Positions 1 through 64,000 of a DNA stretch of 64,000 bases are shown here, in pieces; position 1 is the stretch's first letter; each line of letters opens with the position of its first letter. The position numbers and the translations under genes are program-made. This DNA comes from an uncultured Pantoea sp. (lineage in GTDB: Bacteria; Pseudomonadota; Gammaproteobacteria; Enterobacterales; Enterobacteriaceae): contig CAJYVD010000031.1 in the NCBI GenBank assembly GCA_913778495.1, forward strand, positions 53,670 through 117,669, in the 5' to 3' direction. The notes beneath the pieces are model-generated. The model saw nothing but the letters and a program-made list of their open reading frames with translations. It was not told where the DNA came from and did no database searches.

Positions 1-657
1 ACGGGCCGTCTGGCGGGCAAAGCGCAAGCCGCGGGCAGTATGGCTGAGGCCATCACGCACAGCTTCCAGTACCTGTCAGAGGACGACCTGGCGGCTATCG
101 CCGAGTACATGCGGAGCGTTGGGGACAAGGGCGCGCCTGCCTCGGGCGTATCGCGTTTCCAGCAGGGCACAGCGGCGAACGGCACGGCATTTCGCGGCGA
201 TCCCCTTTCAACCCCTGATATCCATGCAGGTGCACGCCTCTACTCGGGCAACTGTGCATCCTGCCACGGTACGCACGCACAAGGCACAAAAGACGCCTTC
301 TATCCCAGCCTGTTTCATAACAGCGCTACGGCTGATGAAAATCCCTCAAACCTGATTGCCACTATCCTCTTCGGCGTGCAGCGCCATACCGCTGAAGGTG
401 ACGTCTATATGCCGCCTTTCGGCGCGCAGCCTAATGCGATCAACCCGCTTGACGACCAGCAAATCGCGACCTTGTCCAACTGGATTTTGCAGCGGTATGG
501 CAATGCTGATGTGACCGTGTCACCGGAACAGGTGGCGGAGATCCGCCGTGGCGGTCCTGCTTCACCGTTGGTGATGATGGCCCAGGCGGGTACAGGCATT
601 GGCGCGCTGCTTGTGGTTGTGCTGATTATCATTGGGTGGCGACGCCGTCGTCGTTAA
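1..657 (+). CDS. Membrane-anchored cytochrome c subunit of a gluconate-type dehydrogenase (5' end outside window)
   Basis: The reading frame is open from base 1, so this is the C-terminal part of a larger multiheme cytochrome c. One heme site is visible (CASCH, encoded near 256-270), followed by MPPFG, whose Met is a likely axial ligand. A single C-terminal membrane segment (ALLVVVLIIIGW) ends in an Arg-rich cytoplasmic tail. The last 100 residues align by eye with the end of the complete cytochrome c encoded at 2832-4166, including a shared SPEQV/SPDRV...RxGG..SPL motif. This points to a second dehydrogenase set lying upstream of the window. Known role of the family: transfers electrons from a periplasmic FAD dehydrogenase to ubiquinone. 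Which dehydrogenase it serves cannot be seen here. Confidence 0.9.
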   Translation, partial: TGRLAGKAQAAGSMAEAITHSFQYLSEDDLAAIAEYMRSVGDKGAPASGVSRFQQGTAANGTAFRGDPLSTPDIHAGARLYSGNCASCHGTHAQGTKDAFYPSLFHNSATADENPSNLIATILFGVQRHTAEGDVYMPPFGAQPNAINPLDDQQIATLSNWILQRYGNADVTVSPEQVAEIRRGGPASPLVMMAQAGTGIGALLVVVLIIIGWRRRRR

Positions 658-714
658 TTTATTTCCGTCGTCGATCGTCACGGTGGGCGACCCCTTAAAC
701 CAGGAAAGAGAACA

Positions 715-1215
715 ATGCACTACTCACGACGCCGTGCGCTTAAGCTGATCGGGCTGGTTACCCTGACCAGCGCTGCCGGTCAGTTTCTTGCGCTCCCCCG
801 TCTCAAGGCCGCGCAATCCTCAGCGTCCCCTGCGGCGCTGAACGATTTTCTTCAGGTGTCACGCCTGCTCACCCAGCAGGATGAACTCAGTACAGCCGTG
901 GCGCAGGCACTGCTGCTGGCGCTGGATCACACCCACCCCGGCTTCGTCAGCGCTCTGATGCAGCTTAAAAACCTGCTCCAGCGTCAACCTGCGTTATTGC
1001 AGCAGGATCGATTGACGTTTTCTACTGCGGACGCAGAAAGCGAAAAACTCGCACAGGCCATCCTCGGCGGCTGGTACAACGGCGTGGTGGGAAAAGGCAA
1101 AGGCGCACGCTATGTGACCTACGTGAACACGCTGGCTGCGCACGTGGTCAGTGACAAATTAGTGCCACCGAGTTTCTCGTATGGCCGCATCGGTAGCTGG
1201 GCGCAACAGCCCTGA
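715..1215 (+). CDS. Small (gamma) subunit of FAD-dependent sugar/gluconate dehydrogenase, Tat signal
   Basis: A 166-residue protein starting with a twin-arginine signal (SRRRALKLIG, then a hydrophobic stretch and a small-residue cleavage region near residues 30-33). The rest matches the sorbitol/gluconate dehydrogenase small-subunit family, which acts as a Tat hitch-hiker chaperone that carries the FAD subunit to the periplasm. The Shine-Dalgarno AGGAAAG sits just upstream of the ATG at 715. It is the first gene of a three-gene set: the GMC oxidoreductase starts 19 bp after its stop and the cytochrome c overlaps that gene. Because the large subunit has no signal peptide, export through this partner is expected. 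The exact sugar substrate cannot be read from sequence. Confidence 0.88.
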   Translation: MHYSRRRALKLIGLVTLTSAAGQFLALPRLKAAQSSASPAALNDFLQVSRLLTQQDELSTAVAQALLLALDHTHPGFVSALMQLKNLLQRQPALLQQDRLTFSTADAESEKLAQAILGGWYNGVVGKGKGARYVTYVNTLAAHVVSDKLVPPSFSYGRIGSWAQQP

Positions 1216-1234
1216 TTGAGAGAGTGAACATCTT

Positions 1235-2839
1235 ATGAATAATCCCCTTTCCGCCGATGTGGTGGTGATCGGTGCGGGTGTAACCGGTTCGTTACTGGCT
1301 ACCCGGCTGGCCAAAGCCGGCAAGTCTGTGCTGTTGCTGGAATCAGGTCCTAAAGTTGATCGCGACCAGTTAGTGGCGCGCTACCGCGCCTCGGCATTTA
1401 AATCCGACTTTATGTCACCCTATCCTTTTTCCCCTCTGGCCCCGCATCCTCGCTACACACCTGAGCCAGATGACTATTTACATCAAGCCGGTCCGCATCC
1501 TTTTGCAGCGCAATACATCCGCATGTTTGGCGGCACCAGCTGGCATTGGGCAGCCCAGCTGTGGCGATTTGTGCCAAACGATTTTCGTCAACACAGTCAG
1601 TACGGCATTGGTAAAGACTGGCCGATCGGCTATGACGATCTTGAAGAGTATTACTATCAGGCAGAATGTATTGCCGGGGTCGGCGGCTCGCCTGATAACG
1701 GCTCACCGCGCCGTCATCCTTACCCTATGGCGCGAGTCCCGGCGTCCTGGCTGCAGCAACGCGTCACTGCCCGCCTCGCGCCTGAGTTTACCGTGCTGGA
1801 TGACAGTACAGGTCGAAACAGCCGCAGTTTTGATGGGCGTCCGGCCTGCTGTGGCAACAATAACTGCATGCCCGTCTGTCCGATTGACGCGCAATATCAC
1901 GGCGGCATCGCCGCACAACAGGCAGAAAACAGTGGCGTCAAAGTCATCACTGAAGCGGTAGTGTACAAACTTGAGCATGATGCCCGGGGCCGCATTATCG
2001 CTGCCAATTACTTTGACTGGAACAAAGTGAGCCACCGCGTCACCGCGGAGACGTTTGTGCTGGCAGCCAACGCCATCGAGACGCCAAAGCTGCTGCTGAT
2101 GTCTGTGAGTGACACCTTCCCGCAGGGCATCGCAAACGCGCGCGGCATGGTTGGACGCAACCTGTGCGATCATCCGGCCATCGGCGTGACCTTTGATGTG
2201 GATGAAGAGATTTGGCCTGGACGCGGGCCGGTGAGTCCCTGCTCTATCGGCCAGTTCCGCGATGGCGCATTTCGGGGTGAACATGCGCCCTTCCGCATCG
2301 ATATTTCCAACGCATCCCAGGTCGCGGCCGTAACAAAAGAAGCGCTAGCAGAGGGCTATTTTGGTAAAAAACTCCAGGAGCAGATCCGCTTCAGAGCCGC
2401 TCGCCGTCTGAGCATCAAAAACGCGCTGGAGCAACTGCCCGACCCAAATAATCGCGTGACGCTGAGTGACAAAAAAGATCCGCTGGGTCTACCGACGCCC
2501 TCACTGTTCTGGAACATCGACGACTATGTGGTAAAAGGCACGGCAAAAACCCGCGAATGCTATGACGCCATCGCCGCTAAACTTGGCGCCTCAAATATTC
2601 GTCACAGTAAAAGTGGCAAGTTTTCCAATCGCCAACACATCACTGGCACCTTATCGATGGGGCTTGATCCCGCGACCAGCGTCACCGATGCGTGGGGCTG
2701 CGCACATGACCACCCAAACCTCTTCATGGTCGGGACTGGCGTGATGCCCACCGTGGGTACCTGCAACGTAACACTCACGGCGATGGCATTGGCATTGCGT
2801 ACGGCAGACAAGATTTTGCAGGAGACTCAGCATGGCTAA
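1235..2839 (+). CDS. GMC-family FAD dehydrogenase, catalytic subunit with 3Fe-4S cluster motif
   Basis: A 534-residue GMC oxidoreductase. The N-terminus has the FAD-binding Rossmann motif VVVIGAGVTG (residues 10-19). The catalytic pair typical of GMC enzymes is visible as H468 (RQHITGT) and N511 (GTCNVT). Cysteines C205, C206, C211 and C215 (CCGNNNCMPVC) have the same 1-5-4 spacing as the 3Fe-4S ligands of bacterial FAD glucose dehydrogenase (Burkholderia cepacia type), so electrons should pass FAD to 3Fe-4S to the cytochrome c partner. No signal peptide is present; export probably depends on the Tat-signalled small subunit encoded at 715-1215. The stop overlaps the start of the cytochrome gene by 8 bp, implying translational coupling. 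Family members oxidise gluconate, 2-ketogluconate, sorbitol or glucose; the substrate is unresolved. Confidence 0.92.
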   Translation: MNNPLSADVVVIGAGVTGSLLATRLAKAGKSVLLLESGPKVDRDQLVARYRASAFKSDFMSPYPFSPLAPHPRYTPEPDDYLHQAGPHPFAAQYIRMFGGTSWHWAAQLWRFVPNDFRQHSQYGIGKDWPIGYDDLEEYYYQAECIAGVGGSPDNGSPRRHPYPMARVPASWLQQRVTARLAPEFTVLDDSTGRNSRSFDGRPACCGNNNCMPVCPIDAQYHGGIAAQQAENSGVKVITEAVVYKLEHDARGRIIAANYFDWNKVSHRVTAETFVLAANAIETPKLLLMSVSDTFPQGIANARGMVGRNLCDHPAIGVTFDVDEEIWPGRGPVSPCSIGQFRDGAFRGEHAPFRIDISNASQVAAVTKEALAEGYFGKKLQEQIRFRAARRLSIKNALEQLPDPNNRVTLSDKKDPLGLPTPSLFWNIDDYVVKGTAKTRECYDAIAAKLGASNIRHSKSGKFSNRQHITGTLSMGLDPATSVTDAWGCAHDHPNLFMVGTGVMPTVGTCNVTLTAMALALRTADKILQETQHG

Positions 2840-4166
2840 CTACTGGACCACCTTAGGTGGCGCAGGCGTGCTACTTTTTGCTGCGGTGCAAGCACATGCG
2901 GTTGACCAAAGTGAACAGATTAAACGCGGCGAGTACTTAGCGATCGCCGGAGATTGTGGTGCCTGCCATACGGACGAACATCGCGCCCCGTTCAGCGGCG
3001 GGCATGCGATCGCCAGTCCGCTCGGCACGATCTTTAGCACCAATATTACGCCCTCAAAAACGGCGGGCATTGGCAACTACAGCGAAGCACAATTTGCCGC
3101 TGCATTACGTAAAGGGGTCCGCGCCGATGGTAGCCAACTGTATCCCGCGATGCCTTACACTGCTTACGCCCGGCTAACCGATGACGATGTTTCCGCGCTT
3201 TATGCCTATTTTATGCATGGCGTGCAGCCGGTGGACACGCCAGCAGAAAAGACCGCACTGCCTTTCCCCTTTAATTTGCGTTTTAGTATGGCGGCATGGA
3301 ATTTGCTGTTTGCGGATAACCGAGTCTTCCAGCCTGATGCGTCACAGTCGGCGATGTGGAATCGCGGCGCCTACCTGGTGCAGGGATTAACGCACTGCAG
3401 CACCTGCCACACGCCGCGCAATGTGCTGATGGCAGAGCAACCATCGAAAAATCTGCAAGGTGCTTCACTGGGCACGTGGTATGCACCGGATATCACGGCT
3501 ACCACGCTTCAGGGAAAATCGCAGTGGACCCGAGAGATGCTTGCAGAGTACCTCGCAACCGGCCATGCGGCTAACGGTGCAACGGCAGGTGGGCCGATGC
3601 GTGAAGCCATTGATAAGAGCTTCTCGCGTATGACACCGCAGGATCGCGAGGCAATTGCAACCTATCTGCTGCCTGTCGCCACCGATATCCCCGCATCGTC
3701 AAAATCTACGGGGCTTACGCCCGTTCAGGGTGATGATTTTCCTGACACCCTGGCAAAAATGAGCGAAGGTGAGCAGGTTTACCGTAACAACTGCGCATCT
3801 TGTCACAATCTTTCCGGACAGGGGCTTAATGGACTGCCAGCCTTGCAGGATCACCCCATACTCAATAAACCTAATGCGGATAATGTGGCGATGGCCATTC
3901 TGCAGGGTGTTTGGCCTGAGCATGGACAAGGGATGATCGGCTTCGCTGATTCGCTAAACGATGTGCAAGTTGCGGCCGTCACCAATTATGTGATGCACGA
4001 TATAGGCCACAGTTCAGTGCAGATCAGTCCCGACCGAGTTAGCGTGCTTCGTGCTGGCGGGGAGACGTCACCGCTATTGATGCTGTCGCGGATAGGGATG
4101 GGATTGGCAGTCGCTGCAGTAATTCTCACACTGTTTTGTTGGCGAAAAAGGCGGGCTTCACGCTAA
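2832..4166 (+). CDS. Triheme membrane-bound cytochrome c subunit of the dehydrogenase
   Basis: A 444-residue protein with an N-terminal signal peptide (hydrophobic residues 9-22, cleavage near AHA), three CxxCH heme sites (C42-H46, C189-H193, C321-H325) and a C-terminal membrane anchor followed by WRKRRASR. This is the standard layout of the cytochrome c subunit of membrane-bound gluconate/alcohol-type dehydrogenases, which passes electrons to ubiquinone on the periplasmic face. It is the last gene of the operon begun at 715, overlaps the FAD subunit gene by 8 bp, and is followed directly by an intrinsic terminator. The partial gene at the window start is a paralogue of its C-terminal third. 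Confidence 0.93.
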   Translation: MANYWTTLGGAGVLLFAAVQAHAVDQSEQIKRGEYLAIAGDCGACHTDEHRAPFSGGHAIASPLGTIFSTNITPSKTAGIGNYSEAQFAAALRKGVRADGSQLYPAMPYTAYARLTDDDVSALYAYFMHGVQPVDTPAEKTALPFPFNLRFSMAAWNLLFADNRVFQPDASQSAMWNRGAYLVQGLTHCSTCHTPRNVLMAEQPSKNLQGASLGTWYAPDITATTLQGKSQWTREMLAEYLATGHAANGATAGGPMREAIDKSFSRMTPQDREAIATYLLPVATDIPASSKSTGLTPVQGDDFPDTLAKMSEGEQVYRNNCASCHNLSGQGLNGLPALQDHPILNKPNADNVAMAILQGVWPEHGQGMIGFADSLNDVQVAAVTNYVMHDIGHSSVQISPDRVSVLRAGGETSPLLMLSRIGMGLAVAAVILTLFCWRKRRASR

Positions 4167-4174
4167 TGTCAGGG

Positions 4175-4208
4175 ATCCCGCTTGGTCAAAAAAAGCGGGA
4201 TTTTTTTT
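4175..4208 (+). terminator. Intrinsic terminator of the dehydrogenase operon
   Basis: A perfect 9-bp stem (ATCCCGCTT paired with AAGCGGGAT, 4175-4183 and 4193-4201) with a 9-nt loop runs into a tract of eight T's. It begins 9 bp after the cytochrome stop codon. Confidence 0.9.
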
Positions 4209-4293
4209 ACTCGTCATTTGCGTTTGATATTCACTACCCAGCAGATGCGTCGCACACGTTGACGCAAAGTAAAGCCGCGAAGGAAGCGTTACG

Positions 4294-5028
4294 ATGAAAG
4301 AGTTTGAACAATCGCAGTTTGAGGTACGCCTGGAGTGGGGAGCGGCGGCCATCAACGCAATGGCAGGCAGCGTAGACTGCGTAATCATCATTGACGTGAT
4401 GTCATTTTCCACCTGCGTCAGCTTAGCGGTAGAAAAGGGCGCGCGTATCTATCCTTATCCCTGGAAAACGGCGTCTGCAGACGCATATGCTCAGCGACGC
4501 GGGGCGCAGGTTGCCAGCTCGCGCAGTCGATTCACGGGAGAAGGTTATAGTCTTTCCCCTACCTCCATTCAACACATCCAAGAGGGAGAAGATCTGGTTC
4601 TTCCTTCCCCGAATGGTTCATCGCTCTCGTTTCAGGCTCGCAATACCAACGCGACGGTTTTCAGCGGGTGCTTTAGAAACCTTTCGGCCACCGCGGCGCT
4701 AACCGGTAGCTTCAACCGCATTTTATTCGTACCGTGTGGCGAACGGTGGCCTGATGGTAGCCTGCGTCCCTGCCTTGAAGATTATATTGCCGCGGGCGGT
4801 ATTATCGCGGCCACCGGGCGCGACGCTTGCTCACCCGAAGCAGAGGCTGCGGTAGCGGCATGGCGTGCTTGTCAACTGCGCAAGCTGGAGCCGCTGTATC
4901 ACTGCTCGTCTGCTGTTGAACTTCAACAACGCGGTTTTAGTCAGGATGTGGCGTTATGTTTAGCTACGGATGCCGCTTCACTGGGCTGTCAGTTATATAA
5001 CGAGTTCTATGCCTCCGCCCAAGCGTAA
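4294..5028 (+). CDS. 2-phosphosulfolactate phosphatase (ComB) family protein
   Basis: A 244-residue protein resembling the ComB/2-phosphosulfolactate phosphatase family. The N-terminal IIIDVMSFSTCVSLAVEKGA matches the family's DVLRASTT..AL..GA region, and LPSPNGSSLSF matches the family TTNGT substrate loop. SPEAEAA near residue 190 fits the C-terminal conserved block. Family founders act in coenzyme M biosynthesis in archaea; bacterial members outside that pathway are mostly uncharacterised, so the substrate here is unknown. The Shine-Dalgarno GGAAG lies 7 bp before the start. It stands alone between the dehydrogenase terminator and a convergent metallophosphoesterase. Confidence 0.75.
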   Translation: MKEFEQSQFEVRLEWGAAAINAMAGSVDCVIIIDVMSFSTCVSLAVEKGARIYPYPWKTASADAYAQRRGAQVASSRSRFTGEGYSLSPTSIQHIQEGEDLVLPSPNGSSLSFQARNTNATVFSGCFRNLSATAALTGSFNRILFVPCGERWPDGSLRPCLEDYIAAGGIIAATGRDACSPEAEAAVAAWRACQLRKLEPLYHCSSAVELQQRGFSQDVALCLATDAASLGCQLYNEFYASAQA

Positions 5029-5113
5029 AGTCCTCTCTTGGATCATCGTCTCCTAGCGTGGATTGTCTGGCAGATATCTATACCCCTAAGCCTCCCTTTT
5101 CAGCGGTCAACTG

Positions 5114-5854
5114 TTAGTTAATTGCAACATGATGGCTGCTCAGACAGCCATCGACATAGCGATGAATCATCATCATAGATGGCTCAATCGCAGAAGGTAC
5201 AATGGGCGTTCCAAACCACAATGGATTCGCCGGACAGATGGCTCCGCACAGGCTGGTTGGGATCCCTGCAAACGTGCCAGCAGCCGGCCGATGAACATGG
5301 CCTGTCGCAATCGCCAAAATTCGGCCGGGATGTTTACTCAATAAATTTGCCAGGTCATCACTGTCCTGACACATAGCGGCATCTAAGGCAGGAATACCCG
5401 ACGGAAAAAGGTGATGATGAACAAACAGCATGATGTGCTTGGGCGCAGATTGCAGCAGATGTTCATCAAGCCAGGATAACCTATCGCGCAAGCTGCCATG
5501 CGCATAACCGCTTACTGTCGAGTCAAGACCGCACAAATCAAGGTTTTGCGTGCTATAGCAAAAATGCAGCAACGAGGAAGAACTGTCGCGCCTCCAGAAT
5601 GCATTACTCCACGTCTGACGCATCAACGCCGAATCATCTGAATTACCCGGTATCAGCAGCGTAGGGTAGGGTTGATGAGCCAGCAGAGCAGCAATTTTTC
5701 GATATCCTTCGTCCCAACCGCCATCCGTCAAGTCCCCCGTTAGCACTAACACATCCGGTGACCATTGGCTAAGCCGCAGTAACGCCCGCTCGAAGCAATC
5801 TAAAAATTGATTGTCGGCTGCAGCGTGAATATCACTCATCTGCGCAATTAGCAT
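5114..5854 (-). CDS. Calcineurin-like metallophosphoesterase (CpdA-like)
   Basis: A 246-residue protein. The start is placed at the ATG at 5854 (MLIAQMSDIH) because AAGGA lies 6 bp upstream and the family fold begins there; a longer frame to 5908 adds 18 unlikely residues. The five metallophosphoesterase motifs are visible: D-x-H (SDIH), GDLTD, GNSD (in place of the usual GNHD), HHH and GHVH. This is the pattern of class III cyclic-nucleotide phosphodiesterases such as CpdA. Asn-Ser instead of Asn-His in motif III is unusual and may change metal or proton handling. The cellular substrate is not known. It converges on the ComB-family gene without an obvious terminator between them. Confidence 0.82.
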   Translation of the reverse strand: MLIAQMSDIHAAADNQFLDCFERALLRLSQWSPDVLVLTGDLTDGGWDEGYRKIAALLAHQPYPTLLIPGNSDDSALMRQTWSNAFWRRDSSSSLLHFCYSTQNLDLCGLDSTVSGYAHGSLRDRLSWLDEHLLQSAPKHIMLFVHHHLFPSGIPALDAAMCQDSDDLANLLSKHPGRILAIATGHVHRPAAGTFAGIPTSLCGAICPANPLWFGTPIVPSAIEPSMMMIHRYVDGCLSSHHVAIN

Positions 5855-5908
5855 ATTTTTCCTTATGTCTGTCTGGATCACGTTAAGCCTGTCCGCGCTA
5901 GTGACCAT

Positions 5909-6397
5909 ACCGTGTTTATCAGCTTAGTGTAGTTTCGTTGCCGGGCTGATTAAGATGATGTATCGATAGAATGAAACGTAGAGTGAGATAAGCGATATTC
6001 ACTGCGTGAATGATGGTGTTAAGCACCTAAGCATTAACGCCGTTCAGCTAAAGGAGGGGAGGGGAGGCGCTGATTCAGCATAAAGGCATATAAGATTAAT
6101 GAAGTACAAAGCGTTGGGATTGAAGGTACAAATCTCACATTCTTTGCGTGAAACGCCGGGAATTTCAATCTGAAATATTTCAACTTTTTTTATAAAAAAC
6201 AATTAATTATACATTAAAACCACTTGGGTATTTTTGCGAATTTGACGCCACGCTCAATGGCAGATGGCAGTCGGACTTTGCTCCCAGCCACGCGATCAAA
6301 AGATAATTGCACGTCAAAGATTTTATGATTTTTCATTAAATGTTGCACAACACATCCATCTCTGTACACTAACAAAAAAATGCCAACGGAGCGAAAA
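5909..6397 (+). promoter_or_regulatory. parAB promoter/operator region
   Basis: An AT-rich intergenic stretch. A plausible sigma-70 promoter has -35 TTGCAC (6342-6347), a 17-bp spacer and -10 TACACT (6365-6370). The interrupted palindrome TGTTG-CA-CAACA (6341-6352) overlaps the -35 box, where an autoregulating ParA would be expected to bind. A purine-rich run lies at 6051-6068. No open frame with coding character is seen in the rest. Confidence 0.5.
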
Positions 6398-7606
6398 ATG
6401 AAAAGTCATTACGGCGGGGTGGATGAAACAGCGCGCAGGGCCAACGCGATGCTTCGTAGTATGAGTGATGATATCAGCGACAGACGCAGCGAGTTTGGTT
6501 TGAATCAGTACTACCAGACCTTTACCCGTAATTCGGTCGCCAATTTACCCAAACTGAGCCGCCGGGCCGTTGAACAAGCCATTGAAGAGATGGAACAGCA
6601 AGGGCACGTTTTCGGCAAGAAGGACGCAGGTAATGCCCGGCATTACGCCCTGACTATTCAAGATGTTGTCGACATTTACGCGCACCGCAAGGTTCCTAAA
6701 TACCGCGACCTGCACGCTGGCGAAGGTCCGTTTGTGATGTTCGTCGTCAACCTTAAAGGTGGCGTTTCGAAAACGGTCAGCACGGTTACGCTGGCGCACG
6801 GACTGCGCGTCCATCAGGATTTACTACAGCATGACCTGCGTATTTTGGTCATTGACCTCGATCCCCAGGCCTCCAGCACCATGTTCCTTAATCATGCCAA
6901 TAGCATCGGTTCTATTATGGAAACCGCCGCACAGGCCATGCTCAACGATCTGGATGCCGACCAGATAAAAGAGGACATTATCAAGCCGACGATTATTCCC
7001 GGCGTTGATGTGATCCCGGCTTCAATAGACGATGGGTTTATCGCCAGTCAGTGGAACGATCTGGTGCAAGAGCATCTGCCCAATATGCTCCCTTCAGAAG
7101 TGCTGCGTCGCACGCTGATTGATCGGGTCGCAGATGATTATGACTTTATCTTTATCGACACGGGACCACACTTGGATGCGTTTATGCTCAATGCGTTAGC
7201 CGCCAGTGATTTGTTGCTGACACCTACGCCTCCCGCGCAGGTCGATTTTCACTCCACATTGAAATATTTAACGCGCCTGCCTGAAATGATTGAGCAACTC
7301 GAGGAAGAGGGGATCACACCGCGCATAAAGGGCAACATCGGTTTTATGTCCAAAATGACGGCTAAGCGCGATCATGAAATGACCCACGGCTTGGCTCGCG
7401 ATGTTTTCACCTCGCACATCCTCGACGCCACATTGCCTCGTCTGGATGGCTTCGAACGTTGCGGTGAGAGTTTTGATACCATCATCAGCGCCGATCCCAG
7501 CTCCTATCCCGGCAGCGCCGAGGCACTGAAAAATGCTAAACGCGAGGCAGAACGCTTCACCCAAGCGGTGTTTAAACGGATTGAATTTGTAAGGGGTATG
7601 AAATGA
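6398..7606 (+). CDS. parA: Plasmid partition ATPase ParA (P1/type Ia)
   Basis: A 402-residue ATPase for active plasmid partition. The start at 6398 is preferred over 6380 because GGAG lies 6 bp upstream of it and nothing suitable precedes 6380. The first 110 residues form a winged-helix DNA-binding extension, the hallmark of type Ia (P1/P7-like) ParA proteins that repress their own operon. The deviant Walker A motif KGGVSKT follows (near residue 120), then Walker A' VIDLDPQASST and Walker B FIFIDTGP. It overlaps parB by 4 bp (ATGA). It should form a nucleoid-associated gradient driven by ParB bound at parS. Confidence 0.95.
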   Translation: MKSHYGGVDETARRANAMLRSMSDDISDRRSEFGLNQYYQTFTRNSVANLPKLSRRAVEQAIEEMEQQGHVFGKKDAGNARHYALTIQDVVDIYAHRKVPKYRDLHAGEGPFVMFVVNLKGGVSKTVSTVTLAHGLRVHQDLLQHDLRILVIDLDPQASSTMFLNHANSIGSIMETAAQAMLNDLDADQIKEDIIKPTIIPGVDVIPASIDDGFIASQWNDLVQEHLPNMLPSEVLRRTLIDRVADDYDFIFIDTGPHLDAFMLNALAASDLLLTPTPPAQVDFHSTLKYLTRLPEMIEQLEEEGITPRIKGNIGFMSKMTAKRDHEMTHGLARDVFTSHILDATLPRLDGFERCGESFDTIISADPSSYPGSAEALKNAKREAERFTQAVFKRIEFVRGMK

Positions 7607-8583
7607 AAAAGGGCATGGTCAAGCTGGGCCGTCAGTTAGGAAATTCCAGCTTTTCTAAAATGATGAATGAGTCTGACAGTGAACGTATTTTTACGCTCAA
7701 ATCAGGTGCAGAAGCGCGCTTCACGCTGACAAAAATTCTGCATGACGACATTGAATCGCAGACTTTTATTGATGCCGCGGTAAATGGCCGCGACCAGGCA
7801 TTTCTGACGCCTGAATCAGTCAGTGATATCGCCCGTACCATCAAGTTGCAGCAATTCTTCCCTGCTATCGGCCGAGAGGTAAACGGCCGCATTGAGATTC
7901 TTGATGGTTCGCGTCGTCGCGCAGCCTGTATTTATCAGGGCACACCTTTTGAAGTGCTGGTAACGCGCGACGCGCTGTCTCTGGCTGATGCCAGACAGTT
8001 GGCCGTAGATATTCAGACTGCTCGCGAGCACACGCTCCGTGAATTAGGTAAACGGCTTCGCCTGATGTATCCGGAAGGGACCAGCCAGTCTGATATTGCC
8101 GCTGCAGAAGGCCTTTCGCCAGCGAAGGTGACTCGGGCTTTTCAGGCAGCCTCCGTCCCGGACGACGTGATAGGCATTTTTCCGGCCGTAAGCGAACTTT
8201 CAATTAACGACTACCAAACGCTACTGGATGTGGTTGAGAAAGCCAGCCTTAAAAATATCGATGCCGCTGACCTTGCCGCTGCCGTCCGTGCTCGGTTGGG
8301 CGATGAAGCCGGAGCTGTCACTGACGATCCAGCAGTTAAAGCGCGCATTCTTCAGCATTTTCGCGCAGCGATAGCTGATGCCAAAACCGCCCCCGCACGC
8401 AAAAAGATTGTGACGGAAAAACTGGCTGACTTTACCGATAAAAAGCAATTTGCCCGTAAGAAAACGGATACGGAAAAGCGTCTTGTCACTTATGAGTTTT
8501 CGCGTGTTCCTGCTGAATATCAGGCGGAGCTCGATGCAGCGGTGCGCGCGGTTATCACGCGTATGCTGGCGGAAACACGTTAA
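7603..8583 (+). CDS. parB: Plasmid partition protein ParB (P1 type)
   Basis: A 326-residue centromere-binding protein. The ParB/Srx-type N-terminal domain contains GRIEILDGSRRRAACIYQGTPFEVLV (residues 95-121), the arginine-rich box II of CTPase ParB proteins. A central helix-turn-helix follows (SDIAAAEGLSPAKVTRAF, near 163-180) and then a C-terminal dimerisation part, the longer architecture seen in P1 ParB. It is translationally coupled to parA. A perfect 10-bp hairpin closes the operon 14 bp after the stop, and a parS candidate lies 124 bp after it. Confidence 0.93.
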   Translation: MKKGMVKLGRQLGNSSFSKMMNESDSERIFTLKSGAEARFTLTKILHDDIESQTFIDAAVNGRDQAFLTPESVSDIARTIKLQQFFPAIGREVNGRIEILDGSRRRAACIYQGTPFEVLVTRDALSLADARQLAVDIQTAREHTLRELGKRLRLMYPEGTSQSDIAAAEGLSPAKVTRAFQAASVPDDVIGIFPAVSELSINDYQTLLDVVEKASLKNIDAADLAAAVRARLGDEAGAVTDDPAVKARILQHFRAAIADAKTAPARKKIVTEKLADFTDKKQFARKKTDTEKRLVTYEFSRVPAEYQAELDAAVRAVITRMLAETR

Positions 8584-8596
8584 ACGTCATTCAAGC

Positions 8597-8619
8597 AAGA
8601 AGGGGGTGGCCCCCTTCTT
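8597..8619 (+). terminator. Hairpin at the end of parAB
   Basis: Perfect 10-bp stem AAGAAGGGGG/CCCCCTTCTT with a TGG loop, just after parB. There is no proper T-tract, so termination may be weak or Rho-assisted. Confidence 0.6.
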
Positions 8620-8706
8620 ATCGGCTCATCTTCCCCCGTTAGTAATCCGAAGATTACCCAAACGAATCTTTATCTAACCTTCTGTGTCATAAGATAAAAA
8701 CGCAAC

Positions 8707-8721
8707 ATTTCACATTGAAAT
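8707..8721. other. parS: Candidate parS centromere site
   Basis: ATTTCA-CAT-TGAAAT is a perfect 6-bp inverted repeat with a 3-bp spacer. The ATTTCA core is the same as in the heptamer ParB boxes of P1 parS, and the position (just downstream of parB) is also the same. The hexamer B boxes of P1 parS were not recognised, so this is a candidate only. Confidence 0.4.
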
Positions 8722-8888
8722 TCCCATCGAAGGCCTGCTCGTTGACTCCCCCTAAAGCTAAGTTGCCCTCAGGATCAGGTGCGCAAAAAAATATTATCTG
8801 CACGGGCGCTTTCCCATACGATAAAGAATCACGCTCTTACTCCATTCCCGTCTTGAGAAAATGACAAGTCGTAGCGTGAAATGGGCAA

Positions 8889-9425
8889 GGTATTTACTTT
8901 CATGCAGCACTTACTTAAGACGAGCATGTAAATGCCTTCATAGCCCGTTTCAGATCTGAAAGAGGGCGGTGGTCCCTTCTTTTGGACGCAAGTCTTGCTC
9001 GATAAATATCGCACCTGCTAGACAAAGCGAACCCTGAGACAGGTGCAACATAGGTTTGCAAGTGCTCACATTCTTTCAAAGAGGAGAAGTATCCAGTCAC
9101 ATGTACCTCCCTCAATGCGCTCTCCAAAGGTATTCACTTTCATGCATTGGTCGGTAGAGGGGATGGAGAATCGCGAGAAGTATTCACTTTCATGCGACAT
9201 CAAGGGTGACAAGGTCACAAAGGTATTCACTTTCATGAAAACGTGGGGGGCAGTGCATGAAAGTAAATACTTTAGCGGCTGCGCGCGTCATGAAACCTGA
9301 ATACAGGCGCCCCTGCAACATGCAAGCACATACCTTACGACGCATACCTCATGAAAGTAGATACTTTTTGCGGGGGTTACATGCAAGCAGAGACCTTTCT
9401 CCACAAGCATGAAAGTAGATACTTT
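8889..9425. repeat. Downstream iteron array (incA-like copy-control locus)
   Basis: The 14-bp core CATGAAAGTAAATA or its near variants occurs at 8891-8904, 9131-9144, 9181-9194 and 9224-9237 (as the reverse complement), and at 9256-9269, 9350-9363 and 9408-9421 (direct). Degenerate copies lie at 9319-9332 and 9380-9393. Spacing is irregular and orientation mixed, unlike the tight array upstream of repA. By analogy with P1 incA, these extra sites would titrate RepA and handcuff origins. The stretch 8584-9429 holds these sites, the hairpin and the parS candidate; no credible gene is present. Confidence 0.8.
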
Positions 9426-9429
9426 TTAC

Positions 9430-10314
9430 TTAGTTACCTTGTAACGCCTGCAATTTAGGGGAACGACTGCTTATAACGAACTGAATTTCTCGGCCTTTCT
9501 TCAGTTCAGCGAAATCGATATAGCCAATTTTCTGTAAGTCTGCCATGGCACGACGGATAATGGCATTTTGCAATTTTACTGGCGAACCCATTGCCAATCG
9601 CTCCCGCAGGCGCTTCATAGAAACAAACAGGGTACCCGCTGGCATGCTTTCGAAATAGATGTAGAGCGACTGGGCAGCTTCTTTGCGCGACAGTTCCGAC
9701 AGCGCCTTCAACCCCAGTAAAACCTTGTGGTCGTAGCGATAGAGCTCCCAGAGATTGCTGTCAGCCGTGATCTCTACGGTGTCGGTATTCATATTGAGCA
9801 CAGCGCGCTGTACAAGATGGGAAAACATCGACTTTTTGCCGTCTTTGCTGCTAAAACCCAGCGTTACGCTGGAGATATTGAACAGCGAATCATGCAGGCG
9901 TTTGCGCGAGCGCGCGTTCAGATCGGAGGATTTAATGCCACACATCTTAGCAAATTCGGTAAAAGGCAATTTAATGGTCTCTGCGCTGTAACCATAGGTG
10001 GAGAAAGCCATAATGATCCCTATCCACGTTTTGAAATCAGTAGACATACTGAGCTTGGCGCCCTGGATCTTTATGTCGGTATAGCCCTCGCGCTTCGCCA
10101 CTTCAAGACTTGAAAGCTCCTCAGATGCATCGATCATGAAGTCGCGTTTGCCCTTTTCTTTAGGCGCAACCGGCGTAAAGACGCTCAGCCTGAGCAACGC
10201 AACGGGTTGAACGGTCTTGTTGCTGTTAGGCTCCAGTAGATAAACGGTGTCCGAATCTTTCTTCACAATGGAAAAAGGGTTGTTCATGTCTATGAAATTG
10301 TTATCATTTTCCAC
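9430..10314 (-). CDS. repA: Replication initiator RepA (Rep_3/RepB family)
   Basis: A 294-residue theta-replication initiator with two winged-helix domains of the Rep_3 family. Conserved-looking segments include FKTWIGIIMAFSTYGY (near 95-110), LNARSRKRLHDSLFNISSVTLGF and ELSRKEAAQSLYIYFES. The preferred start is the GTG at 10314, which has AAGGA 9 bp upstream; an ATG at 10287 lacks a ribosome site. The start codon directly abuts a consensus DnaA box (10315-10323). Iteron arrays lie on both sides of the gene, so RepA should both open the origin and control copy number, and probably represses itself because the promoter region is filled with its binding sites. Confidence 0.93.
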   Translation of the reverse strand: MENDNNFIDMNNPFSIVKKDSDTVYLLEPNSNKTVQPVALLRLSVFTPVAPKEKGKRDFMIDASEELSSLEVAKREGYTDIKIQGAKLSMSTDFKTWIGIIMAFSTYGYSAETIKLPFTEFAKMCGIKSSDLNARSRKRLHDSLFNISSVTLGFSSKDGKKSMFSHLVQRAVLNMNTDTVEITADSNLWELYRYDHKVLLGLKALSELSRKEAAQSLYIYFESMPAGTLFVSMKRLRERLAMGSPVKLQNAIIRRAMADLQKIGYIDFAELKKGREIQFVISSRSPKLQALQGN

Positions 10315-10323
10315 TTATCCACA
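10315..10323 (+). promoter_or_regulatory. DnaA box
   Basis: TTATCCACA, an exact match to the high-affinity DnaA consensus. It lies between the iterons and the repA start codon. Confidence 0.8.
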
Positions 10324-10348
10324 TCCTTACCTGGCAAATCGGCGCTAA

Positions 10349-10471
10349 CATGAAAGTAAATACCTTTGTGTCATGAAAGTAAATACCTTTCGCATGAAAG
10401 TAAATACCCTCAGCATGAAAGTGGATACCCGATCCATGAAAGTAAATACTTTTTGCATGAAAGTAGATACC
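10349..10471. repeat. Origin iterons (six direct repeats, 21-bp period)
   Basis: Six direct copies of CATGAAAGTAAATACC (16 bp, up to two changes in some) begin at 10349, 10372, 10393, 10414, 10435 and 10456. The steps are 23, 21, 21, 21 and 21 bp, so the sites lie on one face of the helix two turns apart. They are the expected RepA binding sites of the replication origin. Confidence 0.92.
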
Positions 10472-10517
10472 AAAAGTGCCTATTTCATAATACTTTTCAA
10501 TAAGATACACGCGCGGT

Positions 10518-10606
10518 GATCTTTTATGATCTCTTCTTGATCTCTTAATGATCTTCTCTTGATCTTAAAACCATTGATCTATTCAGTGGATATGTTGATA
10601 ACGATC
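10518..10606. other. Plasmid replication origin: DNA unwinding element with phased GATC sites
   Basis: GATC occurs at 10518, 10528, 10539, 10550, 10561, 10576 and 10603. Four consecutive TGATCTnTT-like 11-mers (10527-10570) repeat with an 11-bp step in AT-rich DNA. This resembles the 13-mers of E. coli oriC (GATCTnTT...) and the Dam-site repeats of P1 oriR, where strand opening and SeqA/Dam control take place. With the iterons and DnaA box it completes an origin of about 290 bp. Nothing is recognised between 10607 and 10821 beyond probable promoter sequence of the next gene. Confidence 0.75.
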
Positions 10607-10821
10607 CGGCTGGCAGCGTCAATTAGTCTTCTCAACACAACCCTCTTCTCCTGATTCACTGCATTATCAAGGTCCAACGCGAGAAGCAAACACACTTGTA
10701 CGCCATCACGATTATTGGGCTCATTTAAAGGCCAACAGAGCCGATAACCTACAGAAAACAGATTGAGAAAAAGTCACATTTTTCACGCAAATCACGACAA
10801 CAATTCACAGGGAAAACCACA

Positions 10822-11820
10822 ATGCGCATCGCTATACTGGCTTTAGAGGGAAGTGTTTTATCCGCCATTTCCGGCATCGCGGATCTCTTTTGGATCACCA
10901 ATATTGCGATCAAAGGTTCACCTGTCCACACCGCGCTATTTTCAGGGAAAACTTTTGAAACCGTGATTGTTAGCGCTGACGGCGCACCCGTGTGGGATAC
11001 GGAAGGACGCCTTATCCACATTGATAGCTCGTTTCAGGGAGCAGGTCAGGTTGATGTGGTGATTGCTCCGGGGATGTTGCTCACGCCGGATCTGCAGCCG
11101 CTGAATTTGGCCAACATTCACCTGGCCGCGAAGTGGGTTAACACACTTTATCAGCAGGGTGCCCTAGTTGCCGCTTGCGGCTCCGGGAGCATTGTTCTGG
11201 GTGAGGCGGGGCTGCTGGATCACAGAGCCTATGCCACCACGTGGTGGCTTAGCCATATGCTGAGAGAGAGGTATCCCAGCGCACGTCCTTCACGCGGCAA
11301 GGTGCTGGAAGAAGAGGGCGGGATCGTCACCACAGGAGGCTGCTTTTCATGGATTGCCCTTGCTCTGCACATCATCGAAAAAGGGGCGGGTGAAGACGTT
11401 GCTCAACTTACTGCGTCAATGTCGCTGACCGATAATCCCTTTCTGCGTCAGCACGCGGGGCTTTTGCCCCGTTCCACTCAGGGCAGCACCACTTTTCTGC
11501 TGCGCGCGCAGGAGATCATTCGTTTTCAAAACCCCGCCATCAATGCGGCTCAGCTCGCAATCGCGCTGAATACTACCGAACGTACGCTACAGCGAAAATT
11601 AAGGCTGCTCTCACAAGAGACGCCAAAAGAGTTCATCACCCGCGTTCGTATTGAGTTAGCTTGTACCATTCTTCTCACCACCCAAGTAAGCATCAAACAG
11701 GTCGCTGCCGAGTGTGGTTATTCCGAAGATACTGCCTTTCGCAAAGCGTTCAATCAGGTAATGGAGATGTCACCGGCTCAGTATCGTCAGTGGATGGTTA
11801 CGCGCGCCAACACAGGCTGA
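10822..11820 (+). CDS. GlxA-family transcriptional regulator (DJ-1/PfpI domain + AraC HTH)
   Basis: A 332-residue regulator. Residues 1-200 form a class-I glutamine-amidotransferase-like (DJ-1/PfpI) domain with the nucleophile-elbow-like sequence VAACGSGSIVLGEAGLL. Residues 230-325 carry two AraC helix-turn-helix motifs (NAAQLAIALNTTERTLQRKL and VSIKQVAAECGYSEDTAFRKAF) and end in the family PAQYR motif. Such proteins usually activate nearby or distant catabolic genes; no obvious target adjoins it. The next gene on the same strand, a chemoreceptor, has its own FliA-type promoter, so the two are probably not one operon. Confidence 0.88.
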   Translation: MRIAILALEGSVLSAISGIADLFWITNIAIKGSPVHTALFSGKTFETVIVSADGAPVWDTEGRLIHIDSSFQGAGQVDVVIAPGMLLTPDLQPLNLANIHLAAKWVNTLYQQGALVAACGSGSIVLGEAGLLDHRAYATTWWLSHMLRERYPSARPSRGKVLEEEGGIVTTGGCFSWIALALHIIEKGAGEDVAQLTASMSLTDNPFLRQHAGLLPRSTQGSTTFLLRAQEIIRFQNPAINAAQLAIALNTTERTLQRKLRLLSQETPKEFITRVRIELACTILLTTQVSIKQVAAECGYSEDTAFRKAFNQVMEMSPAQYRQWMVTRANTG

Positions 11821-11884
11821 TTACCGCGTGAGCAATTCAAAAAAAATGCGCCTTTTTCACCAATCTTTGTGCATATTTTTGAAA

Positions 11885-11911
11885 TAAACCATGCGTAAAG
11901 CGTGCCGATTA
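11885..11911 (+). promoter_or_regulatory. Sigma-28 (FliA) promoter for the first chemoreceptor
   Basis: TAAACCAT, exactly 11 bp, then GCCGATTA; consensus TAAAGTTT-N11-GCCGATAA. It lies 45 bp before the chemoreceptor start. Confidence 0.7.
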
Positions 11912-11955
11912 AACGATAGACACATCCTCTTATTCTCTCACCACCAGGTAAAAAG

Positions 11956-13614
11956 ATGACTATCACGCAAAGGCTTACACTGGCTTTTCTTTTGCTTTCC
12001 GCTGCGCTTATCGCCACAGGCATTGTTTCACTGAAACTGATGGCGGGGTTTCAGGATCGTTTCGAATATGTGCAGGTCAATGCTCTCCCCTCTATTCGCG
12101 ATCTCGGCGAACTCATCGATCGCAGTAATAAACTGTCGCTGACGCTCTATCAGCACCAAAGCCAGACTGACAACCGCCGCATGCCTCAGGTCGAAGCGCT
12201 GATTACGCAGCGTATCGCAGACATTCGAAAACTGGCTGACTATTACCTTCAAAATGATATCTCCAGTGAGGAAGATAAGACCTTGACTCAGAAGGGGATG
12301 GCAACGTTGCAGCTGATTGAGGCGCGTCTGCCAGCGTTTTTTACCGCCTCACGGGCACATCAGGACGAAATTACCCTGGCGATGTTGGAAGGCGCAGACG
12401 GGAACACCATTGGCAACGCCATTAACCAACTTAAAGAGGGATACCGGAGCCAGCTGGCTCTGAACATCACGTTGTCAGACCAACTGCGCGCACGCAGTAA
12501 TCACATCTATCAGCGCACGCTGTGGATGATGTCTGCGGGCATCACGCTGGTCATCGTCCTGTTAGGAGCCTTTACAACCTTAACGCTGCTGCGTATTCGC
12601 AGACGTCTGTTGCGCATTGGCGAGGTGATGCTGCACGTGGGCAACACGCTGGATTTAAGCGTGGCCGCAGACGCCCGGGGTCAGGATGAGATTGGGGTGA
12701 TGGCGAAAGCCTTTAATCAACTGTTGGCGCGGGTTGGCGGCGCATTAACCTCAGTCAGTACGGCGTCACTTTCCGTAAGCACGGCTTCTGCACAAATCGC
12801 GGCAGGCAACGAGGATCTGTCATCGCGTACCGAGCAGCAGGCCGCTTCGCTTGAACAGACCGCCGCCAGCATGGCGGAGCTGAGCGAAACCGTCAGACAG
12901 ACCGCGGAAAATACGCAGCAGGCCAGTCGCCTGTCAGGCAGTGCATCCGCTCTGTCGGATGCCAGCGTGGCATCGCTGGGAAGTATGCTTGAGACCATGA
13001 CTGAAATTCGCTCCAGCGCCAAAAAAATCACCGAAATCGTCACGCTTATTGAGGGGATCGCGTTTCAAACCAACATCCTGGCGCTGAACGCCGCGGTAGA
13101 AGCGGCGCGGGCAGGTGAACATGGCAAAGGGTTTGCCGTGGTGGCGGGAGAAGTGCGCAATCTGTCACAGCGCTCTACGCAAGCTGCCCGCGAAATTAAA
13201 CAGCTTATCGACACGTCTTATCATCTGGTGGAGTCGGGGGCTGTTCAGGCTGAAGCCGTTGAAGGCAACATGTCTGAACTCAAGGCAGCGTTTCGGCAGG
13301 TGAACGATTTGGTGAGCGAAATTGCCGCTGCTGCGGAAGAGCAAAACACCGGCATTACGCAGGTTCACCTTGCTATCAGCCAAATGGATGACGTGACGCA
13401 ACAAAACGCCGCCCTGGTTGAAGAGGCTTCTGCCGCGTCCTCGTCGCTGCAGGATCAAGCTCAGGCGCTTTCCGGGCTGGTTAGTCAATTCCTGCTGCCC
13501 GGGGATGCTGCACGTCCCGCTACGCGCGACATCAGCGCGCCCAAGGCGATACCGGCGGTGCCGGTGCCCACGGTAGTGCTCGCAGCCCGTGATGCCGATT
13601 GGCAGCACTTCTGA
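11956..13614 (+). CDS. Methyl-accepting chemotaxis protein with C-terminal xWxxF tether
   Basis: A 552-residue chemoreceptor. Membrane helix 1 spans about residues 8-28, a four-helix-type ligand domain of about 160 residues follows, and membrane helix 2 lies at about 191-213. A HAMP domain and the cytoplasmic signalling hairpin come next ([20 protein letters not shown] near 370-390, then [16 protein letters not shown]). The last residues, DADWQHF, end in the pattern xWxxF, which matches the NWETF-type pentapeptide that tethers CheR and CheB in Tar and Tsr. The ligand is unknown. A sigma-28 promoter upstream ties it to the flagellar regulon. Its plasmid location suggests an accessory sensory range for a chromosomal chemotaxis system. 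Confidence 0.93.
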
Positions 13615-14148
13615 GTGCGAAACCTCCTCAGCCGCCCTTGCTGTTTTTAAAAGCCATGCGGTGAGGTGAGAAAGCGTAGGGCGAGGTAGTCGATCGCCCC
13701 ACGCTGGTTTACGAAGTACAGGGCACGCTGACGCCGTATCATGGCTGCGGACACTTCTTGCAGCGCACAGAAATCAACGAATATTTATCTTCAAAGCAAA
13801 ATTCATCAAGCGTCATGGCACGATTTTCATCATCAATTAAATACGGCATTCGACGTAAAATATTCATTAAGAATGCATATTTTACAAGCCAGACTGCATC
13901 GATTACCATCCCGCTCAGTTTATTTGTTACGCCTGTTACGCGCGCTTAATGCAGTGGCAGGAGGCAATGCAGCAACACGATGTACTTTCATTTCCATAAA
14001 TAATAGAAATTTATATTCATTCATTATTTTTATGCCATTTATTTCAGTCCACTGGCGCAAAGAAATTAATCTTGGATGCTTTCCGACTCACTTATGAAGC
14101 GAGCTGAAACAGAGCGCGCAGCGCATGAACAGGCAGGGGATAGGTTAT
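13615..14148. other. Intergenic region without a convincing gene
   Basis: AT-rich around 13960-14060. The one longer open frame (13741-14097) has no ribosome site and odd composition, and no family was recognised. Possibly promoter or leader DNA for the small gene at 14149. Confidence 0.4.
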
Positions 14149-14361
14149 ATGGATAATGATGAACGTCTGGCGCGTGTGAAATTTGAAAAACTCGCCTGTT
14201 TTATTGGTGAGGCCGTTATTTATCTTGCATTAGAAAATCAGGAGACGCGTCGCGACAACATTCTGACGTTTATCCAGCAAGCACGTCATGAGGCTGAGGA
14301 CAAACCGTGGGATGATGAAAAGCGGGCGCTGGCGCAGCTTGCGGCTAAGCTGTTGCAGTAA
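14149..14361 (+). CDS. Small acidic protein, AriR/YcgZ (Biofilm_YmgB)-like
   Basis: A 70-residue protein starting MDNDERLARV. AGGGGA lies 8 bp before this ATG, which decides the start over an in-frame ATG 24 bp upstream. The pattern of an alpha-helical IGEAVIYLALE segment, then NILTFIQQARHEAEDK and a final hydrophobic helix resembles the E. coli YcgZ/YmgB/AriR connector family, small dimeric proteins that feed into Rcs or biofilm control. The similarity was judged by eye and is weak. It is a stand-alone gene. Confidence 0.5.
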   Translation: MDNDERLARVKFEKLACFIGEAVIYLALENQETRRDNILTFIQQARHEAEDKPWDDEKRALAQLAAKLLQ

Positions 14362-14532
14362 TTTTTCTTATCGCGGAGATGACCCCCACCTGCAGGTATT
14401 TTGGTGAAAACGGTGCGTCGCAACCGTATTCACATTGTAGGCGGCCGCTACGCTCAACCTGGCGATGCGCGGTACCGCATTTTGCCCTCCCGTGGCACGT
14501 AAATTCTCATCACGCGTTTTCGCCACGCGACA

Positions 14533-15702
14533 CTAAGCTAACGGCAGGGTGATATGAATACGCAGCCCGCCCTGTTCCGGCAGGGAGGCGCTGATTTCGC
14601 CACCGTGCGCCCGGCATATCGCCCGCGCGAGTGAAAGGCCCAGACCGCTCCCGCCCGAGTGGCGCGCCCGCGATCGCTCTCCGCGTGCAAAGCGCTCAAA
14701 CATGGTGGCGAGAAAGGCCGGATCGACGCCCGGTCCGTTATCCTGAAAAACAATCAGGACGCGGCCGGATGCCTGCTGAAGCGTAATACGCAGGCAGCTG
14801 CCCGCGCCCGCATAGCGGAGCGCATTTTCGAGCAGGATAGTGAACACCTGACTTAAGCGCATGGGATCGGCGTAGAGCAGCACCGGCGAGGTTTCCTCTG
14901 GCTGCTCAATGCGCATCTCCGCCGCGCTAAACTGTGGCGCTATCCACGCGATGCGGTCCCGCAGTAGCTCCGCAGGCGAGCACGGTACTTTTTCCAAAAT
15001 TAACTGGCCGGCATCCGCCAGCGAAAGCAGATGTAAGTCGTCTATCAGGCGACTGAGGTAGCGCAGTTGGCTCATGATCATCGCAGGATGTCGCGGATCG
15101 GCGTCAAATACGCCATCCATCAGGCCCTGCAGGCGACCAATGGCCGCGGTTAACGGTGAGCGCAGCTCGTGCGCCATGGCGACGTGTGATGCGCGTAGCT
15201 CACGTTCATAGTGCGCCAGCTGGCGACTCATGGCATTGAAATCACCGGCAAAATGCTGCACTTCGGCTGGCGCGGCATTTACTAAAGCAGACTCTTCCCC
15301 AAAGCGGCCCGCCGCCACCGCTTCTGCGGCACGCCTGAGCTGACTGAACTGCAGCGACAGCGGTCGGGCATGGCGCAGCGCCATAAAAACAATAAAGGGA
15401 ATGGTCACCAGCACCAGAATCCCCACGGCGATCCAGTCTGATGAGGCGACAGACGGATCTGAATAGCGCACCCCCCACCATGTATCGACAATGTAGTGAA
15501 AGCGCGCCGGATCAATCGCCGGATTTTCCCGCAGCGTTAAAAATTCCTGCAGCACCGACGGCGGCATATGATGAGTGATCCAGAGATATTGCACCGTAAA
15601 ACGTAGCCACATGCACAGCGCGATCAGTACCACGGTACCAATAGCCAAAGTCAGAATACGCAGGCATAGCCAGCGCCACAGTGTTTGAGGATGTTGTCTC
15701 AT
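14533..15702 (-). CDS. Two-component sensor histidine kinase (BaeS/AdeS/SmeS type)
   Basis: A 389-residue sensor kinase. Two membrane helices (about 16-42 and 99-119) enclose a short periplasmic loop of about 55 residues. A HAMP domain is followed by the H box MAHELRSPL with phospho-acceptor H178. The N box (LLENALRYAG), the G1 box DNGPGVD and the G2 box GGSGLGLSLA give a complete catalytic domain. The gene overlaps the upstream response-regulator gene by 4 bp, so they are co-translated. Relatives of this type often control RND efflux pumps, but no pump lies in the window. Confidence 0.9.
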   Translation of the reverse strand: MRQHPQTLWRWLCLRILTLAIGTVVLIALCMWLRFTVQYLWITHHMPPSVLQEFLTLRENPAIDPARFHYIVDTWWGVRYSDPSVASSDWIAVGILVLVTIPFIVFMALRHARPLSLQFSQLRRAAEAVAAGRFGEESALVNAAPAEVQHFAGDFNAMSRQLAHYERELRASHVAMAHELRSPLTAAIGRLQGLMDGVFDADPRHPAMIMSQLRYLSRLIDDLHLLSLADAGQLILEKVPCSPAELLRDRIAWIAPQFSAAEMRIEQPEETSPVLLYADPMRLSQVFTILLENALRYAGAGSCLRITLQQASGRVLIVFQDNGPGVDPAFLATMFERFARGERSRARHSGGSGLGLSLARAICRAHGGEISASLPEQGGLRIHITLPLA

Positions 15703-16400
15703 GGCTGACGGAACCTGTAGCCTATGCTGCGCACATTGATCAGGACATCGGTGATGCCCGCGCCCTCAAGTTTGCGTCGCAGATTATAAATATGGGTGTC
15801 CACGACGCGCTCCAGCGCGTCACTTTCCGGCAGGCACTGCTCGAGCAGCGTCTGCCGGCTCAGCGCACGTACAGGTGCGCGCATTAGCGCAACCAGCAGA
15901 GAGAACTCGGTAGGCGTCACGTCAATTCGCTGCAAAACACCTTGCGCGGTGGTCACCGTGACCGTCATGGCCGCCGTATCTACCGCTAAGGTTTGCCAGC
16001 GCAGTACCTCGTCAGGCTGCGATGCCGCGGTAAGCGCGCTGCGCCGCAGAACCGCCTGAACGCGCGCGACCACTTCTCCCGGATGATAGGGTTTAACGAC
16101 ATAGTCATCAGCGCCGTAGCGTAGGGCACCGATACGATCGGGTGTGTCGCCCATGGCGGTGACCATGATCACCGGCACGTCGCTGGTGCGCCGCAGTTTC
16201 GCTAATACTTCCGTACCGTTGAGCATCGGGAGCATCACATCCAGCAGGATCAGATCCGGTTGCCAGCGCTCGGCTTGTGCCAGCCCGGACAGCCCATCGG
16301 TGGCGAGTTTAACATCATAATTCTCACGACGCAGGTAAGCCTCCAACACCTCCGCCGCATCGGCATCATCCTCAATAATCAAAATCATCTTCTGCTGCAT
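15699..16400 (-). CDS. OmpR-family response regulator (AdeR/SmeR/BaeR-like)
   Basis: A 233-residue regulator. The receiver domain has the acidic pocket E10-D11-D12, phospho-acceptor D54, T81 and K103. The C-terminal winged helix ends in TPTEFSLLVALM...SDALERVVDTHIYNLRRKLE...INVRSIGYRF. The SDALER..D.H..NLR.KLE signature is very close to that of the AdeR and SmeR efflux regulators, a recognition made by eye. It is the first gene of a two-gene operon with the kinase and transcribed away from the scr genes. Targets are unknown. Confidence 0.9.
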   Translation of the reverse strand: MQQKMILIIEDDADAAEVLEAYLRRENYDVKLATDGLSGLAQAERWQPDLILLDVMLPMLNGTEVLAKLRRTSDVPVIMVTAMGDTPDRIGALRYGADDYVVKPYHPGEVVARVQAVLRRSALTAASQPDEVLRWQTLAVDTAAMTVTVTTAQGVLQRIDVTPTEFSLLVALMRAPVRALSRQTLLEQCLPESDALERVVDTHIYNLRRKLEGAGITDVLINVRSIGYRFRQP

Positions 16401-16662
16401 GGCTCACCTTGAAAAGGGATTCGTTACGCTGGATTGTTTGTGACCTATGCCGCATACACCAGGCGGATTTCGCACTGTGACGATAATAACCAGAAAAAAC
16501 CGCTTGTACATGCGCGCGCCAATGGGAACGCGCTGTCAAACGCACCGAGGATATCGTCTAAAAAGGCAGCACCGACGCAGTGTGATGGCGGCAACATCTC
16601 TGCATAAAATTGTCATGTGACGCTGTTTCCGCTGCGCGGGCTGTGCATAATGCTCAGTAATG

Positions 16663-16678
16663 GCTAAACCGATTTAGC
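16663..16678. promoter_or_regulatory. ScrR operator 1 (upstream of scrK)
   Basis: GCTAAACCGATTTAGC, a near-perfect palindrome of the LacI/GalR class, 20 bp before the scrK start. The AAACCGnTTTAG core recurs before scrY. The rest of 16401-16698 shows no gene. Confidence 0.8.
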
Positions 16679-16698
16679 TTTATTTAAGGAGAAAGAAT

Positions 16699-17631
16699 AT
16701 GACAAACCGCGTTTGGTGTCTGGGGGATGCCGTGGTGGATTTACTGCCGGATGAGGCTGGGCGCCTGCTGCAGTGCCCCGGTGGCGCCCCGGCAAATGTG
16801 GCGGTCGGCATTGCCCGGCTGCAGGGCAATAGCGCTTTTATTGGCCGGGTTGGCGACGATCCCTTCGGTAATTTTTTGCGCCGCACGCTTGCGGATGAGC
16901 GGGTAGATATCGCTTTTATGCAGCGCGATCCGGCGCAGCGCACCTCCACCGTTGTGGTCTCGCTGGATGAGCAGGGCGAGCGCGCCTTCACCTTTATGGT
17001 TCGTCCTAGCGCCGATCTTTTTATGACGATTGAAGATTTACCGCCTTTTTCGTCGGGCGAGTGGCTGCACTGCTGTTCGATTGCGCTGGCGCAAGAGCCC
17101 TCCAGAAGCGCGACGTTCGCTGCCATGGTGCAGGTTCGCGCGGCAGGGGGATGGGTGAGTTTTGATCCGAACATTCGCCACGATCTTTGGCCCGATGAAG
17201 ACCACCTGCGCACCGTCCTGAGTCGGGCGTTGACGCTGGCGGACGTGGTGAAACTGTCTGAGGAGGAGGCCGTGTTTATCAGCGGCTGCGCCGATTTGGC
17301 GACAGGTATGCAGGCGCTGGCCGTCCGCTATCAGATCCCGCTGCTGTTGGTTACCCGGGGCCGCGCTGGGGTGTTGGCATGGTACCAGGGGATCCTGACG
17401 CATCACGCCGGCACGCCGGTGAACAGCGTGGATACCACCGGCGCCGGCGATGCCTTTGTGGCTGGACTGCTGTGGCGTCTGGCGCAATACGGCCTGCCGA
17501 CCGCGCCTGCGCAACTCGCGGGGCACCTGCACGTAGCGCAAGCTTGTGGCGCGTTGGCCACCACGGCGAAAGGTGCGATGACCGCGCTACCAACGCGTCA
17601 TCAGCTGGAGCAGCATTGCGGTCCAGCCTGA
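16699..17631 (+). CDS. scrK: Fructokinase
   Basis: A 310-residue PfkB/ribokinase-family sugar kinase that phosphorylates the fructose released when ScrB cleaves sucrose-6-phosphate. The N-terminal GGAPANVAVGIARLQG is PfkB signature 1. DTTGAGDAFVAGLL (residues 245-258) is signature 2, with catalytic base D251 and the anion hole GAG. The Shine-Dalgarno AAGGAGA precedes the ATG. It opens the scr regulon under operator 1. A 131-bp gap holding a second operator separates it from scrY. Confidence 0.95.
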   Translation: MTNRVWCLGDAVVDLLPDEAGRLLQCPGGAPANVAVGIARLQGNSAFIGRVGDDPFGNFLRRTLADERVDIAFMQRDPAQRTSTVVVSLDEQGERAFTFMVRPSADLFMTIEDLPPFSSGEWLHCCSIALAQEPSRSATFAAMVQVRAAGGWVSFDPNIRHDLWPDEDHLRTVLSRALTLADVVKLSEEEAVFISGCADLATGMQALAVRYQIPLLLVTRGRAGVLAWYQGILTHHAGTPVNSVDTTGAGDAFVAGLLWRLAQYGLPTAPAQLAGHLHVAQACGALATTAKGAMTALPTRHQLEQHCGPA

Positions 17632-17726
17632 ACATTGCGGCTTTTTTGCGAGTGACTTCACATCCGGCAATGCAGATCCGCAAAATTGGTTGCGCAGCGA
17701 AATTGGTCATGATTATGATTCGCCGC

Positions 17727-17740
17727 CTAAACCGGTTTAG
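17727..17740. promoter_or_regulatory. ScrR operator 2 (upstream of scrY)
   Basis: CTAAACCGGTTTAG, a perfect 14-bp palindrome, 43 bp before the scrY start. It matches operator 1 and the known ScrR/FruR-class operator shape. It implies a second repressible promoter for scrYAB. Confidence 0.85.
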
Positions 17741-17753
17741 CAAGCACATCTGA

Positions 17754-19304
<1,551 letters not shown>

Positions 19305-19310
19305 TGGTCC

Positions 19311-19326
19311 GGCCCCTGAGGGGGCC
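19311..19326 (+). terminator. Intercistronic hairpin between scrY and scrA
   Basis: Perfect 6-bp GC stem with TGAG loop, no long T-tract. Probably a partial terminator or mRNA-stabilising element. Confidence 0.5.
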
Positions 19327-19368
19327 ATTTATACATGACAGCGCATAAAAAAAGACAACGAGGATACT

Positions 19369-20739
19369 ATGGATTTTGTTCAGATTGCCCGTTCACTGCT
19401 GCCGCTGTTGGGCGGCAAAGCGAACATCGCCAGTGCGGCGCACTGCGCCACACGACTGCGGCTGGTGCTGGTGGACGACGCGAAAGCCGACACCACCGCG
19501 ATCGGTAAGCTCGACGGCGTCAAAGGCTGTTTCCGCAATGCCGGACAGCTTCAGGTCATTTTTGGCACCGGCGTAGTGAACAAAGTGTACGCGGCGTTCA
19601 TCGCTGAAGCCGGTATCAGTGAAGCCAGTAAATCGGAAGCGGCGGATATCGCGGCGCGCAAGCTGAATCCTTTCCAGCGCATCGCGCGCCTGCTGTCAAA
19701 CATCTTTGTGCCCATCATTCCCGCAATTGTCGCGTCGGGTCTGTTGATGGGCCTGCTGGGGATGGTGAAAACGTACGGTTGGGTACAACCGGATAACGCG
19801 CTGTATATCATGCTTGATATGTGCAGTTCGGCGGCGTTTATCATTTTGCCGATCCTGATCGGCTTCACCGCTGCGCGCGAATTTGGTGGCAACCCGTTCC
19901 TTGGCGCCACGCTGGGCGGCATTCTGACCCATCCGGCGCTTACCAATGCCTGGGGCGTGGCGGCGGGTTTCCACACCATGAACTTTTTCGGTATCGAAGT
20001 GGCGATGATCGGCTATCAAGGCACGGTATTTCCGGTCCTGTTGGCGGTGTGGTTCATGAGCATGGTGGAAAAACAGCTGCGCCGGGTCATTCCGGATGCG
20101 CTGGATCTCATCCTGACGCCGTTCCTGACGGTGATCCTGTCGGGCTTTATCGCCTTATTGATCATTGGTCCGGCAGGTCGCATGCTCGGTGACGGCATCT
20201 CTTTTGTGCTCAGTACGCTGATCGCCCATGCCGGCTGGCTGGCCGGATTGCTGTTTGGTGGCCTCTACTCGGTGATTGTGATCACCGGTGTGCACCACAG
20301 CTTTCATGCTATTGAAGCCGGATTGCTGGGCAATCCATCGATTGGCGTCAATTTTCTGCTGCCGATCTGGGCCATGGCCAACGTGGCGCAAGGCGGCGCC
20401 TGTCTTGCTGTGTGGTTTAAAACGCGCGATGTCAAAATCAAAGCCATTGCGTTACCTTCGGCCTTCTCCGCGCTGCTGGGGATTACCGAAGCGGCGATCT
20501 TCGGTATCAACCTGCGCTTTATGAAGCCGTTTGTTGCCGGGCTGGTCGGCGGCGCACTGGGCGGCGCATGGGTGGTATCGGTGCATGTGTATATGACCGC
20601 AGTGGGATTAACCGGCATCCCCGGCATGGCGATCGTCCAGGCGAGCTCGCTGTTAAACTACGTCATTGGCATGGTCATCGCGTTTAGCGCGGCTTTTGCC
20701 GTCTCTTTTCTGCTTAAATACAAAACGGACGCTGAATAA
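19369..20739 (+). CDS. scrA: Sucrose PTS permease EIIBC
   Basis: A 456-residue phosphotransferase enzyme IIBC that imports sucrose and phosphorylates it to sucrose-6-phosphate. The N-terminal IIB domain carries the phosphorylated cysteine C26 (AAHCATRLRL). The hydrophobic IIC domain runs from about residue 105 to the end with about ten membrane segments and the IIC motif GITEAAIFGINLRF. No IIA domain is present, as in other ScrA proteins, which borrow EIIA-Glc from the host. The stop overlaps the scrB start by one base (TAATG). Confidence 0.96.
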   Translation: MDFVQIARSLLPLLGGKANIASAAHCATRLRLVLVDDAKADTTAIGKLDGVKGCFRNAGQLQVIFGTGVVNKVYAAFIAEAGISEASKSEAADIAARKLNPFQRIARLLSNIFVPIIPAIVASGLLMGLLGMVKTYGWVQPDNALYIMLDMCSSAAFIILPILIGFTAAREFGGNPFLGATLGGILTHPALTNAWGVAAGFHTMNFFGIEVAMIGYQGTVFPVLLAVWFMSMVEKQLRRVIPDALDLILTPFLTVILSGFIALLIIGPAGRMLGDGISFVLSTLIAHAGWLAGLLFGGLYSVIVITGVHHSFHAIEAGLLGNPSIGVNFLLPIWAMANVAQGGACLAVWFKTRDVKIKAIALPSAFSALLGITEAAIFGINLRFMKPFVAGLVGGALGGAWVVSVHVYMTAVGLTGIPGMAIVQASSLLNYVIGMVIAFSAAFAVSFLLKYKTDAE

Positions 20740-22148
20740 TGGCTGCCTCCACGTTATTGCCCGCTGTTCTCACCGCCGTGATGCGCGGGCAGCCGCGCGC
20801 GCTGCGCGATCCGCACTATCCGAGGTGGCACCTTGCGCCCGTCACGGGTCTGCTCAACGATCCCAATGGCTTTATCCATCATGACGGACGCTATCACCTG
20901 TTTTATCAATGGAACCCGCTAGGCTGCCAGCATCGGCACAAATGCTGGGGGCACTGGAGCTCCGCCGATCTGCTGCACTGGCAGCACGAGCCCCTGGCGC
21001 TGATGCCAGAGGAGAGCTACGACCGCAGCGGCTGCTACTCAGGCAGCGCCGTGGATAACCAAGGCGTGCTGACGCTGATCTACACCGGTAACGTAAAGTT
21101 TGACGACGGCACGCGCACCGCGTGGCAGTGTCTGGCAGTTCAAAATAGCGAAGGCGGTTTTGACAAGCTGGGCCCGGTGATGGCGCTGCCGGAGGGCTAT
21201 ACCGGACACGTACGTGATCCCAAAGTCTGGCGACACGGCGAGCGCTGGTACATGGTGCTGGGCGCGCAGGATCTGCAGCGGCGGGGTAAAGTGCTGCTGT
21301 GGCAGTCAGACGACCTGCATCACTGGAAATGCCATGGCGAGATTGCGGGCAGTGAATGCGGTGGCTTGGGTGAAGCGGGTTATATGTGGGAGTGTCCTGA
21401 TCTGTTCGCGCTCGACGGCACGACATTTTTGATCTGCTGCCCGCAGGGTATCGCGCGCGAACCCACGCGGTTCCGCAACGCCCACAGCGTGGGCTGGCTG
21501 GCTGGCGATCTGTGCTATCAGACGCACCGCTTTACCCACGGCAGCCTGCACGAGCTGGATGCCGGATTTGAGTTTTACGCGCCGCAAACCACGCTCACGG
21601 CCGACGGCCGCCGCCTGCTGGTCGGCTGGATGGGCGTACCGGACGGGGAGGAGATGGCGCAGCCCACCGTGGCGCAAGGGTGGATCCACCAGATGACCTG
21701 TCTGCGGGAACTCCGCGCGCAGGACGGCAGGCTCTACCAGCAGCCCATCGCGGAACTGCGGACGCTGCGCAACGATGCGCGGCAGTTTCAGGGCCGCGCA
21801 GAAAACGCCCCACCTATGGATGCGCAGCAGCTGGAGGTGATGCTGGAGGGTGCAGGCGGAATGGCTCTCAACTTTGCCGACACCCTGCTGCTGACGTGGG
21901 AAGCCGACGGCCTGCAGTTGGCGCGACGCAGCCTGCTCAGCGGTGAGTGGGAATACCGCACCTGGCAGGGCGCGGCACGACATCTGCAGATCCTGTGCGA
22001 TTGCTCCAGCGTGGAAATTTTTATCAACCACGGCGAGGGCGTAATGAGCAGCCGCTATTTTCCCCGTCATCCCGCCCAATTAACCCTGTCCGGTGACGGA
22101 GAAGTCGCGGTGCGCTACTGGTCGTTACGGTCGTGCATGGTAGAATAA
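20739..22148 (+). CDS. scrB: Sucrose-6-phosphate hydrolase
   Basis: A 469-residue GH32 beta-fructosidase that splits sucrose-6-phosphate into glucose-6-phosphate and fructose inside the cell. The catalytic triad is visible: nucleophile D41 in LLNDPNG, transition-state stabiliser D160 in RDPKVW, and acid/base E218 in WECPDLF. A C-terminal beta-sandwich follows. It is translationally coupled to scrA. The short inverted repeat GGCATC...GATGCC lies between its stop and scrR. Confidence 0.96.
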   Translation: MAASTLLPAVLTAVMRGQPRALRDPHYPRWHLAPVTGLLNDPNGFIHHDGRYHLFYQWNPLGCQHRHKCWGHWSSADLLHWQHEPLALMPEESYDRSGCYSGSAVDNQGVLTLIYTGNVKFDDGTRTAWQCLAVQNSEGGFDKLGPVMALPEGYTGHVRDPKVWRHGERWYMVLGAQDLQRRGKVLLWQSDDLHHWKCHGEIAGSECGGLGEAGYMWECPDLFALDGTTFLICCPQGIAREPTRFRNAHSVGWLAGDLCYQTHRFTHGSLHELDAGFEFYAPQTTLTADGRRLLVGWMGVPDGEEMAQPTVAQGWIHQMTCLRELRAQDGRLYQQPIAELRTLRNDARQFQGRAENAPPMDAQQLEVMLEGAGGMALNFADTLLLTWEADGLQLARRSLLSGEWEYRTWQGAARHLQILCDCSSVEIFINHGEGVMSSRYFPRHPAQLTLSGDGEVAVRYWSLRSCMVE

Positions 22149-22177
22149 GGCATCGATCTCTTGAATGATGCCTCACC

Positions 22178-23194
22178 GTGAGAAAAACCAAACGCGTTAC
22201 CATCAGCGATATCGCGGCCCTGGCCGGGGTTTCTAAAGCCACGGCCAGCCTGGTGCTTAACGGGCGCGGCAAAGAGCTACGCGTCGCTAAAGAGACGCGC
22301 GAGCGGGTGCTGAGTCTGGCTCGCGAACACCATTACCAACCCAGCATTCACGCGCGTCTGCTGCGCGACAACCGCAGCCACACGCTGGGGCTGGTGGTCC
22401 CGGAGATCACCAACCACGGCTTCGCGGTTTTTTCCCACGCGCTGGAGAACCTGTGTCGCGAGGCTGGTCTGCAGCTACTGATCGCCTGCACCGATGAAAA
22501 CGCCGGCCAGGAAAGAGTGGTGGTGGACAATCTGGTGGCCCGGCAAGTGGATGGCCTGATTGTGGCATCCAGTATGCTCAACGACAGCGACTACCGTAAA
22601 CTCAGCGAACAGCTGCCGGTGGTGCTGTTTGACCGTTACATGAGCGAGACGCAGCTGCCGCTGGTGCTGACCGATTCGATCACGCCCACCGCCGAGCTGG
22701 TAGAGCGCCTGGCGCGCGCCAGTGCGGAGGAGATCTACTTCCTGGGCGGTCAGCCTCGCTTGTCTCCCACCAAAGATCGCCTGGAGGGCTTCAGGCAAGG
22801 GCTGGCGCGGGCCGGTGTTGAGCTGCGCTCCGAATGGATTGTGCACGGCAATTACCATCCCAGCAGCGGATATGAAATGTTTGCTGCCCTGTGCGCGCGC
22901 CTCGGCCGTCCGCCTAAAGCGATTTTTACCGCAGCCTGCGGATTGCTTGAGGGCGTGCTGCGCTACATGAGCCAGCACCAGCTACTGACGCGGGATATCC
23001 ACATCGCGAGTTTCGACGATCACTATCTCTACGATTCGCTCTCGGTGGCGATCGATACCGTGGCGCAGGATGTGCCGCGCCTCGCACAGGAGTGCTTTGC
23101 GCTGGTGACTGCAATGATCGCGGGCGAGGAACCGGCGCATCCGCAGACCGTGCTGCCTGCTACACTGCGTTTCCGCGCCGGCAAAGCGCGCTAA
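22178..23194 (+). CDS. scrR: Sucrose operon repressor (LacI family)
   Basis: A 338-residue LacI-family repressor using a GTG start at 22178; no in-frame ATG lies nearby. The DNA-binding headpiece is [23 protein letters not shown] (residues 6-28), followed by the hinge helix HARLLRDN and a periplasmic-binding-protein-like effector domain (fructose or fructose-1-phosphate in known ScrR). It should bind the two operators at 16663 and 17727. The gene follows scrB by 29 bp and may be co-transcribed. Its stop overlaps the stop of the convergent hipA-like gene by 4 bp. Confidence 0.95.
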
Positions 23195-24456
23195 AGCGCG
23201 CGCATCGCGGTCTGAATTGCCGTCTGCGTGTCCGCGATCACCGCTTCCGGCACGGCATCGCCCAGCGCGCGCGCCGTGATGGCGAAACCCCTGGCTGCCT
23301 CACACACTTCGTCGATCAGCGCATTGATGCGCTTTTCGCTGATATCGGCCGCTTTTGCGGCTTTGATCAGGGCGGCGCGCGGAATGCGATGGCCGTAACC
23401 CGCCACCGACGTTTGATGCTGGCCGCCCGGGCCGTGTTGAAAGGTCAGATCATAGGCCGGGGAGACCTGCCATGTTTGTTGATCGTTCAGCATAAAAGCA
23501 AAGTTCTTGGCGTGATCGTCCTGGTTATGCATGATGACGTTGAACACCATGCGGCGCGCCTGCACCTCGCGCGCCACGGCCGAGCGCGTCACCATTGCCG
23601 TTGCCTGCAAGATGTCGGTGTAGTCCAGGCAGGGCAGGCGAAAATCCGCCTGCAGCGCGCCCGCCATGCTTAAAATGGGCACCCGCACCTCCTGCTGACG
23701 ATCGAACCGCTGCACGCCGAAAGCCGACAGACCCTGCCCGAGATCGAACCAGCGGCTGGGCGGAAAATCGATGCCGGCCCGACGCGCGATACGGGCGTAA
23801 ACCTCTTCGAGCGCGCAGACCCAAGGCGCTTCTTGCGCGGCGGGAAATTTAATCAGCCAGGGCTCGCTGCCCGCGAAGGGCGTGGAACTCACCTGTCCGG
23901 TTTGCGCATCAAACGCCAGCAGCACTTTTGGCCGCGCGCCGTGTGGTGAGCCGCCCAGCCTGACCAACTCCGGCAGCACGTCGGAATCCTGTCCAGCCAC
24001 TTCGGTTTCAATGTCGCGCGCCAGTCTGATAAGATCGTCGATCTTATTGCGCTGCGCTGCGGTATCGGATAGCGCGACCACGGGGCGATAGGTTAGCGCG
24101 CCCATGGTATTGCTGCCCAGCATCGCCAGGCGATCCAGCGGCGAGAGGCGAGCCGGTTCAATGCCATGACGGCGCAGCAGCCGATCCATCAGCAGGCGTC
24201 CCCAGCCGTCGGGCAGCGAGTCGGCGATAAAGCCGGGTATGCCCTCTTGATGGCGTTCAAAGTTACTGTACGTAACCGGCGCAAGCGGATGCAGCAGCGG
24301 AGAAAACGCGATGCCCTTGTCGAGGCTTTGCGTTGAGTACTCAAACAGCCACTCGCCGCGCCGCTGACCCGCCGCCAGTATGCCAAGCGGCCACTGCTCG
24401 CCCCAACCTTGATACAGCACTTCAAGCCGCTGCAGGGGAACGTGATCAATTTTCAT
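23191..24456 (-). CDS. HipA-family serine/threonine kinase toxin
   Basis: A 421-residue HipA-like kinase. The Gly-rich loop [10 protein letters not shown] (168-177) matches the nucleotide/autoregulatory loop. NQDDHAKN (311-318) is the catalytic loop, and SPAYDL supplies the metal-binding Asp D336. The family phosphorylates aminoacyl-tRNA synthetases or other translation targets and causes dormancy. It overlaps the upstream antitoxin gene by 11 bp, the usual hipBA arrangement. The fused N-terminal HipS-like domain (residues 8-120) is intact. The target is not predictable. Confidence 0.88.
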
Positions 24457-24781
24457 CGTAGCCTGCCTTCTTTACGTGTGGCCGACGCTTTGCTGCCCGC
24501 TGGCGTTGAGGACGCTGCAGCGCCTCGACCTGGGCGATGGTCATGGCGGGCAGAAGAAACAACTCACGCATCTCGTGCTCCAGCCGCAGTGCAAAGACCA
24601 CCTTCATAAAGCTCTCGAGTGTGACCTGGCCGTCGTGCTCCAGCTTCTTCAGCGCTGACACGGAAATGCCCGCCTGCTCCGCCAGCTCTTTCTGCAGCAA
24701 ATTGCGGCGCAGCCGTTGGGCGCGCAGGCGCTGACCCAGCTCAGCCAGTAAGGATGACGCGGAATAAAGATTAAGGGTCAT
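24446..24781 (-). CDS. HipB-like antitoxin, Xre-family HTH
   Basis: A 111-residue protein. Residues 12-68 form an Xre/Cro helix-turn-helix (LGQRLRAQRLRRNLLQKELAEQAGISVSALKKLE is the core region). The tail is basic and Arg/Lys rich (QRPQRQRAAKRRPHVKK), longer than in E. coli HipB. It should bind HipA and repress the operon. The inverted repeat CTCTTAA...TTAAGAG (24790-24818) lies next to the start codon and is the likely operator. Confidence 0.82.
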   Translation of the reverse strand: MTLNLYSASSLLAELGQRLRAQRLRRNLLQKELAEQAGISVSALKKLEHDGQVTLESFMKVVFALRLEHEMRELFLLPAMTIAQVEALQRPQRQRAAKRRPHVKKAGYDEN

Positions 24782-25252
24782 ATTAACATCTCTTAAAGAA
24801 CTAAAATGTCATTAAGAGCAGGTGAAAAAGCTCTTGTTAATCAGGCTATACGCTTAAGACTAATGTTAATTATAGGGGTTTTTAAAAAGCCCTAAAAGGG
24901 GTAATAGACATTTAAAGTGTTTTTTAAAAGCTGTTAAAGGTGTAATCGAACTTGTTCTCCAGACTGTTTGTAGAAACAGCGTGTCGGGAGACGATGTGCC
25001 GTGCTGGTCCAAAAAGCGGTCATGAAGTGGGTCACAAAACAGAAGAGACCTTTTCAGCGGGCCAGCATGGCGTAGCCGGGGTGCAGCAATGTTAAATCCC
25101 TGTAAAAAAACGTCATATTGTCGGGGTTAGTGTAATTGATGCGCTAAACACATCAGTCAATGACTTTATTGCGCTTACTAACGGCGCGTATCTGATCCAG
25201 TCTGCCAAAACAGACGCAACCATAAAGCGTTGATAACACTCTGGAGATACAG
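24782..25252. promoter_or_regulatory. Intergenic region between hipBA and citA
   Basis: Divergent promoter region. CTCTTAA (24790-24796) and TTAAGAG (24812-24818) form an inverted repeat, with a further CTCTTGTTAA nearby; these are a plausible HipB operator. Strongly AT-rich around 24840-24950. No gene is recognised. Confidence 0.45.
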
Positions 25253-26551
25253 ATGCACGCTTCTACCTCACCCATGAATACCCGGTCACGCATAGGCGCC
25301 ATCCTGCGCGTTACGTCAGGCAATTTTCTTGAGCAGTTCGATTTTTTCCTGTTTGGTTTTTACGCAACCTATATTGCGCACACCTTCTTCCCAGCCAGCA
25401 GCGAGTTTGCGTCGCTGATGATGACCTTCGCCGTGTTTGGCGCGGGTTTCCTGATGCGTCCTATCGGGGCCATTGTGCTGGGGGCTTACATTGACAAAGT
25501 AGGGCGCCGTAAAGGGCTTATTGTGACGCTGTCGATTATGGCAACCGGCACCTTCCTGATCGTGCTGATTCCATCGTATCAGACGATTGGTCTGTGGGCG
25601 CCGCTGCTGGTGCTGATGGGGCGTTTGCTGCAGGGCTTCTCCGCCGGAGCGGAATTGGGTGGCGTCTCGGTGTATCTGGCTGAAATCGCCACGCCGGGCC
25701 GTAAAGGCTTCTATACCAGCTGGCAGTCAGGCAGCCAGCAGGTGGCTATCATGGTGGCTGCGGCGATGGGCTTTGCGCTGAATGCCGCGCTGGAGCAAAG
25801 CCAAATCAGCGACTGGGGCTGGCGTATTCCGTTCCTGTTTGGCTGCCTGATTGTGCCGTTTATTTTTGTGCTGCGTCGTAAGCTGGAAGAGACGCAGGCG
25901 TTCAGCGCGCGCCGTCATCATTTGGCAATGGGCGACGTGTTTAAAGTGCTGGTGAAAAACTGGCCGGTGGTGATCGCCGGTATGCTGATGGTCGCCATGA
26001 CGACCACCGCCTTTTATCTGATCACCGTTTACGCGCCGACCTTCGGCAAGAAAGTGCTGATGCTCAGTGCGTCCGACAGCCTGCTGGTGACGCTGCTGGT
26101 GGCGATCTCAAACTTTATCTGGCTGCCGATTGGCGGCGCGTTATCCGACCGTTTCGGGCGCAAAGCGGTGCTGGTCGCCATGACGCTGTTGGCGCTGGCA
26201 ACCGCTTATCCTGCGCTGACGCTGCTGGCGAGCGCCCCGAGCTTCTCAATGATGTTGAGCGTGCTGCTGTGGCTCTCCTTCATGTATGGCCTCTATAACG
26301 GGGCGATGATCCCGGCGCTGACGGAGATCATGCCGGCTGAGGTGCGGGTAGCAGGCTTCTCACTGGCCTACAGCCTTGCCACGGCGCTGTTTGGTGGCTT
26401 TACACCGGTGATCTCCACGGCACTGATTGAATACACGGGCGATAAGGCGTCACCGGGTTACTGGATGAGCTTCGCCGCGCTTTGCGCGCTGGTGGCCACC
26501 CTGTATCTCTATCGCCGCCGCGCGTTAACGCTGCAACCGGCACAACAATAA
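25253..26551 (+). CDS. citA: Citrate-proton symporter (MFS, CitA/CitH type)
   Basis: A 432-residue, twelve-helix major facilitator. The opening [28 protein letters not shown] is nearly identical to CitA of citrate-utilisation plasmids and CitH of Klebsiella. GRRKG and DRFGRKAV are the two MFS loop motifs. It imports citrate, or tricarballylate in the related TcuC, with protons under aerobic conditions. GGAG lies 7 bp before the ATG. The next gene, a binding protein, follows 11 bp downstream, so they form one unit. Confidence 0.85.
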
Positions 26552-26562
26552 GGATGAACACG

Positions 26563-27363
26563 ATGCGTACATTTCCCTCTTCGCTGCTGGCTACGCTGGT
26601 ATTGGCCTCACTGAGCGGTACGGCCGCGGCCGATGATGTGACGGTTATGATTTCGGGCGGCTTCAAAGCGGCGCTGGAAAAGCTGGCCCCGGACTATGAG
26701 AAAGCGAGCGGTCACCATCTGGTGATTGTGCCGGGGCCTTCTATGGGCAAAACACCGCAGGCGATCCCCAATCGGCTTGCGCGCGGTGAAAAAGCGGATG
26801 TGGTGATCATGGTCGGCGATGCGCTGAGCGATCTGGAGCGCGCAAAGCGGACGCAAACGGGCTCTCGCGTTGAACTGGCGGACTCCCCGATTGGCGTGGT
26901 GGTGAAAAAAGGGGCGCCGGTGCCAGACATCAAAACCGACGCGGCGCTGCGCGCAACGCTGCTGCAGGCACGCTCTGTCGCCTATTCCGATAGCGCCAGC
27001 GGGCGCTACGTCAGCACCACGCTGTTCAAGAAGCTGGGTATCGATAATCAAATGCAGACCAAAGCCAGGATGGTAGAGCGTATCCCGGTGGCGTCTGAGG
27101 TGGCAAAAGGGACCTATGCGCTGGGCTTCCAGCAGGTGAGTGAGCTGCTGCCGGTTTCCGGCGTGACCTTTGTCGGCGAGCTGCCGGATAACGTGCAGTA
27201 CATTACCCGCTTTGCTGGCGCCGTCACCGCGAATGCAACCCACCCGCAGGCCGGTAAAGCGCTGCTGACGTTCCTGGCCTCACCGCAGGCACAAAAAGTG
27301 GTGACGGCCACGGGCATGCACACCGTCAAGGCTGCGGCGAAAGCGACGGATACTGTTCAGTAA
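26563..27363 (+). CDS. Periplasmic substrate-binding protein (ModA-like fold)
   Basis: A 266-residue secreted protein. The start at 26563 has AAGGA 8 bp upstream; two earlier in-frame ATGs exist. The signal peptide is MRTFPSSLLATLVLASLSGTAAA. The mature part resembles the molybdate-binding ModA/SBP_bac_11 family (VTVMISGGFKAALEKLAP; QAIPNRLARGEKADVVIM; GTYALGFQQVSELLP). No ABC permease or ATPase accompanies it. The link with citA suggests it binds an organic acid and perhaps senses or delivers it, but this is inference. Its end overlaps the convergent LysR gene by 38 bp. Confidence 0.75.
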   Translation: MRTFPSSLLATLVLASLSGTAAADDVTVMISGGFKAALEKLAPDYEKASGHHLVIVPGPSMGKTPQAIPNRLARGEKADVVIMVGDALSDLERAKRTQTGSRVELADSPIGVVVKKGAPVPDIKTDAALRATLLQARSVAYSDSASGRYVSTTLFKKLGIDNQMQTKARMVERIPVASEVAKGTYALGFQQVSELLPVSGVTFVGELPDNVQYITRFAGAVTANATHPQAGKALLTFLASPQAQKVVTATGMHTVKAAAKATDTVQ

Positions 27364-28237
27364 TCAATCTTTCCAGCTCTGTCGCCACGTAAGACTGGAT
27401 GCGACCGCGGCGGCGAATCAGCCCCACTGAGCGTTTGACCACCGGATCGGTCAGCGGCACCTGCGTCAATAACGCGTGACCAGAGGCCGGGAGTGACATC
27501 GCGGGCACGGCGGCAATGCCGATGCCCGCTTCCACCATCCCCAGCAGTGTCGTGACGTGGCGGGTTTCGCAAATGCTCGGACGGGCGGGCGTGAGGTGGC
27601 CCAAGGCTTGATCAAGCAGCGTACGGTTGCCCGATACCTTATCCAGACCGATATACTCCTGTTCAAAAAAAGTTTCCCAGCGCAAATGCGATCGCCCTGC
27701 AAGGGGGTGGTCATGGCGGCAGACCGCCACATACACATCTTCTTCCAGCGGCGTAAACATCACGGTGGCAGGAAGGTTTCGGGAAAAGCAGATGCCAAAA
27801 TCCGCCTGACCGCTGCTCACCGCCTCAATAACATTCCCGACGCTGCTGTCGATGAGTTTGATGCGCACACGCGGGTAGCGGGTGCGGAACCGGCGAATCA
27901 CATCGGGCATAAAATAGTAGGCTGCCGACGGGACGGTGGCGACGGTGACCAGGCCGGTACGCTCCTGGCTGACCTGATTAACATCCGCCAGCACGGCTTC
28001 CACGTTGGCGAGCAGCTGCTCCGAGCGCTCTGCAAAACTCTGCCCGAACAGCGTCAGGGTCACGCGGCGGGTGGTGCGATCGAACAGTCGGGTGCCCAGC
28101 GCGGTTTCCAGTTTTTCAATGCGCCGGCTCAAGGCCGACTGTGACAGGCAAATGGACTCCGCCGCGAGACGAAAATTGCCGTACTCCATCAACGCGCGAA
28201 ACGCATACAGGTCGTTAAGATCAAAATTCACGGGCAT
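27326..28237 (-). CDS. LysR-family transcriptional regulator
   Basis: A 303-residue LysR regulator with an N-terminal winged helix (LNDLYAFRALMEYGNFRLAAESICLSQSALSRRIEKLE) and a periplasmic-binding-like effector domain. It is convergent with citA and the binding-protein gene and may control them, as TcuR does for tricarballylate genes. The 38-bp overlap of coding sequences at the 3' ends is notable. A CRP-like site (TGTGA-TTAAGG-TCACG, 28347-28362) lies about 110 bp upstream of its start. Confidence 0.88.
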   Translation of the reverse strand: MPVNFDLNDLYAFRALMEYGNFRLAAESICLSQSALSRRIEKLETALGTRLFDRTTRRVTLTLFGQSFAERSEQLLANVEAVLADVNQVSQERTGLVTVATVPSAAYYFMPDVIRRFRTRYPRVRIKLIDSSVGNVIEAVSSGQADFGICFSRNLPATVMFTPLEEDVYVAVCRHDHPLAGRSHLRWETFFEQEYIGLDKVSGNRTLLDQALGHLTPARPSICETRHVTTLLGMVEAGIGIAAVPAMSLPASGHALLTQVPLTDPVVKRSVGLIRRRGRIQSYVATELERLITEQYPSLSPQP

Positions 28238-28346
28238 AAAAGCACACTTCCTTTCTGCGGGGATCGCGATAAGCCATCCGAAAAGGGCTGGCGAGGCGCC
28301 ACCTTACTGGTTTTCCCGCGCGGGCCCACGCATCACGGCCGTTTGC

Positions 28347-28362
28347 TGTGATTAAGGTCACG
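28347..28362. promoter_or_regulatory. CRP-like site upstream of the LysR gene
   Basis: TGTGA-N6-TCACG, one base from the symmetrical CRP consensus. Confidence 0.4.
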
Positions 28363-28402
28363 TAACTGAGCGCCGCGGGCGGAGAAAAGCTCGCACGCCA
28401 GC

Positions 28403-28567
28403 TTATCCGCGCGACCCTTCGCGGCGCCGTTTCGCCTCGCGCCGGCAGCGTTCTGAACAGAACTGCACCTCGTCCCAGCATTTTTCCCACTTTTTACGCC
28501 AGCTCATGGGGCGTTGACACTGCTTGCAGTCGCGCACGGGGAGCGTACGCTTATTGCCTTTGAACAT
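28403..28567 (-). CDS. DUF2256 small Cys-rich protein
   Basis: A 54-residue protein. The start at 28567 (MFKGNKRTLPVRDC) is favoured by GAGGAG about 9 bp upstream. Conserved features of the DUF2256 family are present: C14-x2-C17, RPMSWRKKWEKCWDEVQFCSERC and a basic tail. The cysteines C14, C17, C37 and C41 probably bind one zinc ion. The function of the family is not established; it is often found beside photolyase or flavin genes in other bacteria, but not here. Confidence 0.82.
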   Translation of the reverse strand: MFKGNKRTLPVRDCKQCQRPMSWRKKWEKCWDEVQFCSERCRREAKRRREGSRG

Positions 28568-28914
28568 GCATTGACTCTCCTCTGGCGGATGGCCTTGTGA
28601 CCGCCCCTCGTGCACAACCACACACATTAGCGCGCGGCGTAAATAACGCTGAATCGTCTGACTATCGTTATTTTAAAGCGTATAAATAAAAATAGGCAGT
28701 GGGATCGCGCAACGCTGAAAAATAGTATTTATATTCGCCCTGCATTGCGTTGAGAACGCGATATGCTATTCCCTGTGGCGTAGAACATAATAAATAAATG
28801 TCAAAGAAATGGGGCGTTTTTTTATTATTTAAATTGCGCCAAGAAATTGTTTTTCTGCTGGAGTTCTTTCTGGTTTATCCGATAACAACCTTTTAACCAG
28901 GAGAAACGAATATA
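28568..28914 (+). promoter_or_regulatory. Promoter region of the second chemoreceptor, sigma-28-like
   Basis: TGGAGTTC (28859-28866), 11 bp, then TCCGATAA (28878-28885) resembles the FliA promoter TAAAGTTT-N11-GCCGATAA (5/8 and 7/8 matches). It sits 30 bp before the start of the chemoreceptor. The remainder of the region is AT-rich with no gene seen. Confidence 0.5.
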
Positions 28915-30459
28915 ATGAAAATATCGACCCGTTTGGCCCTTAGTTTTGGAACGCTCATCGTGCTTTTTATTATTTGTATCGCCGTTGCTTACAGCGGTCT
29001 GGTAAATTCGCGCAGCGAGCTGGAAAAGACCGTCAATATTAACATGCGTAAATATCAGTTAGGAATGGGGCTTTATAGTGGCCTGCGGGATATGGGCATC
29101 GCCGTGCGCAATATCGCGTTGCTGACGCAACCCGAGGAAATGAAACCGGAACAGACGCGGGTCGAGAAGCAGAAGGCACTGTTTCAGGAAGATTTAAATA
29201 AGCTGGCTGCGATTCAGTCGGTGCACGCAACGGAAAAAGGGCAGGCCGCATTCAATAACGTGGTCGCGCTTGAAGCCGATGTGCTAAACACATTAAGCAG
29301 TGCTGCCCAGCTGGGTTTGCAAAACAAACAGCAGGAAACCATTAATTATTTGATGCACACGGTGAGGCCACGCCAGGCGCAGCTGCTCGCTGCGCTGAAA
29401 GAGTTGACCACGGCACAGCTTGAGGAGAGCGAAGCTGCGGTAGAAAAAACCGGCGACTATGTGAGCCGATTGATGACGTTACTGGCGGTATTGGGTGCGC
29501 TGACGGTAATCGTGTCCATTGCGGCCGCCAGCCTGATTATTCGTAGCCTGATGAAGCAGCTGGGCGGCGAACCTGCTCAGGCGCAGGCGGTGACTGCGGC
29601 GATTGCCGCAGGCGATCTCACCACCCGCGTACAGCTGCGCCCGGGCGACAACACCAGCCTGCTGGCCTCGCTGGCGACCATGCAGGGCGATTTACGTCAG
29701 TTGGTGATCACCATTAAAGAGAGCGCCGCGTCGGTTGCCATGGCCTCCGATGAGATCGCCGAAGGCAACACCGAACTCTCCTCGCGCACAGAGGAACAGG
29801 CAGCGGCGCTGCAGGAAACCGCCGCCAGCATGGAGCAACTTACCGCTACCGTGAAAAGCAATACCCTTAGCGCGCAAACCACCGCCAGCAACGCACGCGA
29901 TGCTGCCGAACTGGCGCAGCACGGCGAAACGGATGTACAGCGCATGACGGCCACCATGAATGATATCTCGCTGAGCGCCACCAAAGTGCGCGACATCACG
30001 GGTGTGATCGAGAGCATCGCGTTCCAGACCAATATTCTGGCGCTTAATGCGGCAGTGGAAGCGGCGCGCGCCGGAGAAGGGGGGCGCGGCTTTGCGGTCG
30101 TGGCGGGGGAGGTGAGAACGCTGGCACAGCGCAGCGCCACCGCGGCAAAAGAGATCAAAGAGCTGATTGAACAGGCGGTGGAGCAGGTTCACAGCGGCGT
30201 TGACGTTGCCGCCGGCACCGGCAAGAGCATTCTGAAAGTGGTCAGCATGGTGGGTGAACTGGCGTCCGCGATGGATGAGATCTCGCTGGCGTCGTCAGAG
30301 CAGATGCAGGGCATTTCGCAGGTCAGCATTGCGGTCAGCCAGATGGACGGCGTCACGCAAAGCAATGCCGCGCTGGTGGAGGAGTCGTCGTCGGCCTCGC
30401 AATCGCTGGCAGGGCAGGCGCACGCTCTGCGCGGGATGGTCGAAGCGTTTAAAGTCTGA
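28915..30459 (+). CDS. Methyl-accepting chemotaxis protein (4HB sensor)
   Basis: A 514-residue chemoreceptor. Membrane helix 1 spans residues 8-29. A four-helix-bundle periplasmic domain follows (MCP 4HB type, with [24 protein letters not shown]). Membrane helix 2 spans about 186-209. Then come HAMP and the signalling hairpin ([20 protein letters not shown], then [16 protein letters not shown]). It ends MVEAFKV without a tether pentapeptide, so unlike the receptor at 11956 it would rely on neighbours for CheR/CheB. AGGAG precedes the ATG. The ligand is unknown. Confidence 0.93.
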
Positions 30460-30470
30460 CAGCCCACGCG

Positions 30471-30504
30471 GCCAATGCGTGTCGCTTGTGCGCCACGCAT
30501 TGGC
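30471..30504. terminator. Bidirectional hairpin between chemoreceptor and MFS gene
   Basis: Perfect 11-bp stem GCCAATGCGTG/CACGCATTGGC with a 12-nt loop between two convergent genes. There is no T-tract. Confidence 0.6.
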
Positions 30505-30513
30505 TACCGCGGT

Positions 30514-31725
30514 TTAACGCGGCGCTTCAGCGGGCTTGCCAGCGGTTAAACGGCTGCCTGCCCACCAAATCGCCAGCGCACTCAGCGCAATACATCCCAG
30601 TACCGCAAAAGCCACGCTGTAAGACCAGGTGGAGGCGATGCTGCCTGCCAGCGCTGGGCTCATCGACGCACCAATCCCCTGCATCACCATGATCATCCCT
30701 TGACCGGCGTTGGTGTGTCCGCTGCCGGCGAGTATTTTAACGATGTAGGCCGGCACGGCCACGCCGAGCAAACCGGCGGCCAGACCGTCTAAAATCTGGA
30801 TAGGGATCATGGCATAGGCATCCGAATAAGCAGAGGCGATGGCGGCGCGCACCGGCAGGATCAGCAGCGCGGCGGTGATGAGCCAGCCATAGCCCACTTT
30901 CTCCGCGCGCGCGGCGGCAAAGAGCGCAACCGGGATCATCACCAGCTGAGAGATAACCACGGTGGCGGCGGCGTAGACACCCGCGGTGGCGGCGCCGCTG
31001 TGCGAGGCTGCCACGCGCATGCTCAGCATGGGCAGCAGGGCGGCGTTGCTGAGGTGGAACAACAGCAGGGTCAGGCCAATGATGAGGATCGCCGGATTGC
31101 GCGCAATCAGCGACAGCCGCGGCATTGTCATCGCGCCTTTTTCATCGCCAAGGCCGCGAGCCATATGGTGATCGATATCTGACGGTCGGATTGCCGTTAC
31201 CGCCAGTGCGGCAAACAGCGCCATGACCGTCATCAGCACAAACACCGCGCCCGTGCCCCAATACCAGAAGGCGAAGCCGGCAATGATCGCCGCGAACATG
31301 TTACCGCCGTGGTTGAACGCTTCGTTAATCCCCATCTGATGGCTGAATTTATTCGGGCCAGTCAGACCGAGCGTGATGCCGGTCAGCACCGGACCAATCA
31401 GCGCTGCCGCCATGCCGGTCATGACCTGCGATGAGACCGCGATCCCGGTCTGGGGAAAGAACCACAGCATCAATGTGGCCGCCGTGATCGCCAGCGACCC
31501 CACCATCAGCAGCAAACGCTTATGCGTGGTCGCATCGGTAATTAATCCGGCGGGAATGGTCGCCACCAGGCCAGCCAGTCCGCCCGCCGTCATCACCCAG
31601 CCAATGGTGTCGGCTTGCCAGTGGTGCTGTGTGAGAAAAATCCCTAAAAAAGGGCCCAATCCATCCCGTACATCCGCCATAAAAAAATTAACCAGGCACA
31701 ACGCCTGAAGTGACCGCAGCGTCAT
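30514..31725 (-). CDS. MFS transporter
   Basis: A 403-residue, twelve-helix major facilitator resembling the drug/unknown-substrate MFS_1 group (VRDGLGPFLGIFLTQHHWQADTIGWVMTAGGLAGL at the N-terminus is typical of a frequently plasmid- or island-borne subgroup). MFS loop motifs are weakly conserved. It is a single gene, converging with the chemoreceptor. The substrate cannot be assigned. Confidence 0.85.
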   Translation of the reverse strand: MTLRSLQALCLVNFFMADVRDGLGPFLGIFLTQHHWQADTIGWVMTAGGLAGLVATIPAGLITDATTHKRLLLMVGSLAITAATLMLWFFPQTGIAVSSQVMTGMAAALIGPVLTGITLGLTGPNKFSHQMGINEAFNHGGNMFAAIIAGFAFWYWGTGAVFVLMTVMALFAALAVTAIRPSDIDHHMARGLGDEKGAMTMPRLSLIARNPAILIIGLTLLLFHLSNAALLPMLSMRVAASHSGAATAGVYAAATVVISQLVMIPVALFAAARAEKVGYGWLITAALLILPVRAAIASAYSDAYAMIPIQILDGLAAGLLGVAVPAYIVKILAGSGHTNAGQGMIMVMQGIGASMSPALAGSIASTWSYSVAFAVLGCIALSALAIWWAGSRLTAGKPAEAPR

Positions 31726-31908
31726 AACGTCCTCATGAAAAAGTTAATTTATTCCCGCTGCGGTTAAGCATGGCATGACAGGGCATAATTGCCTGCAAAG
31801 TCATGCGCAATCTTGACTCGACGCGCGGTTAGCCTTATGGAACAACGCTAACCGCAACGGACAATCGTGTAAATAAGTGTAAGGCAGGCGTGGATGTGCG
31901 TCAGGACG

Positions 31909-32328
31909 TCAGAGAAAACGGTCAGGATAGTCCGCCTCCAGAGGATGCACGCGGTCGTACTGGCCGAACAGCCGATAACGGTTTCGGGCAATGAGATCGT
32001 ACAGGTGGGTGGTTAGCCGGTCGGGCAGTCTGCGTAAGATCGCAAGCGCGCGCCACGGCCACGGCATATGGGCCATGGCGCGACAGACCGCCTGCGCCCG
32101 CAGCCAGTGGCCATCGGCATTGATCAATACCAACGTGCTAATTGTATCGCCGGGCAAGCCGACAGCGTGCAGCAGCGCCTGACCTTTATCACTCTGAATG
32201 GCGGCAAAGCGAATACGTGGCGACACGCGGTGCCGCAGTAAAAAACGCACCCATGCGTTACACAGCCTGCAAACGCCGTCATAGAGGATCACCTGATCCC
32301 CTGAATCCAGATAGGGGAGTGTAAACAT
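31909..32328 (-). CDS. DCC-family thiol-disulfide oxidoreductase (DUF393)
   Basis: A 139-residue protein. The start at 32328 (MFTLPYLDSG) has a strong GGAGG 5 bp upstream. The family signature VILYDGVCRLCN (residues 13-24) holds the C20-x2-C23 motif, and the C-terminal ARNRYRLFGQYD matches the family end motif. DCC proteins are thioredoxin-like; the biological substrate is unknown. It lies 42 bp downstream of the old-yellow-enzyme gene on the same strand, which suggests co-transcription. Confidence 0.87.
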   Translation of the reverse strand: MFTLPYLDSGDQVILYDGVCRLCNAWVRFLLRHRVSPRIRFAAIQSDKGQALLHAVGLPGDTISTLVLINADGHWLRAQAVCRAMAHMPWPWRALAILRRLPDRLTTHLYDLIARNRYRLFGQYDRVHPLEADYPDRFL

Positions 32329-32370
32329 AAGGACCTCCGAAGAGGGTGCGGTTGCCCGCACCGGAACGGA

Positions 32371-33474
32371 TTATGACGATGTGTCGGTGAGCGTACCTTT
32401 CAGGCCGTGCGGTTCAGAGCGCAAATACTGCGCAGGGGCATGCGCCTGCTCTTTCAACGCCGCCGCCGCGTGCCACGGCCAGCGCGGGTCGTACAGCATG
32501 GCGCGCGCCAGCGCAATAAAATCGGCGTCCCCCTGCGTCAGCGCCGCTTCGGCCTGATGCGCATCCGTGATCAAGCCTACGCCGATCACCGGGATACCGA
32601 TCTGCGCACGGATGTGCCTGGCAAACGGCAGCTGGTAGCCAGGGCCCACGCTGATCTGTTGGTCGGGAGACAATCCACCACTGGAGACGTGAATGTAAGC
32701 GCAACCGCGCGTTTCTAACTGCTGGCTGAACACCACCGACTGTGCTTCGTCCCAGCCGCCCTCTACCCAGTCGGTGGCCGAGAGGCGGACACCCACCGGG
32801 ATCGCGGCGGGTACCGCTTTGCGTACCGCCTCGAAGATCTCCAGCGGCAGACGCATCCGGTTCTCCAGTGAGCCACCGTAGTTGTCCTGGCGCTGATTAC
32901 TGAGCGGAGAGAGAAACTGATGCAGCAGATACCCGTGCGCCGCATGCAGCTCAATCAGCTCAAAGCCCAACCGCACGGCGCGCTCGGCGCTGGCGACAAA
33001 CGCGGCTTTAAGCTGTTCCAGCGCCGCCGTGTCCAGCATCGACGGCGGCTGTTCACCGGGCGCATAGGCCAGCGGCGAGGGGGCGACGGTCTGCCAGCCG
33101 CCACCGCTCAGCGGCAGCTGTTCCCCGCCCTGCCAGGGCGCACTGCAGGACGCTTTGCGCCCCGCATGTCCCAGCTGAATGCCAAGACGAATGGGCGACC
33201 AAGCGCGAATATCGTCGACCACCGTTTTCAGTGCGGCTTCGTTATCGGCATCCCACAGACCCAGATCGCCCGGCGAAATGCGCCCGCGCGGCTCTACCGC
33301 AGTGGCTTCGAGGATCAGCAAGCCCGCGCCTGAGAGCGCCAGATGTCCAAGATGAATGCGATGCCAGCTGCTGGCGCAGCCTTCGGTTGCGGAATACTGG
33401 CACATTGGGGCAATGACAATGCGGTTTTCCAGCTTCAGTTCGCCCAATTGCGATGGGCTAAACAGATGACTCAT
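32371..33474 (-). CDS. NADH:flavin oxidoreductase, old yellow enzyme (YqjM/XenA class)
   Basis: A 367-residue FMN-dependent ene-reductase with a TIM barrel. The N-terminal APMCQYSA carries the Cys and Tyr typical of the thermophilic-like YqjM/XenA class. The substrate-binding His pair is absent in its classical form, but ELHAAHGYLLHQFLSPLSNQRQDNYGGSLENR is the invariant OYE block. GVGLITDAHQAEAAL and DFIALARAMLYDPRWP form the phosphate-binding end. It reduces activated C=C bonds or xenobiotics with NAD(P)H. It is the middle gene of a same-strand run from the sugar porter to the DCC protein. Confidence 0.93.
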   Translation of the reverse strand: MSHLFSPSQLGELKLENRIVIAPMCQYSATEGCASSWHRIHLGHLALSGAGLLILEATAVEPRGRISPGDLGLWDADNEAALKTVVDDIRAWSPIRLGIQLGHAGRKASCSAPWQGGEQLPLSGGGWQTVAPSPLAYAPGEQPPSMLDTAALEQLKAAFVASAERAVRLGFELIELHAAHGYLLHQFLSPLSNQRQDNYGGSLENRMRLPLEIFEAVRKAVPAAIPVGVRLSATDWVEGGWDEAQSVVFSQQLETRGCAYIHVSSGGLSPDQQISVGPGYQLPFARHIRAQIGIPVIGVGLITDAHQAEAALTQGDADFIALARAMLYDPRWPWHAAAALKEQAHAPAQYLRSEPHGLKGTLTDTSS

Positions 33475-33492
33475 TGTGACCTCACGTCGGGT

Positions 33493-34944
33493 TTAGGAGT
33501 GGGTGGCTTCAACCTGGCTGTCGCGCGCGTCACCAAAGCGCTGGCGCATGTGATCTTCGATCTGCTCCAGCGACTTGCCTCGCGTTTCAGGCAAGATCAC
33601 CATGACAAACGCCAGCGACGCCACGTTGATCGCCGCGAAAATAAAGAACGCGCTATTGCCAACCATAGACAGCAGTGGCGGAAAGGCAAACGCCACGGCC
33701 GCATTACACAGCCACTGAAACGACACGGCGGAGCCGGTGAGGACGCCGCGCACTTTCATTGGAAACAGCTCCGACATCATCAGCCAGTAAACCGGTGAAA
33801 TACACATCTGCATGAAGAACAGAAACACCAGAATGCAGCCCAGCGCCAGCAGGCTCTGCGTCAGCGTTTGCGGTAATAGCGTCAGGGTCGCGCCCAGCGC
33901 AATCTGCATAGCGATCACCACCAGCAGGCCCGCCATCAGCATATGGCGCCGATCGAAATGGTTGATTGCCTTGATGCCGGCAAAGGTGGCCAGCACCGAG
34001 ACCACACCGTTACCGATGGTGGCGGCAATGGCGGCGCTGGTGCCGAGCCCGGTATTTTTCAGGATCACTGGCGTGTAGTACATGAAGGCGTTCACGCCGG
34101 TGAACTGCAGCACAATGCCCATCGTGGCGCCGACCAGCAGCAGGCGAACCACCCATTTTTCCTGCAACAGGGCGCGTGCCGAGGGGCCCTGTTGCTGCGC
34201 CCGGGCATGTTGGCGCATCTCGGCCATCTCTTTTTTGACCTCTTGCGGGTTTTCCCGCAGCTTGCGCAAGATACGTAACGCTTCGCGCACGCGCCCCTCC
34301 GACACCATCCAGTGGGGTGACGCGGGCACAAAAAAGGTGCCAATAAACAGCAGCATGCCCGGCACCATGGCCAGCGCCAGCATATAGCGCCACATATGGC
34401 CGTCATGCAGCAGCAGGCTCATGGCCGCGCTCACCACGTACGCTAACAACTGTCCGGAGACGATCATTAACTCATTGCGGCTCACCAGCGGCGCGCGCTT
34501 TTTGGGGCCAGCGATCTCAGCGATAAACACCGGCACCGTTGAGGAGCCGCCCCCCACCGCGATCCCGAGAATAAAGCGCATCACCACCATGGTGGCGATA
34601 TCCGGGGCCAGCGCAGTACCCAACGCACCGGCAACAAACAGCAAGGCAAGGCTGCGCAGCGTGATGCGGCGACCGAAACGGTCGGAGACGTAACCGCTAA
34701 TAAAGGCGCCGATCGCGGAACCAAAGGTGAGGGACGCGGTGACGAGACCTTCAGTAAAGGGCGTGAGATGAAGTCCGCCTTCGCGGGCAGACAGCTTCAT
34801 GTAAGGCAAAGCCCCGGAAATAATGCCGGTATCGTAGCCGTAGGCCAGTGCGCCCATAGTGGCGACCAGTACGACGAAAAACAGGCGCTGCTGTACGCTC
34901 AGCGTCGTGGTCTGCGTGTCATGTTCTTGAGACGGGTGTGGCAT
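33493..34944 (-). CDS. Sugar-proton symporter (MFS sugar porter, GalP/XylE type)
   Basis: A 483-residue, twelve-helix sugar porter. Family marks are GYDTGIISGALPYM in helix 1, DRFGRRITL in loop 2-3, FVPASPHWMVSEGR (the PESPRWL motif, altered), TGVNAFMYYTPVIL in helix 7 and PETRGKSLEQIE at the end. The sugar is probably a hexose or pentose. AGGGA lies 8 bp before the start. A perfect CRP site and a -10 TATACT box lie upstream, with a hairpin plus T-run in the leader, so expression should be catabolite-controlled. The OYE gene follows 18 bp downstream. Confidence 0.92.
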   Translation of the reverse strand: MPHPSQEHDTQTTTLSVQQRLFFVVLVATMGALAYGYDTGIISGALPYMKLSAREGGLHLTPFTEGLVTASLTFGSAIGAFISGYVSDRFGRRITLRSLALLFVAGALGTALAPDIATMVVMRFILGIAVGGGSSTVPVFIAEIAGPKKRAPLVSRNELMIVSGQLLAYVVSAAMSLLLHDGHMWRYMLALAMVPGMLLFIGTFFVPASPHWMVSEGRVREALRILRKLRENPQEVKKEMAEMRQHARAQQQGPSARALLQEKWVVRLLLVGATMGIVLQFTGVNAFMYYTPVILKNTGLGTSAAIAATIGNGVVSVLATFAGIKAINHFDRRHMLMAGLLVVIAMQIALGATLTLLPQTLTQSLLALGCILVFLFFMQMCISPVYWLMMSELFPMKVRGVLTGSAVSFQWLCNAAVAFAFPPLLSMVGNSAFFIFAAINVASLAFVMVILPETRGKSLEQIEDHMRQRFGDARDSQVEATHS

Positions 34945-34961
34945 GTCGTCATCCCTGTTTA

Positions 34962-34985
34962 ATAAAAAAACGCAGCAGGCTGCGT
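34962..34985 (-). terminator. Hairpin with U-run in the sugar-porter leader
   Basis: On the minus strand, ACGCAGC-CT-GCTGCGT is followed by seven T's and ends about 18 bp before the start codon. It is either the late terminator of upstream transcription or an attenuator or 5' stabiliser of the porter mRNA. Confidence 0.6.
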
Positions 34986-35020
34986 AAAGTGAGAAATCAG
35001 TATAGAAAGGGATTTCAAAG

Positions 35021-35036
35021 TGTGATCTGTGTCACA
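35021..35036. promoter_or_regulatory. CRP site of the sugar-porter promoter
   Basis: TGTGATCTGTGTCACA is an exact TGTGA-N6-TCACA match. A -10 box TATACT on the minus strand (34999-35004) lies about 22 bp downstream, close to class II geometry. The rest of 34945-35392 holds no recognised gene. Confidence 0.75.
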
Positions 35037-35392
35037 TGAAGGTTGTGGTTAACTCTCTAATTATAAAAGAAATGTTTTAACGCTTCGGTTGGTGTCGACC
35101 CTGAAAGTCGCACAGCAACCCTTGTCCGATGCGCGAAGAAAGCCAGAGCGGCGGGCTGCCGGCCAGGGTTCACGGTGGGCCGCCGTGCGCGTTGTCAACG
35201 ACGATTGAGGAACGCCTGCTGGTCAGCGTTTAACCGATCGCTATCTGTCACCGCGAAGCCGTGGTGTCATACACCTTGCGCGGTTGATGAAAAAAGCAGG
35301 ACTGATGCCGCACGGTCACGACGGCACGGCATTTCACGTCATTCTGAGTGTAGCGTTCATGTATGCGGTGAGGGATTGGCTCAAGCGCGCGG

Positions 35393-36361
35393 TTATTCCG
35401 CGCCGGGCACCCTACAGGCAGTGTTCAGCGACGCTTCCGCGTCCGGAGGCGTAAGGGTCAGGCTGGCGGTAATGGCGGTGAGCTGCTGGCGGAGCCGCCG
35501 GTGCAGCTCCCGAACGGCGGGTGAGAATTGTTCGCGGTGCGGGCAGACAAGATGCAGCGGCGCCGCCTCGCCGGGCTGGCTTGGCAGCAAAATCTCAAGA
35601 CGACCGGCATGCACGTCTGCGCTGACGTCAATCCAGGATTTATACGCAATTCCCATGCCCGCCACCGCCCAGCGGCGGACCAGATCGGCGTCGTCACACA
35701 CCATTCTGCTGTTAACCGTTAGCTGTCGCACGGCACCGGCCTGTGGAAACGCCCACTTATCGTAAACCTGATCGTTGAGGCTATAGAGCAGGCAGGCGTG
35801 GCGGAGGAGATCATCCAGTTGCGCCGGTTTGCCGTGGCGCTGCAAATACGCCGGGGCGGCAACCAGCACGCGGCGATTCTCTTCCGCCAGCGGCAGCGCC
35901 ACAAAGCGGCTATTTTCCAGCGCACCGTAGCGAATCGCGATATCTACCGGATCGCGAAACACATCGCTCAGCCGATCGGATAGCGCAATGCGCAGAGAAA
36001 TCTTCGGGTACTGCTCACAAAAATCGGTCAAGACGGGCAGGATCACATTGCGTCCTAGGTCTGACGGGATCGCCATTTTTAGTTCGCCCTGCATCGCGTC
36101 ACCGGTGGCCTGTAGCTGCGCGGTGCCGGCCTGCAGCAGCGCGAGCATCTCCTGCGCGTAGGGCAGCCAGGTTTCGCCTTCTGCCGTTAAACGCAGACTG
36201 CGCGTCGAGCGGGCAAACAGGCGGCGATTCAAATCACGCTCCAGCCGACCCACCGCTGCGCTGACTTGGCCCGGCAGAATATCCGCCTCTCGTGCGGCAC
36301 GAGAAAAACTGCCCAGCGCGGCCGCGCGCACAAACAGCGTCACATCTTCAAGACGAATCAT
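35393..36361 (-). CDS. LysR-family transcriptional regulator
   Basis: A 322-residue LysR regulator of the CrgA/AaeR-like group (VTLFVRAAALGSFSRAAREADILPGQVSAAVGRLERDL is the winged helix). The start at 36361 is chosen because AGGAG lies 5 bp upstream; an in-frame GTG sits 6 bp before it. It is divergent from the HIU hydrolase gene (204-bp gap) and may regulate it or the sugar porter downstream. A long frame on the opposite strand (35175-35765) is its shadow. Confidence 0.87.
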   Translation of the reverse strand: MIRLEDVTLFVRAAALGSFSRAAREADILPGQVSAAVGRLERDLNRRLFARSTRSLRLTAEGETWLPYAQEMLALLQAGTAQLQATGDAMQGELKMAIPSDLGRNVILPVLTDFCEQYPKISLRIALSDRLSDVFRDPVDIAIRYGALENSRFVALPLAEENRRVLVAAPAYLQRHGKPAQLDDLLRHACLLYSLNDQVYDKWAFPQAGAVRQLTVNSRMVCDDADLVRRWAVAGMGIAYKSWIDVSADVHAGRLEILLPSQPGEAAPLHLVCPHREQFSPAVRELHRRLRQQLTAITASLTLTPPDAEASLNTACRVPGAE

Positions 36362-36565
36362 GCCCACTCCTGCGGAGATGTCGGTTTTGAGTCAGCGGCC
36401 AGTTTTAGCAGAAAGCACGCGGCAAGACTAGCGGCCACGTGGCAGCACTTTTTACATTGCAAGCAGACAGGTCTCGGAAATTTCAGAGATTTTTACAGAA
36501 ACAGCGCACCGGCGAGGAGACGGCCTAAGATTGCGCCATCTATCACGCAAATAACGGAGAAACCG

Positions 36566-36988
36566 ATGAATATGTCCTCTTCTGTGCTGGCTCTGCTGGT
36601 CATGGCGACGGCGACAGCCGCTTCTGCGGCCCCCGCGGCCCCCATGAAAAATCCGCTCAGCGTGCACGTACTTAATCTGCAAACGGGCGTGCCGACGGCG
36701 GGCATTACGGTCGAGCTCGATCAGAAACAGCATGAAAGCTGGACCAGGCTGGCCAGCGGCGTGACCGACGGCAATGGCCGCATCAGCGCGCTCTATCCGG
36801 CAGATAAGCCGGTAGAGGCGGGCAGCTATCGCGTGGTGTTTAAAACCGGCGACTATTATGCGCGCCGCGGTGAAAAAACTTTTTTCCCGCAGATCCCCGT
36901 TGAGTTCACCATGGAGAAATCGGGCGAGCACTACCACATTCCGCTGCTGCTCAGCCCGTTTGGTTATTCAACCTACCGCGGCAACTAA
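36566..36988 (+). CDS. Secreted 5-hydroxyisourate hydrolase (transthyretin-like)
   Basis: A 140-residue protein. The start at 36566 has GGAGA 6 bp upstream. Residues 1-22 form a signal peptide (MNMSSSVLALLVMATATAASAA). The mature part is a transthyretin-related HIU hydrolase: LSVHVLNLQTGVPTAGITVEL with the active His, DGNGRI with the Arg, and the C-terminal EHYHIPLLLSPFGYSTYRG. The usual terminal tetrapeptide YRGS reads YRGN here. The family converts 5-hydroxyisourate to OHCU in urate degradation, and a periplasmic form is known in enterobacteria. No other urate genes are nearby. Confidence 0.9.
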   Translation: MNMSSSVLALLVMATATAASAAPAAPMKNPLSVHVLNLQTGVPTAGITVELDQKQHESWTRLASGVTDGNGRISALYPADKPVEAGSYRVVFKTGDYYARRGEKTFFPQIPVEFTMEKSGEHYHIPLLLSPFGYSTYRGN

Positions 36989-37211
36989 GGGTGCGCCCCG
37001 CGTAAGCGCCATCGCCGGCCCGATCGTCTGAACCGGACGGTTGGGCGGAGGGCCGCGTGAGCGCGTGCTGCCGACGATCGCACAAGGAGACCGATAAAAA
37101 AGGTATCCGCGCCGCTTGAAACAGCAAAAATAGAAATTATATTTGTAAGCGCGCAGAAAAAACTGCGGCGATGAGCTTTTGAATGTTTGACTAATTCAGG
37201 AGGTTATCACC

Positions 37212-37703
37212 ATGAAATTCAATACGTTCCCTCTCGTTTCTTCGCTTGCGGACAATGTGCTGTCCGATCGCATCAGTCGCCTCGATCGCTTGTTCAGCCA
37301 GCTCACGGGCGATGTCCCGTTGTCAGCTACTCCTTCCTACGATCTCAAGCAGCTGGACGACGAACACTATGCGCTGACCGTGAGCGTTCCCGGCTGGCAG
37401 GAGCACGAGCTGGAAGTGGAAGTCGCCGGCGGACGGCTCTCTGTCAGCGGACGAAAAGCGCAAAGCGATAGCGACAGCGAAGCGGAGCAGGACGCCGGCG
37501 GCTGGATCCACCGCGGCATAGTGCGGTCTGACTTCCACCTCAGCTACAGCGTGCCCGAGCATATGCACGTCACCCAAGCTCGGCTGCAAGATGGGCTGTT
37601 GCGCGTTGAGTTGCGGCTGGAAGTGCCCGAGAGTGAAAAACCACGCCGTATTCCCATCGCGCATCATGCGACCGAGGCGATTGAGCATCAACAAGCGGGA
37701 TAA
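37212..37703 (+). CDS. Hsp20/alpha-crystallin small heat-shock protein
   Basis: A 163-residue small heat-shock protein. The alpha-crystallin domain spans about residues 40-140 (SYDLKQLDDEHYALTVSVPGWQEHELEVEVAGGRLSVSGRK is its first half; LQDGLLRVEL is the conserved A-x-x-n-G-v-L-like block). It is a holdase that keeps unfolding proteins soluble. AGGAGG precedes the ATG. CTTGAAA (37115-37121) upstream matches a sigma-32 -35 box, though no clear -10 partner was found. A 14-bp perfect hairpin follows the gene, and a small unknown gene comes next. Confidence 0.93.
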   Translation: MKFNTFPLVSSLADNVLSDRISRLDRLFSQLTGDVPLSATPSYDLKQLDDEHYALTVSVPGWQEHELEVEVAGGRLSVSGRKAQSDSDSEAEQDAGGWIHRGIVRSDFHLSYSVPEHMHVTQARLQDGLLRVELRLEVPESEKPRRIPIAHHATEAIEHQQAG

Positions 37704-37713
37704 TCCGTCCTGA

Positions 37714-37744
37714 CGCAAAGAGAGGCTCTGAGCCTCTCTTTGCG
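37714..37744 (+). terminator. Long hairpin after hsp20
   Basis: CGCAAAGAGAGGCT pairs perfectly with AGCCTCTCTTTGCG (14 bp) around a 3-nt loop, directly between hsp20 and the next gene. The stem itself ends in T's (CTCTTTGCG), so it could stop transcription or protect the hsp20 mRNA. Confidence 0.65.
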
Positions 37745-37770
37745 CTGTGTTGAACACTGAGGAGGTCACG

Positions 37771-38067
37771 ATGTCTGCTGTTACGGTTTCGGCCTTTTCT
37801 TCGCGCATCCCATCCCTGGAAGCGAAGACGGTGATGAAGGCGACGCTGAATCTGCCTGGCTGCACAATGAACATCTGCTGGCAGCGGGTGCCGGGCGGCG
37901 TGATGCCCGAGATCGTGGTGCGCTTCAACGGTGTGAAAGGGGGGCAGGGCAGCTTGCGCTATCACCTGCCGCCTGACTCGCCTGAACGCACGGAGCGTCG
38001 CATCCGCTTACTGTTACGCCTGCTCCAGCAGCAGTTTACGCCCCCGCGCACGTCGCTGGCTGCCTGA
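37771..38067 (+). CDS. Hypothetical protein downstream of hsp20
   Basis: A 98-residue protein that I do not recognise. The start at 37771 (MSAVTVSAFSSRIPSLE) has GAGGAGG upstream, which supports translation. It contains PGCTMNICWQRVPGGVMPEIVVRFNG and a basic, leucine-rich C-terminus (RRIRLLLRLLQQQF). No signal peptide or membrane helix is evident. It lies 67 bp after hsp20 behind a strong hairpin, so it may be a read-through heat-responsive gene. Confidence 0.55.
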   Translation: MSAVTVSAFSSRIPSLEAKTVMKATLNLPGCTMNICWQRVPGGVMPEIVVRFNGVKGGQGSLRYHLPPDSPERTERRIRLLLRLLQQQFTPPRTSLAA

Positions 38068-38110
38068 GCCCGGTCGCATTACCTGCACATGCAACGAAGA
38101 GGAGGGACAC

Positions 38111-38332
38111 ATGCTCACCGCACTTTGGGTCAATGCCTCGTTTGCGGCCACGGTACTGGCGCTAACAGCTGAGCTGCTGCGCAACATTGACGTTAGGCCG
38201 CATACCCGCAGCGCGCCGCAGGCTTCGCGTTTGCGGCGCGCTGCGGTTCGTGTGCCACCGGACGCGTCAGGCTGTACTACACTCACTTGCACTGACTTGT
38301 ACTTACGTGCTGACGCTCAGGGATTGCCCTGA
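38111..38332 (+). CDS. Possible short membrane-anchored peptide (doubtful)
   Basis: A 73-codon frame with a very good ribosome site (GAGGAGGGACACATG). The first 23 residues could form one membrane helix (LTALWVNASFAATVLALTAELL), but the rest has no recognisable character. It may be a decayed or spurious gene. Confidence 0.25.
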   Translation: MLTALWVNASFAATVLALTAELLRNIDVRPHTRSAPQASRLRRAAVRVPPDASGCTTLTCTDLYLRADAQGLP

Positions 38333-38364
38333 AACCGCCGCTTCCCTTTTCTGCAGGAGATCCG

Positions 38365-39378
38365 ATGCACGCTCTGGATTTGCAGGTGCTCAACGCCGGG
38401 CGCCAGTGGTTACACGCGCACACCGTCTGGCTTTGCACCGTTATCAGTACATTCGGGTCATCGCCGCGACCGCCGGGCGCTATGATGGTGATCCGCGCAG
38501 ACGGACGCTACAGCGGCTCGCTTTCCGGGGGCTGCGTAGAAGAGAGTTTCATCGAACGCATTCAGGCCCAGGCGTTCAATGCGCCCAGCCAGCTCATCCG
38601 CTATGGCGAAGGCGGCTACGCACCCGATCAGGCGCTGCCCTGCGGCGGAAGCCTGTCGATTTTGGTGGAGAAGCTTCCGCCGGGTGCAGAGAGTCAAGCC
38701 TATCTGACGACGATGGTCGACGCCCTCACGCAAGCCACCGCGCTGGTCAAGCGCGTCACCCTGCCCGAAGCCTGCACGTCACTGACGCCAGTCGGCTTTA
38801 GCGGAAAGACCGAGGCCGAGGTGTGCGGAGATGCTATCACCTTGACGCTGGCCACGCCGCCGCGGTTGATCGTGTGCGGTCTCTCGAGCGTGGCCGTTTT
38901 TTGCGCCAACTTTGCCCTGGCGCTGGGCTTTGAAACGCTGGTGTGTGAGCATCGACCCGACACCCTCGTCACGCTTGCGCCAGGTCTCAGCGAAGGTATT
39001 ACGCTGCTTGAGGTATTTCCGGCGCGCTATCTGGAAGAGCACGGCTGCCACGCGGGTACGGCTATTTTATCGCTGACCCACGATCCGCGCATTGACGATT
39101 TGACCATGATGGAAGCCGTGCAGCTGCCCGCGTTTTACCTTGGTGCAATGGGGTCGTTACGCAATAGCCAAAAACGCCGCGAGCGGCTGGTGGCGTTCGG
39201 CGACGTCACGCCAGAGCAGCTGCAGCGCATTCATGCGCCAGTGGGGTTGGCGATCGGCAGCAAGACCCCGGCGGAGATCGCCCTGTCGATCATGGCCGAT
39301 ATCGTGCGCCATAAAAACGGCGTGGTGAGCGACGCGGAGGCGAGCGCCGTCGCGGTGCCCTGCACGGGCTTAGCATGA
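38365..39378 (+). CDS. XdhC/CoxI-family molybdenum cofactor chaperone (PaoD-like)
   Basis: A 337-residue XdhC-family protein. The N-terminal half has FGSSPRPPGAMMVIRADGRYSGSLSGGCVE and LPCGGSLSILVEKL, the Moco-binding part. The C-terminal half is a Rossmann-like XdhC_C domain (LIVCGLSSVAVFCANFALALGF). Such proteins bind and sulfurate molybdopterin and insert it into xanthine-oxidase-family enzymes; PaoD does this for PaoABC in E. coli. Here it converges on paoABC from the opposite strand instead of being its fourth gene. It overlaps the next gene by 4 bp (ATGA). Confidence 0.9.
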   Translation: MHALDLQVLNAGRQWLHAHTVWLCTVISTFGSSPRPPGAMMVIRADGRYSGSLSGGCVEESFIERIQAQAFNAPSQLIRYGEGGYAPDQALPCGGSLSILVEKLPPGAESQAYLTTMVDALTQATALVKRVTLPEACTSLTPVGFSGKTEAEVCGDAITLTLATPPRLIVCGLSSVAVFCANFALALGFETLVCEHRPDTLVTLAPGLSEGITLLEVFPARYLEEHGCHAGTAILSLTHDPRIDDLTMMEAVQLPAFYLGAMGSLRNSQKRRERLVAFGDVTPEQLQRIHAPVGLAIGSKTPAEIALSIMADIVRHKNGVVSDAEASAVAVPCTGLA

Positions 39379-39950
39379 AGCACGCTATCCTGATCATGGC
39401 CGCCGGCCTGAGCGAGCGATTTCGCCAGGCGGGTCAGGGCCACAAGCTGACGGCAATGCTGCAGGGCAAACCGGTGTTGCAACACACGCTGGCACATGCC
39501 ACTGCTACCGGTCTTGATGTGTTTGTGATGACGCGCCCCGAGGATCACGCCATTCACGCCTTGTTGCCACCGTACTGCCTTTTAACCTGCTGCAGCGGCG
39601 GGCTGGGCGACTCCATTGCCGCCGCCGTGGGGGCGGTACCGGACTACGACGGCTGGCTGATTGCGTTAGGTGACATGCCGTTGATTGCGCCTGCAAGCTA
39701 CCTTGCGGTCAGCGAAGCGCTGCGTGCCGCGCCTGTGGCGCGCGCCGTGGTCAATGGCGAAGCGGCGCATCCGGTGGGGTTTGATCGGTCCTGCTATGCG
39801 CAACTGCGTGACCTGCGCGGAGAAACAGGGGCTCGGGCTCTGCTGCGAAACGCTGCGTTACGGCGTGTGGAACTGCAGGACAGCGGCTGTCGGTGGGATG
39901 TGGACACCCCTGACGATCTGCAGGCGATTGCGGCGCTGGCCCGCCTATAA
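39375..39950 (+). CDS. Molybdenum cofactor nucleotidyltransferase (MocA-like)
   Basis: A 191-residue MobA/MocA-type nucleotidyltransferase. MAAGLSERFRQAGQGHKL is the nucleotide-binding loop, LIALGDMPLIAP the metal-binding LxGDMP motif, and GETGARALLR and DVDTPDDLQ complete the family pattern. It should attach CMP (or GMP) to molybdopterin to make the dinucleotide cofactor needed by PaoC, which uses the cytosine form in E. coli. It is coupled to the XdhC-family gene. The stop faces the paoC stop 34 bp away. Confidence 0.88.
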   Translation: MKHAILIMAAGLSERFRQAGQGHKLTAMLQGKPVLQHTLAHATATGLDVFVMTRPEDHAIHALLPPYCLLTCCSGGLGDSIAAAVGAVPDYDGWLIALGDMPLIAPASYLAVSEALRAAPVARAVVNGEAAHPVGFDRSCYAQLRDLRGETGARALLRNAALRRVELQDSGCRWDVDTPDDLQAIAALARL

Positions 39951-39984
39951 GTGGCGCCGCCCTGGCAGACGGCGTCACTCAGGC

Positions 39985-42183
39985 TCAGGCCGTTTCGGGG
40001 AGTCCTGCCAGCAGTTTATCCAGCGTAACCGGATAGTCCCTGATGCGCACACCCGTGGCGTTGTAAATGGCATTCACAATCGCCGCACCCACGCCGCACA
40101 GTCCTAATTCGCCCACGCCTTTGGCCTTCATCGGCGAGGAGATCGGGTCGGTGTCGTCCAGGAAAATGACCTCCTGGCGCGGCACATCGGCGTGCACCGG
40201 TACTTCATACGTCGCCATATCATGATTGACGAAAAAGCCGCGCTTGGTATCTACCGCCAGCTCCTCCATCAGCGCGCCGCCTAACCCCATCGTCATGGCA
40301 CCGATCACCTGGCTGCGTGCCGTTTTCGGATTGAGGATCCGGCCTGCCGCACACACGGCCAGCATGCGGCGTACCCGGACTTCACCGGTGGCGATATCTA
40401 CCGCCACTTCGGCGAAATGCCCGGCAAAGGTAGATTGCTGGTAGCGTTCATCCAGATCGCCAAACTCGATGGTGTCTTCAGCGACCAGCGTTCCGTTGAC
40501 GACGGCGTCGGTGAGCGGACGGCTATGTCCTGCGGCACGGACCTCGCCCTCAACGAACTCAGCCTCCGCCGCATCCATGCCGAGCGCCTGGGCCACCTGC
40601 TCGCGCAATTTGACGCACGCCGCGTACACGCCCGAGGTCGAGGTGTTGGCGCCCCACTGGCCGCCGGATCCTGCGGACACCGGGAAGTCGGAGTCACCCA
40701 GCCGAACGCGGACCTGCTCCAGCGGCACGCCCAGCATCTCTGCCGCCGTTTGCGCAATAATGGTATAGCTGCCGGTGCCAATATCGGTCATGTCCGTTTC
40801 CACCGTCACGGTGCCCGACGCCTCCAGCTGCACGCGCGCGCCGGAAGCCGACAGCAGGTTATTACGGAAACCGGCCGCCATCCCCATGCCCACCAGCCAG
40901 CGTCCGTCTCTGACCTGCGCAGGTTGCGCCTTGCGCTGCTGCCAGCCGAACGCCTCACTGCCGGTTTGCAGACACGCCACCAGCTGGCGGCGCGAGAAAG
41001 GACGCTGCGGATCGGCAGGGTCAACCTGCGTGTCATTGAGAATGCGAAACGCCACCGGATCCATGCCCACTTTCTCGGCGATTTCATCTATAGCGATTTC
41101 CAGCGCCATCAGGCCGGGCGCTTCGCCCGGCGCGCGCATTGCGTTGCCCTCGGGAAGATCCAGCGTCGCGAGGCGCAGCCCGGTAAGACGGTTGGCGCCC
41201 GCATAGAGCAGCTCCGTCTGCTGCACCGCCGTTTCCGGCGTACCGCCGGGCAGGTTCCCCGACCAACTCAGGTGTGAGAGGGCGGTGATATGGCCTTCGG
41301 CGTCGGTCCCGATGCGAATATGCTGACGCGTTGCCGGGCGGTGCGTGGTGTTATTGGGGATCATTGGGCGCGGCAGCATCACTTTGACGGGGCGCTTTAC
41401 GACGCGTGCGCCGAGCGCAGCCAGCAGGGCATCACTGCGCAGGAACAGTTTGCCGCCAAAGCCGCCGCCAATGTAGGACGAGATCAACCTTACTTTTTCT
41501 GGCGGAATATTCAGCGTTTTCGCCAGGTCGCTGCGACCCCAGTTGATCATCTGATTAGACGTCCACACCGTCAGAGCGTCCTGCTGCCACAGTGCCGTGG
41601 ACGCGTGAGGCTCCATGGCCATATGGCTCTGATCCGGCGTGGTATAGACCGCATCCAGCGTCACGCTGGCGGTACGCAGTGCCTGCTCAACATCGCCCAC
41701 CGCTTTATCCGGCGTGTCTTCCGGCGCCTGAGTGACGGACGATTGCGCCTCAGCGAGGTCATACGCACCTGGCTCACGTTCGCTGTGCACCACCACCAAC
41801 TGGGCCGCCGCGCGCGCCTGCTCAAAGGTTTCTGCTACCACCAGCGCCACGGCCTGGTGGTAGTGTTCGATGTGGTATTCCGCCAGCAAGCGGGCGGTGT
41901 TCATGTCGCCGATTTCCAGCTTGCCTGCCTGCGCGGCGGTGATCACGGCGAGCACGCCCGGCGCGCCTTCAGCGGCGTCGGTTTCTACCGCGATAAGCTT
42001 ACCCTTGGCGATGGGGCTCATCACCGGATAGCCGTAGACGGCGTCGGGCGCTTCACGATGGCGTTCATAGGCGTAAGGCGCACTGCCGGTGGTTTTTAGC
42101 GGCCCGTCGATGCGGTCGCGCGGTTGACCGATGTAACGCTGGCGGTCAATGGGATTAGAACCTGCGGGTTTATCGAACTTCAT
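39985..42183 (-). CDS. paoC: Aldehyde oxidoreductase molybdenum-binding subunit
   Basis: A 732-residue large subunit of a xanthine-oxidase-family aldehyde oxidoreductase, the same length as E. coli PaoC. The catalytic Glu is E692 in [10 protein letters not shown], also the E. coli position. Moco-binding segments such as [29 protein letters not shown] and [14 protein letters not shown] are present. The enzyme oxidises aromatic and other aldehydes to acids and helps detoxify them. It is the third gene of paoABC: the paoB stop overlaps its start by 4 bp. Electrons pass Moco, 2Fe-2S (PaoA), then FAD (PaoB). Confidence 0.95.
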
Positions 42184-43136
42184 GGTGTGGCTCTCCCTTC
42201 TGCCAGGACGGCGGCGAGCGTACGCTTCGCCAGCACGAGCTTGAATGCGTTGCTCTCGGTGGGGCTGGCGTCGTGGAACAGGGCATCAAACACCGGCCCG
42301 GCGCCTTGCGCCATCGCCAGGTCTGCAGCCTCGCGCCGCCAGGGCTGATGCGCCACGCCGCCGAAGGCGACGCGTCCGGTGCCGTCAGGCTGCACCACGG
42401 CGGCCACCGAGATCAGCGCAAACGCGTAAGAGGCACGATCGCGCACTTTGCGATAGATGTGGGTACCACCCAGCGGCGGCGGCAGCACCACCGCGACGAT
42501 AAACTCGCCGGCTTCCAGCACCGTTTCCAGATGGGGCGTGTCACCGGGCGTACGGTAAAATTCGGCGAGCGGGATCGCCCGTTCGCTGCCATCAGGACGC
42601 ACGGTTTCTACCGTGGCGTCGAGCAGACGCATCGCGACCGCCATGTCGCTGGGATGGGTCGCAATGCAGTGTTCGCTGGCGGCGACCACCGCAAGCTGGC
42701 GGCTGTAGCCGTCGCGCGCGGCGCAGCCGCTGCCGGGCGCGCGCTTATTGCACGGTTGATGGGTATCATAAAAATAGGGGCAGCGAGTGCGCTGCAGCAG
42801 ATTGCCAGCCGTGGTGGCCTGGTTGCGCAGTTGACCGGAGGCTCCTGCCAGCAGCGCGCGCGACAGCACCGCGTAATCACGACGCACGCGCATGTCCGCC
42901 GCCAAATCGGTGTTACGCACCAGCGCGCCGATGCGCAGACCGCCATCCGGCGTGGTTTCAAGGGTGTCCAGTGCCAGGCCGTTCACGTCGATAAGGTGCA
43001 GTGGCGTTTCGATCTCCAGCTTCATCAGATCCAGCAGATTGGTGCCGCCGGCAATGAATTTTGCACCGGGCGTTTGCTGGGCGCAGCGGGCCGCCTCTTG
43101 CGGCGAGCCGGCTTTCTCATAAGTGAAGGCTTTCAC
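42180..43136 (-). CDS. paoB: Aldehyde oxidoreductase FAD-binding subunit
   Basis: A 318-residue FAD subunit, as long as E. coli Pao[18 protein letters not shown] is the FAD pyrophosphate-binding motif, and [20 protein letters not shown] is the second FAD block. Cysteines in RTRCPYF...PCNK...GSGC fit the additional 4Fe-4S cluster loop peculiar to PaoB-type subunits. It overlaps both neighbours by 4 bp. Confidence 0.94.
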
Positions 43137-43711
43137 GATGTCTGGCCTCCCGCGTAGTCTTCAATGGCGTCCAGGATGTTGGCGTAAGCGCCGCAGCGAC
43201 AGATGTTGCCGCTCATGCGCTCGCGGATCTCATCTGGCGTCAGGGCTGGCGTTGCCAGTAAATCACCCGAGACGTGGCTGGGAATACCCGCCTTGATCTC
43301 CGCCAACACCGCCAGCGAGGAGCAGATCTGTCCCGGTGTACAGTAGCCGCACTGATAGCCATCGTGCCGGATAAACGCGGCCTGCAGCGGATGCAGATCC
43401 TCGGGCGTGCCCACCCCTTCGATGGTGGTGACCTCTGCCTCGTGCTGCATCACCGCCAGGGTCAGGCAGGCATTAATGCGGCGGCCATTGACCATCACGG
43501 TACAGGCGCCGCACTGGCCGTGATCGCAGCCTTTTTTGGTGCCGGTGAGGTGCAGGTGCTCCCGCAGCGCGTCCAGCAGTGTGGTGCGGCTGTCAACGTG
43601 AAGGTGGTGCGGCCTGCCGTTGACGTTGAGCGTCACCGGAAGGGTGTGCGGTACGGATTCAGGCGGCTTTTCAGCATCCTGCAACATAGGGGTGTCGTGT
43701 GGGGTGCTCAT
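43133..43711 (-). CDS. paoA: Aldehyde oxidoreductase 2Fe-2S subunit, lacking a Tat signal
   Basis: A 192-residue iron-sulfur subunit. The start at 43711 has GGAGG 5 bp upstream; a longer frame to 43747 adds 12 residues without a signal. [12 protein letters not shown] is the plant-type 2Fe-2S site, and [10 protein letters not shown] with NICRCGAY the second cluster. E. coli PaoA has a twin-arginine leader of about 50 residues that sends PaoABC to the periplasm. Here the protein begins [15 protein letters not shown], with no RR motif or hydrophobic stretch, so the complex should stay in the cytoplasm unless exported another way. Confidence 0.93.
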
Positions 43712-43880
43712 ACCCGCCTCCAGATCAAAAAGGGGGTGCCTGCGCACCCCAGGTTATCGTTGTTTTAGGAAACATTAAGCATAGACGGCGCAGGGGTAAT
43801 TGGGAGGCGGTTCAGGTTTTTGCTGAGAAAAGCGCGTTGCTGAAAAATGCGTGCCCCTTTTTTTTTCACCGCGGTAGTGG

Positions 43881-43904
43881 GCGCCGCCTTATCAGGGGCG
43901 GCGC
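43881..43904. terminator. GC-rich hairpin after the ADP-ribosyltransferase gene
   Basis: GCGCCGCC/GGCGGCGC, an 8-bp perfect stem with an 8-nt loop, 44 bp beyond the stop of the gene transcribed leftward. There is no T-tract on that strand. Confidence 0.4.
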
Positions 43905-43947
43905 GCTCGCATTCACACCGCAAGCGTGAAGCCGGGGAGGCTGCGGA

Positions 43948-45207
43948 TCAGTGAGGCATAATGTAGCGATCTTTGTCCTCTTCCCGCACCGTTTCTTGCA
44001 GAGACACCCGCCAAATCCGGCCGTCAAGCTTAATCTCGCTCACGCGAAAACACGCCAGGGGTGAATAGAGGCTCTCATCCTCACGGTGATCAAATGCCAA
44101 GCCGTTAGGGGGGTAGATGTGACGGCTGCTATTTCCCGTGAGAGTAAAAATCACGCGCCCCTTGCCCTGCGGCGGATCTTTATACACTATATTTTTTACG
44201 TACTGCTGATTTGACGAAGTGGAGTAAAACTGACTCACTTCATACACAGCGTCAGGCTGGTTTTTAAACCGCTGGTTCAATTCATTAATACCCTCCTGCG
44301 TCATATATTCACCCCGGTACGTGGTTATTGTATTTTTACCTTTGTTGTTATAAAACAGTTTTGCATAGGGGGTTATGTCCTGATGAATACTAACTGCTTC
44401 ATTTTCAATGTGATATTTTTTAATCGGGTTGTTGTAAAATATTTCTGGGCCTTTTGCTTTCTCATATTCTCGGATAACTTTTTCTCCAAGCTTATTACCC
44501 GCTTTCTCAGGATTGCCGGGATCATAGCGAGCGCGCAGCGTAAGGATTAAGGAATTTATTGCGTAACAACCTGAATTTGTATGATAAATAACACCGAATC
44601 TCTCAATTCTTTTTAGTTCATCTTCTGTTAAGGCTTTTCCTGCTGTTGCGGTTACGCTGCCCGAGGGCGTCGTCTTTGCTCGTTTGGCGCCAGGAGTATG
44701 CGCTTCCAGTGCCCTTTCAATAGCATTCTCCTTGTGTAAAAGTTCCTGTAATTTGCTGACTAACTCGTTGATTTTATTTTGTGAGTTATGGATATCTTGG
44801 TTCACTGCGGACAGTGTGTGCTGATACCGCGCGACGGCTTCTTTTACCCGAATTTCAGGTGCCGCAGAACCGGCTGCTTGCGCCGCAGCGCGTCGTTCAG
44901 AAGCATAGCGATTTTTATATAAATGCTTCTTAATAAAATTCTGGTTTTCACCATTTTTAAAAAAACCATTTTTTAGTCTTAATAGCGGGTCGTTGTCTTG
45001 TCGCGTCGAAATGCTTTTTACCTGACTAATGTCGAATTTTATTCGATTGCTTCTGTTTCGTTTATCCTCAAGGGAAAATTTCAATTCATCTTGCTTGTTA
45101 AATACGAGATTAATTTCTGAGGCAATACGTTTCTTCTCAGTTTTCAACTCTTGTAGTGTAGGAGGTATCTGCGCCACGACTGGCGTGTTTATAGCTTTAA
45201 TAGGCAC
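43948..45207 (-). CDS. Putative arginine-type ADP-ribosyltransferase toxin/effector
   Basis: A 419-residue protein, AT-rich compared with its neighbours. Residues 15-60 and 120-170 look like charged coiled coils. The C-terminal 220 residues carry the mono-ADP-ribosyltransferase triad of the R-S-ExE class: R298 in TTYRGE, S329-T330-S331 in FYSTSS, and E376-D-E378, followed by F387 and V389 at the spacing seen in ExoS/cholera-turn-type enzymes (E...F at +9, V at +11). This class modifies arginine in host or rival proteins. No Sec signal, hrp box, immunity gene or secretion marker (VgrG, PAAR, RHS) was found, so the route of delivery is unknown. The family call rests on motifs read by eye. Confidence 0.72.
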   Translation of the reverse strand: MPIKAINTPVVAQIPPTLQELKTEKKRIASEINLVFNKQDELKFSLEDKRNRSNRIKFDISQVKSISTRQDNDPLLRLKNGFFKNGENQNFIKKHLYKNRYASERRAAAQAAGSAAPEIRVKEAVARYQHTLSAVNQDIHNSQNKINELVSKLQELLHKENAIERALEAHTPGAKRAKTTPSGSVTATAGKALTEDELKRIERFGVIYHTNSGCYAINSLILTLRARYDPGNPEKAGNKLGEKVIREYEKAKGPEIFYNNPIKKYHIENEAVSIHQDITPYAKLFYNNKGKNTITTYRGEYMTQEGINELNQRFKNQPDAVYEVSQFYSTSSNQQYVKNIVYKDPPQGKGRVIFTLTGNSSRHIYPPNGLAFDHREDESLYSPLACFRVSEIKLDGRIWRVSLQETVREEDKDRYIMPH

Positions 45208-45601
45208 CTTATCTTTTCCTTATGAAAATTTTTATCACGATGAACCGTAAAGTATTTCAACATTACGCCCTGGCGACGCTCAAAAAGCGCCCTTGTGGCA
45301 CCGCATATTTTTGTCAAAAGGCATACCTACCCTGGGAAAGTGAAGAAGTCTCTTCGGCTCCTGATCTTTTACATAAAGCTGAGAGTCAAACTGACCTGTA
45401 GGTGATAACTTCATATAATGGTACTTATATGAAGCTAGGATCCCTGTAACGATCCCGCTATACTGAGCGGGTTAGCCTGTTTTCTCCGGTGTGTGGATAA
45501 AAAACAGGCAGCGCTACGTAAAATCTGACCGGGTAACCCCGCTGTTGCAGCATCAGAATTTACGTAGCATCGCCCGAAGCGCAACCTGCGGACGCCAACC
45601 G
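45208..45601. other. Intergenic region with lox-like site and hairpin
   Basis: Between the ADP-ribosyltransferase gene and the Cre-like gene, which are divergent. Besides the lox-like site it contains the hairpin CCCGCT-ATACTG-AGCGGG (45454-45471). The leading frame from 45491 to 45601 is open but lacks Cre homology. Confidence 0.5.
45405..45438. other. loxP-like recombination site
   Basis: 34 bp made of two 13-bp arms around an 8-bp spacer. The left arm is ATAACTTCATATA (loxP arm: ATAACTTCGTATA, one difference), the spacer is ATGGTACT and the right arm is TATATGAAGCTAG. The arms are inverted repeats matching at 11 of 13 positions, with the inner 10 perfect (45409-45418 and 45425-45434). The spacer is asymmetric, giving the site a direction as in loxP. 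It lies 163 bp upstream of the Cre-like start codon. Confidence 0.85.
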
Positions 45602-46627
45602 ATGACCAAGCTCACCCCGTTTGACGATCTCTCCCTCGCCACGGAGGATGACAGCGCGATACGCGCGCAGCTGCACGCCTTTGTGCGCGATAAAGACGCG
45701 TTCTCCGCCAATACCTGGACACAGCTGATGAGCGTGATGCGCATGGCTGCACGCTGGTCGCGCGAGCACAATTGCGCTTTTTTGCCGATGTCACCCCACG
45801 ACCTGCGTGAATACCTTCTGTTTTTACAGCGCAGCGGACGCGCCTCATCCACCGTCAGCACGCATGCGGCACTCATCTCTATGTTACACCGTAACGCAGG
45901 CCTGACGCCGCCCACCGTCTCGCCGCTGGTGTTTCGCACGATGAAAAAGATCAACCGAAACGCCGTTCTTGCAGGGGAGCGCGCCGGCCAGGCGATCCCG
46001 TTTCGCATTGGCGATCTGCTGGCGCTGGATGGCAAATGGGCGAGTTCGCCGCGTTTGCAGCACGCACGCGATCTGGCTTTTTTGCATGTGGCTTACGCAA
46101 CGCTGTTGCGCATCAGCGAGTTAGGCCGCCTGCGCGTGCGCGATGTCACGCACGCCGCTGACGGACGTATCGTGCTGGACGTGGGCTGGACCAAAACCCT
46201 GGTGATGACCGGCGGCCTGATTAAAGGGCTGGGCACACTTTCTTCTGAGCGCCTGACGGCGTGGCTAAAGGCGTCCGGTCTGATACAGACGCCCGATGCC
46301 TTTCTTTTTGCGCCTGTGCACCGCAGCAACCGCGCGCTGGCCGTGACGGATAAACCGCTGTCGACCCGGGCGCTGGAAGATATCTTTGCGCGAGCGTGGC
46401 GTGAAGCCGGGCCGCAAGCGGCGCAAGCCAACAAAAATCGCTATCGCGGCTGGACCGGCCACAGCACGCGCGTCGGCGCCGCGATGGATATGGCGAAAAA
46501 CCGCTACAGCCTCGCACAGATCATGCAGGAAGGCACGTGGAAAAAAACCGAAACGCTAATGCGCTATATTCGCCACGTTGATGCCCACGCAGGCGCGATG
46601 GTGGACTTGATGGCGCGCTATGCCTGA
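45602..46627 (+). CDS. Cre-type tyrosine recombinase
   Basis: A 341-residue recombinase (P1 Cre has 343). The start at 45602 is chosen by alignment to Cre (MTKLTPFDDLSL...); the ribosome site is weak and a GTG-started frame reaches back to 45491. Cre catalytic residues are all present within two or three positions: R170 (LLRISE), K198 (WTKTL), H287 and R290 (GHSTRVGAAMDMA), W313 (GTWKK) and nucleophile Y322 (RYIRHVD). The N-terminal core-binding domain also follows Cre (DAFSANTWTQLMSVMRMAARW; DLREYLLFLQRSG). It should recombine the adjacent lox-like site and resolve plasmid dimers. Cre relatives with their own lox-like sites have been reported from Pantoea (Panto/pox), probably its closest kin. 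Confidence 0.93.
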   Translation: MTKLTPFDDLSLATEDDSAIRAQLHAFVRDKDAFSANTWTQLMSVMRMAARWSREHNCAFLPMSPHDLREYLLFLQRSGRASSTVSTHAALISMLHRNAGLTPPTVSPLVFRTMKKINRNAVLAGERAGQAIPFRIGDLLALDGKWASSPRLQHARDLAFLHVAYATLLRISELGRLRVRDVTHAADGRIVLDVGWTKTLVMTGGLIKGLGTLSSERLTAWLKASGLIQTPDAFLFAPVHRSNRALAVTDKPLSTRALEDIFARAWREAGPQAAQANKNRYRGWTGHSTRVGAAMDMAKNRYSLAQIMQEGTWKKTETLMRYIRHVDAHAGAMVDLMARYA

Positions 46628-46667
46628 AAACCCGTGGCGTTCGAGGCCGTTAACGATGGCTGCCACC

Positions 46668-47378
46668 CTATGCCTCTGGCACCAAATCGCGTTCTGCTTC
46701 CCCGCTCTCCAGTAGCGCGAGCAGCGCATCCGCCACCTGCTCCGGCGTATGCGCGATCGCCGCGATGGCGCTCTCCTGCGCGCTGGCCTCTGCATGACCG
46801 GCTTTTACGGCTCGGTAAAATTCCGTCTGCGTCACAAACGGGTAGAGCGTGGAAACGACGATCCCCGCCGAAGCCAACTCGAGGCGGGCGACGCGTGACA
46901 GCATATTGAGTCCGGCTTTGGCGCTGGTATAGGCAGCCGATCCCGCGTAGGTGCTTAGAGTAGCGCCTGAACTGACGTTAACAATGCTGCCTGCGCCTTG
47001 CTGACGCATAACGGGGATCACCGCCTGCATCATCCGTAGCGGCGCCACCAGGTTCAGGTCCAGCAGGTCAGTGAACGCATCGTCCGCGATCGCCTCAATG
47101 TTGGCGTGCAAGCCCTGTCCGGCGTTGTTGACCAGCGCGTCGATGCGACCAAAATGCTCGAGCGTGCGGCGAACGCTGCGCGCGATGTCGTCTGGGCAGG
47201 TGATATCACAGCGCAGCGGCAGCGCATGGTCTAACCCCTGCGCAAGCGCGGTCAGCCGTGCTTCCCGACGGGCCAGTAGCACCACCTGTGCCCCTGCGCG
47301 CGCGGCGGCACGGGCTGTCGCTGCGCCAATGCCCGAGGAAGCACCGGTTATCACAATCACTGCATCTTTTATTTTCAT
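46668..47378 (-). CDS. Short-chain dehydrogenase/reductase
   Basis: A 236-residue classical SDR. The start at 47378 (MKIKDAVIVITGASSGIG) is set by the Rossmann TGASSGIG motif at the N-terminus; a longer frame is non-homologous. NNAG, the catalytic Ser in VNVSSGA and the YTSAK motif (YxxxK) are present. It is divergent from an AraC-family gene that probably controls it. The substrate is unknown. Confidence 0.9.
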   Translation of the reverse strand: MKIKDAVIVITGASSGIGAATARAAARAGAQVVLLARREARLTALAQGLDHALPLRCDITCPDDIARSVRRTLEHFGRIDALVNNAGQGLHANIEAIADDAFTDLLDLNLVAPLRMMQAVIPVMRQQGAGSIVNVSSGATLSTYAGSAAYTSAKAGLNMLSRVARLELASAGIVVSTLYPFVTQTEFYRAVKAGHAEASAQESAIAAIAHTPEQVADALLALLESGEAERDLVPEA

Positions 47379-47527
47379 GGGGTTTCTCACGTGGGTGGAC
47401 AAGAGGAAGGGCGCGTGGCCTCCGATATCCTCAGCGTAACGCGTGCGCGGTTGCAGCGCAGCGTGGATTGTGTCTAAAATTTGCCTGATCCTGCTCATTT
47501 TGGGCGGGCGAATACAAGCACGCGACG

Positions 47528-48406
47528 ATGACTGGGTCACTGGAAAGGCTGCGGCAATGGGCGCAGAACTGGGCGGAAATGCCTGCAAAAAATCTGTTGT
47601 TATCCCGGCTCGATGTCTACAAGGTGGTACAACCGCTGACGCTGCCGTCGGAGGTTTACCCACCGTTTGTTAGCCTGATCCTGCAGGGCGAAAAACAGCT
47701 GCGTCTGGGAAGCAAGGTCGTAAGCTATCGCGCCGGGCAGACATTTGTTGCTGCCATTGACCTGCCGGCAAGTGGCCACATTCTGAGCGCCAGCGAGGCC
47801 GCGCCTTATCTGGCGGTGCGTTTGACGTTTGATCTCGCGGTGATCCGCACCTTGATCGCTGATCTGCCTGACGCTGCTGAGACGCCGGCGGCCCAGGGTG
47901 AGGTCACGGCGGAGGCCAGCGAGGCGCAGTTGGACGCCTGGCTGCGGCTGTTGCAGCTGCAGGCGCGTCCCGAAGACGTCACGATCATGGCCCCGCTGCT
48001 GGAGCGGGAAATTGTCTATCGCCTTTTACAAGGGCCGCAAGGCCCTTTGTTGCGTCAGATGACGGATACCTGCGGCTATTTTGCGTCAATACGCACCGCT
48101 GTTGACTGGCTTAAAATCCATTACGCTACGCCGGTGTGCATGGCGGCGCTGGCGCAGAGGGCCACGATGAGTCTGTCGGTGTTTCACCGCCGCTTCAAAG
48201 CCAGCACCGGCTTCTCGCCGCTGCAATATCAGAAGCATCTGCGGCTGTATGCCGCGCGCGATCGGTTGTTTCGTCAGCCGGGTAATGTGGCCGCCGTGGC
48301 GGCAGCAGTGGGGTATGAAAGCCTGACGCAGTTTACGCGGGAATATACGCGTCTGTTTGGCTGCCCACCGGCCCGTGATGTCAAACGCAGGGCCAGTCGG
48401 GCGTAA
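47528..48406 (+). CDS. AraC-family transcriptional regulator (AraC_N type)
   Basis: A 292-residue regulator with the AraC_N (type II arabinose-like) sensor domain, typical of YqhC-like proteins, and a C-terminal double helix-turn-helix (MAALAQRATMSLSVFHRRFKASTGFSPLQYQKHLRL then VAAVAAAVGYESLTQFTREYTRLFG). YqhC controls aldehyde-reductase genes. This one is divergent from an SDR gene, a common pairing for aldehyde or ketone stress responses. Confidence 0.88.
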   Translation: MTGSLERLRQWAQNWAEMPAKNLLLSRLDVYKVVQPLTLPSEVYPPFVSLILQGEKQLRLGSKVVSYRAGQTFVAAIDLPASGHILSASEAAPYLAVRLTFDLAVIRTLIADLPDAAETPAAQGEVTAEASEAQLDAWLRLLQLQARPEDVTIMAPLLEREIVYRLLQGPQGPLLRQMTDTCGYFASIRTAVDWLKIHYATPVCMAALAQRATMSLSVFHRRFKASTGFSPLQYQKHLRLYAARDRLFRQPGNVAAVAAAVGYESLTQFTREYTRLFGCPPARDVKRRASRA

Positions 48407-48417
48407 CGCGACGGTGG

Positions 48418-49614
48418 TTATCTTCGCGCCAGAGCATCCTGCCAGCGTCGGGTCAGATAGTTGTGCTCGTCCATCACCGCATTCCACACGGCAATGTGGC
48501 TCATGCGCTGCGTATAGCTTCCGCCATCGCGCGTTTCACCTGCCGGGATCAGCGGAGCGCCCCAGGCGTCATACAGCATCTCAGCCGCGGGCTGCCCGTC
48601 GTACCAGAAATCCCACTCGGCGGCGGAGAGGTGAGGGCGGCTGCGTGCCGGATTAGAAATGTAGTACCCCTGACGCGCCATTACCGCCCCCGGCCAGCCC
48701 GATTGCCACCAGTTAAGGTAGTCATAAGCCGCATCCTTGATTTTGCCGGTGGCGCAGCGGGAGAGCGAGAGCCCGCCATACCACGCGCGGTAACCTTCGC
48801 GCGGGTGCGCCATTTTGTAGCCACGCTGGTGAAAATGGTGGCGAAAATAGATGGGCGCCCACAGGCTTTGCAATTCTACCTGGCGATTGTCAATTAATTC
48901 ACACGCCTGCTCCTGTGAAGACCAAAAGGCGGCGAAATGGCCCTGACGATTCAGGCGCGTCACCCCCTGCGTGAGCAGATCGATCTCCTCCAGCGTCAGG
49001 TTGCCAACGTTAGTGAATCGCGCCAGGCCAGCACCCTGCATCGCCAGTGCGGCATCCAGGCCACCCATCGCCGCATCCTCTTGCAGGGCGACATGACCGC
49101 TGAGCGCCTCATCAAACAGCCAGCTCCAACTCTCTGGCTGGTCGCGCAGCACCGCGGGCAAGCGATCCACATGATAAGCAAAGCTGTCGGCGTTATGGGT
49201 CAGCGGCAGCATGCTGATGCGATCGCTCGGCTGACTCGACAGCGTGAGATCGCGCTGCACGTAGAGACGCTTAATCGGCACGCTGCCGTCGGCCAGCGCT
49301 CCGTCAGGGCGCAACGTGCCGCATTTGGCCAGCGCGTTGACTTCATCCCAGTAGCGCAGCCGTTTGATCTCCAGCGGCTGGATCGCGCGCGCGGGCCAGA
49401 CAAAATCGATGTTATGAAACCACTGATCGTAAAGGTCATAACGTTCCGGATGCATCACGGCGATCCGCTGCGCATCTTCGACGCTGTGCAGCAAGTACTC
49501 GATTTTAATGCCCAGGTCCTGCTCGGCGCGCACGCGTAACAGCTCAAGCAGCGTAACGGACGTGCCCAGCACGCGCAGCGTGAGTTGATTATTGACCTTC
49601 GCGGCAGAATTCAT
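48418..49614 (-). CDS. ABC-type substrate-binding protein (PotD-like) without signal peptide
   Basis: A 398-residue protein resembling extracellular solute-binding proteins of the spermidine/putrescine (PotD, SBP_bac_8) type: LRVLGTSVTLLELLRVRAEQDLGIKIEYL at the N-terminus, NADSFAYHVDRL and YDYLNWWQSGWPGAVMARQGYY near the C-terminus. The protein begins directly at the mature fold with no signal peptide, and no permease or ATPase genes are near. It is the last gene of an eight-gene operon, 3 bp after the CobW gene. It may act as a cytoplasmic sensor or binding protein, or the transport partners may lie elsewhere. Confidence 0.75.
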   Translation of the reverse strand: MNSAAKVNNQLTLRVLGTSVTLLELLRVRAEQDLGIKIEYLLHSVEDAQRIAVMHPERYDLYDQWFHNIDFVWPARAIQPLEIKRLRYWDEVNALAKCGTLRPDGALADGSVPIKRLYVQRDLTLSSQPSDRISMLPLTHNADSFAYHVDRLPAVLRDQPESWSWLFDEALSGHVALQEDAAMGGLDAALAMQGAGLARFTNVGNLTLEEIDLLTQGVTRLNRQGHFAAFWSSQEQACELIDNRQVELQSLWAPIYFRHHFHQRGYKMAHPREGYRAWYGGLSLSRCATGKIKDAAYDYLNWWQSGWPGAVMARQGYYISNPARSRPHLSAAEWDFWYDGQPAAEMLYDAWGAPLIPAGETRDGGSYTQRMSHIAVWNAVMDEHNYLTRRWQDALARR

Positions 49615-49617
49615 GGA

Positions 49618-50640
49618 TTAAGGCTCCTCAAGGGGCTGCATAAAGCGGTGAAACGCCTGCAGCAGGCGCTCAGCCTCCAGGCCACGTAAAATAAACACCA
49701 GCTTAGAGCTTTCCAGTTCGCCGGGCCAATCCTGAAGATGCACCGGCGGATGCAGCGTGTGCTGCACGCCGTGAATGACAATTGGCGCTGCGCTGTCGCG
49801 CACGCGCAGGATGCCTTTCATGCGCAACACCGCTTTGCCGTGGCAATGTAACAGCAGCGAAAGCCAGATGGCAAAAGCGGGCCAGTTTACCGACGTCTGC
49901 AGGGTGATCACGCAGGTTTGCGTCACCGGGTGGGCCGTGTGATGCGCGACGGGGTTCAGGGAAAAATCGTCGCTGGCGCAGGTCCCCAGCCAGCGAAAAC
50001 GCTGCGCGCGTGAACCGTGCCCAATCGCCAGCTGGAACAGGCGGTGCGGCGCGTCGCGCATCGGTGTGGTTTCACTGAGTTCTGCCAGCGGATTGAGCTG
50101 CGCCAGCCACTGGCGCAGGGCCTGCGTCTGCGCCTCGGTCACGCGATCGCCTTTGCTTATCAGCAGCTTATCAGCGGCTGTGACCTGTGCCAGCCATTCC
50201 GGCTGCGCCTCCGCCTGAAGATGGGCGTGTTCGGCGTCCACCAGCGTGACCAGCGTGCCTTGGGTAAAATGGTGCTGCAGCTGGCGATCGTGCAGCAGGG
50301 TTGAGAGAATGGGGGCAGGATCGGCAAGTCCGGTGGTTTCGAGGATCACCTGCGTGAAGGGCGGTAAGTGACCGCGCGCGCGCCGCTCATAGAGATCGAG
50401 CAGCGCGCTTTTTAACTCGCCGCGTATCTGACAGCAGACGCAGCCGCTGGGCAGCAGCACCGTATCAGGCGCCACTTCGTTGAGCAGGTGGTGATCGATA
50501 CCCACCTCACCAAATTCGTTCACCAGCAGCGCAATATCGTCCAGATTTTGCTGCGTCAGCCAGTGCTTGAGCAGCGTGGTTTTGCCGCTGCCGAGAAACC
50601 CACTCAGCACGTGCAGCGGCAGTTTTTCTTCATAGGACAT
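49618..50640 (-). CDS. CobW/COG0523-family GTPase
   Basis: A 340-residue GTP-dependent metallochaperone. The start at 50640 (MSYEEKLPLHV) overlaps the previous stop (TAATG). Walker A is GFLGSGKTT (14-22), the metal-binding CxCC is GCVCC (C67, C69, C70), Walker B-like ETTGLADP follows, and SKGD is the guanine-specificity motif (altered NKxD). A CobW_C domain ends the protein. COG0523 members insert zinc or other metals into partner enzymes. In this operon the amidase-side deacetylase would be the natural metal client, which is inference. Confidence 0.9.
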   Translation of the reverse strand: MSYEEKLPLHVLSGFLGSGKTTLLKHWLTQQNLDDIALLVNEFGEVGIDHHLLNEVAPDTVLLPSGCVCCQIRGELKSALLDLYERRARGHLPPFTQVILETTGLADPAPILSTLLHDRQLQHHFTQGTLVTLVDAEHAHLQAEAQPEWLAQVTAADKLLISKGDRVTEAQTQALRQWLAQLNPLAELSETTPMRDAPHRLFQLAIGHGSRAQRFRWLGTCASDDFSLNPVAHHTAHPVTQTCVITLQTSVNWPAFAIWLSLLLHCHGKAVLRMKGILRVRDSAAPIVIHGVQHTLHPPVHLQDWPGELESSKLVFILRGLEAERLLQAFHRFMQPLEEP

Positions 50641-50936
50641 TAGGTTTCCTGCGCCAGCGCAGCCAGCCACTGTTCATCAAGGGGATCAAGCGGACGACGC
50701 AGCAGGGTTTCCGCCTCTTTCCACAGCGCATCCAGCGAATTGACCAGCGTTTGCTGGCCGGTAGGGCTGCACAACAGCCAGCTTTGGTGAAATTCGCTGA
50801 GACTGAGCCGCCAGGGTTTCAGCACGCGATTAAGCAGTGCCAACTGCTGCAGACGCAGCTGGCGACGCGGCAGATCCTGCCCCAGCGGATCGCTCCACTG
50901 TGGTCCGGCATCCAGTAATCCACAGATCCCGCACAT
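50640..50936 (-). CDS. Small protein of unknown function, MCGICG N-terminus
   Basis: A 98-residue protein that I do not recognise. It starts MCGICGLLDAGPQW, a sequence otherwise typical of Ntn-type glutamine amidotransferases with a Cys2 nucleophile, but the chain is far too short for that fold. The later part is helical and Trp/Leu-rich (LLNRVLKPWRLSLSEFHQSWLL; LDEQWLAALAQET). C2 and C5 could bind metal, which would suit its coupling to the CobW GTPase by a 1-bp overlap. AAGGAGG supports the start. Confidence 0.7.
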   Translation of the reverse strand: MCGICGLLDAGPQWSDPLGQDLPRRQLRLQQLALLNRVLKPWRLSLSEFHQSWLLCSPTGQQTLVNSLDALWKEAETLLRRPLDPLDEQWLAALAQET

Positions 50937-50946
50937 ACGCGCCTCC

Positions 50947-51693
50947 TTATGGCATCACGTCGCCTGAATTAGGGCCAAGCGTCTGGCCCACAAATAAATT
51001 GCCGCCCGGTTCGCTTGCCAGCAGCAGAGCGACGGGCGCCACCTCTTCCGCGCGGCCAAAGCGGCCGAGCGGCAGCTCAGCGGCTTTGGCCGCCTTCCAT
51101 GCCGGATTAAGACCGTCGATAAGCGGTGTTTCAATGGGGCCGGGCGCGATCGCATTCACCAGAATGTTATGAGCAGAAACTTCCAGCGCCAGAGATTTGG
51201 TGAACCCGATGACGCCGGCCTTCGCTGCAGCGTAGTGGCACAGCTCGGCGCCGCCTTTAATGCCCAACTGGGAGGCCACATTGATCACGCGTCCCCAGCG
51301 CTGGGCCAGCATGGCGGGCAGCGCGCGCTGTGTGGCGAGAAACACGCTGCGCAGATCGACCGCCATCATGGTGTCCCACATGGCAAGCGTAATATCTGTA
51401 CAGCGCGCCTGCGTGAGCATGCCGGCGTTATTGACCAGCACATCAATGCCGCCGAACGCGTCAAGACAGCGGTCCACCGCGGCGGTGGCACCTGAGACCT
51501 CCCCGACGTCAGCGACCACGGCCTGGCATATCGCGCCCTGCTGCTGACAATGGGCGACGGTAGCGGCCAGTTTGGCTTCATCGCGATCGGTAAGCACCAG
51601 CCGTGCCCCTTCTCGCGCGAACAGGTGCGCAGTGGCGGCGCCTATGCCGCTGGCGGCACCGGTGATCACACAGCGTTTATGGTGCAGTTGCAT
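50947..51693 (-). CDS. Short-chain dehydrogenase/reductase (FabG-like)
   Basis: A 248-residue classical SDR: TGAASGIG cofactor loop, LTDRDEAK (an Asp that favours NAD), NNAG, catalytic Ser in VINVASQ and the YAAAK motif. AGGAGG lies just before the start. It follows a related SDR gene by 9 bp in the same operon, so the two may perform successive steps or act on different alcohols. Confidence 0.9.
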   Translation of the reverse strand: MQLHHKRCVITGAASGIGAATAHLFAREGARLVLTDRDEAKLAATVAHCQQQGAICQAVVADVGEVSGATAAVDRCLDAFGGIDVLVNNAGMLTQARCTDITLAMWDTMMAVDLRSVFLATQRALPAMLAQRWGRVINVASQLGIKGGAELCHYAAAKAGVIGFTKSLALEVSAHNILVNAIAPGPIETPLIDGLNPAWKAAKAAELPLGRFGRAEEVAPVALLLASEPGGNLFVGQTLGPNSGDVMP

Positions 51694-51702
51694 GCCTTCC
51701 TC

Positions 51703-52476
51703 CTATTCCGGCCAGCGCACGGTCAGCCCGCCATCGACAATCACACTCTGCCCCGTGAGATAACTGCTCTCTTCACTGGTGAGAAAGGCAATGACGCGGG
51801 CCACTTCGTCCGCGCGACCCACGCGCCCTAGCGGAATGGCGCTAGCGGCCTGAGCCAATCCCGCCGGGCCAAGCGAATTCTCAGCGTCCAGCGACTGTGG
51901 CGTCTCAATCAGCCCGGGGATCACCGCATTGCAGCGGATGCCGCGTGCCGCAAGCTCAACCGCCAGAGAGCGACACAGGCCGGGCACCGCGGCTTTTGCT
52001 GCCGCGTAATGCGCATGGTCTTGCCAGCCGTAGACGCCGCCCGCAATGGAAGAGACGGCGACCAGGCTCGCGCCCGCGCCAAGATGCGGTGCAGCCGCAC
52101 GAAACAGGCGCATTACGCCGCTGAGATCCACGTTCAACATCGCTTCCCAGCGCGCATCGCTCATCTCTTCGATCGCCGCGCGCCGCAAGATCCCGGCGTT
52201 AGCAATGGCGTAGTCAAGGCGACCAAAGTGCGCGAGGCCGGCGGCGATGAATGCGTCCACTGACGGCGTGGAGGCGACATCTAACGGCAACCAGTGCGCT
52301 TCCCCGCCTGCGGCCTCAATGTGCGCGGCCGCCTCTGCGGGATCGTGCGGGTCGGCAGGGTAATAGCCCGCTATTACGCGGACACCGCGCTGGGCGTAAA
52401 GCGTTGCCAGCGCCAGACCGATGCCGCTGGCGGCGCCGCTGATGGCGGCAACCGGACGCGTCGATACAGATTGCAT
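51703..52476 (-). CDS. Short-chain dehydrogenase/reductase
   Basis: A 257-residue SDR: GAASGIGLALA cofactor loop, IANAGIL in place of NNAG, catalytic Ser in VAVSSIAGG and YAAAK. AAGGAG precedes the ATG. It shares roughly half its visible motifs with the next SDR and is probably a paralogue. It follows the MFS gene by 9 bp. Confidence 0.9.
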   Translation of the reverse strand: MQSVSTRPVAAISGAASGIGLALATLYAQRGVRVIAGYYPADPHDPAEAAAHIEAAGGEAHWLPLDVASTPSVDAFIAAGLAHFGRLDYAIANAGILRRAAIEEMSDARWEAMLNVDLSGVMRLFRAAAPHLGAGASLVAVSSIAGGVYGWQDHAHYAAAKAAVPGLCRSLAVELAARGIRCNAVIPGLIETPQSLDAENSLGPAGLAQAASAIPLGRVGRADEVARVIAFLTSEESSYLTGQSVIVDGGLTVRWPE

Positions 52477-52485
52477 AAAAGCTCC

Positions 52486-53859
52486 TTAGGCGGTGGTCTG
52501 CGTTTTCACGTGGGACTTCACGTCTACGCTGGGGTGCGCGCCCGCGCGTGCGAACAGCATGATGATGCCGGAGATAAAGCAGGGCACGGCGCCAAACCAC
52601 AGGGCCGCATCCTGCCAGTGTCCGCCGTGGCTCAGGACGCTGGTGGTACCGAGGCTGGCCACCACCGCACCCACCGGGCCCATCGCGGCAATCAGCGCGC
52701 CGGCTGTGGCCCGGATGGACGTCGGGAAGCTTTCGCTGATAAAAAACAGCGCTGCCGCATAGGGGCCGATCAGGAAGAACAGACCGACGCTGTACAGGGC
52801 GACGATGATGGCGAAGTTATCCGGGCAATAGAGCATGCCGGCAAAGGCCACGCCGCCCAGCATCCAACCGAACGCGATGGTATTGCGGCGGCCAATGCGA
52901 TCGCCCAACCAGCCGTGCGCCAGATAACCGCCATAGCCGACCAGGTTCGACAGGATCAGAATCAGCAAGGAGTTATCAAAGGAGACCGCATGGGTTTTGG
53001 TGATGACCGTGGTCCCGAGGACGCTAAATATCTGAATGGCAAACCAGTTAATCAGGAAAGCGCCACCCAGCACCAACGTGGCGCGCAGCGAGGTGCCACG
53101 AAACGCAGCGGCCAGGCCGCTACGCGCCTGCTCTTCGTAGGCGACTTGATAATCTGCCGCGACCTGACGCGCATCGTGTGCATTGCCCTGCTCACGCAGC
53201 TGCTGGATTTTCTTTTGTACCTGAAACTGCGGCGTCTCTTTTAATTTCAACGCCAGCACGGCGATGGCCAGCGAAGGCAGCGCGGCAAAAATAAAACTGC
53301 CCTGCCAGCCGATAAGCGGCAGTAGCACGGCGGTCAAGGCGGAGGCAACCAGCGCACCCACCGGCCAGCCGCCCTGCACCAGGCTATAAACAAAGCCTTT
53401 GCGCTTGTTGAGCTTGGGATCGTCCAGCGCGGTATAGAGCTCAGATAAATAGGTAGCGTTAACCGTTTGTTCGGCATAGCCCAGTCCGGCCACCGAGCGA
53501 ATGGCCGTTAAGGCGCCTTTACCGCCCGCGCCGCCAATGGCGGTCAGCAAGGAACACAGCGCTGCGCCCCCGACCGTGATAACGATCCCCATGCGCCGGC
53601 CAAGGCGATCCACCAGCGGACCGATGGCCAGGGCGATCACCGCGCCGCCCACGGCGACCCATGTGGCAATCTCGGCCTGTTCCACTTCACTCCAGCCAAA
53701 ATGGCCGCCGATTTCCGGCAGCAGCGTGCCGAAAAGAATGAAATCGTACACAGCGAAGACCCAGGCAAAAAAAGCGATCCAGGTGGCAAATTTCACATCC
53801 TTGATGGTCAACTGCTGCGGCTGCCAGCCGTTTACAGACGTTTTCTTGAAGATGCTCAT
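52486..53859 (-). CDS. MFS transporter (metabolite:H+ symporter type)
   Basis: A 457-residue, twelve-helix transporter. DRLGRRMGI (loop 2-3) and GDRIGRRNTIAFG (loop 8-9) are the MFS motifs. VYDFILFGTLLPEIGGHFGW in helix 1 places it with sugar-acid and small-metabolite symporters. A long central loop (residues about 195-245) is charged. It probably imports the substrate of this operon. Confidence 0.88.
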   Translation of the reverse strand: MSIFKKTSVNGWQPQQLTIKDVKFATWIAFFAWVFAVYDFILFGTLLPEIGGHFGWSEVEQAEIATWVAVGGAVIALAIGPLVDRLGRRMGIVITVGGAALCSLLTAIGGAGGKGALTAIRSVAGLGYAEQTVNATYLSELYTALDDPKLNKRKGFVYSLVQGGWPVGALVASALTAVLLPLIGWQGSFIFAALPSLAIAVLALKLKETPQFQVQKKIQQLREQGNAHDARQVAADYQVAYEEQARSGLAAAFRGTSLRATLVLGGAFLINWFAIQIFSVLGTTVITKTHAVSFDNSLLILILSNLVGYGGYLAHGWLGDRIGRRNTIAFGWMLGGVAFAGMLYCPDNFAIIVALYSVGLFFLIGPYAAALFFISESFPTSIRATAGALIAAMGPVGAVVASLGTTSVLSHGGHWQDAALWFGAVPCFISGIIMLFARAGAHPSVDVKSHVKTQTTA

Positions 53860-53891
53860 AGCGCTATCACTCTGTCGGGGGTTAAAGGGCG

Positions 53892-54773
53892 TTATGCCGA
53901 GCGCGGATGGCGCGCTTTATAGTCATCCGCGATCTCATCAAAGGTGACAAAGCGCACCCCTTCATGACCGCGAATATATTGGATCAGACGCTCCAGCATC
54001 AGCAGTACCTGCGGACGGCCTGAGACGTCGGGGTGGATGGTCATGGTGAATACCGCGTAGTCGTTTTCGCGATATACCCAGTCGAACTGGTCGCGCCACA
54101 TCTCTTCGAGATGGCGCGGATTGACGAAACCGTGGCTGTTAGGCGATTTCTTGATAAACATCATTGGCGGCAGATCGTCGAGATACCAGTTGGCGGGGAT
54201 CTCGACTAAATCGGTCTCCACGCCGCGCTGCAGGGGTTTCATCCATGCATCAGGGTGCTGGCTATAGTCAATTTTGGTCCAGCTATCGCCCACGCGAACG
54301 TAGTAGGGGTGGAAGTCGTTGTGCATCAGGCTGTGGTCATACTTAATGCCTTTCTTCAGCAGCAGCTCGTTGGTGACGTTACTGAATTCCCACCAGGGCG
54401 CAACGTAGCCGGTGGGCCGCTTGCCTGAAAGCTGGGTCACCAGCTCAATGCTGCGATCCAGCACGGCTTCTTCCTGCGCGGGCGTCATGGCGATGGGATT
54501 TTCGTGGCTGTAGCCGTGGATCCCGATCTCATGCCCTGCGTCGACCACGGCTTTCATTTGCGACGGGAACGTCTCAATGGAGTGGCCGGGAATAAACCAG
54601 GTGGTGCGTAACTGCTGTTCTGCGAACATTTTCAGCAGGCGCGGTGCGCCGACCTCACCGGCAAAAAGGCCGCGCGAGATGTCATCCGGTGAGTCTTCGC
54701 CGCCGTAGGAGCCTAACCAGCCGGCAACGGCATCTACGTCTACGCCAAATGCGCAAAGAATGTCTTTAGCCAT
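53892..54773 (-). CDS. Polysaccharide-deacetylase-family (PuuE-like) hydrolase
   Basis: A 293-residue NodB-fold enzyme. The metal-site and catalytic motifs are altered as in the allantoinase-like PuuE and HpPgdA subgroup: FGVDVDA near the N-terminus, then [10 protein letters not shown] (HxxxH) and a late [10 protein letters not shown]. In this group the substrate is often a small cyclic amide or ureide rather than a polysaccharide. AAGGA lies upstream. It sits between the amidase and the transporter, so it may open a ring that the amidase then processes; this is inference. Confidence 0.85.
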
Positions 54774-54785
54774 ATTTCTTGTCCT

Positions 54786-56174
54786 TCAGGGTTGGGTAAC
54801 AAAGTCACGTTGGGCAGGATTGCCCGGCATTAGTACCGCCGCCGCTGCATTGGCCGCCGCCAGCAGACGGGCATCTTCCCCGGACGGCAAGGAGAGCAGC
54901 AGGCTGGTGAACAGACCGGTCTCTGCACCGCCGCTCGGCAGGGCGACGCCAGGCATATCCAGCAGGCTGCCCGGCATGGTTAAACGCAGCGTGGCGCGGT
55001 TGGTTTGGGCAAATGTCGCCGCGTCCTGCAGCGGTGACAGCAGGGGGGCCGTGTGGGCGATCGTCGGCGTAATGAGCACGGCCCCGGCTAATTCGTCCGC
55101 GAGAGCGTGCTGCCACTGCATACGGTGCTGTAAAAATGTCGACAGCACCTCGGGGCTGAGGCGCCCGGAGTCGAGCAAACGCTGACGAACGAGGGGATCC
55201 ATTTTTTCCGCCTGCGGTGAGGCGAGCACGTCAGCATGCAGTTGAAACGCTTCAACCGCGCCGGGCCAGCCGTTGTCGGCAATCCACGCCAGCGCACTGT
55301 GCATCGCCGTCACGGCACGGTATGAAACGCGAAGGCCCGCGGCTTCGAGCTGCGCCAGGGCGAAATAGCCGTTTTCGCGCACGGGCGCTTCGCACTGATC
55401 CAGCAGGACGGTATCGGCCACAAAGTGGGGGGGAGCGAAGGCGGCGTTGGGGCCGCACCAAATAGCGTCCAGCATCTGTGCATCACGCACGCTGCGGCAC
55501 AGCGGGCCGAGCGTATCCAGCGAGGCAGCCAGGGGAAACACGCCGCGATCGTCGTAGCGTCCGCGGCTGGCGCGGTAGCCGACCACGCCGCTGAAGGCCG
55601 CGGGGATGCGTATTGAGCCGCCGGTATCGGTGCCGAGTGCCACACACACCAGCCCTTCGGCGATGGCGCGGGCGGCACCGCTCGACGAGCCGCCCGGCGC
55701 GTGTTCGCTGCCATCTGCCGTGCGCAGTCGCGGTGTGCCAAACGTTGGGTTCAGCCCCAGACCTGAAAAGGCGAATTCGCTCAGATTGGTTTTGCCCAGC
55801 GTCACCATGCCCGCCTGGGCGGCGCGCGCCACCAGCGGTGCGTCTTGGTGGGCGAGCGGCGCATGTTGGCGAAGCGCTGACCCGGCGGTGGTACGGGTGT
55901 GTGCGACATCGAACAGATCTTTCCATGCCACCGGAATGCCATCAAAGGCGCTTAACGGGGCGCCGCGCTGCCAGCGCCGCGTTGCCGCCGCGGCCTCTTC
56001 GCGCGCACGCTCCGGCGTCAGCGTGATAAAAATGGCCGTTGCGCGCTGGGCCGCCGCGAGGCACGCGTCGGTGAAGGCAAGGGGGGTGATCTCACCTCGC
56101 GCGAACAGGGCGGCTATCGCGCAGGCGTCAAGCTGGCCGTGCTGCAACTGCTGGCGAATGATTTCAGCGCGCAT
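54786..56174 (-). CDS. Amidase-signature hydrolase
   Basis: A 462-residue amidase. The start at 56174 (MRAEIIRQQLQHG) has AGGA 6 bp upstream; a frame starting 12 bp earlier is less likely. The Ser-cisSer-Lys triad lies in WKDLFD (Lys), PGGSSSGAARAIAEG (cis-Ser) and DTGGSIRIPAAFSGVVGYR (nucleophile Ser). The family hydrolyses a wide range of amides. It is the first gene of the operon and divergent from a GntR-type regulator 310 bp away. Confidence 0.92.
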   Translation of the reverse strand: MRAEIIRQQLQHGQLDACAIAALFARGEITPLAFTDACLAAAQRATAIFITLTPERAREEAAAATRRWQRGAPLSAFDGIPVAWKDLFDVAHTRTTAGSALRQHAPLAHQDAPLVARAAQAGMVTLGKTNLSEFAFSGLGLNPTFGTPRLRTADGSEHAPGGSSSGAARAIAEGLVCVALGTDTGGSIRIPAAFSGVVGYRASRGRYDDRGVFPLAASLDTLGPLCRSVRDAQMLDAIWCGPNAAFAPPHFVADTVLLDQCEAPVRENGYFALAQLEAAGLRVSYRAVTAMHSALAWIADNGWPGAVEAFQLHADVLASPQAEKMDPLVRQRLLDSGRLSPEVLSTFLQHRMQWQHALADELAGAVLITPTIAHTAPLLSPLQDAATFAQTNRATLRLTMPGSLLDMPGVALPSGGAETGLFTSLLLSLPSGEDARLLAAANAAAAVLMPGNPAQRDFVTQP

Positions 56175-56484
56175 AATTTTCCTCAAATGGATATTTGACT
56201 ATAAAATCCATTTAAAGGTAGCAAGCTGAATGCCAGATCCTTCATAGAAAAGTCATTAAAATGTGATCTTAACGGAGTTATTTTGTCTTTTATTTGCTTT
56301 ATCAAGGGGTTGTTTGGCGTTATTGACGGCTGCGGTTATACCCACATCATGCCGCAAGGTGTATTTTTAAATGTATTTTGTAATTTATGATCCGTTATTG
56401 TGCAGGCGTGCACCACGAGGGTGCCAGGCGTGCCTTCCGCGTCTCAGCGCCCAAAATGTGTTACTGTTACGCGAGGAAAACAGG

Positions 56485-57504
56485 ATGCAACTCATGACCA
56501 TGCGAACCCCGAGTGCCCCCGCGTCAACGGATGAGAGCGGCACTGCGCGCTATGAAGCTATTCGCCAATTTTTGCGCAACGTATTGCTCCAGAAGAAAAT
56601 TCCGCAGGGCCTGGTGCTGCTGGAAGGGCCGCTGGCGCAGCTGTTTGGCACCAGCCGTGTTCCTGTGCGCCGCGCCTTAAGCCTGCTGCACGAAGAGGGG
56701 CTTATCGCCCGCTTTGAAGGACGCGGTTTTATCGTGGCGCAGGAGGCGGAAGACGTTGAGCCGCTGCGTATCGCACTCACGCGCGAGCTCTTTGGCATTC
56801 ACGACCAGCAGGAGCCGGTGGATACCCGCAGCAGCGGGGAAAAAGTGCTGGAGAATCTGCAAGAGGTGCTCTCAACCGCCATGGTTTTTGGCCGCTATCA
56901 GGTCGATGAACACAAGGCCGCACAGCATTATCACATCAGCCGCTCGGTGATCCGGGAAAGCCTGATGCGCCTGCGCGACAAGGGGCTGGTGACCAAAGAG
57001 CCCTATTCGCAGTGGCTCACCGGGCCGCTCACGGCGCGTGAAATCGCCGATCACTTCGAAATTCGCGCCAGCCTTGAACCCACTGCGTTATGCAAAGCGG
57101 CCCCGCAGCTTGACGCGGCGTGGCTCACCGCCGCACTGGACAACGTACACAAGTCGAAAGGCCAACACCTCAGCGCGGCGCAGCTGGAGCAGCTGGAAGA
57201 GAATTTGCACGTGCGCTGCCTGGAACCCGCCGGCAACAAGCTGATGATGCAAATTCTGCGGCAAAATCAGTCGCCGTTTATTGTGACGCGCATTTTTTAC
57301 GACTTGCTGGCCATTCCGGTTGAAAACGTCCTGTTAGAGGAGCACGCGCTGGTGTACGAGATGCTGCTGAAAGGCAACGCGTCCCTGGCGGCGGCCTGCC
57401 TGCGCGATCACCTTGAACGCGCGCAGCAGCGCACGCTGCAAAGGCTTAAGGTGATCTCCGTGTTGCCCGTGCCCGCATTGCCCGGGTTTATGGAAGCGCA
57501 GTGA
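56485..57504 (+). CDS. GntR-family regulator with two winged-helix domains
   Basis: A 339-residue regulator. The start at 56485 (MQLMTMRTPSAP) is supported by GAGG upstream. Two GntR-type winged helices are visible: one at residues about 20-85 (RYEAIRQFLRNVLLQKKIPQG...SRVPVRRALSLLHEEGLIARFEGRGF) and a second at about 120-185 (EKVLENLQEVLSTAMVFGRYQ...SRSVIRESLMRLRDKGLV). An FCD-like all-helical effector domain follows. Duplicated HTHs are unusual for this family. Its position facing the amidase operon makes it the likely local regulator. Confidence 0.85.
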   Translation: MQLMTMRTPSAPASTDESGTARYEAIRQFLRNVLLQKKIPQGLVLLEGPLAQLFGTSRVPVRRALSLLHEEGLIARFEGRGFIVAQEAEDVEPLRIALTRELFGIHDQQEPVDTRSSGEKVLENLQEVLSTAMVFGRYQVDEHKAAQHYHISRSVIRESLMRLRDKGLVTKEPYSQWLTGPLTAREIADHFEIRASLEPTALCKAAPQLDAAWLTAALDNVHKSKGQHLSAAQLEQLEENLHVRCLEPAGNKLMMQILRQNQSPFIVTRIFYDLLAIPVENVLLEEHALVYEMLLKGNASLAAACLRDHLERAQQRTLQRLKVISVLPVPALPGFMEAQ

Positions 57505-57963
57505 AAAGGGAGTTCAGGTTATGCGTATCCGACTTAAAGGATCATCGAACCGCGCCGGGTCGCAACGCAATATTCAATGCTATTCCGCTTGATCGCGGTA
57601 GCCTCATTTACTCAAACACGGGTTAGGGGTTTGAGGGCCATTGATGTAAAAAACCACGCTAAGAGCTTTCAGATTGCGGATATTTCCCCATATACCCACT
57701 TCTTATAAACCCCATTAGGCATTGACCCAATTCCATTGGTAATTGGCTGGCAGGCTACTCACCCTGCCATGAAAGTGTCCTTATACTGGCATAGTCACAG
57801 GTTTCTGGCTCATCTGGATGAATAAAATCACCCGATTGAACTCTATCAGGCCTCATAACTCACTTTGTTATCTGCTCGTTAGGACGCTTTCTCAGACAGT
57901 AAGGAAGTCAGAGTCTGACACTCACTATAAGCTGATTTCAGTATCTTCAGGAGCTTCACAATA
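57505..57963. other. Intergenic region, no gene seen
   Basis: 459 bp without a credible open frame, RNA gene or insertion-sequence end. It marks the change from the GC-rich operon region to the lower-GC block rearranged by IS26. Confidence 0.4.
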
Positions 57964-59172
57964 ATGTTAAATATGCATCGGCAAGTCCTGATACTTGCGG
58001 GTTCTCAGGCCCTTTTCCAGTCAATATCGGTTCTGATAATGACCATCGGTGGGCTGGCCGGCGCACTATTAACGCCCAGTCTTTCGTTGATCACTGTCCC
58101 GCTCTCAATGGCGAGTCTCGGAACGGTGTTAGTCATGTTTCCTGCGTCTTTATGGATGAGCCGGGCAGGTAGAAAAATAGGCTTCATCACCGGCGCTCTG
58201 TGTGGAATAGTTGCGGCAGTCATTTCCATGATCGCAATGTTCCATCATTCATTCATTCTGCTATGTCTCGGGATGTTCTTTCTGGGGATCTTTCAGGCTT
58301 TTGCGCAGTTTTATCGCTTTGCGGCGGGAGAAGTAGCACTTCCGGCATTTCGTACTAAAGCTATTTCGCTGGTACTGGCCGGCGGCGTTGTGGCAGCCCT
58401 GTTAGGACCGTTTCTGGCCAGTCGCGGCAGTGTATTGTTCAGTGTGCCCTATGTAGGCTCATTCCTCTTTATGGGCATACTGGCCTCGCTGGGCCTGTTG
58501 TTATTGTCACGTTTGCAGATACCGGTCCAGCCTGGTGAACCTTCCGGGCAAGTGCCGGCAAGGCCGTGGAAAAAAGTAGTTTCTCAGCCTGCGTATCTTG
58601 TCGCCCTTTTTTCCGGCGCATCCGGATTTGGAATAATGGTTCTGGGCCTGACGGCAACGCCCATTGCAATGAAGCATTACGGTTTTGACTTGTCACAAAT
58701 CGCCGTCGTGATCCAACTCCACATACTGGGCCGTTTCGTACCGTCGTTTTTCACGGGAAAACTGATCGACCGGTTCGGTGTCATTAACATTAAGCTGACG
58801 GGCGTTCTTCTCATGCTTGCCTACATTGCTCTGGCTGTTTCGGGCGTTACGTGGGGGATATTTGCCATTGCATTAGTCCTGATGGGGATAGGGTGGAATT
58901 TTCTCTACATCGGCGGAACCAGCCTGCTGGCAACAACTTACACCACGGGAGAAAGGGGGATTGCACAGGCGGCAAATGACATGAGCGTCTTTATCTTCAG
59001 CCTTCTTTGTTCTCTGGGAGCTGGCCCGCTGCTCAATGCTTATGGTTGGAAAACCATGCACCTTCTTTTAGTGCCCTGGGTGCTTGGCCTTGCGGTACCC
59101 CTGCTTTGGCTGGCTTTGTGTAAAAAACGTCACGCTATAACAGAGGAAGAGGTCACTTTGCCGTTGCCGTAA
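57964..59172 (+). CDS. MFS transporter
   Basis: A 402-residue, twelve-helix major facilitator with lower GC than the operon before it. SRAGRKIGFITG is the loop 2-3 motif; DRFGVINIK the second. No substrate-specific mark was recognised. AGGAG lies 10 bp upstream of the ATG. The nicotinamidase-like gene follows 166 bp downstream and is broken by IS26. Confidence 0.87.
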   Translation: MLNMHRQVLILAGSQALFQSISVLIMTIGGLAGALLTPSLSLITVPLSMASLGTVLVMFPASLWMSRAGRKIGFITGALCGIVAAVISMIAMFHHSFILLCLGMFFLGIFQAFAQFYRFAAGEVALPAFRTKAISLVLAGGVVAALLGPFLASRGSVLFSVPYVGSFLFMGILASLGLLLLSRLQIPVQPGEPSGQVPARPWKKVVSQPAYLVALFSGASGFGIMVLGLTATPIAMKHYGFDLSQIAVVIQLHILGRFVPSFFTGKLIDRFGVINIKLTGVLLMLAYIALAVSGVTWGIFAIALVLMGIGWNFLYIGGTSLLATTYTTGERGIAQAANDMSVFIFSLLCSLGAGPLLNAYGWKTMHLLLVPWVLGLAVPLLWLALCKKRHAITEEEVTLPLP

Positions 59173-59338
59173 GGCGGGATACCTGATCTTATGAAGAAAT
59201 ACACAGGAAAAAATAATTTTTTATTGGCCCGCTCCCATCGAAATTTGACTTTACGCCCCCTCACGGGATTGAGTGTTTAGTTGCTAGTTTTTAGGTCACT
59301 CTGTGACCCTTTCGACAAATAAATCCCAAGGACTGAAC

Positions 59339-59512
59339 ATGAAAAATGCACTGATCGTTATCGATATCCAGAATGATTATTTCCCAGGTGGTTCCTTTCC
59401 ACTTGAGGCGCCTGAAACAGCCTGTAAAGGTGCAGTTAACGCGATTGAAAAAGCGCGTGAGGAAGGCTGGTTGATCGTCGGTATTCAGCATATCGCAACA
59501 GCCGATGCACCA
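59339..59512 (+). pseudogene. Nicotinamidase/isochorismatase-family hydrolase, truncated by IS26
   Basis: The first 58 codons of a cysteine hydrolase (MKNALIVIDIQNDYFPGG with the family catalytic Asp D9) stop exactly at the IS26 end at 59513; the frame then runs into IS26. The C-terminal two thirds, including the catalytic Cys, are absent from the other side of the element, so DNA was lost or moved. AAGGA lies 6 bp before the ATG. Not functional. Confidence 0.88.
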
Positions 59513-60332
59513 GGCACTGTTGCAAAGTTAGCGATGAGGCAGCCTTTTGTCTTATTCAAAGGCCTTACATTTCAAAAACTCTGCTTACCAGGCGCATTTC
59601 GCCCAGGGGATCACCATAATAAAATGCTGAGGCCTGGCCTTTGCGTAGTGCACGCATCACCTCAATACCTTTGATGGTGGCGTAAGCCGTCTTCATGGAT
59701 TTAAATCCCAGCGTGGCGCCGATTATCCGTTTCAGTTTGCCATGATCGCATTCAATCACGTTGTTCCGGTACTTAATCTGTCGGTGTTCAACGTCAGACG
59801 GGCACCGGCCTTCGCGTTTGAGCAGAGCAAGCGCGCGACCATAGGCGGGCGCTTTATCCGTGTTGATGAATCGCGGGATCTGCCACTTCTTCACGTTGTT
59901 GAGGATTTTACCCAGAAACCGGTATGCAGCTTTGCTGTTACGACGGGAGGATAGATAAAAATCGACAGTGCGGCCCCGGCTGTCGACGGCCCGGTACAGA
60001 TACGCCCAGCGGCCATTGACCTTCACGTAGGTTTCATCCATGTGCCACGGGCAAAGATCGGAAGGGTTACGCCAGTACCAGCGCAGCCGTTTTTCCATTT
60101 CAGGCGCATAACGCTGAACCCAGCGGTAAATCGTGGAGTGATCGACATTCACTCCGCGTTCAGCCAGCATCTCCTGCAGCTCACGGTAACTGATGCCGTA
60201 TTTGCAGTACCAGCGTACGGCCCACAGAATGATGTCACGCTGAAAATGCCGGCCTTTGAATGGGTTCATGTACAGCTCCATCAGCAAAAGGGGATGATAA
60301 GTTTATCACCACCGACTATTTGCAACAGTGCC
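59513..60332 (-). mobile_element. IS26: IS26 (complete, 820 bp)
   Basis: Ends are GGCACTGTTGCAAA (59513-59526) and its inverted copy TTTGCAACAGTGCC (60319-60332). The length is exactly 820 bp. Flanking octamers ATGCACCA (59505-59512) and TTCTTGAG (60333-60340) do not match, so there is no target duplication; the element took part in a deletion, cointegrate or inversion rather than a simple insertion. Confidence 0.97.
59565..60269 (-). CDS. tnpA: IS26 transposase (IS6 family, DDE)
   Basis: A 234-residue IS6-family transposase beginning MNPFKGRHFQRD. The DDE residues lie in CPWHMDETYVKV, INTDKAPAYG and the Glu of NNVIECDHGKLKRIIG. The sequence matches the widely spread IS26 transposase as I know it. 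It carries out replicative and conservative targeted (IS-to-IS) transposition. Confidence 0.97.
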   Translation of the reverse strand: MNPFKGRHFQRDIILWAVRWYCKYGISYRELQEMLAERGVNVDHSTIYRWVQRYAPEMEKRLRWYWRNPSDLCPWHMDETYVKVNGRWAYLYRAVDSRGRTVDFYLSSRRNSKAAYRFLGKILNNVKKWQIPRFINTDKAPAYGRALALLKREGRCPSDVEHRQIKYRNNVIECDHGKLKRIIGATLGFKSMKTAYATIKGIEVMRALRKGQASAFYYGDPLGEMRLVSRVFEM

Positions 60333-60529
60333 TTCTTGAGCGTACCAATGATGGCCGGGTAATAGCTATGGCTGCTGGTGTTAAATTCGGGCGAAAACCC
60401 CATAGCAAATCTGTGATTGCCCTGCAATTTATACGTCAAAAAATGACGGCTGAAGCTGTGATGAACAAAACGGGGATTTCGCGGGCAACCTATTATCGTT
60501 TGAAAAAAGTAGCACTAAATCCTTTTTAA
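60333..60529 (+). pseudogene. Serine resolvase remnant (C-terminal HTH) cut by IS26
   Basis: An open frame enters from IS26 and encodes the last 65 residues of a Tn3-type resolvase/invertase: FGRKPHS, AEAVMNKTGISRATYYRLKK. This is the Hin-like helix-turn-helix tail, without the catalytic Ser domain. It is a relic of a transposon or resolution module. Confidence 0.85.
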
Positions 60530-60632
60530 ATCGACGCTAAAGAATGAGCAAGTTCACTCATTTCAGGAACAAATTTTCATTCCGGTATCAGGTTGCCAGT
60601 TTTTAAAACTATTCTGATTTCTTAGCTTCCGC

Positions 60633-61607
60633 TCAGGCCTTTTCCTGATCAACAGGTACAGGACCGCGAAATGCCCGGCGCCATTCGCTTGGGCTGACGC
60701 TGAATTTCGCCTTAAAACTCTGGCGGAAAGAGATTGGCGACTGAAACCCGGCCATGTCAGACACGCTTTCAATACTGCTGTCCGTAGTTTCCAGCAACTC
60801 CTGGCTTCTCTGAAGACGCTCAGCGTTTAGCCAGTCACCCAGCGTTGTCCCGGTTGCCTTAAAAAAATGACGGGTAAGTGTCCGCCTGCTCATGCTGGCA
60901 AACCCCGCCAGCGAGTCGAGGTCGTGCGGCTTGTCCAGATTGCGACGCAGGTAGTCCATCAGCTCATTCATTTTTCCGTCCCGCGTAGATACAGGGACCG
61001 GGCGTTCAATAAACTGTGCCTGACCGCCTTCCCGGTAAGGAGGAACCACCATTCTTCTTGCTACCCGGTTTGCAACCGCTGAACCGTAATGATCCCTGAT
61101 GATATTAAGACAGCAGTCAATACCGGCGGCGGTGCCGGCAGAGGTAATAAGGCGTTCATCGCTGGTATACAGCGAGTTGCTGTCCAGACGAACGGCGGGA
61201 AATCGTTCAACGAAGTCCTGCTCGAACTCCCAGTGTGTTGCAGCCCGGTGCTGATCCAGCAAGCCGGAATACGCGAGCACGTAAGCTCCCAGGCAAAGCC
61301 CCACCACTTCTGCGCCGCGCTGCCATGCGTTTATCAGCTTATCAAGTAACGCCTGAGAAGGCCGCTCTTCCGGATGATTCCAGTAAGGCACGATAATAAT
61401 GTCTGCGACGTCAAGTAACTCAAGGCCATGTTCCACATTGATTGACAGGCCAATATCTGACAGGACGACGCCCGGTTTTTCAGCACAAATTTCCACGCGG
61501 AATAAATCCGGCTGCGGCATAGACTGTCCGAAAATAATACAGGGGACTGAAAAGTGAAACGGGCTGAATCCGGCCGTGGCAATCACGGCGACCGTCAATG
61601 CAGACAT
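60633..61607 (-). CDS. GlxA-family regulator (DJ-1/PfpI + AraC HTH)
   Basis: A 324-residue regulator. The start at 61607 (MSALTVAVIATAGFSPF) is favoured by AAGG upstream. The N-terminal DJ-1/PfpI domain has the nucleophile elbow VVGLCLGAYVLAYSGLL; the C-terminal AraC domain has SLAGFASMSRRTLTRHFFKATGTTLGDWLNAERLQRS. It resembles FtrA. It lies upstream of nothing obvious on its strand except the resolvase scar. The MBL-fold gene precedes it on the same strand, 128 bp away, and could be its target. Confidence 0.88.
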   Translation of the reverse strand: MSALTVAVIATAGFSPFHFSVPCIIFGQSMPQPDLFRVEICAEKPGVVLSDIGLSINVEHGLELLDVADIIIVPYWNHPEERPSQALLDKLINAWQRGAEVVGLCLGAYVLAYSGLLDQHRAATHWEFEQDFVERFPAVRLDSNSLYTSDERLITSAGTAAGIDCCLNIIRDHYGSAVANRVARRMVVPPYREGGQAQFIERPVPVSTRDGKMNELMDYLRRNLDKPHDLDSLAGFASMSRRTLTRHFFKATGTTLGDWLNAERLQRSQELLETTDSSIESVSDMAGFQSPISFRQSFKAKFSVSPSEWRRAFRGPVPVDQEKA

Positions 61608-61735
61608 AACGTTAACCTTACCGTAAAGGATAGCCACCGGAACACCGGCGGCAGTATTGCTGATTCCGATTGATCAGAGGATAACAGGTGACCTGTCGGA
61701 ATACATTCTTCCCCTGAATCAATCTTATTGGCTTA

Positions 61736-62515
61736 TCAGAAAGCCATTGTTTCACCGTCTGCAGGAATAAGAATCTTATCTTCAATACCGTGTTCAAGTG
61801 AGAACTCGCGTAATTCTGCGCGGGTAAGGAGGCAATGATTGATTGATTCCATGTGAGACGCCACGATGGTCGCAGTCGGCAACATCTTAAGCGTGCGCAA
61901 GGTATCTTCTTTGCCCATGATGATCGGACCGTACAGGTCGTTGACCGCATAGCCGGTATTGAGTACCACAATCTCCGGCTTGAAGCGCTGAAGGCTTTTT
62001 ACATAAGGCTTAACCCAGACAGTGTCACCGGCGATATAAAGCGTTTTTTCATCATGATGCGTGAAGACCAGACCGCATGCGTCACCCAGTAAATCACCCA
62101 ATTGGGCATCGGCGTACAGTTCGTTACTGCCGTGCTGGCCGTCAGTTTTATAAATCGTCAGTCCGTCAACAAAATGATTTTCATCTTTCAGTACCCGGAT
62201 GTTAAAAAAGCCCTGAGAACGGATCAGCGCCGCATCTTTTTCATCCTGCGTATAAATAAGCATGTCTTTAGGAACAGCCTGCTGCGCTGCTTCGTCCCAG
62301 TGATCGGTATGAGTGTGGGTCAGGATAACGGCATCAACAGCCAGTAAATCTTCTACAGGCACAGGCAAAGCAACCATGGGATTACGCAGGTGCGGGCGAG
62401 CACTCCCGGCAAAACCATCCCAGGCTTCCTTTTCTGCCAGCATTGGGTCGATAAGGAATTTTTTACCGGCATATTGCAGCACGAGAGTGGCATTGCGGAT
62501 TTGCGTTAATTTCAT
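61736..62515 (-). CDS. MBL-fold metal-dependent hydrolase
   Basis: A 259-residue metallo-beta-lactamase-fold protein of the UlaG/UPF0173 type: LIDPML, the metal motif THTHTDHWD (HxHxDH), GDTVW and SHMES. Two metal ions are expected. The family hydrolyses lactones, phosphodiesters or similar bonds; it should not be read as an antibiotic-resistance gene. Same strand as the GlxA-type regulator. Confidence 0.87.
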   Translation of the reverse strand: MKLTQIRNATLVLQYAGKKFLIDPMLAEKEAWDGFAGSARPHLRNPMVALPVPVEDLLAVDAVILTHTHTDHWDEAAQQAVPKDMLIYTQDEKDAALIRSQGFFNIRVLKDENHFVDGLTIYKTDGQHGSNELYADAQLGDLLGDACGLVFTHHDEKTLYIAGDTVWVKPYVKSLQRFKPEIVVLNTGYAVNDLYGPIIMGKEDTLRTLKMLPTATIVASHMESINHCLLTRAELREFSLEHGIEDKILIPADGETMAF

Positions 62516-62706
62516 TAGTTGCTCCAGGGATTCATCAGATTTTGAGGCTCAGCCACTGCGTTCGACTGGGTGGCTGCGAGTGGCTTTACTATAAGAGCAG
62601 GAAGGGATAGGCCGTGATATGCCCACAGGTCACAAGTCGATGAAATCAGGTCAATCGCAATGGTTAAGTTTTCTTACTGTCCTTTCTCCGCTGCCAAAAG
62701 GCCTGT

Positions 62707-63639
62707 TCAAAGGTAATAGAAAAAAGGGATCAAAAAGGGAACAACCAGCGTCGTGATCCCGCCCATCAGAACAGCAAAAGGGACATAATCCGCGCCGCAG
62801 TACTTCTCAATAACTGGCAGCGTCACATCAAGAGCCGTTGAACCGGATATAGCGATGGTGGCGTTACTGTAACCGAACCGCGAAATCAGCGGAATGAGCA
62901 TCAGCGCAGATATCCCGCGAAACAGATCGCTTAAGAAAGCCACGGTTCCTAACAGAGGATTGCCCATTTTGGTGAACAGCGTTCCAGAAAGGGTATACCA
63001 GCCAAACCCGGATCCGATCGCAAGAACCTCATGGAGCGGCACGTTGATAAACAATGATGCCAGGGCGGCCCCCATAAATGATGATAATATCGTGACCAAC
63101 GTCAGCCTCAGGTTAGCTTTGTTTAACAGCACGCGTTTAATACTGATATTCGAATACGATAATTTTACCGCGACGGAAAATATCAACAGATACAGAAGCA
63201 AAGATATAATGCGGTCTGCGTCCAGGTCGGGCATTAACCCTCTGAACCCCAGTATAAAGCCGGCCGCCGCCGTGATTATCTGAGTAAGCGTGGGAAGAAA
63301 AATTGACAGCAGATCTGAATGACTGTTCTGCAGGTGTGAAGCATTACGGAGAAGCCGTTTTTCTCCACTCAGCTTGCCCACAGCGACCAGGGTAATAAAG
63401 GTGACCACCGATGTACCTGACGCAATGATCAGAGCATTAAAGCCCGCGACGGAGAGTTGCCCCTTAATATCAGGGATCTCGCCAACCGTGGCCCCCATAA
63501 ACAACAGAAGCAAATACAGAGACAGCATTGAAATTTTATCAAAGAAGGAAGGGTGACTATTTTTAACGACTTTTTTCAGGTTAAGTCCGCCCGCAAAGGC
63601 CAGGAAAATAGGCAGCAGGCTGTATAAGGCGATGAGCAT
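62707..63639 (-). CDS. LysO-like exporter (DUF340 family)
   Basis: A 310-residue membrane protein with about eight to ten helices. GSGFGWYTLSGTLFTKMGNPLLGTVAFLSDLFRGISALMLIPLI is the signature of lysine exporter LysO (YbjE); two halves of the fold are recognisable. It could export lysine or a toxic analogue such as thialysine. The Glu of the LysO motif DLARE is Gly (DLFRG) here, which may alter activity. It is single, between the MBL gene and the second IS26. Confidence 0.82.
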   Translation of the reverse strand: MLIALYSLLPIFLAFAGGLNLKKVVKNSHPSFFDKISMLSLYLLLLFMGATVGEIPDIKGQLSVAGFNALIIASGTSVVTFITLVAVGKLSGEKRLLRNASHLQNSHSDLLSIFLPTLTQIITAAAGFILGFRGLMPDLDADRIISLLLYLLIFSVAVKLSYSNISIKRVLLNKANLRLTLVTILSSFMGAALASLFINVPLHEVLAIGSGFGWYTLSGTLFTKMGNPLLGTVAFLSDLFRGISALMLIPLISRFGYSNATIAISGSTALDVTLPVIEKYCGADYVPFAVLMGGITTLVVPFLIPFFYYL

Positions 63640-63875
63640 TTTTTCCTTAATAAATTAAGCAGATGTTTATATGAATAAGCGGTCGTACACCGTAAATAGC
63701 CACGATGAAGCCGGGAGGGTTATCAAAGAGAGGGCTGTGTTATCGGGTAACAACACAACCCATATATAGACCTGCGATTTTTACAAACCAGAGAGTTATT
63801 TTACGCTGCAGCGCGCACTCAGCCCGAACAGGGCAAGGTCGCTCAGTGCTTTGGTTGGCGCAGCGCACCCTTCAG

Positions 63876-64000
63876 GGCACTGTTGCAAATAGTCGGTGGT
63901 GATAAACTTATCATCCCCTTTTGCTGATGGAGCTGTACATGAACCCATTCAAAGGCCGGCATTTTCAGCGTGACATCATTCTGTGGGCCGTACGCTGGTA
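63876..64000 (+). mobile_element. IS26: IS26, second copy (left end only, runs out of window)
   Basis: GGCACTGTTGCAAA begins at 63876. The transposase start codon (MNPFKGRH...) lies at 63939 and the frame continues past the window edge. It is inverted relative to the copy at 59513, so the two elements bracket 60333-63875 with their transposase genes pointing outward. Left flank CCCTTCAG is not a copy of either flank of the first element. Confidence 0.95.

Follow-up and report, generated by a model that had tools for sequence, protein, structure and literature searches.

A probable Cre/lox dimer-resolution module in Pantoea and a 56-bp element found beside lox and many dif sites

Does a tyrosine recombinase gene preceded by a short inverted repeat, on a contig from an uncultured Pantoea sp. 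(GenBank assembly GCA_913778495.1, contig CAJYVD010000031.1), form a genuine Cre/lox pair, and what would such a pair do for the replicon that carries it? The stretch of DNA analysed, referred to here as the window, comprises 64,000 nucleotides (positions 53,670 to 117,669 of the contig, forward strand), and coordinates are those of the window unless another record is named. The gene occupies 45602-46627 (+) and encodes a Cre-family tyrosine recombinase of 341 aa and of the Arg259 type, as judged from the open reading frame, matches in the PDB and a residue alignment. All 17 PDB sequences matched are Cre or Tre (best E ~1e-72), and the comparison with Cre that the original prediction had proposed gives 41.2% identity to the P1 protein over 325 aa. 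The catalytic set R-K-H-R-W-Y, corresponding to Cre R173, K201, H289, R292, W315 and Y324, is complete and in register, in agreement with the earlier description of a 341-residue recombinase that retains all six residues.

A 34-bp lox-type site of 13-8-13 design and of the C8-A9-T10 class, ATAACTTCATATA-ATGGTACT-TATATGAAGCTAG (arm-spacer-arm), lies at 45405-45438 (+), 163 bp upstream of the cre ATG, and is recognised from the sequence itself, from a profile and from the sites of relatives. It had been described as having a left arm one base different from the loxP arm and perfect inner arms, and this description holds, the inner nine pairs being perfect and 11 of the 13 pairs matching overall. 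The search for further copies suggested at that time shows that 45405-45438 is the sole place in the 4.09-Mb genome assembly that matches the loxP/window pattern with up to three mismatches. When scored with a profile of 37 distinct relatives' sites the window lox reaches 41.3, the next best place in the window scores 0.9, and the maximum on 25 Markov-1 sequences of 41 kb is -1.9. The 74 bp to the right of the site (45439-45512, +), which separate it from the element described below, hold two GATC sites (45439 and 45451) and, at 45459, a TATACT that resembles a -10 box and may act in a promoter; the promoter of cre may lie in this interval. P1 cre is controlled by Dam methylation, and at least one GATC is present in the corresponding interval of 36 of the 58 unique loci (0.33 expected per locus). 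A promoter inside lox itself, with a TATAAT formed by arm and spacer, was considered and rejected, since the corresponding -35 bases vary among the 58 loci.

The relatives of the recombinase come from two sources, 49 named genome contigs and 61 genomes of the window's own genus, which the named matches suggest is Pantoea in a broad sense; the related genomes behind all counts given here are not independent. A lox-like 13-8-13 site is located upstream of the gene in 79 of 82 recombinase loci, a set in which the window appears in triplicate and some species in duplicate, and which reduces to 58 unique upstream regions. No site was found in L019, L048 and L063, the first two of which look identical. 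Pairing of the same recombinase family with a different inverted repeat, which had been named earlier as evidence against the module, was looked for in the sequences, and no competing core site was seen among the 82 loci. The spacer starts with AT in 57 of the 58 unique loci and ends with T in all of them. The arms are more diverse: in the sites of 56 unique proteins, the triplet at arm positions 8-10 is CAT in 18 (the window type), TAT in 17, CGT in 13 (the loxP type) and TAC in two, and six sites have unlike arms. This variation tracks a DNA-contact residue, residue 259 following arm base 8, since it is Arg in 31/31 C8 loci and Pro in 19/19 T8 loci (unique proteins), as well as in Dre and in 6/6 mixed-arm loci. 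Arm class partly coincides with clade here, but P1 Cre (Arg, C8) and Dre (Pro), which stand outside the clade, follow the same rule; further residues that differ between the classes may be clade markers. The link between residue 259 and the arm agrees with published mutants of Cre, Dre and Panto, which showed this residue to matter for the choice between lox and rox (PMC4957104). The window genome itself encodes a second Cre relative (L004, contig C35), 60% identical and of the Pro259 type, with a T8-type lox. As the site is present in 79 of the 82 loci and varies with the recombinase, this appears to be a real module, and the window lox and recombinase are very likely a cognate Cre/lox pair. 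The target had been called self-contained and new or allied; the pair is indeed self-contained and has its own arm variant, but it is one member of a large family, with relatives at E <= 1e-30 in 48 of the 61 genomes of the genus. With three main arm classes among them, the 56 unique recombinase-site pairs offer naturally occurring material for the study of Cre specificity and could supply variant lox sites.

The pair resembles P1 Cre/loxP in its catalytic residues, in a 13-8-13 site with one left-arm base changed, in the position of this site upstream of the gene, in the GATC sites between the two and in the presence of the same element (see below). It differs from P1 in that the window protein is only 41% identical to Cre, in that its arms read C8-A9 where loxP has C8-G9, and in its location on a contig with plasmid Rep/Par genes where lox is 35 kb from rep. 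Furthermore, P1 has a 73-aa ORF between site and recombinase, for which the window gap of 163 bp is too short. Panto/pox and Dre/rox are likewise Cre relatives with lox-like sites of their own, and Panto also comes from Pantoea, but both Panto and Dre are reported to have Pro259 (PMC4957104), in contrast to Arg259 in the window protein.

Genes for plasmid ParA and ParB (6380-8583, +) and for a Rep3-type replication initiator (9430-10314, -) are present in the window, in accordance with the predicted distance of about 35 kb between lox and the replicon at 6380-10314. A megaplasmid had been proposed; the contig is 117,669 bp long and no overlap was found between its ends, so that the circularity and true size of the plasmid are unproven. 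On this contig the replication and partition genes accompany the only site of the loxP/window pattern in the assembly, an arrangement to be expected of a plasmid dimer-resolution system. The P1 precedent makes dimer resolution the likely task of the module. The contig additionally has a dif-like Xer site (C31:3787), and an ORF of 1002 aa (L103 656-3812, on C31), which, judged by its first residues, resembles a Tn3-family transposase, ends about 120 bp from this site. Contig C35, which encodes the second Cre relative, has a dif-like site of its own. Among the genus contigs listed with both features, cre and the dif-like site point the same way in 35 of 39 pairs, a count that omits some rows and is uncorrected for ancestry. 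Enterobacteriaceae replicons above 250 kb are reported to possess FtsK-dependent Xer sites (PMC11724359).

The original prediction described lox and cre within 45405-46627 and missed a second inverted repeat that lies inside these coordinates. This 56-bp accessory-type element (45513-45568, no strand assigned) consists of a half-site GCTACGTAAAATCTG (45513-45527), 26 bp, and an inverted half-site CAGAATTTACGTAGC (45554-45568), and is identified by sequence, by a strict match and by a profile. Within 170 bp of the start codon, the strict match detects 54 unique copies upstream of cre relatives, with a gap of 25 bp in 52 and 26 bp in two; within that distance it is absent in seven loci (L017, L019, L045, L048, L060, L063 and L082). 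A search anchored on lox with an arm profile, built from the same family and applied with a cut-off of 15, locates the element in all 58 unique lox loci, 47-175 bp (median 78) to the right of the site. All 79 lox loci score at least 30.7, whereas 200 shuffled 2.6-kb stretches do not exceed 1.3. In the loci without lox (L019, L048 and L063) the element was likewise not found by the strict match. Nine further lox places, on both strands, have no listed cre, and eight of them (L221-L227 and L281) carry the element with no Cre relative in the fetched stretches, of which that of L281 ends 439 bp beyond the element; the ninth, L228, has no element. A weak tenth lox (L232) was found via its element. 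In one case (L223 2343-2598) a cre-less lox has the element on both sides.

The same element is present in phage P1, at 169-223 of X03453, 100 bp to the right of loxP and with a 25-bp centre. An exact-pattern scan of viral contigs, which is keyed on the element and hence shows its neighbours rather than its frequency in P1-like phages, returned 87 stretches with the element, 72 of which have lox within 300 bp, in 68 cases at exactly 100 bp. Of the 15 stretches without lox, 10 begin no more than 110 bp before the element, too close for loxP to be included; the other five do not. A 73-aa ORF of the P1 type lies 35 bp to the right of the element in 75 of the 80 viral stretches examined for genes. 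In Cronobacter phage JK004 the element is near the edge of the fetched stretch and no lox was seen there, and the element was not found in the rox/dre stretch of D6. We found no description of such an element in the searchable literature; parts of it may be mentioned in a 1986 paper on the P1 cre regulatory region or in a 2023 survey of Cre-type recombinases.

Proximity to lox is only one of the contexts in which the element occurs. Among the matches listed for 61 genomes of the genus, there are 75 element places: 45 no more than 400 bp from cre, 19 up to 10 kb from dif (15 of them within 1 kb) and 11 near neither. Six of these 11 adjoin cre-less lox (L221-L225 and L232) and the other five (L229, L230, L231, L233 and L234) show no lox; in L229 a cre gene ends about 0.65 kb before the element. 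An order-level search of 197 genomes gave 23 with an element match, in 9 of 79 genera. The 23 best order-level loci include 13 with a dif-like site, which in 10 of these is 90-200 bp from the element; one of the loci with the element (L114) is a Pantoea cre, and outside the genus a dif-like site lies within 0.9 kb of the element in 13 of 22 loci. A relaxed scan of 40 dif regions chosen for lack of a strict match gave an element score above 5 in 13 (shuffle maximum 1.3, n=200), comprising 6 of 20 regions taken as chromosomal by their dif spacer and 7 of 20 others. The element is on the XerD side of dif in 18 of 19 cases in the genus, among the matches listed, and mostly on the XerC side in the order-level loci. 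None was found within 1.5 kb of the three dif sites of the window genome, one of which is on the contig of the window. Escherichia coli K-12 dif and F resD were also considered as carriers and rejected, no element being found around either. Xer can evidently do without the element, and so can some Cre relatives, given that many dif sites and D6 lack it. Copies with neither lox nor dif in the fetched stretch are L230, L231, L233, L234, L123, L124, L126 (perhaps by chance) and L127, the last four being those of the 23 order-level loci for which no explanation was found. Overall, the sequence comparisons give good support to a link between the element and both lox and many dif sites, and what follows on its function is put conditionally.

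Both arms of the element keep the same 15-base sequence and no mirrored changes occur at any of the 15 positions among 39 distinct arm pairs; lacking covariation, the arms look like paired DNA half-sites rather than an RNA hairpin. The centre is variable, with a CCCCTGC box that is forward in 31 and reverse in five of 54 copies, and rigid spacing around a variable centre is consistent with two half-sites for a protein. The reading that we prefer, and consider likely, is that of a plasmid Cre/lox dimer-resolution module in which the 56-bp element belongs to the resolution site and is not merely part of the cre leader; pairing, covariation and association are read from sequence, whereas activity, role and element function are proposed. 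According to this model, the recombinase would bind the two 13-bp arms of the lox located 163 bp upstream of its own gene and exchange strands in the 8-bp spacer, thereby converting plasmid dimers to monomers. A DNA-binding factor would occupy the 56-bp pair of inverted half-sites as part of the resolution site, most likely favouring resolution over fusion or setting the time at which the site is used, and the element might act likewise beside those dif sites that carry it. There are precedents in the cer and psi accessory sequences (ArgR, PepA, ArcA), where accessory DNA also lies beside the core site of a tyrosine recombinase. PepA and ArgR are reported not to act on P1 loxP (PMC2409434). 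Being 100 bp to the right of loxP in P1, inside the 236 bp of a published study's fragment, and common to many dif sites, the element is a concrete candidate, and one that can be deleted and can serve as bait for its binding protein.

The module shares with XerCD/dif and the plasmid xrs sites the presence of the element beside many dif sites and of a dif-like site on the window contig, but it has another recombinase and core site, and many dif sites, including those of E. coli and of the window genome, lack the element. The data suggest a helper site, previously unrecognised, that is common to Cre/lox and dif systems. A more far-reaching version of this proposal, which seems to us quite possible while falling somewhat short of probable, is that a single 55-bp element (inverted 15-bp half-sites 25-26 bp apart) serves as an accessory site for plasmid and phage Cre/lox and for host XerCD/dif across Enterobacterales chromosomes, plasmids and P1, and that a host factor bound to it signals the dimer state or timing.

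It is conceivable, but in our estimation rather unlikely, that the element merely regulates the expression of cre and of other recombinases of resolution systems, as the operator of a transcription factor or as part of the promoter, and plays no part in recombination. Its location fits such a function, as the start codon follows it at 21-40 bp in 55 of the 58 unique loci, and the annotated -10 box of P1 pR1 falls in its left arm, so that it may have some role in cre expression. Moreover, in five order-level loci, with no dif in the stretch, it is found just upstream of other tyrosine recombinases: those of L112 and L113 are 53-54% identical to F ResD, and those of L115, L116 and L119 are proteins of 361-362 aa with ~25% identity to Cre. 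The element nevertheless follows lox rather than cre where the two are apart. In L060 and L082, where lox is about 900 bp from cre, it stays with lox, 696 bp from the ATG, and it remains beside eight of the nine solo lox sites with cre absent from the fetched stretch; it is also found beside dif sites with no recombinase gene in the fetched stretch. These arrangements argue for the element as part of the resolution site.

A different question is whether the Cre/lox pair is mainly a device for cargo exchange or co-integration rather than a dimer resolver, which we consider improbable despite breakpoints that coincide with lox. The closest relative of the window, Pantoea sp. Mb-10 (L034, cre 89% identical), matches it from 45406 rightwards for 6.2 kb and at 40609-43829, and the two differ mainly between 43829 and lox, where there is one 107-bp piece at 75% and a weak protein-level match (43% over 172 residues). 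The gene that adjoins lox in this dissimilar stretch (43948-45207, -) shows at its C terminus a weak resemblance to ADP-ribosyltransferases, its Pfam ART score of 18.7 bits falling short of the cut-off of 22.3. P. ananatis plasmids share a right flank that begins at lox and is preceded by four unlike left flanks. In three of them the alignment reaches to 3 bp or less from where lox starts; the fourth (pPANA10) retains an intact lox but aligns only from 33 bp in, following a short deletion immediately to the right of the site. In three of these four plasmids the dissimilar DNA (3.5, 11 and ~30 kb) terminates, on its far side, where a dif-like site ends, and these breakpoints are consistent with natural crossovers at lox and dif. 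However, at least 80% of the lox-spanning query is collinear in 35 of the 58 matching records from P. agglomerans and its kin and in 6 of the 41 from P. dispersa, and each 17-50 kb stretch scanned contains a single lox, with none in the L097 stretch to the left of one of them. We rank the breakpoint reading as secondary on account of this collinearity across lox in P. agglomerans and P. dispersa and of the draft status of the LMG 2665 assembly, which supplies one of the four P. ananatis cases. A general role of lox as a hot spot for cargo is rejected, the pattern being seen in P. ananatis plasmids and beside the window lox and not in P. agglomerans or P. dispersa. Dimer resolution remains the preferred role. 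As separate observations, the P. ananatis plasmids L086, L088, L089 and L097 have unlike stretches of 3.5 to ~30 kb between a dif-like Xer site and lox, as if swapped by two recombinases, and LMG 2665 has two 100% identical 1226-bp lox-cre stretches with unlike flanks on two contigs (L040 and L041), which may be an assembly effect.

It is very doubtful that the element could be a very short transposon with a preference for resolution sites. Its inverted ends, the presence of 1-5 strict copies in 53 of the 61 genus genomes, many of them beside dif or lox, and the occurrence of the centre box in both orientations would suit mobility, but its length is fixed and its place beside lox is near-constant across genera and in P1. 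A MITE-like origin was rejected, as no flanking duplication of 3-12 bp was present at any of the nine elements checked. That the element is a structured cre leader RNA, acting as attenuator or riboregulator, is scarcely credible and was rejected, since despite arms that can pair and a leader that folds better than 200 of 200 shuffles (z -3.2), there is no covariation beyond chance at any of the 15 positions, the spacing is rigid at 25-26 bp around a variable centre, the element also occurs without cre beside dif and solo lox, and the window has no Rfam match at 45200-46700 at E <= 5.

More divergent arrangements are found in two genomes of another family (L109 and L110), in which a Cre-like gene with ~23% identity to Cre lies in the same 3-kb stretch as two elements and dif. 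In L109 a 13-8-13 site with near-perfect or perfect arms (1190-1223) is located upstream of the Cre-like gene (50-1108, -), and in L110 the perfect-arm site TTCACGCATGATA-ATTACAGT-TATCATGCGTGAA (1780-1813) is located upstream of its counterpart (1893-3055, +). The Cre-like gene, 13-8-13 site, element and dif thus occur together at a chromosomal dif locus.
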